From the NCBI GenBank assembly GCA_024644775.1, contig JAHEHB010000014.1, positions 1 through 28,599 of the forward strand: a DNA stretch of 28,599 bases, given 5' to 3'. The notes under the pieces are model-generated. The model saw nothing but the letters and a program-made list of their open reading frames with translations, was not told where the DNA came from and did not search any database. This document shows positions 1 to 28,599 of the stretch, in pieces (position 1 is the first letter of the stretch; the number at the start of each line of letters is the position of its first letter). This DNA comes from Deltaproteobacteria bacterium. GTDB lineage: Bacteria; Desulfobacterota; Desulfobacteria; Desulfobacterales; SURF-15. A program made the position numbers and the translations under genes.

Positions 1-1
1 T

Positions 2-475
2 AAACAGTCAATTCTGGGATTAATGAAGCCCCTGTCCGTGTATTTGTTAATGGAAAAGCTATATCCCATGATGAGTCGAGGTGTGGATATAGAGACAAAA
101 AAACTCGGGGCAGACTCGGTCGAAATTATCGTAACTCCTAAAGTAGGGGTTAGAGAAAAATCTTACCAGTGCGAAAACCGTATCGGGTCTTTTGAATCTT
201 TGTCGAAATATTTTACAAACAGCTTAGCTAAAATCGACCATCCTGCATGCTTCCACAATGGGGATAACTGCTGCCGATACATTATTACTTGGGAGAAAAC
301 ATTTTCTTTAATTTGGAAAAGAATTCGTAATCACTTCCTATTGCTCAGCAGTATCTGTTTCCTTCCGATTTTTATTTCATTACCCACGATTGTTTCGAGT
401 ATTTATGCGGGTACCTGTGCACTGATTACCTTTTCACTTTTCTTTTATTCGCAGTTTCTGGAAAAAAAGAACTGA
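2..475 (+). CDS. N-terminal sensor/membrane part of a hybrid histidine kinase (5' end outside window, frame broken at 3' end)
   Basis: The frame is open to the left window edge, so the true start may lie upstream; the first ATG is at 23. The soluble part (from the ATG, about residues 1-92) ends in a Cys/His-rich patch, HPACFHNGDNCCRYIITW. This recalls the C-terminal motif of V4R/heme-NO-binding-like sensor domains; that resemblance is inference. Two hydrophobic segments follow (about residues 103-123 and 125-145), consistent with a membrane anchor. The frame stops at TGA 473-475 just after FLEKKN. The next frame is open through this junction and continues directly into a GAF-PAS-kinase-receiver protein, so this is very probably the first part of one protein and not a separate gene. 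Sure that it is coding; less sure about its sensor fold. Confidence 0.7.
   Translation, partial: KQSILGLMKPLSVYLLMEKLYPMMSRGVDIETKKLGADSVEIIVTPKVGVREKSYQCENRIGSFESLSKYFTNSLAKIDHPACFHNGDNCCRYIITWEKTFSLIWKRIRNHFLLLSSICFLPIFISLPTIVSSIYAGTCALITFSLFFYSQFLEKKN
463..469 (+). other. A AAA AAG slippery heptamer at the frame junction
   Basis: The upstream gene reads GAA AAA AAG AAC TGA here, which places the heptamer A AAA AAG in phase, the same heptamer used for -1 frameshifting in E. coli dnaX. A -1 slip gives LEKKELIKTIESQ and runs without a stop into the kinase ending at 2637. The zero-frame stop is only 4 nt past the heptamer. A possible stem (483-490 with 516-523, 8 bp, loop 25 nt) lies 13 nt downstream, farther than the usual 5-9 nt, and I see no upstream Shine-Dalgarno-like stimulator. 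A lost A (8 to 7) from mutation or sequencing explains the data equally well. Confidence 0.45.
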
Positions 476-549
476 TAAAAACCATCGAATCCCAGGGTAA
501 TGCCGCTGAAGATCTATTCGATGAGATTAATATTCGTCATGAAAACGCG

Positions 550-2637
550 ATGCTCATTCAGGAGATTGGTCAGGCCACGTCTAAGATTCTAGATATTGAT
601 AGGCTCATCAAACAAGTAACCAGTATTATGGAAAAGCGATTGGATTTTGATCGCGGGATGATCATGCTTTCAAACGAAAAAAAGACGCGACTCGTTTATT
701 GTGAAGGATATGGCTATGATCAGAATCAAGAACAACTTTTACGGCAAACCACGCTCCATCTTGATAAGCCGGAATCAAAAGGCATTTTTGTAGTGGCTTA
801 CAGGCAGCAAGAGCCTCATATGGTAAATGGTATAGAAGATATAGAAGACAACCTGTCCGAAAGAAGTCTTGAGCTTGCCAAGCAAATCGGCGTCAAATCC
901 CTCATATGCGTACCCATTGTATACGAAAATGAATCATTGGGCATCATAGCTGTTGATAATGTAGAATCAAAAAGACCGACTACCCAGAGTGACTTGAGTC
1001 TTCTGTTGGGAGTCGCATCCCAAACGGCGATTAGTATCGCTAATGCAATGTCCTTTAGTAAGCTTCAGGAGAATGAGAAAAAATACAGAGAACTTGTAGA
1101 ATACGCCAATAGCATCATTCTGCGGAGGGATATTGAGGGAAAAATTACCTTTTTCAATGAATATGCTCAGAAATTGTTCGGCTACAACGAACACGAAATC
1201 ATCGGAAGAAATATTATTGGATCGATTTTACCTAAATCTGAACCTATTCAGCAGCGAAGCAAGCGTTTGACAGCATCTCTCTTAAAATATCCTAAATATC
1301 CATTTATTAGCGAGGATAAAAATGTGCTCAGAAACGGTGATCAGGTATGGATCGCGTGGACATACAAACCGATTCTCAGTGGTGATGGTAATTTTAAGGA
1401 AATTCTTTGTATCGGAAACAATATTACAGAACTGAAAAAAGCCGAACTGGAAAAAAAGGATCTTGAAGCTCGATTACAGCGGGCCCAAAAAATGGAAGCT
1501 TTGGGAACCCTCGCCGGCGGTGTTGCCCATGATCTTAACAATATTCTTACCGGAATCGTCAGTTATCCCGAATTGTTATTGATGGGGATGCCAGACGAAA
1601 GTCCTTTGCGAAAACCTCTTTTAACGATACAAAAATCAGGAGAAAAAGCGGCAGCAATTGTTCAAGATCTATTAACGCTGGCGCGAAGAGGCGTCGCATC
1701 CACTACGGTCGTGAATTTAAACATTCTCATTACAGATTATTTGGAAAGTCCCAAACTTAAAAATCTGAAATCCGAATACCCCCATATTCAACTAAAAACC
1801 CGTTTCGGAGAAGATCTTTTTAACATCGTCGGCTCTCCTGTTCATTTGGCCAAAACGATTATGAATCTGGTTACCAATGCTGCTGAGGCAATGCCGAATG
1901 GCGGAGAGATCGATATCTCTACGACGAACTGTTACATTGATAAACCGATAAGAGGATATGATGAGGTCGAAGAAGGAGATTATGTTACGCTGACGATTTC
2001 AGATACCGGAGTTGGTATATCGTCTGACGATTTAGAAAGGATATTCGAACCTTTTTATACAAAAAAGGTGATGGGAAGAAGCGGAACCGGCCTTGGAATG
2101 GCGGTCGTGTGGGGGACGGTAAAAGACCACAATGGATATATAGATGTTGGAAGCAGGGAGGGACGTGGCACGACCGTCACGCTTTATTTTCCGGTAACCA
2201 GAAAGGAAATTGAAACAGAAGATCTTAGAGAGTCCATCACGAACTATCAGGGGCAGGGGGAAACCGTTTTGGTAGTGGACGATGTTTCTGAACAACGGGA
2301 GATCGTATCCGGTATTCTCGATAAACTGGGGTACGTCGCCGTTTCCATGCCAAAAGGGGAAGATGCAATTGAATATATGAAAGATCACTCGGCTGACCTG
2401 CTGATTTTGGATATGATTATGGAACCAGGAATCGATGGTTATGAGACGTATAAAAGAATTCTGAAGTTTAAACCAAATCAGAAGGCGATTATTGTCAGTG
2501 GTTTTTCTGAAACAGATCGTGTGGACGCCGCTTTAAGAATTGGGGCCGGTGCTTATGTTAAAAAACCCTATTCGTTGAGCAAAATTGGTCAAGCAGTGCG
2601 ATCTGAATTGGATAAAGCTAAACAAGCTGTTCTTTAG
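550..2637 (+). CDS. Hybrid sensor histidine kinase, GAF-PAS-HisKA-HATPase-REC part
   Basis: Cytoplasmic signalling part of a two-component kinase. Counting from ATG 550: GAF domain about 1-165, PAS about 175-295, dimerisation/phosphoacceptor helix with His327 in GGVAHDLNN, ATPase domain with N-box Asn443 (NLVTNAAEAM), G1 Asp485 (DTGVGI), F-box FEPFYTKK and G2 GTGLGM, then a C-terminal receiver with acidic pair Asp577/578, phosphoacceptor Asp621 (LILDMIM) and Lys671 (KKPY). All catalytic residues are present. There is no ribosome-binding site before ATG 550 and the frame is open back past 469, so translation most likely enters from the upstream frame as one membrane-anchored protein. The terminal receiver suggests an intramolecular relay or feedback; no DNA-binding output domain is attached. 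The signal is unknown. Confidence 0.9.
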   Translation: MLIQEIGQATSKILDIDRLIKQVTSIMEKRLDFDRGMIMLSNEKKTRLVYCEGYGYDQNQEQLLRQTTLHLDKPESKGIFVVAYRQQEPHMVNGIEDIEDNLSERSLELAKQIGVKSLICVPIVYENESLGIIAVDNVESKRPTTQSDLSLLLGVASQTAISIANAMSFSKLQENEKKYRELVEYANSIILRRDIEGKITFFNEYAQKLFGYNEHEIIGRNIIGSILPKSEPIQQRSKRLTASLLKYPKYPFISEDKNVLRNGDQVWIAWTYKPILSGDGNFKEILCIGNNITELKKAELEKKDLEARLQRAQKMEALGTLAGGVAHDLNNILTGIVSYPELLLMGMPDESPLRKPLLTIQKSGEKAAAIVQDLLTLARRGVASTTVVNLNILITDYLESPKLKNLKSEYPHIQLKTRFGEDLFNIVGSPVHLAKTIMNLVTNAAEAMPNGGEIDISTTNCYIDKPIRGYDEVEEGDYVTLTISDTGVGISSDDLERIFEPFYTKKVMGRSGTGLGMAVVWGTVKDHNGYIDVGSREGRGTTVTLYFPVTRKEIETEDLRESITNYQGQGETVLVVDDVSEQREIVSGILDKLGYVAVSMPKGEDAIEYMKDHSADLLILDMIMEPGIDGYETYKRILKFKPNQKAIIVSGFSETDRVDAALRIGAGAYVKKPYSLSKIGQAVRSELDKAKQAVL

Positions 2638-2672
2638 TTATATATTTTTTTCGGATACGAAAGCGTAACCCT

Positions 2673-3485
2673 ATGAGTTTTAGTAATTACTTGTTGGAAA
2701 GTGATGAAGAATCGAACCGTTTGGAATTAAAGACAGATACGGAAATCGTCAAACGGCAGGCACTCTGGGCGGGGATAAAACAGAGAATGAGAGTTGCTGA
2801 TATCGGGTGTGGCATTGGAAAGACGACGCTTTGTCTTCATGAATTGATCCAGCCGGGGGGTGAGACGGTTGGCATAGAGTTGTCTGAGGAAAGAATTCTT
2901 TATGCAAATCATTCCTATCAAGGGAATGGGATACGGTATGTTTGCCGGGATATACGGGAACCATTACAGGGTTTAGGATATTTCGATTTCGTATGGGTCC
3001 GTTTCGTTTTAGAATATCACCGGTCGAAAAGTTTTGACATCGTTAAAAACCTATCTGACATCCTGATGCCTGGCGGAATATTATGCCTAATTGATATCGA
3101 TCACAACTGCGTAAACCATTTTGGACTATCCTGTCGGCTTGAGCGTACTTTATTGGGTCTGGTGGATCATCTTGAAGAGTCCGTAGATTTTGATCCATAT
3201 ATTGGAAGAAAACTATATTCTTTCCTTTATGATCTTGGCTACGAGGAGATTGATGTTGAGTTGACACCCCATCATTTGATTTTTGGCGAATTGAAGGACA
3301 AAGATGCCTACAATTGGATTAAAAAGGCCGAAACTGTCAGTAAAAATGCTGATTATGGCTTTACGGAATACGAAGGAGGGTTTGAGGAATTTATTGAAGA
3401 ATTTAAAAATTTTTTCTACAATCCCCGTAGGTTTACTTACAGTCCGTTGATTTCCTGCCGGGGGAGAAAACCCTATCCTAAGTAA
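2673..3485 (+). CDS. Class I SAM-dependent methyltransferase
   Basis: A 270-residue protein with the Rossmann-type SAM-binding motif ADIGCGIGKTT (about residues 41-51), an acidic motif II region (GIELSEERI) and YFDFVWVRFVLEY as motif III/IV, all in normal order. The C-terminal third (about 180-270) does not match a substrate domain I recognise, so the substrate is unknown. It starts 35 bp after the kinase and may be cotranscribed with it; the Shine-Dalgarno is weak. The stop is 11 bp from that of the convergent PilZ/GNAT-like gene, so no separate terminator fits between them. Could act on a small molecule, a lipid or a protein. Confidence 0.8.
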   Translation: MSFSNYLLESDEESNRLELKTDTEIVKRQALWAGIKQRMRVADIGCGIGKTTLCLHELIQPGGETVGIELSEERILYANHSYQGNGIRYVCRDIREPLQGLGYFDFVWVRFVLEYHRSKSFDIVKNLSDILMPGGILCLIDIDHNCVNHFGLSCRLERTLLGLVDHLEESVDFDPYIGRKLYSFLYDLGYEEIDVELTPHHLIFGELKDKDAYNWIKKAETVSKNADYGFTEYEGGFEEFIEEFKNFFYNPRRFTYSPLISCRGRKPYPK

Positions 3486-3496
3486 AGACCTCAATT

Positions 3497-5557
3497 TCAA
3501 ATTGACCGGAGTAACCGTTTTATGAACTTGAAATACGGGTCGAGATACTGAAGATTCATTGCCCAGAGGGTATACTGTTTTTCATATGGTATCTGGACAC
3601 TGTCCGCATAATCGACAGGATATAGCAGCACGGGAATATCGTGCTGGTTAAGTTTATTGCAAATATCAGAAAGTATTAAATAAAGTATATTTTTGGACAA
3701 ATCCTCCGGATCCAAGACAATGACATGAATACAATTTATAAGGTCAGATAGGTTCAAGCCGATATCTGAAATATTCACCATGATGATGGCTTTTAGTTTG
3801 CCGTCCATTTTGAGAGAAAATAAATGGTTTTCTCTGGTAAAACCATGTCTCTGATATTCGTTGGTAACGTCATCATGAATCATCACATCTGGTTCAAGAC
3901 CAAGGGTATTTAACATCAACCCCCCGGAAATATGCTCATAAAACGTTTCCAACTCCGTCAGATCCTCAGTTTGGGTTATAAGCAATTCCCATGGAGCCGG
4001 CATTTTCAGTTCAACATCGTATTTTTTATCGAGGTGAAAATAGGCATAATTATCTGCAGAGCAGGCCTTCGGGGCTTTCATATACCTGGTTGCACCTCCA
4101 AACACCCGGCTTGGAAATTTGTTTTCCGGTCGAAAATAGCAGAAGACGAGATCCAAATGGGCGGAATAGATCCGGTAAGTATCATTTACGTAATTATGCA
4201 TCTGGCTTAAAACGAAAAGGCCGGCTCTGTTAAAAAGGCCATCTCTGCCGGACGCGCCTTTATTGGCGGCGTGATGGTGAATCATCCAAGAATTGCCAAT
4301 AAAACGCAACATGGACAGGTGTCCGAGAATGCGTCCGTTTTCCTGATAAACAAAATGCCGAGCAATACTAGAGCTTTGGGTATATAGCTTTTCATAGGTA
4401 GATTTAATTTTTTCCTTATTTGCCTGCACGAATGCGTATTTTTTGGGATAGATAAAGCCTGTTTCAAAGAAGAAATTCCATAAATCATCCGGATCTACTT
4501 TGTTGGAGATGTATGTATTTTTATTTTTTGCTTGATTTAAGAGTGCCAGCAGTTTCGAATGATCCTCCATATCCATGTCTAACAGTGCGAACCCACACCG
4601 AACCCGCCTGAAACCATCCGGATTCTCAAACGGCCTTTGGTAGAGGACCTGAGCGATACATTTTATTTTGAAACCATTTGCAAAGTTAAGCTCGATTTCA
4701 GGAATGATCATACCGGGTAAGAGAATAACGATGTTCGCATCTTCTTCCACAGAAAAGCCGGAACCCGAGAGGCTGGTAACCTTTAGTGAAATTATTTTCC
4801 GAGTGAATGGATGCCTGAAGATAATATCCGGCAGCGGCTCAAATTCTTGGCGGTCGCCGCGGTATTCTTTGGGCATGAAACGATGAATTGAATGACGAAC
4901 CGGTTCCAGCACAAAGAATCGCTTCTTCTGACCAAAGGTTTGCCGGATTATTTTGCATTCGCCGGAATATAGCGTGTGCCTGTTATCGGAAAAAATGATG
5001 GTAACCGGTGAATCCGGACAGATCCATTGAAATGTCTGAGGTGGAACCACCTTGGCCGAAATTCGGAATGAATTTGCATTAAAATCGATGAGCATGCCGG
5101 AAAACACGGCACTATTTTGAATTAACAACGCTTTTAGGTCTTTGCAAATATGTCTCATCACCTTTCTGTATTTAAACTGCCAGCAGGTTTCCGGCAGAGA
5201 AAAGCGAATCCCCATTTCAGTGATATTCAGTACTTCCGGTTCGACCACGAGGAGTTTTTGGCCGTCCGGTACGTGCATATTTTTAAACTGGTAAGTCTTG
5301 AGTTTTTGAAGAATCCTATCGGTTTCAGTCCAAATGCATTCTATGGTTTCGTCCAGACAGGGTTGTGGTTTGACGGGGATAGAGATAGAATGGTCGTATT
5401 CCTTATGGCCGAAATTAAGAAGGATTGTACCATCTTGAAAATTTATATAGTTCAATTTGTTGACAAGATGTTCTTTTTGGATCTCCTTGCCTTTTGCCGG
5501 TGTGCTTTCTTCAAGATCTTCTTCAATTGTTTTAGGGAAGAGGATGACGTTTTGCAT
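3497..5557 (-). CDS. Large PilZ-like / GNAT-like fusion protein
   Basis: A 686-residue soluble protein, no signal peptide or membrane helix seen. Residues about 100-225 and 225-345 look like two PilZ-type beta barrels: LIDFNANSFRIS (156-167) sits where DxSxxG would be in the first, and TSLSGSGFSV (261-270) in the second, preceded by an Arg-containing segment (EYRGDRQ, 231-237). Both motifs deviate from the canonical RxxxR and D/NxSxxG, so c-di-GMP binding is uncertain. Residues about 350-680 resemble an acyl-CoA N-acyltransferase (GNAT) core, with HFVYQENGRILGHLSMLRF at about 401-419. Strand and position put it tail-to-tail with the methyltransferase. I infer a c-di-GMP-responsive or formerly responsive acyltransferase; the acceptor is unknown. 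Upstream AAGGA lies 11 nt before the ATG. Confidence 0.65.
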   Translation of the reverse strand: MQNVILFPKTIEEDLEESTPAKGKEIQKEHLVNKLNYINFQDGTILLNFGHKEYDHSISIPVKPQPCLDETIECIWTETDRILQKLKTYQFKNMHVPDGQKLLVVEPEVLNITEMGIRFSLPETCWQFKYRKVMRHICKDLKALLIQNSAVFSGMLIDFNANSFRISAKVVPPQTFQWICPDSPVTIIFSDNRHTLYSGECKIIRQTFGQKKRFFVLEPVRHSIHRFMPKEYRGDRQEFEPLPDIIFRHPFTRKIISLKVTSLSGSGFSVEEDANIVILLPGMIIPEIELNFANGFKIKCIAQVLYQRPFENPDGFRRVRCGFALLDMDMEDHSKLLALLNQAKNKNTYISNKVDPDDLWNFFFETGFIYPKKYAFVQANKEKIKSTYEKLYTQSSSIARHFVYQENGRILGHLSMLRFIGNSWMIHHHAANKGASGRDGLFNRAGLFVLSQMHNYVNDTYRIYSAHLDLVFCYFRPENKFPSRVFGGATRYMKAPKACSADNYAYFHLDKKYDVELKMPAPWELLITQTEDLTELETFYEHISGGLMLNTLGLEPDVMIHDDVTNEYQRHGFTRENHLFSLKMDGKLKAIIMVNISDIGLNLSDLINCIHVIVLDPEDLSKNILYLILSDICNKLNQHDIPVLLYPVDYADSVQIPYEKQYTLWAMNLQYLDPYFKFIKRLLRSI

Positions 5558-5627
5558 TTTTAAACCATCCTTATGATGTCGGTAGAATTCAAAATTGAGA
5601 ATAGGAAAAATACAAAAAGATGAAAAC

Positions 5628-5659
5628 TAGAGGGAGTTCTATTTAGAGGGAATTCTATA
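5628..5659. repeat. 16-bp tandem duplication
   Basis: Two adjacent copies of tagagggaRttctatW, differing at two positions (5628-5643 and 5644-5659). Short and probably a slippage product. Confidence 0.6.
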
Positions 5660-5803
5660 AATAATACAATTTCGAATTTAACACCTAAAAAGATTATTTA
5701 AGATAATGGAAAAAAATGTGAAATTCTGATAACATATAATAGCTACAAAGTAAAGTTTTTTCTTGATAAAAAACAAATTTCTGCCGAATCCATGTGGATC
5801 TAT

Positions 5804-5837
5804 TTAAAGGGTTTGACCTGTTAAAGGGTTTGACCTG
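5804..5837. repeat. 17-bp exact tandem duplication
   Basis: The unit ttaaagggtttgacctg occurs twice with no spacer (5804-5820, 5821-5837) and no mismatch. Confidence 0.85.
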
Positions 5838-6007
5838 TATTTTTTATTTTGATTAACGAATATGGAATGATTCTTATTTGTTGACATCTTTTTTTTTGTT
5901 GATAAATTGTCGAGTAACTGATTCTTAATACTGAAGCCGATAGTAATGTTCAAGTAGACAAGAGACTCCAGTCCGAGAATAAAAATGACATCTCGCAGTA
6001 TGTCGCC

Positions 6008-6169
6008 TTGATGAATTTTTAAAAAGCCGAGTTCATCAACATTGGCTTTACCGGATAAAAAGAACGCTTCCTTCGGAGAAGAAATGCCCTATTGCTTGCT
6101 ACACTAACCATACTGACGCCTCCGCGGGAACCGGTTAATTCTCATGGGGGCGTTTGTGGCGAAACGTCA
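6008..6169 (+). ncRNA. Candidate structured leader RNA upstream of dodecin
   Basis: Several complementary segments sit close together. Helix A pairs 6008-6015 (ttgatgaa) with 6032-6039. Helix B pairs 6023-6028 (aaagcc) with 6044-6049. A and B interleave, so they could form an H-type pseudoknot. A small hairpin with a UUCG loop closed by C-G covers 6067-6081. An 8-bp helix (one G-U) pairs 6116-6123 (acgcctcc) with 6146-6153, and an outer tgacg/cgtca pair (6114-6118 with 6165-6169) is also possible. It ends about 30 nt before the dodecin ribosome-binding site, so a cis-regulatory role is plausible. It matches no riboswitch consensus I could recall (c-di-GMP-I, FMN, TPP, cobalamin and THF were considered). 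Transcription is not shown by the sequence. Confidence 0.35.
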
Positions 6170-6209
6170 ATGGCCCAAGAATCGTTAATATTCAAAAAAG
6201 GAGGGTAAA

Positions 6210-6425
6210 ATGACTGAAAGTGTTTATAAAATAATCGAGCTAGTTGGAACGAGTACCGAGTCTTGGGAAGCGGCTGCCAAAAATGCAGTGGACAGGGCAG
6301 GTCAATCATTAAGAGGTCTTAGGATCGCCGAGATATCCAAATTGGATATGAGATTGGAAGATGGCAAGGTGGCTGCCTATCGGGCAAGGGTGAAGGTTTC
6401 GTTCAAATACGAGGGTGGCGATTAA
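6210..6425 (+). CDS. Dodecin family flavin-binding protein
   Basis: A 71-residue protein matching the dodecin family over its full length: MTESVYKIIELVGTS at the start, then the WEAAAKNAVDRA helix, LRGLRIAEI and the strand VAAYRARVKVSFKYEG. Family members form dodecameric shells that bind and buffer flavins, keeping reactive free flavin out of the cytoplasm. The Trp and following residues of the SWEAA segment are typical of the flavin-stacking site. A strong AAGGAGG precedes the ATG by 6 nt. The gene stands alone, with a structured leader upstream and a hairpin terminator downstream, so it is probably a monocistronic, highly expressed unit. Confidence 0.95.
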   Translation: MTESVYKIIELVGTSTESWEAAAKNAVDRAGQSLRGLRIAEISKLDMRLEDGKVAAYRARVKVSFKYEGGD

Positions 6426-6464
6426 CGTATCCATATCTATACAGAACAGAAATTGGAAAAAACG

Positions 6465-6500
6465 AAGAAAGGCAGGGCCAAGCGGGGCACTGCCTTTCTT
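6465..6500. terminator. Bidirectional rho-independent terminator
   Basis: An 11-bp perfect stem (6465-6475 with 6490-6500, aagaaaggcag/ctgcctttctt). On the plus strand it follows dodecin but the T-tract is weak (tttgttcc). On the minus strand it is followed by cgttttttcc, a good U-tract, and closes the thioesterase gene. Confidence 0.85.
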
Positions 6501-6526
6501 TGTTCCTCATTTGAAAGATCGTCGGT

Positions 6527-7012
6527 TTACATTTTTTTCCCCAAATTGATGCCCTTTCTCGCAGCGACTCTCACCGCCACCACCTCTCCACGTGCACACT
6601 CTTGCTCGTTTGCATACACCGAGCAGACAATGATTGCTTTTTTTGCAGCGAGTTCTTTGGGTTTCGCTCTTAAGATGATTTCGGCGTCGATAGGCGTCGG
6701 TTTTAGATAGCTTACGTTTAAATTGCCGGTAACAAATGTTATTTCAGGCAGTGTGCCCGGCTCCCTGCCTTCTTTTTGATATGCCGCAGCCGCAGCGGTG
6801 CCTGTACTGTGACAGTCGACAAGGCTTGCGATAAGGCCTCCGTAAACCACTCCGGGAAAGGCGGTATGATACGATTTAGGTCTGAACCGCAATATCCCCT
6901 CGTTACCATCCCAGTGGGTTTTCAAATGAAGTCCTTGCGAATTATTCCGCCCGCAACCATAACAGATAGCGACATCATCCGGATAATAATCTTGTATTGC
7001 CTTCCGGGCCAT
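6527..7012 (-). CDS. Hot-dog fold thioesterase (PaaI/THEM4-like)
   Basis: A 161-residue cytoplasmic protein of the hot-dog superfamily, predicted to hydrolyse acyl-CoA thioesters. It starts with a CYGCGRNNSQGLHL segment (residues 17-30) typical of this subgroup. Then come FPGVVYGGLIASLVDCHSTG (about 52-71), the central hot-dog helix with its Asp after the HGG-like turn (here YGG in place of HGG), and the strands LNVSYLKPTPID and IIVCSVYANEQECARGEVVAV. The length fits the family. It is in the same direction as the 7166-7471 gene but separated from it by a strong terminator, so it is probably its own unit. The acyl substrate cannot be read from sequence. Confidence 0.85.
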   Translation of the reverse strand: MARKAIQDYYPDDVAICYGCGRNNSQGLHLKTHWDGNEGILRFRPKSYHTAFPGVVYGGLIASLVDCHSTGTAAAAAYQKEGREPGTLPEITFVTGNLNVSYLKPTPIDAEIILRAKPKELAAKKAIIVCSVYANEQECARGEVVAVRVAARKGINLGKKM

Positions 7013-7073
7013 ACGTATCTACTCCTCTCAAATATTCATATCATCGAAAAAGTGAATATACAACCGCTTTATA

Positions 7074-7108
7074 GAAAAAGGCAGGGTGACAACCCTGCCT
7101 TTTTCTAT
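7074..7108 (-). terminator. Rho-independent terminator of the 7166-7471 gene
   Basis: A long near-perfect stem (agaaaaaggcagggt paired with accctgcctttttct) with a short loop. Read leftward it has a C+G-rich upper stem followed by a U-rich end, and lies about 60 bp after the stop of the small helical gene. Confidence 0.8.
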
Positions 7109-7165
7109 AAAAATTGATATGTTCTGACCTGTAGGAAATCAATGGCCATTTCCAGCAGCCGATTG

Positions 7166-7471
7166 TTATGATGGACTGGAAACTCCCTTGTATTTCGCAT
7201 AAAGATCATGCAATCGTCGCTTAAGCACTTTTATTTTTTTTGAATCGCTTTCATCGGCCCATCTCGGTTCACTGATGGAAAAAAGCGCATTTCCCAACTC
7301 GTCGATTACATGCTCGGTGGCGGTGCACCATTCCTCTGTGCATGCATCGGACATTTCTGCAGCCTCGTAAATATCCTGTTCCAGCTTCTCCAAAGATTTT
7401 TCTAAAGCTGTTGCGTAAGTCCGCCACGCCTCCAATGTTTCTTTTTCGAAACTTTCTTTGATCAGAGCCAT
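7166..7471 (-). CDS. Small helical protein of unknown function
   Basis: A 101-residue, highly charged and almost entirely helical protein, preceded by AAAGGGGG about 7 nt before the ATG. The first 40 residues have a heptad-like pattern (ATALEKSLEKLEQDIYEAAEM). A CTEEWC pair lies at about residues 43-48, and the tail is basic (SKKIKVLKRRLHDLYAKY). No signal peptide or membrane segment. I do not recognise the family. The good ribosome-binding site and dedicated terminator indicate a real monocistronic gene. Confidence 0.75.
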   Translation of the reverse strand: MALIKESFEKETLEAWRTYATALEKSLEKLEQDIYEAAEMSDACTEEWCTATEHVIDELGNALFSISEPRWADESDSKKIKVLKRRLHDLYAKYKGVSSPS

Positions 7472-7601
7472 GTTAAAAACCCCCTTTCCCTGACATTGAT
7501 TGAAAACCTTTCGGTTTTAGGTGCAATTTCAGTAAACACATAAATAATTATAATCATGCGCTACTTTTTATCAACCAATTACTTACCATTTTATCTATGT
7601 T

Positions 7602-7760
7602 TAGCCAATTTCAAAACGTCCCAGTTTGCCCAATCTCTGTGTCAGACATCCGCCGGCGGCGGATTAATCCTCGAAATACTCAAAGTATGCCTGTGGTTAA
7701 TCCGCCAAGGCGGACCGCTTCCTTGACCTTGAACAAACTGAAACGTTTTGAAACAGGCTA
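7602..7760. repeat. MITE-like imperfect palindromic element
   Basis: Terminal inverted repeats of 27 bp (7602-7628 and 7734-7760) match at 23 of 27 positions, sharing tagcc, tttcaaaacgt and cagtttg. An inner pair, ccgccggcggcggattaa (7650-7667) and its near complement 7695-7713, continues the palindrome. The element is about 159 bp, carries no gene and lies between two genes, as expected for a non-autonomous palindromic repeat. No target duplication is evident at the ends. The rest of 7472-7904 contains only AT-rich sequence and the htpX ribosome-binding site. Confidence 0.7.
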
Positions 7761-7904
7761 AGTTGTCTTGTGTATTTTTGCAATCATTTTTATATTTTTT
7801 ATCTTTGTAACTGAAATCCGTTACTGCTTATTACACGCCTTTTGTTGATTTTAGTTATATGTTAAAATTAGATAAATCAAAGTTTTTACCGAAAGGAGTT
7901 TTAC

Positions 7905-8828
7905 ATGGGCAATCAAATCCGAACCACCATTCTGCTTGCGGTGCTCACCGCTTTTATTCTTTGGATCGGTCAACTACTGGGTGGACGCCAGGGAATAGTG
8001 GTTGCACTCCTATTTGCTGCCGGGATCAATTTTTTTAGTTACTGGTTTTCGGATAAAGTGGTCTTAAAAATGTATCGCGCTCAAGAAGCTACCCCACAGC
8101 AGGCACCGGAGTTATATCAGATTGTCGGTAATCTTAGCCAAAGCGCCGGTCTTCCGATGCCCAAAGTGTTCATAATCCCGCAGGAGGCTCCCAACGCGTT
8201 TGCGACGGGAAGAAACCCGGCGCATGCAGTGGTTGCCGTAACCCAAGGGCTTCTCAAAATCATGAACAGAGACGAGATTACCGGTGTGCTGGCGCATGAG
8301 CTGGCTCACGTAAAAAACCGGGATATCCTCATCGGCTCCATTGCCGCAACCATGGCAGGCGCTGTCATGATGTTGGCTACCATGGCTCGGTGGTCCGCTA
8401 TGTTCGGCGGTTTTCGCAGTGACGATGATGAAGGCGGCGGTCTGGGTTTTATCGGTTTGATCGTCATGTCTATTTTGGCGCCTCTTGCGGCGGCACTCAT
8501 TCAAATGGCCATTTCCCGATCTAGAGAATACTTGGCCGATACCACAGGCGCCAGTATCGTGGGGCATCCCGAGGGTCTCGCCCGTGCGTTGGAGATATTA
8601 GGGGCCTACTCTCGGCGAATTCCATTGGACGCAAATCCGTCTACGGCTCACATGTTCATTGTTAATCCACTTTCCGGAAAAAGCCTGATGGGTCTTTTTT
8701 CAACCCATCCTCCGTTGGAAGAACGCATCCGGCGACTCCGCGGAAATGGTAATAGCGACTCGGACGCGCGCAGCGATGAAGATCGACGGATTTCAGAGGC
8801 CAAAAATTTCTGGGATCGGCTTTCATGA
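7905..8828 (+). CDS. htpX: Membrane zinc metalloprotease HtpX (M48B)
   Basis: A 307-residue inner-membrane protease that degrades misfolded membrane proteins. Two N-terminal hydrophobic segments (about 7-24 and 29-48) precede the protease domain. Zinc ligands are His131 and His135 in AHELAHVKNRD, catalytic Glu132, and third ligand Glu208 in SREYLAD. Two further hydrophobic stretches flank the active-site region (about 141-160 and 181-203), and an acidic, glycine-rich linker (RSDDDEGGG) lies between them. The typical THPPLEERIRRL motif ends the domain. AAAGGAG precedes the ATG by 7 nt. Length and motif order are normal for HtpX. A second, broken M48 protease lies at 23606-24837. Confidence 0.97.
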   Translation: MGNQIRTTILLAVLTAFILWIGQLLGGRQGIVVALLFAAGINFFSYWFSDKVVLKMYRAQEATPQQAPELYQIVGNLSQSAGLPMPKVFIIPQEAPNAFATGRNPAHAVVAVTQGLLKIMNRDEITGVLAHELAHVKNRDILIGSIAATMAGAVMMLATMARWSAMFGGFRSDDDEGGGLGFIGLIVMSILAPLAAALIQMAISRSREYLADTTGASIVGHPEGLARALEILGAYSRRIPLDANPSTAHMFIVNPLSGKSLMGLFSTHPPLEERIRRLRGNGNSDSDARSDEDRRISEAKNFWDRLS

Positions 8829-8878
8829 TAGGCTTTGACGTCTATGCAGTCTTCGTACAACCCCAACTATGTACAGAA

Positions 8879-8894
8879 TCTCAACATTTTGAGA
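8879..8894. promoter_or_regulatory. Dyad operator-like site 1
   Basis: tctcaacattttgaga: 6-bp arms around 4 bp. It shares the core TCAAMATTTTGA with the site at 8989-9004. It could be an activator site for the sigma-54 promoter at 9201; inference only. Confidence 0.3.
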
Positions 8895-8988
8895 CGGTTA
8901 TTGAGCGACGGGTTTAAAACTATAAATATTGATATATTTAATAATATTAGTTGCTTAAGATATTTATCACCGGTTGTTGGACTTAGCG

Positions 8989-9004
8989 GTTCAAAATTTT
9001 GAAC
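8989..9004. promoter_or_regulatory. Dyad operator-like site 2
   Basis: gttcaaaattttgaac is a perfect 16-bp palindrome, centred 110 bp from site 1 and about 230 bp upstream of the predicted sigma-54 start. It matches site 1 at 11 of 12 core positions. Confidence 0.35.
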
Positions 9005-9181
9005 TTTGTTGAATGTGAAAAAAAGCATTGAAAACAACCCGTTTCTGAACCGGTCTCGATTCGGGTTTAAGATTGTGAACCAAATCGTAGAATAATGCCG
9101 GTATGTTTCTGGAGAATTGGGGCTGAAATGCGATTGTGATTTTTATATAACCAATTGAAATTAAATTAAATAATCTATTTT

Positions 9182-9247
9182 TTAATTTTTTTTTAATAAG
9201 TTGGCAAGTAATTTGCTAATACTTTTACTAACCGAATAATTTTTCAT
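9182..9247 (-). CDS. Possible 21-residue peptide (alternative reading of the sRNA locus)
   Basis: Leftward ATG at 9247 with a strong AAAGGAGGAG 6 nt before it encodes MKNYSVSKSISKLLANLLKK plus one Asn, a short amphipathic, basic peptide. The apparent ribosome-binding site is simply the complement of the CUCCUCC in the rightward small-RNA candidate, and the hairpin upstream of it has its T-tract on the other strand. I therefore favour the RNA reading; this is kept only as an alternative. Confidence 0.2.
   Translation of the reverse strand: MKNYSVSKSISKLLANLLKKN
9201..9217 (+). promoter_or_regulatory. Sigma-54 (RpoN) promoter, -24/-12
   Basis: ttggcaagtaatttgct matches the TTGGCACG-N4-TTGCW consensus at nearly every position, with the invariant GG (9203-9204) and GC (9215-9216) 12 bp apart as required. 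The predicted start is about 9227-9228. A long A/T tract lies just upstream (9170-9199). Confidence 0.6.
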
Positions 9248-9302
9248 CTGTTCTCCTCCTTTTTCTTTAGGCTAATCAGAGAAACTCTGATTAGCCTTTT
9301 TA
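9228..9302 (+). ncRNA. Candidate sigma-54-dependent small RNA with anti-Shine-Dalgarno region
   Basis: The stretch between the sigma-54 promoter and a strong terminator is about 75 nt and contains no rightward open frame. Its 5' part is A/U-rich and unstructured. It then carries ucuguucuccuccuuuuuc (9247-9265), a pyrimidine-rich single-stranded region complementary to ribosome-binding sites, followed directly by the terminator hairpin and U-tract, which is the layout of trans-acting, Hfq-type small RNAs. It could instead be an attenuated leader for the operon at 9552, but 250 bp separate them and a sigma-70-like promoter lies between. Confidence 0.45.
9269..9301 (+). terminator. Rho-independent terminator of the small-RNA candidate
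   Basis: A perfect 13-bp stem (9269-9281 with 9285-9297) with an AAA loop, followed by tttta. The T-tract is only on the rightward side; leftward, the hairpin is followed by aaagaaaaagg. Confidence 0.9.
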
Positions 9303-9421
9303 ATTTAAAAATCCCGACAGATAAAAGAGAAATTAAATCTTCGATTTTATATCCGGGCGATCTATTTCTGTATGATCCGGTTCTGAATAATCCGGCAAAT
9401 CATTATAACGGTCAATTTTCC

Positions 9422-9451
9422 TTGACAAGAAATTATCAATTCGGTTATTTT
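9422..9451 (+). promoter_or_regulatory. Sigma-70-like promoter for the rsbRD-dsrMKJOP unit
   Basis: TTGACA (9422-9427), an 18-bp spacer, then TATTTT (9446-9451), about 90 bp upstream of the first gene of the operon. The -35 is perfect and the -10 is moderate. Confidence 0.45.
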
Positions 9452-9551
9452 ATCTCCTTTTTGGATTAATATTACTGCAAATTACTGCGTATGAAGATTT
9501 TTCCGCAGGGCATCGCGAAAATTAGGGAGGTTCGGGATCGGTCTGATAAAC

Positions 9552-10070
9552 ATGAAGCTGGAAAATCTTTTGGATCCAAAAAAAGATGTGATCCTAAAAA
9601 AATGGTTTGATCTGGTAATGAAGACCTATCCTGAAGATACCGCCAAATTCTTTATTCGGAAAAAGGATGCCTTTGCCAATCCGGTGGGAAGTACCGTATA
9701 CCAGGGATTAAAGGCTCTTCTACAAGAGTTGGTGGGGGGCATGGATCATCAAACACTAAAATCTTTTCTCGATCCAATTGTCAGGATACGGGCCGTTCAG
9801 GGCTTTTCTCCATCGGATGCCCTGTCGTTTATTTTTTCATTGAAAACCATCATTCGAGATCTGTTTGCAGAAGAGATTAGAATTAACCCGGATTTTGCGC
9901 GCGCGTTGCTGGCATTTGAAACCGATATCGATACACTTTCTCTAATCGCCTTTGACCGTTACAGTGCCTGCAGAGAAAAGATTTATGAGCTGAAAGCAAA
10001 TGAAGTGGGACATCGAGCGATTCGCGCCTTAAAAAAAGCGAAATTGGTGACAGATCATCAACCGGATTGA
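9552..10070 (+). CDS. RsbRD N-terminal domain protein heading the dsr operon
   Basis: A 172-residue cytoplasmic protein consisting only of a helical RsbRD_N-type sensor domain (EDTAKFFIRKKDAFANPVG at about 28-46, SPSDALSFIFSLKTIIRDL at about 86-104), with no STAS domain after it. In other bacteria such domains sit at the N-terminus of RsbR-type stressosome regulators. Genes of this kind occur upstream of dsrM in sulfate reducers, as I recall. It lies 68 bp before dsrM, downstream of a sigma-70-like promoter, so it is probably the first gene of the dsr transcript. A role in assembling or regulating the complex is inference. The ribosome-binding site is weak (GGGAGGTTCGGGATCGG, about 20 nt upstream). 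Confidence 0.75.
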   Translation: MKLENLLDPKKDVILKKWFDLVMKTYPEDTAKFFIRKKDAFANPVGSTVYQGLKALLQELVGGMDHQTLKSFLDPIVRIRAVQGFSPSDALSFIFSLKTIIRDLFAEEIRINPDFARALLAFETDIDTLSLIAFDRYSACREKIYELKANEVGHRAIRALKKAKLVTDHQPD

Positions 10071-10138
10071 CCTGGAAGAGGAATGAATGATTCTTTAGCG
10101 GCATGTGACCGCAAAGATAAACAAAGAGGAAGTTGCAA

Positions 10139-11137
10139 ATGAATCAAAACTACATGGTATCCCTACTGGCAGTTATTGTGCTGTTTTTACTTGCCTATAT
10201 AGGCGTTGAGGCTGCCGGACTTCAGGTCTTGTTCGGAATCGTCATCCCGTATCTTGCCTTTATCGTTTTTATTGCGGGTTTTATTTACCGCATCGTCGAT
10301 TGGGCGCGGTCCCCGGTACCGTTTCGCATCCCATCCACATGCGGCCAGCAAAAAAGCCTGCCATGGATCAAACAGAGTAAAATTGAAAACCCGTCCACAA
10401 CATTCGGTGTCGTTGTCCGGATGGTTCTTGAGATTTTTTGTTTCCGATCTTTATTTCGAAACACCAAGGCGCAGGTCAGCAAAGACAATCGGTTCTCTTA
10501 TGAGATGGAAAAATGGCTATGGCTGGGCGCCATTGCATTTCATTATTGTTTTCTTGTCGTACTCATCCGTCATCTTCGATTTTTCACAGAGCCCGTCCCC
10601 TTTCTGGTTCAAATGATTGCAAACCTGGACGGCTTTTTACAAATCGGGCTTCCAGGCATTCAGATCAGCGGTATATTGCTGTTGGCCGCTGTGAGCTATT
10701 TGTTCTTGAGGCGACTTTTTATTCCACAAATAAAATATATTTCACTCTCCTCAGATTATTTTCCGCTCTTTCTTATCATGGCAATTGCCGCATCCGGTAT
10801 CCTGATGCGCCATTTTACCAAAGTGGATATTACGGCAGCGAAAGCGTTGGCCATGGGGTTGGTAACCTTTCGCCCGGTACTTCCGGATGGGATCGGCAGC
10901 ATCTTTTACGTTCATCTGTTTCTGGTCAGTATGCTGTTGGTCTATTTTCCATTTAGTAAGCTCATGCATTTGGGAGGAATTTTCTTTAGCCCCACGCGAA
11001 ATCTGGCCGGCAACACCCGGGAGGTTCGTCATGTAAATCCTTGGAATTATCCAGTAAAAGTTCATACCTACGACGAATATGAAGAAGAATTTAGAGATAA
11101 AATGATAGAAGCTGGAGTACCAGTGGAAAAGGAGTAA
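10139..11137 (+). CDS. dsrM: DsrM, cytochrome b subunit of the DsrMKJOP complex
   Basis: A 332-residue inner-membrane protein related to NarI. It has about six hydrophobic segments and carries His residues within membrane segments (FHYCFLVVLIRHLRF, MRHFT, VHLF) suited to bis-His heme b binding. It exchanges electrons between the quinone pool and DsrK. I chose ATG 10139, since AGAGGA lies 8 nt before it; a TTG at 10133 is in frame but worse placed. The C-terminal tail (NPWNYPVKVHTYDEYEEEF) is cytoplasmic and likely contacts DsrK. The stop is 3 bp before the dsrK ATG, indicating cotranslation. Confidence 0.93.
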   Translation: MNQNYMVSLLAVIVLFLLAYIGVEAAGLQVLFGIVIPYLAFIVFIAGFIYRIVDWARSPVPFRIPSTCGQQKSLPWIKQSKIENPSTTFGVVVRMVLEIFCFRSLFRNTKAQVSKDNRFSYEMEKWLWLGAIAFHYCFLVVLIRHLRFFTEPVPFLVQMIANLDGFLQIGLPGIQISGILLLAAVSYLFLRRLFIPQIKYISLSSDYFPLFLIMAIAASGILMRHFTKVDITAAKALAMGLVTFRPVLPDGIGSIFYVHLFLVSMLLVYFPFSKLMHLGGIFFSPTRNLAGNTREVRHVNPWNYPVKVHTYDEYEEEFRDKMIEAGVPVEKE

Positions 11138-11140
11138 GGG

Positions 11141-12769
11141 ATGTCAGATCTTCCTGAATCAGAAGTTCTATTTTCAACAATCGATCATCGTCCCCCATCA
11201 AAAGGATGGATGAATACCCCTGCAGAAATCAGAAAAGGGATGTATTGTTACGCATCGAATCAAAAGAGCGTTAAGTATTTGGGCCTTCCCCATGCGAGGG
11301 AATGGAATCCCATGGAAGATGACTGGAAGTTGCCTGAAAACTGGCAAGAGATCATCCATGAAGGATTTAAAGAGCGGCTCGAGCGGTTTCGTTCCTTCAA
11401 AGTTTTTATGGACATCTGTGTTCGATGCGGTGCGTGCGCTGACAAATGTCATTTCTTTTTGGGCGGTGGCGATCCCAAAAACATGCCGGTGCTCCGCGCC
11501 GAGTTATTGCGATCCGTCTACCGAAATGATTTTACCGCTATCGGAAAAATCCTTGGCAACCATGTGGGTGCCAGACCGCTCACCGAGAATGTATTAAAGG
11601 AATGGTGGTATTACCTGTTTCAATGCACGGAATGTCGGCGCTGTTCGATATTTTGTCCCTACGGTATTGACACGGCTGAAATTACCATCATGGGAAGAGA
11701 ACTGCTGAACCTGGTGGGGCTTAATATCGACTGGATTGCAACGCCGGTGGCCAATTGTTATCGAACCGGTAATCACCTCGGTATTCAACCGCATGCTTTC
11801 AAAGACATGATGGATTTTTTTGTGGACGATATCGAGGAAATCACCGGTGTACGGATAGAGCCATCCTTTAACCGAAAGGGAGCTGATATTCTATTTATTA
11901 CACCATCCGGAGACGTATTCGCCGATCCGGGCACCTATACCTGTATGGGGTATATGATGCTGTTTCACTACCTGCAGGATCTCGGATTGGATATTACCTG
12001 GAGCACTTATGCATCAGAAGGCGGAAACTTCGGTTTTTTTACGTCCCACGAAACCATGAAGCGGTTGAATGCCAAGATGTATGCCGAGGCCAAACGGCTC
12101 GGCGTAAAATGGATTCTGGGTGGCGAATGCGGCCACATGTGGCGTGTCATCAACCAATATATGGAAACCATGAACGGGCCCGCCGATTTTCTGGAAGAAC
12201 CCGTATCTCCCATTACCGGAACCAAATTCGAAAACGCAAAATCCACAAAGATGGTCCATATCACAGAATTTACTGCGGATCTCATCAAGCACGGCAAGCT
12301 CAAACTGGATCTCAGCAGAAACGATCACCTGAAGGTAACGTTTCATGACTCGTGTAATCCTGCCAGGGGGATGGGAATGTTTGACGAACCGCGATATGTG
12401 ATTCAAAATGTATGCAACCATTTCGTTGATATGCCGGCAAGTACCATCCGGGAAAAGACATTTTGCTGCGGCAGCGGAGCAGGCCTCAACGCCGGCGAGA
12501 ATATGGAATTGAGAATGACCGGCGGTCTGCCCCGGGCCAATGCGGTGAAATACGTTCATGAGAAGTTTGGGGTTAATATGCTCGCCTGCGTCTGTGCGAT
12601 CGATCGAGCAGCGCTTCCCCCACTCATGGAATACTGGGTGCCGGATGTTGACGTTACCGGTGTAACGGAACTGGTGGCCAATGCCCTGATCTTGACGGGC
12701 GAAAATGAGAGAACCACGGATCTGCGCGGGGAACCCCTGCCAGGCATGGAGGAAGAGAATGGCGAATAA
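11141..12769 (+). CDS. dsrK: DsrK, HdrD-like iron-sulfur subunit
   Basis: A 542-residue cytoplasmic subunit homologous to the catalytic HdrD of heterodisulfide reductase, thought to reduce the DsrC trisulfide formed by dissimilatory sulfite reductase. Two [4Fe-4S] motifs are visible: C93, C96, C99, C103 (CVRCGACADKC) and C162, C165, C168, C172 (CTECRRCSIFC). Two cysteine-rich CCG-type regions follow: GGECGHMW, HDSCNPARG, TFCCGSGAGLN and ACVCAIDRA, expected to bind the special catalytic cluster. No membrane segment, so it docks on DsrM. The length is normal. Its last 11 bases overlap dsrJ. Confidence 0.96.
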   Translation: MSDLPESEVLFSTIDHRPPSKGWMNTPAEIRKGMYCYASNQKSVKYLGLPHAREWNPMEDDWKLPENWQEIIHEGFKERLERFRSFKVFMDICVRCGACADKCHFFLGGGDPKNMPVLRAELLRSVYRNDFTAIGKILGNHVGARPLTENVLKEWWYYLFQCTECRRCSIFCPYGIDTAEITIMGRELLNLVGLNIDWIATPVANCYRTGNHLGIQPHAFKDMMDFFVDDIEEITGVRIEPSFNRKGADILFITPSGDVFADPGTYTCMGYMMLFHYLQDLGLDITWSTYASEGGNFGFFTSHETMKRLNAKMYAEAKRLGVKWILGGECGHMWRVINQYMETMNGPADFLEEPVSPITGTKFENAKSTKMVHITEFTADLIKHGKLKLDLSRNDHLKVTFHDSCNPARGMGMFDEPRYVIQNVCNHFVDMPASTIREKTFCCGSGAGLNAGENMELRMTGGLPRANAVKYVHEKFGVNMLACVCAIDRAALPPLMEYWVPDVDVTGVTELVANALILTGENERTTDLRGEPLPGMEEENGE

Positions 12770-13166
12770 TAGCAAAATATACGATAAGGGAAAAGTGATC
12801 GTAGGTATTGTTATATTTGGGATACTGATCTCTTTTCCTTTTTGGTATAACCTTGGAAAAGCCGCGCCGGCACCGGAACTCATTCTTACACAAAAGGCAA
12901 AAGCTGCAAAGGTTTGTGTTCGCTCGACGGATTACATGAAATCTGAACATATGCAGCTTTTAGACATCTGGCGGGATACCGTAACCAGAGACGGCAAGCG
13001 TGTTTATGTCAACAGCGAAGGGAAGTCTTATTTAATGAGTCTAACCAATACCTGCTTGGATTGTCATTCAAACAAAACAGAGTTTTGTGACCGGTGTCAC
13101 GACTATGCCTCGGTATCCCCTTATTGCTGGCAATGCCATATTGATACCCCGAAGGAGACGACGTGA
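12759..13166 (+). CDS. dsrJ: DsrJ, periplasmic triheme cytochrome c
   Basis: A 135-residue protein with one N-terminal membrane helix (about 12-30), which is an uncleaved or signal anchor, and three heme c motifs: CLDCH (99-103), CDRCH (110-114) and CWQCH (123-127). Cys53 (KVCVRS) is the only other Cys and fits the unusual His/Cys-ligated heme known in DsrJ; His65 may be another distal ligand. I chose ATG 12759, with GGAGGAAGAG directly before it; an in-frame start at 12705 would only add a charged stretch inside dsrK. Overlaps dsrK by 11 bp and ends in an overlap with dsrO. Confidence 0.95.
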   Translation: MANNSKIYDKGKVIVGIVIFGILISFPFWYNLGKAAPAPELILTQKAKAAKVCVRSTDYMKSEHMQLLDIWRDTVTRDGKRVYVNSEGKSYLMSLTNTCLDCHSNKTEFCDRCHDYASVSPYCWQCHIDTPKETT

Positions 13167-13945
13167 TGGAACGAAGCAGACGAGGGTTTCTTAAAATAGC
13201 CGGAATTTGCGCCTTGGGTATTGGCGCGAAACCGGTATTCGGTGCTTTGACCCAGGAGGAGGCGCCGGCACCCAAAGTCGTTCAGGGTCAAAATGCCTTG
13301 AATGCACGACACTGGGCCATGGTCATCGATACTCGAAGATTCAAATCGTCGGAAGATCTTCAGCCAATGATCGACGCCTGTCACAAGGTTCACAATGTGC
13401 CGAAATTAGAAAATATAAGACATGAAATAAAGTGGATATGGGAGGAGGCATACGAAAATGCGTTTCCAATGAAGGAAAACAAATATCTGAACGATCGCGT
13501 TAAATCGTTGCCCTTTCTGGTGCTTTGCAATCATTGTGAAAATCCACCCTGCTGCCGGGCGTGTCCCACGAAAGCCACCTTCAAGCGGGAAAGCGACGGC
13601 ATCGTGCTGATGGATTTTCACCGCTGTATCGGATGCCGATTTTGCATGGCGGCATGCCCGTACGGCGCCAGAAGCTTTAATTTCAGGGACCCCCGTCCGT
13701 TTATCGAAACCACGAATCCACGATTTCCGACCCGAATGAAAGGGGTGGTGGAGAAATGCAACTTCTGCGCAGAAAGGTTGGCCGAGGGTAAAATACCTGC
13801 CTGCGTTGAAGCCTCCAACGGCGCCCTTGCGTTTGGAGACTTAGAGGATCCCGATTCTGAAGTGAGAAACCTGTTAAAGGAAAACTATACGATTCGGCGC
13901 AAGCAGTCTTTGGGAACCGAACCGAGTGTGTATTATATCGTATAA
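13166..13945 (+). CDS. dsrO: DsrO, Tat-exported ferredoxin-like subunit
   Basis: A 259-residue periplasmic iron-sulfur protein with a twin-arginine signal (RSRRGFLKIAG, residues 3-13). Cys ligands seen: C72; C121, C124, C129, C133; C154, C157, C160, C164; C198, C201, C213. The first three Cys of the first four-Cys motif and the last Cys of the fourth (Ser217 instead) are absent. In this fold these residues share one cluster, so three [4Fe-4S] clusters are predicted. It passes electrons between DsrJ and DsrP. ATG 13166 is 9 nt after AAGGAG; a GTG at 13163 is the alternative. Overlaps the dsrJ stop by one base. Confidence 0.94.
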   Translation: MERSRRGFLKIAGICALGIGAKPVFGALTQEEAPAPKVVQGQNALNARHWAMVIDTRRFKSSEDLQPMIDACHKVHNVPKLENIRHEIKWIWEEAYENAFPMKENKYLNDRVKSLPFLVLCNHCENPPCCRACPTKATFKRESDGIVLMDFHRCIGCRFCMAACPYGARSFNFRDPRPFIETTNPRFPTRMKGVVEKCNFCAERLAEGKIPACVEASNGALAFGDLEDPDSEVRNLLKENYTIRRKQSLGTEPSVYYIV

Positions 13946-13993
13946 TAGATTTGAAAATCTAAAATTGTAAATCGTAAATAATCTGAGGTGGTT

Positions 13994-15151
13994 ATGATTG
14001 AACTCATTTTAAAAGGAACCCATCGATACTATATATGGATGACGGCACTTCTTGCCGCAATTGGAGTGGGATTTATCTGCTATATGTGGCAGCTTAATTT
14101 CGGGCTCGGTATTACCGGTATGAGCCGGGATGTTTCTTGGGGATTTTACATCGCACAGTTTACCTTCCTGGTGGGTGTTGCCGCCTCTGCAGTAATGCTG
14201 GTGCTTCCCTATTATCTGCATAACTATAAGGCATTCGGCCGAATCACCATTCTGGGAGAGTTTTTAGCGGTTGCTTCGGTTTCCATGTGTATTCTGTTTA
14301 TTTTTGTGGATCTTGGCCAACCCATGCGGGTTGTCAACGTGCTTATCCATCCGACCCCCACATCCGTACTCTTTTGGGATATGGTTGTCTTACAGGGGTA
14401 CCTATTTTTGAACATTATTATCGGATGGAAAGTGTTGGCTGCCGAACGAAACGGTGTAGCGCCCCCCGGGTGGTTAAAACCGCTGATCTATCTCTCCATA
14501 CCATGGGCGGTCAGTATTCATACGGTCACTGCGTTTCTTTACGCCGGCCTGCCAGGCAGGGGATTTTGGCTCACTGCCATCCTCGCTCCTCGGTTTCTTG
14601 CATCGGCGTTTGCCGCCGGACCGGCCTTTTTGATTTTGTTGTGTCTGATTATCCGAAAGATTACGAAATTCGATCCGGGAAAAGAGCAGATCCAGACCCT
14701 TGCCAAGATTGTCACCTATGCCATTATTCTAAACGTGTTTTTCTTTTTATGTGAAGTATTTACGGTGTTTTACAGTAAAATACCGGAACACATGGACCAC
14801 TTTAAATATTTATTTACGGGTCTTCACGGCCACGGTGTTCTTGTACCCTGGATGTGGGCGTCCCTGGCACTGATGGTGTTGGCAATTATTCTGCTTGTGA
14901 TTCCAACCACAAGAAATGACGAAGGTATTTTGGCCATCGCATGTGTGACGATATTTATCGGTACATGGATCGACAAGGGAATGGGAATGATTTCCGGCGG
15001 ATTTGTGCCTTCACCGCTTCATCATGTCAACGAATATGTGCCGACGATTCCCGAGCTCCTGATCGCGCTTGGCATCTGGGCAACGGGTTTTTTGATCCTC
15101 ACCGCACTTTTCAAGATGGCGATCTCGGTAAAAGAGGAAATTCTCGCTTAA
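13994..15151 (+). CDS. dsrP: DsrP, NrfD-like membrane subunit
   Basis: A 385-residue integral membrane protein of the NrfD/PsrC family with about ten hydrophobic segments. It is the quinone-interacting partner of DsrO and completes the complex. Family landmarks include the conserved DLGQPMRV segment after the third helix and charged or polar residues within helices, such as IFIGTWIDKGMGM. Start ATG 13994 is placed by GAGGTGG just upstream; an in-frame GTG at 13988 lies inside that site. The gap to dsrO is 48 bp, the longest in the operon. The stop is 8 bp from that of the convergent trmL, leaving no room for a dedicated terminator. Confidence 0.95.
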   Translation: MIELILKGTHRYYIWMTALLAAIGVGFICYMWQLNFGLGITGMSRDVSWGFYIAQFTFLVGVAASAVMLVLPYYLHNYKAFGRITILGEFLAVASVSMCILFIFVDLGQPMRVVNVLIHPTPTSVLFWDMVVLQGYLFLNIIIGWKVLAAERNGVAPPGWLKPLIYLSIPWAVSIHTVTAFLYAGLPGRGFWLTAILAPRFLASAFAAGPAFLILLCLIIRKITKFDPGKEQIQTLAKIVTYAIILNVFFFLCEVFTVFYSKIPEHMDHFKYLFTGLHGHGVLVPWMWASLALMVLAIILLVIPTTRNDEGILAIACVTIFIGTWIDKGMGMISGGFVPSPLHHVNEYVPTIPELLIALGIWATGFLILTALFKMAISVKEEILA

Positions 15152-15159
15152 CAAAATGA

Positions 15160-15663
15160 TTAATGACAGACAGTATTTGGCCCGTTAAAGACATTGCGTA
15201 GACTTTCGTAAAGCGCAATACCGACGCATGTGGAAAGATTCAGGCAGCGAATCTTGTCTGTAATGGGAATTTGAAATGAGGTTTCTGAATACCGGGACAA
15301 GATTGTTTCCGGAAGCCCTTTGGTTTCAGAACCGAAAATCAGAAACAACCTATCTGAAGGGGGTAACTGCCAAAAGGGCAATTTACCTTTTTTTGTAAAT
15401 ACTGCCACCTCATTGTGCGCCGGCGCCATTTCTCCCAAAAACTGCTCAAGATTTTCCCAAAGCGATAGCTTTACCTCCGGCCAATAATCGAGTCCAGCGC
15501 GTTTGAGTTCGCGATTGTTCACGGAAAACCCCAGCGGTTTTATAAGATGCAAGTATGCATTGGTACCCAGGCAGGTTCTGCCGACATTTCCGGTGTTCCA
15601 GGGAACTTCCGGCGAAACCAGAACGACATGACGTTGAATATCGATCGAGATCGGAGCGCTCAT
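15160..15663 (-). CDS. trmL: tRNA (cytidine(34)-2'-O)-methyltransferase
   Basis: A 167-residue SPOUT-class methyltransferase expected to 2'-O-methylate the wobble nucleotide of leucine tRNAs. All three family motifs are visible: PWNTGNVGRTC (21-31), LFLIFGSETKGLP (about 107-119) with the knot-forming Gly/Glu, and IRCLNLSTCVGIALYE (about 138-153). Length is as usual for TrmL (about 155-165 residues). The start overlaps the stop of the upstream zinc-ribbon gene (ATGA-type), so the two are likely translationally coupled. Convergent with the dsr operon. Confidence 0.95.
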   Translation of the reverse strand: MSAPISIDIQRHVVLVSPEVPWNTGNVGRTCLGTNAYLHLIKPLGFSVNNRELKRAGLDYWPEVKLSLWENLEQFLGEMAPAHNEVAVFTKKGKLPFWQLPPSDRLFLIFGSETKGLPETILSRYSETSFQIPITDKIRCLNLSTCVGIALYESLRNVFNGPNTVCH

Positions 15664-15971
15664 TGACGTTGCCCGCAGTATGGACAGAACCTGAAATTTT
15701 CCTCAAGCGTGCGTCCGCACTGTTTGCACATCCACACCTCTTTGACCTGCCGGAATTCCTCCACTTTTTTATCGCCAACTCCTTGAGCCTGGCATCGGTT
15801 ACATATGAGAACAGGCTTTCCCTTTTTAACCGGAAAAAGGGGAATGAAAAACAGGCTAAAATAATGGTCGATCCGCTTCAGATAGGCCTGGGCGAGACCA
15901 CATGATGAACAACGCTGAGGCGTGTTTTCCAGTGTTTTTATCCTTGGAGAAATCCCTGCTATCAGAATCAT
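15660..15971 (-). CDS. Zinc-ribbon protein
   Basis: A 103-residue protein with three Cys pairs or ribbons: CSSC (21-24), CNRC (57-60) and a C-terminal pair of CKQC (80-83) and CPYC (95-98) that forms a complete zinc ribbon. The middle is hydrophobic (HYFSLFFIPLFPV) and could be a short membrane-associated or buried segment. Function unknown. It is cotranscribed with trmL. The ribosome-binding site before ATG 15971 is poor, and the nearest AGGAGG-like sequence is about 40 nt upstream, so the start is uncertain. Confidence 0.75.
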   Translation of the reverse strand: MILIAGISPRIKTLENTPQRCSSCGLAQAYLKRIDHYFSLFFIPLFPVKKGKPVLICNRCQAQGVGDKKVEEFRQVKEVWMCKQCGRTLEENFRFCPYCGQRQ

Positions 15972-16053
15972 TGATGCCCATTTTTACATAATTATTGTAA
16001 AACACCTCCGTATTGTATAAGAATTTCCGGTGGAGTCAAGGAGAATGCCTGAT

Positions 16054-16899
16054 ATGATTATCGATTTTCACACCCATATTTTTCCTGCAACCATACGAGA
16101 TAACAGGAGTAAGTATTTTTCTTCCGAATCGGGGTTCAATATTTTGTATCGTTCGCCGAAATCAAAGTTGGTGGGCGTAGAGGCACTGATTAATTCCATG
16201 GATAAGCATCGTGTCGACAAGTCTGTGGTTTTCGGATTTCCTTGGAAGAATACGACAACCGCAAAAAAGCATAACGATTATATTATGAATGCGGTAGCAA
16301 AATACGAGGAACGCCTCATCGGTCTTTGCTGTCTGGATCCATTGAATAAAAATTCGGTTCCCGAAGCCATCCGTTGTATCCAAGGGGGATTGTCCGGTAT
16401 CGGTGAGCTTGCACTATACGACACGAAATTGGATCAGCGATTTCTTGACAGCTTGGATCCCCTGATGGAAATTTGTTTTGAAAAGGATATACCGGCTCTG
16501 ATTCACACAAATGAGCCCATTGGCCATGCGTATCATGGAAAGACTTCGATGGACATACGTGATATATACGGAATGGTAAAACGGTTTCATCGAAACAAGC
16601 TCGTTTTCGCTCATTGGGGTGGCGGCTTACTGTTTTTTAACCTTTTAAAGAAGGAGGTCAAAGAAACCCTCAAGAACGTTTACTACGATACGGCAGCCTC
16701 TCCATTTCTTTATGATCCTACCATCTACTCGGTTGCCACACAAATTCTCGGTAAAGATAGAATCCTTTTTGGTAGTGACTTTCCGCTGTTGTCTCCGGAT
16801 CGATATTTTAAAGAACTGGCGGCCATTGATCTTACAAGGGATGAAATCGTGCGAATCTGTGGGTTGAATGCGGCCACGTTACTAAAGCTGGTCATGTGA
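16054..16899 (+). CDS. Amidohydrolase 2 family metal-dependent hydrolase
   Basis: A 281-residue TIM-barrel hydrolase of the amidohydrolase-2 (ACMSD-like) family. Metal-binding HTH motif at His6/His8 (IDFHTHIFP), ALIHTNEP in the middle, LVFAHWGGG as the next His, and the catalytic Asp in ILFGSDFPLLSP near the C-terminus. I chose ATG 16054 because AAGGAG lies 10 nt upstream and the protein then begins right at the first barrel strand; ATG 16045 and GTG 16030 are in frame but too close to or before that site. Substrate unknown; hydrolases and decarboxylases both occur in the family. Leftward YkgJ-type gene follows. Confidence 0.88.
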   Translation: MIIDFHTHIFPATIRDNRSKYFSSESGFNILYRSPKSKLVGVEALINSMDKHRVDKSVVFGFPWKNTTTAKKHNDYIMNAVAKYEERLIGLCCLDPLNKNSVPEAIRCIQGGLSGIGELALYDTKLDQRFLDSLDPLMEICFEKDIPALIHTNEPIGHAYHGKTSMDIRDIYGMVKRFHRNKLVFAHWGGGLLFFNLLKKEVKETLKNVYYDTAASPFLYDPTIYSVATQILGKDRILFGSDFPLLSPDRYFKELAAIDLTRDEIVRICGLNAATLLKLVM

Positions 16900-17031
16900 C
16901 AATGAGCGATTCGCCCCGACTCGTCATTTCGACATTTTTTGTTCAGTTTCTTTTACAAAAAAACAGAAGCTCATATAATAATCGACAAAGTTTTGTCGGG
17001 TTTAAGGCACTAAGCGCCTATGCACCTGGTT

Positions 17032-17718
17032 TTAAGGAGCTTTTATCTGCTGAAGAGACGTTAGAATCGGTTTCAGTCGGCTTCGGTGTTCAGGGGGCAC
17101 AAAAAGAACGCTAAAGCCTCTGTTTGGAATCAGTGTTGTCCCGGTTCGCTTAAGAACACCGTGACAATACAGTTTACGATTCGATTCGTCACGCATCATA
17201 TTTAGAATATCTATGAGATTCCCTGAATAACCATCCGCATCGACATGTTCGAGGAACTGCAAAAAAACAGAGTTTACACTCATTACGAAGGAATCCACAT
17301 CCGCATAGCCATTATTCCCGCAATTTCGTTTTGATAAAAAGCACCTGCATCCAAAGGGCCTCACCGGATAGATGGGACAGTCGCTATTCTCCAAAAATGG
17401 GCAATTGCCCCATGTGGCATCGCTTTGTTCTGCGGGGATATCCCCACCTTTTGCACACAGATCTGCCAGCATATTGGTGGTCATTTTCGGTTGAAAGCGT
17501 TGCTTGGACCGGAGGCTCAACAATTTGTCCAACTCCTTCGATTGTCCGGAGCGGATCAGATGATCGGCGATGATATATCCTTCAAGCGTTGTCATCACCA
17601 CGTTACACGTGCAGCAATGGGCGCAAAATCGCTTGCATGCCACTGATAGACCGGCGGCAAATCGATCGTATAATTTATAGATTTTTTTTAACAGGATTAA
17701 TTTGGTGTTAATATTCAC
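17032..17718 (-). CDS. YkgJ-type cysteine cluster protein
   Basis: A 228-residue cytoplasmic protein with a Cys-rich core: CKRFCAHCCTC (28-38), then CPFL, CPIYPVRPFGCRCF (about 114-127) and a further Cys. This is the CxxxCxxCC...CPIYxxRPxxCR layout of the YkgJ/UPF0153 family, which is presumed to bind zinc or iron-sulfur; its biochemical role is not established. The start is probably GTG 17718: an ATG one base upstream of it is out of frame and meets a stop at once. It lies back to back with the DUF362 gene (159 bp spacer). Confidence 0.85.
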   Translation of the reverse strand: MNINTKLILLKKIYKLYDRFAAGLSVACKRFCAHCCTCNVVMTTLEGYIIADHLIRSGQSKELDKLLSLRSKQRFQPKMTTNMLADLCAKGGDIPAEQSDATWGNCPFLENSDCPIYPVRPFGCRCFLSKRNCGNNGYADVDSFVMSVNSVFLQFLEHVDADGYSGNLIDILNMMRDESNRKLYCHGVLKRTGTTLIPNRGFSVLFVPPEHRSRLKPILTSLQQIKAP

Positions 17719-17877
17719 ATTGGAACTTTCAAAAAACCCCTTTATTTTATAAACTGATCATAATCAGTATAGGTCAAATGGCCTATTTTAACAATGAATC
17801 GAATCTGAAATTCCAATGTCACCATGGAGACACTTTAGCCGGAATTTAAAAAGCGTAATTTAATATCAGGAGCGACG

Positions 17878-18984
17878 ATGAAAAGTACCGTTTATTTTAT
17901 GGACTTAAGAGCCAGCTATAAAAATAATCTTATCAAAAAGCTTTGCCGACTCATGGATTCTGCGACGATTTCCCGTGTCATCAAAGAAAGAGACCGGATC
18001 GCCGTAAAGCTTCACTTTGGTGAGCGAGGGAACACTGCATTTATCCGGCCTGTATTTATAAGAGAAATTGTAAGAAAAATCAGAGAAATGGGGGGTGTTC
18101 CCTTTTTGACCGATTCCAATACGCTGTACCGAGGCACTCGCAGTGATGCACCCCGCCATCTTGAAACCGCCTTTCAAAACGGTTTTTCCTATACGGTTGT
18201 GGATGCCCCGGTTATCATTGCCGACGGACTCCGGGGAAGCAGTGAAACCACTGTTGATATTCATCAGAAACGATTCAAACACGTCTTTATCGCCTCTGAA
18301 ATCGTCCATGCTGATGGCATGGTGTCTGTTGCACATTTCAAAGGACATGAACTCACCGGATTTGCCGGTACGTTAAAAAATATCGGGATGGGATGTGCAT
18401 CCCGGAAAGGAAAACTGGCACAACACTCGTCTGTTTCACCGAAAGTGAAAACGAAAAAATGTATTGGCTGTGGAGACTGTATCATACGCTGTCCGGTGGA
18501 TGCGATTTTTCTTAAAGACGATAAGGCGGCGATCGATACAGACGTGTGTATCGGTTGTGGTGAGTGTATTCTCATTTGCCCCACTGAGGCCGTTGGAATC
18601 CGGTGGAATCAATCCATTCCGGTGTTTTTAGAAAATATGGTGGAATACGCATTGGGAGCGTTAAAGGCAAAAACCGATAAAACCTTATTTTTAAATTTTA
18701 TCACAGATGTCTCCCCCTCCTGTGATTGCCCGCCCTATAACGATGCACCGATTGTACGAGATATCGGCATTGTTGCCGCAGATGATCCTGTGGCCATCGA
18801 TCAAGCTTCCGTCGACCTGGTCAATCAAGAAACCGCTGTTTTAGGATCCTGCCTGAAAGAAAATGTCCAACCTGGCGAAGACAAATTTAAAGGGATGTAC
18901 CCAAAGGTAGACTGGTCCCTACAGTTAGATTATGCTGAACACCTGGGGCTGGGAACCCGGCATTATGACCTTATAAAGATTTAA
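17878..18984 (+). CDS. DUF362 protein with 2x[4Fe-4S] ferredoxin domain
   Basis: A 368-residue protein: N-terminal DUF362 part (about 1-185) with KLHFGERGNT and SVAHFKGHELTGFAGTLKN, then a bacterial ferredoxin domain with CIGCGDCIIRCP (197-208) and CIGCGECILICP (226-237), then the rest of DUF362 (PVAIDQASVDLVN). The family is common in anaerobes, often as an iron-sulfur protein of unknown redox partner. No signal peptide. TCAGGAG precedes the ATG by 6 nt. The stop overlaps that of the convergent porin gene by 4 bp. Confidence 0.93.
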   Translation: MKSTVYFMDLRASYKNNLIKKLCRLMDSATISRVIKERDRIAVKLHFGERGNTAFIRPVFIREIVRKIREMGGVPFLTDSNTLYRGTRSDAPRHLETAFQNGFSYTVVDAPVIIADGLRGSSETTVDIHQKRFKHVFIASEIVHADGMVSVAHFKGHELTGFAGTLKNIGMGCASRKGKLAQHSSVSPKVKTKKCIGCGDCIIRCPVDAIFLKDDKAAIDTDVCIGCGECILICPTEAVGIRWNQSIPVFLENMVEYALGALKAKTDKTLFLNFITDVSPSCDCPPYNDAPIVRDIGIVAADDPVAIDQASVDLVNQETAVLGSCLKENVQPGEDKFKGMYPKVDWSLQLDYAEHLGLGTRHYDLIKI

Positions 18985-20243
18985 AATCGGTAGCTGACGT
19001 TTAATGCAAAAATGTGGGCACGAATATCTGTAAATTCGCCGGTGAACCGGCCCACAGGCGTGTTACCGGACGCGTTGTTAAACGTTCGATCTTCGTCCAA
19101 TAAAAAATTGTATGCCAAATCGACCGTCCATTTATTATGGTGAATACCGGAACCCACCGTAAAAAGCCATCGATCACCGGATGGTACCAATACATCCAGC
19201 GTATCGCTGGGAATCGGTGTCTTATCGTAAATGATACCCCCCCTTAAATCTAACCACTCATTGAGCCGGTACTGACCGCCGAACCGATAGGCCCACACAT
19301 CCTTCCAATCTTTTCGATTGGAGATGGTGGAGCCGTTGTCCAGGTTCACCTCCAGTTTTTCATACGTCGACCATTCGGTCCACTGGGCATCGAACTCCAG
19401 GGTCAATGCGTTCCATGTCCAGGCAATCCCAACGTACAGCACAGATGGTAATTCAATATTTGCACTGGCGCCGAATTTTCGATCGCCCCCGACAGCAGCG
19501 GGCACATTGGTCAGCGAGAGTCGGCCGCCGGTAATGCTGTGATCGATTCGGCTTCGATAGGAAGCCCCCAACTTAATACCGTCGGTTAACCACAAGAGGG
19601 CTCCCACATTCCAACCCCATTCCCAGTCGTCACCCTCCACGTTGCTATCTGCTTCAGGTAAGCCGGAAGCAAAAAACCGTTTGTTTTTAAGTTCCACATC
19701 CAGATACTGGATCATGGGGCCTGCAGAAAGGCTGAATTTTCGAAATGGGCGAAATGCAACCACAGGGTTGATCGATACGGTTGTTAAATTCGCCTCCGTA
19801 CCGCCTGTTAAAAACCGTCCTTCCCAATCATCCGGCCAATCGGTCCCAAGACCGAAATTGGAAAAGACACCGAGGCCAAACCCGATGCTCTCATTGTATC
19901 GATAGGTGGCATATGCGTTGGGTACAAAAAAAACCGAATCTTCAAGATCCGTCTTCTTACCAACGGTTGTATTTAAGATGGAATTTTCCGTATTGCTTTT
20001 GAAACTCGCCTTGGGAATAATGGGACTCACTCCCACCGTCACCTGAACGCCTTCAAGTTGCATAATTCCGGCCGGGTTGTAAAAGACAGCCGAAGGGTCG
20101 TCGGCTTGTGCCACAAAGGCACCGCCCATGCCGATGGCTCGAGCCGATTGCTCGTTGATGGCAAACCCGCTGCCAAAGGACTGTGCCGGGATGAGTAAAA
20201 GACCGATCAGCCAAAAACACCTCACGAACCGATTCGTTTTCAT
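18981..20243 (-). CDS. FadL/OmpP1 family outer-membrane transporter
   Basis: A 420-residue outer-membrane beta barrel for hydrophobic compounds such as long-chain fatty acids. A signal peptide (about 1-24, ending AQSFGSG) precedes the FadL-type plug, which begins SGFAINEQSARAIGMGGAF and includes DDPSAVFYNPAGIM, the family signature. Alternating aromatic/polar strands follow and the chain ends in NVSYRF with a terminal Phe, as needed for barrel assembly. AAAGGAG lies 8 nt before the ATG. Substrate cannot be told; in this kind of organism it could be fatty acids or aromatic compounds. Confidence 0.93.
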   Translation of the reverse strand: MKTNRFVRCFWLIGLLLIPAQSFGSGFAINEQSARAIGMGGAFVAQADDPSAVFYNPAGIMQLEGVQVTVGVSPIIPKASFKSNTENSILNTTVGKKTDLEDSVFFVPNAYATYRYNESIGFGLGVFSNFGLGTDWPDDWEGRFLTGGTEANLTTVSINPVVAFRPFRKFSLSAGPMIQYLDVELKNKRFFASGLPEADSNVEGDDWEWGWNVGALLWLTDGIKLGASYRSRIDHSITGGRLSLTNVPAAVGGDRKFGASANIELPSVLYVGIAWTWNALTLEFDAQWTEWSTYEKLEVNLDNGSTISNRKDWKDVWAYRFGGQYRLNEWLDLRGGIIYDKTPIPSDTLDVLVPSGDRWLFTVGSGIHHNKWTVDLAYNFLLDEDRTFNNASGNTPVGRFTGEFTDIRAHIFALNVSYRF

Positions 20244-20514
20244 CGCCTGTCTCCTTTATTTGATCTGATGAATTTCCCATGAATATCGCCAGGGAAAGAA
20301 CTGGTTTCCGTTGATGACAATATCTATTAACCCTGTCGACTGTCAAGATCAATCCGTATTATTATAAATCCAAGTTCTTGAAAATATTGACACAAGGGTT
20401 CTGAACGTTTAAGTTCTTAGAAACTTAGGTCACCCGAGACACAAAGCAGCTCTATTTTAAAGCTGTGGCAATCGCCGTTGACTTCATCAAAAACGATAAG
20501 GAAAATGAAAGACC
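20244..20514. other. Divergent intergenic region
   Basis: Spacer of 271 bp between the porin and DUF2333 genes. Besides the two ribosome-binding sites I see attgacac near 20387-20394 as a possible -35 and a short hairpin cagct/agctg around 20446-20464. No gene. Confidence 0.4.
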
Positions 20515-21477
20515 ATGGAAAAATCGCTGATTCCCAAAATGACAACCTTCGGCAAACGGCTGGTTTTGGTATTGCTGGCATTTTTTCTCATATGGCCCCT
20601 TACTGTGGGCATCTACTGGATCATATATAGAGGCTATACGCTCATTGATCAGACCAAGTTTCCGGAACTGGACGCCCGCATTGCAAGTCAACTCGAAAGC
20701 ACGCTACCGGATTCTCCAGAAGGTGAGAAAGGGGCAGCCCTTTCGACCGCTATTCGGAGCCGGTTGGAAGAAGAAATGCGTTCTCCATTGGGATGGTCGA
20801 TCAACGATCTGTTGATTTCTCCCACCCGCTGGTTGGACAATCGTGCCAATCGACAACGGGGAACCATCTTCGCCACCCGGATGCTGATGAATTTTTTTTC
20901 CACCAATTTGGCCAAATACGGTAAAGTCGATGCCGAAAATGAATTGTTAAAAGAGGCCCGGGAAAAACGCTTCGCCTTTTCCGAAGACAGCTGGTGGTTT
21001 CCTTCTACCGAAAAGGAATATAAAAAAGGGATCGCTTTAATGAAGCAATACGAAGCTGACCTGAAGAACGGTAAAGCGATATACAACCTACGCTCGGATG
21101 ATATGTACAACATGCTGGATTTTATTGTCGGCGCCCAGTTTTTAGATCAGCCACTCGGGCTTTTGGTGCAGTCCAATGATGAGGTGCCGTATGATAAATT
21201 AGACGATCGCATATACTACACCCAGGGCGTTATTCTGGTTCTCCGGGACGTTTTGCACACCTTTATCCATCTCTATCCCGACATCAAAGCCAAAGGGGGG
21301 GAAGACAATATACGGATCGCGTTTAGAGATATGGACCGGATTTGCACATTTGATCCGCTGCTCGTCTTGAGAGGGGATCATGACTCCATCATGGCCGATC
21401 ATCGCGGCAAGATAGGGAGATATCTGATTTCCATGCGGGAACGAATCAATGATGTCGCCCAGTCGATCCGAAGGTAA
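20515..21477 (+). CDS. DUF2333 family membrane-anchored protein
   Basis: A 320-residue protein with one N-terminal membrane helix (about 15-37) and a large soluble part, probably periplasmic. Segments such as SPLGWSINDLLISPTRWLDNR (84-104), SEDSWWFPSTEKEY and RDVLHTFIHLYPDIKAKGG match what I know of DUF2333, a family with no assigned function. ATG 20515 is preceded by AAGG at 14 nt, an unusually long spacing; an ATG at 20504 is in another frame and leads only to a short frame. Stands alone. Confidence 0.8.
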   Translation: MEKSLIPKMTTFGKRLVLVLLAFFLIWPLTVGIYWIIYRGYTLIDQTKFPELDARIASQLESTLPDSPEGEKGAALSTAIRSRLEEEMRSPLGWSINDLLISPTRWLDNRANRQRGTIFATRMLMNFFSTNLAKYGKVDAENELLKEAREKRFAFSEDSWWFPSTEKEYKKGIALMKQYEADLKNGKAIYNLRSDDMYNMLDFIVGAQFLDQPLGLLVQSNDEVPYDKLDDRIYYTQGVILVLRDVLHTFIHLYPDIKAKGGEDNIRIAFRDMDRICTFDPLLVLRGDHDSIMADHRGKIGRYLISMRERINDVAQSIRR

Positions 21478-21679
21478 AGAGTCTGAGTTCGGGGTAACGA
21501 ACCCTTTAGCTATCGTTTCGAACCCGAATACCTTACCATAAATTAACGCTTGACAACTCTTCGGTCTTTTCGGTATTTAAATACTGGTTTTTGCCGGATC
21601 ATATGGGGTTTCATATGGTGCGGTCTGCGCAAAATCGATACTCAATCTAACTTGATAGTATAGGTGTTCCCATTTTTCG

Positions 21680-21726
21680 CCCCCTCCCAAACTCTCCCTC
21701 TCGGGGGGGAAAACAGGGTGGGGGTG
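21680..21726. repeat. C-rich/G-rich palindromic intergenic repeat
   Basis: A run of cccctccc...tccctc followed by tcg and ggggggg...gggtgggggtg forms an imperfect hairpin. This composition is typical of dispersed palindromic intergenic repeats. The rest of the 21478-21827 spacer shows nothing further that I can support except the ribosome-binding site GGAG before the S1 gene. Confidence 0.5.
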
Positions 21727-21827
21727 TTAATTTGTTTGATTCAATCACCTTCAAAAAGCAATTTCTTGCCAATTATCAATATCAATATTACCATTCATAA
21801 TTTTTCAAACCCTGGAGATATGCAAAA

Positions 21828-23300
21828 ATGTCGGACAATATAGGAAATCACAACAACCAAAACGAAGAAAGCGAAAAGGAAAAAGAAAGCTTTGCCGAAC
21901 TGTTCGAATCCTATCAGGTTGGAATGAGCGAAAACCTAAAAATCGGAGACCAGATCAGCGGCAACATCATTGCCATGGATGCCACGAGTGTTTTTATCGA
22001 TACCGGAACCAAAATCGACGGTGTGGTGGATAAACAAGAGCTGGTGGATGAAAACGGCGAATTTCCATACTCCCAGGGCGATCGATTGGAGCTGTACGTT
22101 GTTGCGTTGACTGAAGGCGAAGTCAGGCTTTCGAAGGCGATTTCGGGAATCGGTGGGCTGAATATGCTCAAAGACGCTTTTAGAGGCGGGATTCCCGTGG
22201 AGGGAAACGTCAAAGCGGTTGTAAAGGGTGGTTATCACGTGGAAGTCCTTCATCGAAGAGCATTTTGTCCCATCAGCCAAATAGATGTCAAATATGTCGA
22301 GACTCCTGAAGAATACGTCGGTAATACTTACCATTTTCTGATCAAGCGGTTCGAGGATAACGGAAGGAATATCGTGCTGTCCAGACGGGAAAAATTGGAA
22401 CAAGAACAAAAGGAGACCCAAAAGGCATTTTTAAAGGATCTTTCCATAGATTCCATCGTAGAAGGCAGGGTCATGCGCTTGATGCCTTTTGGTGCATTTG
22501 TGGAGTTGACTCCCGGTCTCGAGGGAATGGTTCATATCTCCGAGTTGAGCTGGTCCAGGCTTCAAAAGCCGGAAGAAGCTGTAAAGATCGGTGATACCGT
22601 CCGGGTAAAGGTGTTGAATATCACGCAGGGCCAAAAAGGAGACGAGAAAAAGATAGCCCTTTCTATTAAACAACTCAGCGGCGATCCATGGGAGACGGTA
22701 GCGGATACCGTTCACGCGGGTGACCGGCTCGAGGGAAAAGTTACCCGCTGCATGGGGTTTGGTGTATTTGTGGAAATTTCGCCAGGTATCGAAGGGCTGG
22801 TACACATCAGTGAGATGAGCTATGTCAAACGGGTCCATAAACCGGAAGACGAGGTTCGCCCCGGGGAGATGGTTTGGGTGATGGTAAAGGAGGTTGATGT
22901 AATAAATAGAAGGATTTCATTAAGTATCAGAGACGCCGCGGGGGATCCTTGGGCGGATATCAATGAAAAGTACGTTATCGGTCAAACCGTGAACGGTACC
23001 TTTGAAAAGAAAGAAAAATTCGGCTGTTTTATAACGTTAGAACCTGGTATTACGGGACTCCTTCCAAAATCCAAGTTGAGCAGAACATCTGCCGCCGGTT
23101 CGATTGATAAATTGAAGCAGGGAGATTCCATCACCGTAATAATTGATGAGATCCGACCGGAAACAAGGCGAATTTCCCTCGGAATTTCGGATACAAAGGA
23201 TGAAGAGGATTGGCAGTCCTTTTCCGAAGATACCGGAAAATCTCTGGGATCCTTGGGGGAACAGCTGAAAAAAGCATTACAGGACAAAAACGGAGATTAG
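21828..23300 (+). CDS. S1 RNA-binding domain protein (five S1 domains)
   Basis: A 490-residue cytoplasmic RNA-binding protein. After an acidic N-terminus come five S1 (OB-fold) repeats at about 38-104, 122-188, 209-283, 297-369 and 385-453. Repeats 3 and 4 are the best conserved (FGAFVELTPGLEGMVHISELSW; FGVFVEISPGIEGLVHISEMSY). Repeat 2 has KGGYHVEVLHRRAFCPISQID, the form typical of repeat 2 in ribosomal protein S1. Canonical long S1 has six repeats and about 550-580 residues, so this is a shorter S1 or a paralogue acting in translation or RNA turnover. GGAG is 10 nt before ATG 21828; an ATG at 21820 is out of frame. Confidence 0.88.
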   Translation: MSDNIGNHNNQNEESEKEKESFAELFESYQVGMSENLKIGDQISGNIIAMDATSVFIDTGTKIDGVVDKQELVDENGEFPYSQGDRLELYVVALTEGEVRLSKAISGIGGLNMLKDAFRGGIPVEGNVKAVVKGGYHVEVLHRRAFCPISQIDVKYVETPEEYVGNTYHFLIKRFEDNGRNIVLSRREKLEQEQKETQKAFLKDLSIDSIVEGRVMRLMPFGAFVELTPGLEGMVHISELSWSRLQKPEEAVKIGDTVRVKVLNITQGQKGDEKKIALSIKQLSGDPWETVADTVHAGDRLEGKVTRCMGFGVFVEISPGIEGLVHISEMSYVKRVHKPEDEVRPGEMVWVMVKEVDVINRRISLSIRDAAGDPWADINEKYVIGQTVNGTFEKKEKFGCFITLEPGITGLLPKSKLSRTSAAGSIDKLKQGDSITVIIDEIRPETRRISLGISDTKDEEDWQSFSEDTGKSLGSLGEQLKKALQDKNGD

Positions 23301-23322
23301 CCGCCTGCAAAAGGTATTTTAC

Positions 23323-23619
23323 GCACTAAAGGGACCTGGGATCGCTCTCGGCGTGGATTCTGAATACAATTACCAGGAGATGAGACGTACAGACCCAACC
23401 AGCGGTCAAATTCTGGTGGTCGGGACTGATGGTATCTGGGAGACCCGAAATAAGGATGGTCAGATGTTCGACAAGCATGGTCTTTATGAAATTATTCGTA
23501 AAAACGCCACCGCCAGAGCCACTGTGCTGGTGAACGCTATCATTGACGGGCTTGAAAATTTTCGACAGGGAGACGTCCAGGAAGACGATGTGACTCTGGT
23601 GATCGTCAAAATTGCTTGA
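23323..23619 (+). pseudogene. C-terminal remnant of a PP2C/SpoIIE-type (RsbU) phosphatase
   Basis: Only the last roughly 100 residues of a serine phosphatase domain remain: LKGPGIALGVDSEYNYQ, GQILVVGTDGIWETRN with the metal-binding Asp of GTDG, and NFRQGDVQEDDVTLVIVKI, the typical C-terminal DDVTLVVVK motif. The frame has no start with a ribosome-binding site; a GTG at 23353 falls inside the conserved GIALGV turn. Upstream the frame enters the end of the S1 gene, where it no longer resembles a phosphatase. The active-site N-terminal half is absent, so it is non-functional. Its last bases overlap the stop of the M48 gene on the other strand. Confidence 0.8.
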
Positions 23620-24837
23620 TTGCTTGAATACGCTCTAAAATTGGCGGATGGGAATAGTTTAAGAAAACATAAAACGGATGCGGTATCAGATTTGAAAGAT
23701 TGTGAACGGAAAGTTTTTTTAGGGCATTGATCATGGCAAGCGGATCTTTCGCCGTTTGAACCGCGAATCGATCGGCTGAATATTCGTTTTTGCGGGAGAG
23801 CGTTTGCATATATAGCCCGATAAAGAATTCCAGCGGCGAATATAGCATGCCAAAAAATATAAGTCCGGCATAGACCGATTGATGGTCCATGTAAAAGGCA
23901 TCGAACAATCCTTGGTAGGAGATAAAAAACGATAATAAAAAAAAGAGAATCCCCATTTGGATAATCCCTAGTGTGATCGCTTGTAACACATGTCTCTTTT
24001 TGTAGTGTCCCATTTCGTGGGCTAAAACGGCGACCAATTCGGCAGTCGTGTGTTTTTCTATTAAGGTATCAAACAGAACAATACGCTTATGTCTGCCAAA
24101 TCCGGTAAAAAAGGCGTTGGATCTGCTGGAACGTCGGGAGCCGTCCATAACAAAATATTTTCCAGAGAAAATTTAATGGATCGCGCATAAGACAAAATCG
24201 ACGTTTTAAGCTCTCCTTCTTCAAGGGGCCTGAATTTGTTAAACAATGGCATGATCCACGTGGGGGCGATGAACTGAATCCCCAGCATAAACAAGGAGAC
24301 CGCAGTCCAACAATACCACCAGGCATTGGCACCGGCATATTGAAAAAAAGCCAGTATCCCCGCAAGTAAAGGACCCCCTAACACCACCGAGAGCCCCACC
24401 GCTTTTATAAGATCCAGCACAAAGGTTTTCGGCGTCGTCTTGTTGAATCCAAACCGCTCTTCGATGACAAAGGTGTCATAAATGCTAAAAGGAAGGGACA
24501 ACACCGCCCTTACCAGCATCAATATTCCGATGTAGACGAGGCCGGTTGTGATGGGGCCGAAGCCCCCGGATCTGACCCATTGATCTAAGAATGGAAACCC
24601 CTTAAAGAACCAAAAGCAAAGGAGGACGACGCCGTTGAAGGTGCCGGTTATCCAGCCAAATTGAGTATTTACACGAAGATAATCCTGAGACTTGCGGTAC
24701 TGTTCCGAATCGTACATGCCCTTAAAGGCTTCTGGAAGCTTCGTGCTAAGGTGCTTTAGGTTCAGATAATCCGCTAGAAAATGAAGAATAAAATCTACCA
24801 GAATGGTCATCAAAATGATGATGGCGATTGTGTTCAT
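23606..24837 (-). pseudogene. Ste24-like M48 metalloprotease, frameshifted
   Basis: Two leftward frames make one Ste24/CAAX-protease-1-like membrane protease of about 410 residues. The first (24837 to about 24155) has the N-terminal membrane helices, LPFSIYDTFVIEERFGFN and APTWIMPLFNKF. The second (about 24152 to 23606) has MDGSRRSSRSNAFFTGFG, the zinc motif AHEMGHYKKRH, and the third ligand region RKNEYSADRFA. The family reads ENIFVMDGS across the junction. Here gaaaatattttgttatgg gives ENILLW in one frame and VMDGS in the other, and a single added T in the T4 run (24152-24155) restores the whole. Either a natural one-base deletion or an assembly error. Confidence 0.9.
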
Positions 24838-24885
24838 AGAAGTCTACCGTGCCGACGTTTTAACAATTCAACAAAAAAAACCGAT

Positions 24886-25962
24886 CTATTGTTTTTCAGA
24901 TTCCTGAGCCGGTGTTTTAAAAGCCGTTGGTATGAATTTCAGGTTCTGAGCGCTTGCCACCGCTTTTACGGCAATATCCTGAACCTTCCCATAGGAATTT
25001 TCAAGCTGTTTTGACAGTGTTTCTATCTGAATAATTTGATTCGAAACTACTTTTTCTAAGGACTCTATTTTCGTGCTCAACACGTTTTTTTCGCCCTCAT
25101 ATTGCCTGATAAGCAGCTGTTCATTCTTTTTTGCTTCCGCCAAAAGCGTGTCCGTTCTTTCTTTGATTGCTTTATTGACAACAGATTCCAGCTCTTTTGG
25201 AAACGCATCGACTTTTTGTTGAAGTCCCTCCAAAAGTTTCTCTTTTTCGGACACCTTTATTTCCCGCTGATTGAGCTCGTCTTCTTTCGTGGATACTTGT
25301 TTTTCAAAATCCTCACTATTCATTTCAATTTCTTTTGCGATCTGCGCCAGTTCATCTTCTATTTTGCGCTTTTTCTGTTCTTTTTCCCGCTTGTAATTGT
25401 ATTCATACTCCTCTTTTTCGCGCTGTCTTTTCTTTTGGTCTTCTGCTTGTTGTTCTTTAAACGAGGCAAGATACCATTGTTTTTCTTTTTCCCACTCCTC
25501 TCTTTTGTTTTCCATCTCGTCTTGAAAGGTTGCTTGCTCTTGTGCCATTTCCTCTTCAAATTCGGCACTCTTTTGCTTATGCGTTTCAAGAAGCGCAGCC
25601 AGGGTGAATGCGGATCTTTCGATTTCAAAAAGCTCGTTCAGCTCTTTGTCTTTGACCGCTATCGCCTCTTTGACTTTTCTGTAACGCTCGGTTTCTTCTT
25701 GAAGCTTATTTGTAATATCCGTAAGCGAATGGATAATCTCAGATTTAAGGTTGTCACCTCGTTTGATGATGTTATCGGTTGTAACGGTATCTGCTATCCG
25801 AATTGTTTCGTTTTCGATCTTTTCTGCCTTGACTTTTTCCGGCTTTAGCTGGGCCTTCGCCTGCTCCTCATATTTCGTTTTAAGCCTATTGAACGCTTCG
25901 AGCATCTCTTTCTTTGTATTTGACGGTGCAATCTTGGGTATATTTTTATCATTTGTCGTCAT
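24886..25962 (-). CDS. Long coiled-coil protein of unknown function
   Basis: A 358-residue, very Glu/Lys-rich protein. Residues about 80-330 form a nearly continuous coiled coil (TNKLQEETERYRKVKEAIAV, MENKREEWEKEKQWYLA). The N-terminus is a flexible lead (KIAPSNTKKEMLEAFNRLKTKY) and the C-terminus ends AVASAQNLKFIPTAFKTPAQ. No signal peptide, no membrane helix and almost no Cys. AAGGAGGA precedes ATG 25962 by 5 nt, a strong site that suggests good expression. Such proteins often scaffold or tether; I do not recognise a named family. A long frame on the opposite strand is only its shadow. Confidence 0.85.
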   Translation of the reverse strand: MTTNDKNIPKIAPSNTKKEMLEAFNRLKTKYEEQAKAQLKPEKVKAEKIENETIRIADTVTTDNIIKRGDNLKSEIIHSLTDITNKLQEETERYRKVKEAIAVKDKELNELFEIERSAFTLAALLETHKQKSAEFEEEMAQEQATFQDEMENKREEWEKEKQWYLASFKEQQAEDQKKRQREKEEYEYNYKREKEQKKRKIEDELAQIAKEIEMNSEDFEKQVSTKEDELNQREIKVSEKEKLLEGLQQKVDAFPKELESVVNKAIKERTDTLLAEAKKNEQLLIRQYEGEKNVLSTKIESLEKVVSNQIIQIETLSKQLENSYGKVQDIAVKAVASAQNLKFIPTAFKTPAQESEKQ

Positions 25963-26063
25963 CTTTTCCTCCTTCTTAATCCGGATCCCGGCTCGTGGAG
26001 AACCAAAAAGAATTTGCTACAAAGGCACAACTTACATAATATTAGATTCCAGAGATCGGACGG

Positions 26064-26855
26064 TTAAAGAAAGATTATATTCCCGCATCTATCTTGAGTA
26101 GCGACGTCGATGCGTGTGTTGCATGCATCAAGCGCCGACTCAACCGCTTTAACCGCCTTTTCAGGGGTGTTGTTGGTTTCACTTAAATGCGCCAATATAA
26201 CGTATCTTAACCGTTCATGTCGCACGTCTTCAAGAAGCGATTTGGAATCCGAATTGGAAAGATGGCCTGAACGCCCCTTGATTCGCTGTTTTAAAAACCA
26301 TGGATACGGTCCCTCCATAAGCATGGTCGGATCGTGATTCGCTTCAACAATCAGCAACGCGCACTCTTTCAGATGTTCCTTTACCATAGAGGTGGCAATG
26401 CCCAAATCCGTGGCGATGCCAATTTTGATGCCATTTTGTTTGACCGTAAATCCAATGGGATCCTCCGCGTCGTGCGATATGGAAAACGGGTGGATCGTGA
26501 GAGTTTTAAGCTGAAAGGTTTCGCCGCTTTCAAAATAGGTAATTTGTTGTATTCTTCCAATTTGCGAGCCGACAACGTTTCCCGTTTGCCGAGACATATA
26601 AACCGGTAAACCGAACTTTCGAGACAATACGCCAACGCCCCGGACATGATCGGTATGTTCATGAGTCACAATAATGCCCGTGAGAATGTTGGGGTTAAGA
26701 CCTTTTAGTCGCAGCCGGCGAATGATTTCACTCCCGGAAAGACCCGCGTCTACAAGAATATTGGTTTTTCCGTCCGAAACATAAATAGCGTTCCCTTTGC
26801 TGCCGCTTGCCAACACACAAACAGATAGTCGATACTCCTGATTGTCTCTCTCCAA
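26064..26855 (-). CDS. Metallo-beta-lactamase fold hydrolase (WalJ/YycJ-like)
   Basis: A 263-residue cytoplasmic MBL-fold enzyme. It opens with SVCVLASGSKGNAIYV, the typical start of the YycJ/WalJ group, and has the metal motif THEHTDH (His65, His67, Asp69, His70), FSISHDAEDPIGF, the Asp of IATDLG, and AHLSETNNTPE for the later His ligand. Relatives act as exonucleases or in DNA-repair coordination; the role here is inferred. The start is TTG 26855, just 3 bp after the dUTPase stop, so it is translated as part of the same message. Confidence 0.9.
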   Translation of the reverse strand: MERDNQEYRLSVCVLASGSKGNAIYVSDGKTNILVDAGLSGSEIIRRLRLKGLNPNILTGIIVTHEHTDHVRGVGVLSRKFGLPVYMSRQTGNVVGSQIGRIQQITYFESGETFQLKTLTIHPFSISHDAEDPIGFTVKQNGIKIGIATDLGIATSMVKEHLKECALLIVEANHDPTMLMEGPYPWFLKQRIKGRSGHLSNSDSKSLLEDVRHERLRYVILAHLSETNNTPEKAVKAVESALDACNTRIDVATQDRCGNIIFL

Positions 26856-26858
26856 TCC

Positions 26859-27317
26859 TCATACCCCCGTATGCCCGAAACCGCCGGAATTGCGTGCGGT
26901 TTCATCCAACTGTTTCACAACATCGATTCCCGCTCGATACACTCTATTGATGATCATCTGAGCGATCCGATCCCCTCTTTTAATCGTGTATGGCTTTTTA
27001 CTAAAATTAATCACGGCGATCATCACCTCCCCCCGATAATCAGCATCTATGGTACCCGGCGAATTGATTAGTCCAAGACCATACTTTACGGCCAGACCGC
27101 TTCTGGGACGGATTTGTGCTTCAAACCCCTGTGGAAGCGCCATAGCAAATCCCGAGGGTACGAGAGAAATGGATCCGGGTTCTAGATCGATGTCTTTATC
27201 TGGAGCGGCAAAGATATCCATTCCAGCGGAGTGAGGGGTCATGTATTGAGGAAGCGGAATGTCTGCGTTCGCATCCGGTCTTAATCGAAGAAATTTAATG
27301 ATGGGTGCGTCGCTCAC
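26859..27317 (-). CDS. dut: dUTP diphosphatase
   Basis: A 152-residue enzyme that hydrolyses dUTP to dUMP, keeping uracil out of DNA and supplying dTMP synthesis. All five motifs of the trimeric family are present in order: AGMDIFA, RPRSGLA, GTIDADYRGE with the catalytic Asp and Tyr, GDRIAQMII, and RNSGGFGHTG with the mobile Phe. Normal length. It sits between the M16 protease gene (15 bp away) and the metallo-hydrolase gene. Confidence 0.97.
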   Translation of the reverse strand: MSDAPIIKFLRLRPDANADIPLPQYMTPHSAGMDIFAAPDKDIDLEPGSISLVPSGFAMALPQGFEAQIRPRSGLAVKYGLGLINSPGTIDADYRGEVMIAVINFSKKPYTIKRGDRIAQMIINRVYRAGIDVVKQLDETARNSGGFGHTGV

Positions 27318-27332
27318 AATTTACATGAAAAG

Positions 27333-28599
27333 TTATAGCGCTAGAATACGTTCGTAGGGACCTTTGTCCGCTGACGGGCCCAGCAGGGTCAATACGAGCT
27401 GTTCGCTCTGAAACAGCGTCTGTACAAGATCGATGATATCGTCTTGAGTGACGGATTCGATTTTATCCAAAATTTCGGGTAACGGCACGTAGCGGCTGAA
27501 GTAAATTTCATTTTGAGCCAACCGAACCATTTGATTGTCAACACTTTCGGATGCCATCAGGAGATTTCCCTTTAGAAACTCTTTTGCACCCCGCAATTCG
27601 GAAAGATCGATGGGCACCGATTTTATTTTACCCATCTCGCTGACAATAACCTCGATCGTTTCCAATGCGTTTTCAGGGGCAACACCCGCATAGATGCCAC
27701 ACATACCGGTGTCCATGTGCGAGGTGATAAAAGAGTAAACCGCATAGGCAAGGCCTCTTTTCTCCCGGATTTCCTGAAATAGCCGTGAACTCATGTTACC
27801 GCCGAGGATGATATTCATTATAGAGAACGCATACCGCCGAGGATCGGTTATGGGAAGACCCTGAGCTGCCAGACAAATATGAAGTTGTTCCAAATCACGG
27901 TAATGCAGATTTACCGTGGAACACGCCTTCGGTTTGACGCGCTCTGGCGGGCTGCCGCCGGCTCGAATCGACTGAAACGCATTACCAATGAGACCGATGA
28001 ACTCATCGTGCTCCAGGTTACCTGCAGCCGAAATGACGATCCGGGTGGGGAGGTAAAATCGCGTGAAAAAATCTTTGATTCTCTCGGCATTAAATCCAAC
28101 GATGTTTTCGCGACTGCCTAAAATAGACCGGCCTAGAGGATGGTCACCCCAAAACCCGTTTCCGACCAAGACATGAATATATTCATCCGGACTGTCTTCC
28201 ACCATGCCGATTTCCTGGAGGATGACCGGCCGCTCTGTTTGGACATCCCGTTCATAAAACTGAGAATTCAAAAATATATCCGACAAAATATCGGCCATAA
28301 CGGCAAGATGGGAATCCAACACTCTTGCGTGATAGCAGGTGTGTTCCATGGAGGTATAAGCATTGGTTTGACCGCCGATGGCATCGAATTCCTTTGCGAT
28401 CTGGAAACCGGTCCGTTTTTCGGTTCCTTTAAAAATCATATGCTCGATAAAATGGGAAAGCCCGCTATCCTTGGAAGATTCATCACGTGCTCCCACACTG
28501 ACCCAAACTCCCATAGATACGGAACGAACATGCGGCATCTGTTTGGTTAATATGCGGATTCCGTTTTCAAGCGTGGTTTTTTTGACGGCGGTTTCCGTT
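27333..28599 (-). CDS. M16 family (pitrilysin-type) zinc protease, 5' end outside window
   Basis: Reads leftward from beyond the right edge. The frame is open past ATG 28538 with KKTTLENGIRILTKQ directly before MPHVRSVSMGVWV, a typical start region of processing-protease-like M16 enzymes, so the real start is just outside. The inverted zinc motif HFIEH is at residues 29-33 counted from that ATG, with catalytic Glu32. QTERPVILQEIGMVEDSPDE supplies the distant Glu ligand. The second M16 domain has GLPITDPRRYAF and NMSSRLFQEIREKRGLAYAVYS. About 15 bp separate it from dut, so they form one operon. Confidence 0.93.
   Translation of the reverse strand, partial: TETAVKKTTLENGIRILTKQMPHVRSVSMGVWVSVGARDESSKDSGLSHFIEHMIFKGTEKRTGFQIAKEFDAIGGQTNAYTSMEHTCYHARVLDSHLAVMADILSDIFLNSQFYERDVQTERPVILQEIGMVEDSPDEYIHVLVGNGFWGDHPLGRSILGSRENIVGFNAERIKDFFTRFYLPTRIVISAAGNLEHDEFIGLIGNAFQSIRAGGSPPERVKPKACSTVNLHYRDLEQLHICLAAQGLPITDPRRYAFSIMNIILGGNMSSRLFQEIREKRGLAYAVYSFITSHMDTGMCGIYAGVAPENALETIEVIVSEMGKIKSVPIDLSELRGAKEFLKGNLLMASESVDNQMVRLAQNEIYFSRYVPLPEILDKIESVTQDDIIDLVQTLFQSEQLVLTLLGPSADKGPYERILAL

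Follow-up and report, generated by a model that had tools for sequence, protein, structure and literature searches.

In the window, as the whole analysed stretch of 28,599 nucleotides is called here, there is quite probably the gene of a trans-acting small RNA, about 75 nt in length, which would be controlled by a kinase and a regulator and would block the starts of messages through its 5' arm. The following mechanism is inferred, from the signal through binding of the regulator and transcription to repression and the target of the window's own RNA. The palindromes at 8909-9083 would be bound by a histidine kinase and an NtrC/AtoC-type response regulator, both encoded outside the window. The regulator and the sigma-54 polymerase would start the RNA near 9228-9230, and the RNA would end at the terminator at 9269-9302. 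The exposed 5' arm would then pair with the Shine-Dalgarno sequence, the start codon and the first codons of its targets, which probably include a porin in at least one lineage. It is proposed that ribosome loading is blocked because the arm pairs over the message start. Comparison of relatives establishes, at the level of sequence, the conservation of the RNA, its promoter, enhancers and terminator, and its linkage to the regulator gene. The features of the window are as follows.

8909-8930, no strand assigned: putative distal enhancer palindrome CGGGTTTAAAACTATAAATATT, weak (15.6 bits), centred at -282 from the -24 element
8986-9007, no strand assigned: putative middle enhancer palindrome GCGGTTCAAAATTTTGAACTTT, 28.6 bits, centred at -205 from the -24 element
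9062-9083, no strand assigned: putative proximal enhancer palindrome CGGGTTTAAGATTGTGAACCAA, 22.4 bits, centred at -129 from the -24 element
9202-9216, plus strand: predicted sigma-54 -24/-12 promoter TGGCAAGTAATTTGC, an exact match to TGGCANGNNNNTTGC
9229-9305, plus strand: predicted small RNA with a start at about 9228-9230, scoring 62.2 bits with covariance model R1, a value that is not independent since the window sequence is one training row of R1
9230-9259, plus strand: conserved 5' arm AACCGAAUAAUUUUUCAUCUGUUCUCCUCC, for the most part unpaired, through which pairing is proposed (alignments A1 and A2; fold)
9253-9259, plus strand: CUCCUCC anti-Shine-Dalgarno motif, read directly as CTCCTCC
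9269-9302, plus strand: intrinsic terminator, a 13-bp stem and a T run (fold; stem covariation in relatives)
18981-20243, minus strand: FadL/Toluene_X outer-membrane protein gene (Pfam Toluene_X), a candidate target only, with the best-pairing gene start in the window

The window carries a dsrMKJOP locus in which an RsbRD_N gene precedes dsrM and an amidohydrolase gene follows dsrP; HtpX is encoded upstream. Its dsrM is 56-71% identical to 30 relatives, and the best seven by table order (62-71%) come from Desulfobacterales or Desulfobacteraceae MAGs, so that the DNA probably stems from a member of Desulfobacterales. An earlier note on this DNA had described a near-consensus -24/-12 promoter and a terminator with no rightward open frame between them, and indeed no rightward frame of at least 60 aa overlaps 9202-9302. 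Exact matches to TGGCANGNNNNTTGC in the window are limited to the element TGGCAAGTAATTTGC. Matches with one mismatch number four against 1.7 expected; because this is near chance, the promoter alone is weak evidence.

The locus was compared with relatives at several scales. The promoter and CTCCTCC pattern gave three matches in the genomes of 16 relatives; the window block (TAATTTCTTCATCTGTTCTCCTCC) was present in two of them and absent from the third (L031). The promoter with TTCTCCTCC in the same layout was found at 44 sites in 41 of 291 genomes from the order of G010, and the reversed-pattern control in these genomes gave none among the matches listed. The site rises above chance because this layout is conserved. 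As the 44 sites had been selected by their promoter, covariance model R1 was built from the RNA alone, without the promoter, on alignment A2 (33 rows; L060 was left out of A1 and A2, and A2 also omits one copy each from L037, the second, and L038, the middle one). R1 matches 172 of the 291 order genomes at E<=1e-3, and incomplete genomes and strict filters may account for some of the 119 negative ones. In a sample of 395 genomes from the phylum, scanned with the stricter filters used in large scans, 14 matched at E<=1e-4. Only one of these, the weak match G396, was not among the order genomes already seen, and no clear match to R1 was obtained outside the order in this sample. The window RNA and four relatives had no match in Rfam, and a literature search of open-licence papers returned no description of this small-RNA family. 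Judged by sequence similarity, 9229-9305 of the window belongs to a conserved small-RNA family that is common to many sulfate reducers of one order.

The core of the RNA is also found in other settings. Genome G182 contains five more copies, (A/T)TCATCTGTTCTCC(T/C)..., with TTAACG and a hairpin (L173, L174, two in L175, and L176). No sigma-54 site stands before them; TGTAAC lies about 15-16 nt ahead of GTCTC-like boxes, an arrangement that we take to resemble ECF sigma promoters. In L180, L181 and L182 (G136, G042 and G197), the same core and terminator, with a different 5' arm, follow TTGACA and TATTTT-like boxes that look as if they formed a sigma-70 promoter.

The promoter could be assessed in relatives that had been found without it. 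Forty regions with R1 matches that the promoter pattern had not returned, together with L005, gave 44 matches. The GG and GC of the -24/-12 element are kept in 43 of these, with L125 as the exception, and the consensus score averages 10.5 of 12, compared with 6.5 when the best site is taken from random stretches of 60 nt. The 12-bp GG-GC phasing described by the earlier note is exact in the window, and the loss of GG/GC in relatives, which the same note had named as grounds for abandoning its reading, was confined to that one match. The GC lies 12-17 nt from the model start in 42 of the 44 matches and 24-25 nt from it in two. A duplicated 5' end (CAGCCTAATTAT then ACCTAATAAT) was seen in L096 and L098, where the model start is 24-25 nt from the -12 GC.

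The plus strand of 9226-9304 folds at -21.0 kcal/mol (z -5.4). The terminator has the 13 bp that had been reported for it: the stem, with a 3-nt loop, occupies 9269-9297 and is followed by a T-rich stretch. This is the sole terminator-like site in 8800-9700, where shuffles average 0.7. Among relatives, 11 of the 13 stem pairs show compensating double changes, and none of 500 shuffles reached the observed covariation on any of the five measures, although covariation of a terminator may be expected regardless of whether the RNA acts. The family RNA has two parts, an arm of about 31 nt that is largely unpaired, and the terminator; in the window, the arm folds into one weak 5-pair helix within 9230-9259. 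In the family alignments, the arm is conserved while the stem varies with compensation. Of the elements for which conservation had been proposed as a check, the promoter and terminator are kept in relatives, whereas CUCCUCC is common but not invariant, as relatives often carry U-richer forms.

The same conserved block can be read on the opposite strand, as the ribosome-binding site and start of a peptide (21 residues in the window) with the hairpin in its leader. The minus strand does have a good Shine-Dalgarno sequence, an ATG at a spacing of 8 nt and 21 codons. Nevertheless, this reading is extremely improbable. The length of the frame varies from 4 to 71 codons among 75 family members, six of which have no ATG, the promoter-to-ATG distance is spread over all three frames, and indels in the T run shift the frame. 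In addition, the -24/-12 element and the terminator point the opposite way. The 21-residue peptide was rejected because its frame is not kept in the family, and the conserved coding evidence that would have spoken against a small RNA was not found.

Palindromic enhancers (GGTTCAAAATTTTGAACC) lie upstream of the family promoters, usually three of them about 78 bp apart. They were scored with a weight matrix trained on the family's own upstream regions (n=74, with loci whose start escaped the text patterns left out). The dyad GTTCA-N6-TGAAC occurs in 45 of the 74 regions and about 0 times in shuffles, and at least one matrix site is present in 64 of 74, compared with 7.3 of 74 shuffled regions. 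Three sites were counted in 46 regions, two in 11, one in 5, four in 2 and none in 10. Relative to the -24 element, the sites concentrate around -138, -217 and -294, with a spacing mode of 78 bp. Ten of the 74 regions lack the main enhancer and carry GGTTTCCA-NN-TGGAAACC-like palindromes instead. A hand count in 40 genomes gave 32 near-perfect palindromes, of which 26 adjoin the RNA and 6 lie elsewhere. The conservation of these palindromes in the family is consistent with control by an enhancer-binding regulator, as the earlier note suggested.

The regulator of the RNA is probably an NtrC/AtoC-type response regulator, as predicted from gene neighbourhoods and co-occurrence. In several family loci, the RNA is found downstream of one gene of this type. 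Among the matches listed, at least 50 R1 matches lie 187-539 nt downstream of the regulator gene on the same strand, and copies with GGTTCAAA enhancers are likewise found adjoining it. The regulator copy in L035 has receiver, sigma-54 AAA+ and Fis-type HTH domains (Pfam) and reads GSFTGA at the position where GAFTGA is the usual motif. An ortholog is present in 25 of 27 small-RNA genomes at 71-81% identity (the query's own genome aside), while paralogs reach at most 49%. When the regulator was counted as present at E<=1e-200 in the 291 genomes, 143 had both it and the RNA, 29 the RNA only, 20 the regulator only and 99 neither (Fisher p ~1e-30, kinship not corrected). A kinase gene with two predicted membrane helices lies upstream of the regulator gene in the four loci checked; one of these kinase genes is a cut piece. 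A gene with TPR repeats lies convergently downstream of the regulator gene (L247:747-1433), and a 229-codon open reading frame was seen at similar places in L249, L253 and L266.

The window itself contains no regulator gene, and a search for a regulator ortholog in G021 and G193, which have the RNA, found none. Such cases might mean that the RNA is driven by sigma-54 but that copies far from the regulator gene, including the one in the window, obey a different enhancer-binding protein. This is rather unlikely: the GGTTCAAA enhancer is common to copies near the regulator gene and copies far from it, and palindromes of this kind seldom occur elsewhere in the 40 genomes. Control by the NtrC/AtoC-type regulator is preferred, and its recognition helix provides further information. 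In 47 matches examined, of which 33 had a readable regulator tail, one helix residue goes with the enhancer sequence without exception (28 of 28 genomes). It is K with GGTTTCCA-class enhancers (12/12 rows; 10/10 genomes after removing repeats) and Q or W with GGTTCAAA-class enhancers (21/21 rows; 18/18 genomes after removing repeats). In a tree of 45 C-terminal regulator pieces, which had no outgroup and a bootstrap that had not settled, five K rows group (95/97) with G181, a Q row with GGTTCAAA sites, and stand separate from the five other K rows; the tree tool's own count of K-vs-W changes, with Q rows left out, is 1. The split of the K rows is read as a sign that there were at least two joint changes of residue and enhancer, or a single one with a reversal.

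How the RNA might act is suggested by its arm, which is conserved and complementary to a Shine-Dalgarno sequence, spacer and start codon together. This agrees with the earlier proposal that the exposed segment is able to pair with ribosome-binding sites. The best case comes from a variant arm, AACCAAUAG, carried by five genomes among 40 searched for a matching start. In each of the five, a gene that begins with MKKLLVVLLVLGLA(A/V)PA(M/I)A pairs along the arm. In G163, 30 of 31 nt of the arm pair with this start, with one G-U, and within 400 kb it ranks first of 309 starts at -46.7 kcal/mol, the next being -29.0. The product is a putative porin, as Pfam matches of the two proteins scanned are beta-barrel or porin-like but below the curated cut-offs. 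The putative porin gene is a near upstream neighbour of the RNA in G232. The porin start is strongly predicted to be the target in the variant-arm lineage.

For the window, the evidence is suggestive only. The FadL start pairs at -24.0 kcal/mol and ranks first of 23 starts, and 33 of 2000 shuffled RNAs do as well. FadL is the leading candidate for the target of the window's own RNA. In lineages with the canonical arm, no extended target was found at up to 3 mismatches beyond weak matches. Loose start-site matches comprise 26 gene starts against 12 in a scrambled control, a weak excess; one of the 26, L181, in fact lies antisense to a different small RNA. An enrichment of exported proteins among these matches was considered and rejected as not specific, as the proportions were 23/26 and 10/12 in the scrambled-spacer control, and an HU-like protein (L164) was among those accepted by the crude signal-peptide test. 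The suggestion that many messages are silenced thus gained nothing from this comparison.

The RNA may also be real but bind a protein or another RNA, as a sponge would, and not message starts. The uncertainty about the window's own target and the lack of a long target in canonical-arm lineages fit this explanation. Moreover, cross-talk of a sponge-like kind could arise, since the core is shared with other RNAs. It is a highly unlikely explanation of the family as a whole, however, given the joint match of the arm to Shine-Dalgarno sequence, spacer and start codon, and the 30/31 nt pairing with the porin start in one lineage. The GGA motif, which is a mark of CsrA binding, is also absent from the window arm.

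Pairing with message starts is therefore the reading retained here, and a wider one can be offered tentatively, as a possibility that falls short of an even chance. The family may form an order-wide, possibly Hfq-independent envelope circuit with one kinase and regulator, phased enhancers and a porin-pairing RNA. The core behind ECF-like and sigma-70-like promoters would make it a multi-input porin-silencing hub, in which the sequences of regulator and enhancer underwent more than one joint switch. The small-RNA family would be widespread in an important group of sulfate reducers, and a regulator, a binding site and one target are predicted for it from sequence. The joint change of helix residue and enhancer would offer a test case for how enhancer-binding proteins change specificity, and a long-armed RNA in genomes without detected Hfq would bear on chaperone-free pairing.

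Sigma-54-driven small RNAs are already known, and what is unusual here are the phased enhancers, the specificity switch and the failure to detect Hfq in 40/40 genomes. The Hfq model TIGR02383 gave no match in these 40 relatives, and it was positive in 5 of 14 control genomes. Qrr1-5 of Vibrio with LuxO likewise have a sigma-54 promoter, upstream NtrC-type regulator sites and a short RNA with a terminator. Qrr RNAs pair with messages and have several copies in some genomes, as here. The family differs from them in having no Rfam match, another enhancer sequence, another lineage and no detected Hfq within the limits of that model. The layout like that of Qrr with a different sequence and lineage, which the earlier note had pointed out, is borne out by the conserved promoter, enhancers, arm and terminator, and the reading of the locus as a sigma-54-driven, enhancer-regulator-controlled small RNA laid out like Qrr is supported by the comparisons with relatives. 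Pxr of myxobacteria is likewise a small RNA of a former deltaproteobacterium and is sigma-54 dependent. It is described as three stem-loops, whereas the family here has a long open arm and one terminator stem. MicF, MicC and AbcR resemble the family in outer-membrane start pairing or a pyrimidine anti-Shine-Dalgarno motif; MicA, RybB and Rhodobacter CcsR are likewise porin-repressing or anti-Shine-Dalgarno RNAs. Compared with these porin-repressing and anti-Shine-Dalgarno RNAs, the family shows sigma-54 control, a predicted duplex of up to 31 nt and no detected Hfq. In Desulfovibrio vulgaris, the sigma-54 response regulators DVU0679 (Dv_sRNA2) and DVU0653 target a non-coding RNA just downstream, according to two papers (PMC3333781, PMC4641369). 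As described there, this system shares with the family a sulfate-reducing host, a sigma-54 two-component regulator and palindromic sites. Its layout, with the RNA directly downstream of the regulator, is met in at least 50 family matches but not in the window. Desulfovibrio vulgaris belongs to a different order, the target of the RNA is given as unknown there, and the two are likened by layout, not by sequence homology.

The position of the window RNA beside the sulfite-reduction operon, to which the earlier note drew attention, is upstream of RsbRD-dsrM. Among 30 dsrM loci, several of which had little upstream DNA, R1 matched only L005. A neighbourhood survey covered 90 oriented RNA loci of very unequal length (five of 95 were left out because their start pattern was unmatched), and 27 of the 90 show any of the RsbRD, dsrM or amidohydrolase genes. 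RsbRD(-dsrM) follows the RNA on the same strand at a distance of 450-1000 nt in the window and in G005, G024, G193, G157 and G056, with dsrM beyond the DNA examined in G193 and G157. As RsbRD-dsrM lies downstream in at least five other genomes, the neighbourhood recurs. The distance is 4.7 kb in G128, and in G241, dsrM is on the opposite strand, 8.6 kb from the RNA. In 13 other genomes, the next gene downstream, 146-406 nt from the RNA, is a relative of the window amidohydrolase (16030-16899) at 54-61% identity, hinting at an old RNA-dsr-amidohydrolase order.

This arrangement raises the question of whether the RNA or terminator mainly serves the RsbRD-dsrMKJOP operon, as a local leader or by start pairing. 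Both the recurrence of the neighbourhood, including its amidohydrolase, and the RsbRD start pairing of -22 to -25 kcal/mol in the window and G056 speak for such a role. It is nonetheless quite unlikely, as only the 27 of 90 oriented loci noted above show any of those genes, at least 50 matches put the RNA beside the regulator instead, and a terminator lies between RNA and operon. Furthermore, the RsbRD pairing was equalled by 31 to 524 of 1000 shuffled RNAs at seven loci, which is no better than shuffled RNAs in most of them. The dsr genes had been named among the targets to be predicted; the prediction yielded the porin start in the variant-arm lineage, whereas pairing with the RsbRD start is not convincing. 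A functional link between the RNA and dsr may exist.

Several loci carry more than one copy of the RNA. Four were seen in G056 (L060, L197, L198 and L199), where a second CUCCUC-like stretch and a second hairpin follow the first. Upstream of RsbRD-dsr, tandem copies number two in L037 (G024) and three in L038 (G193), and each of them has its own sigma-54 promoter.
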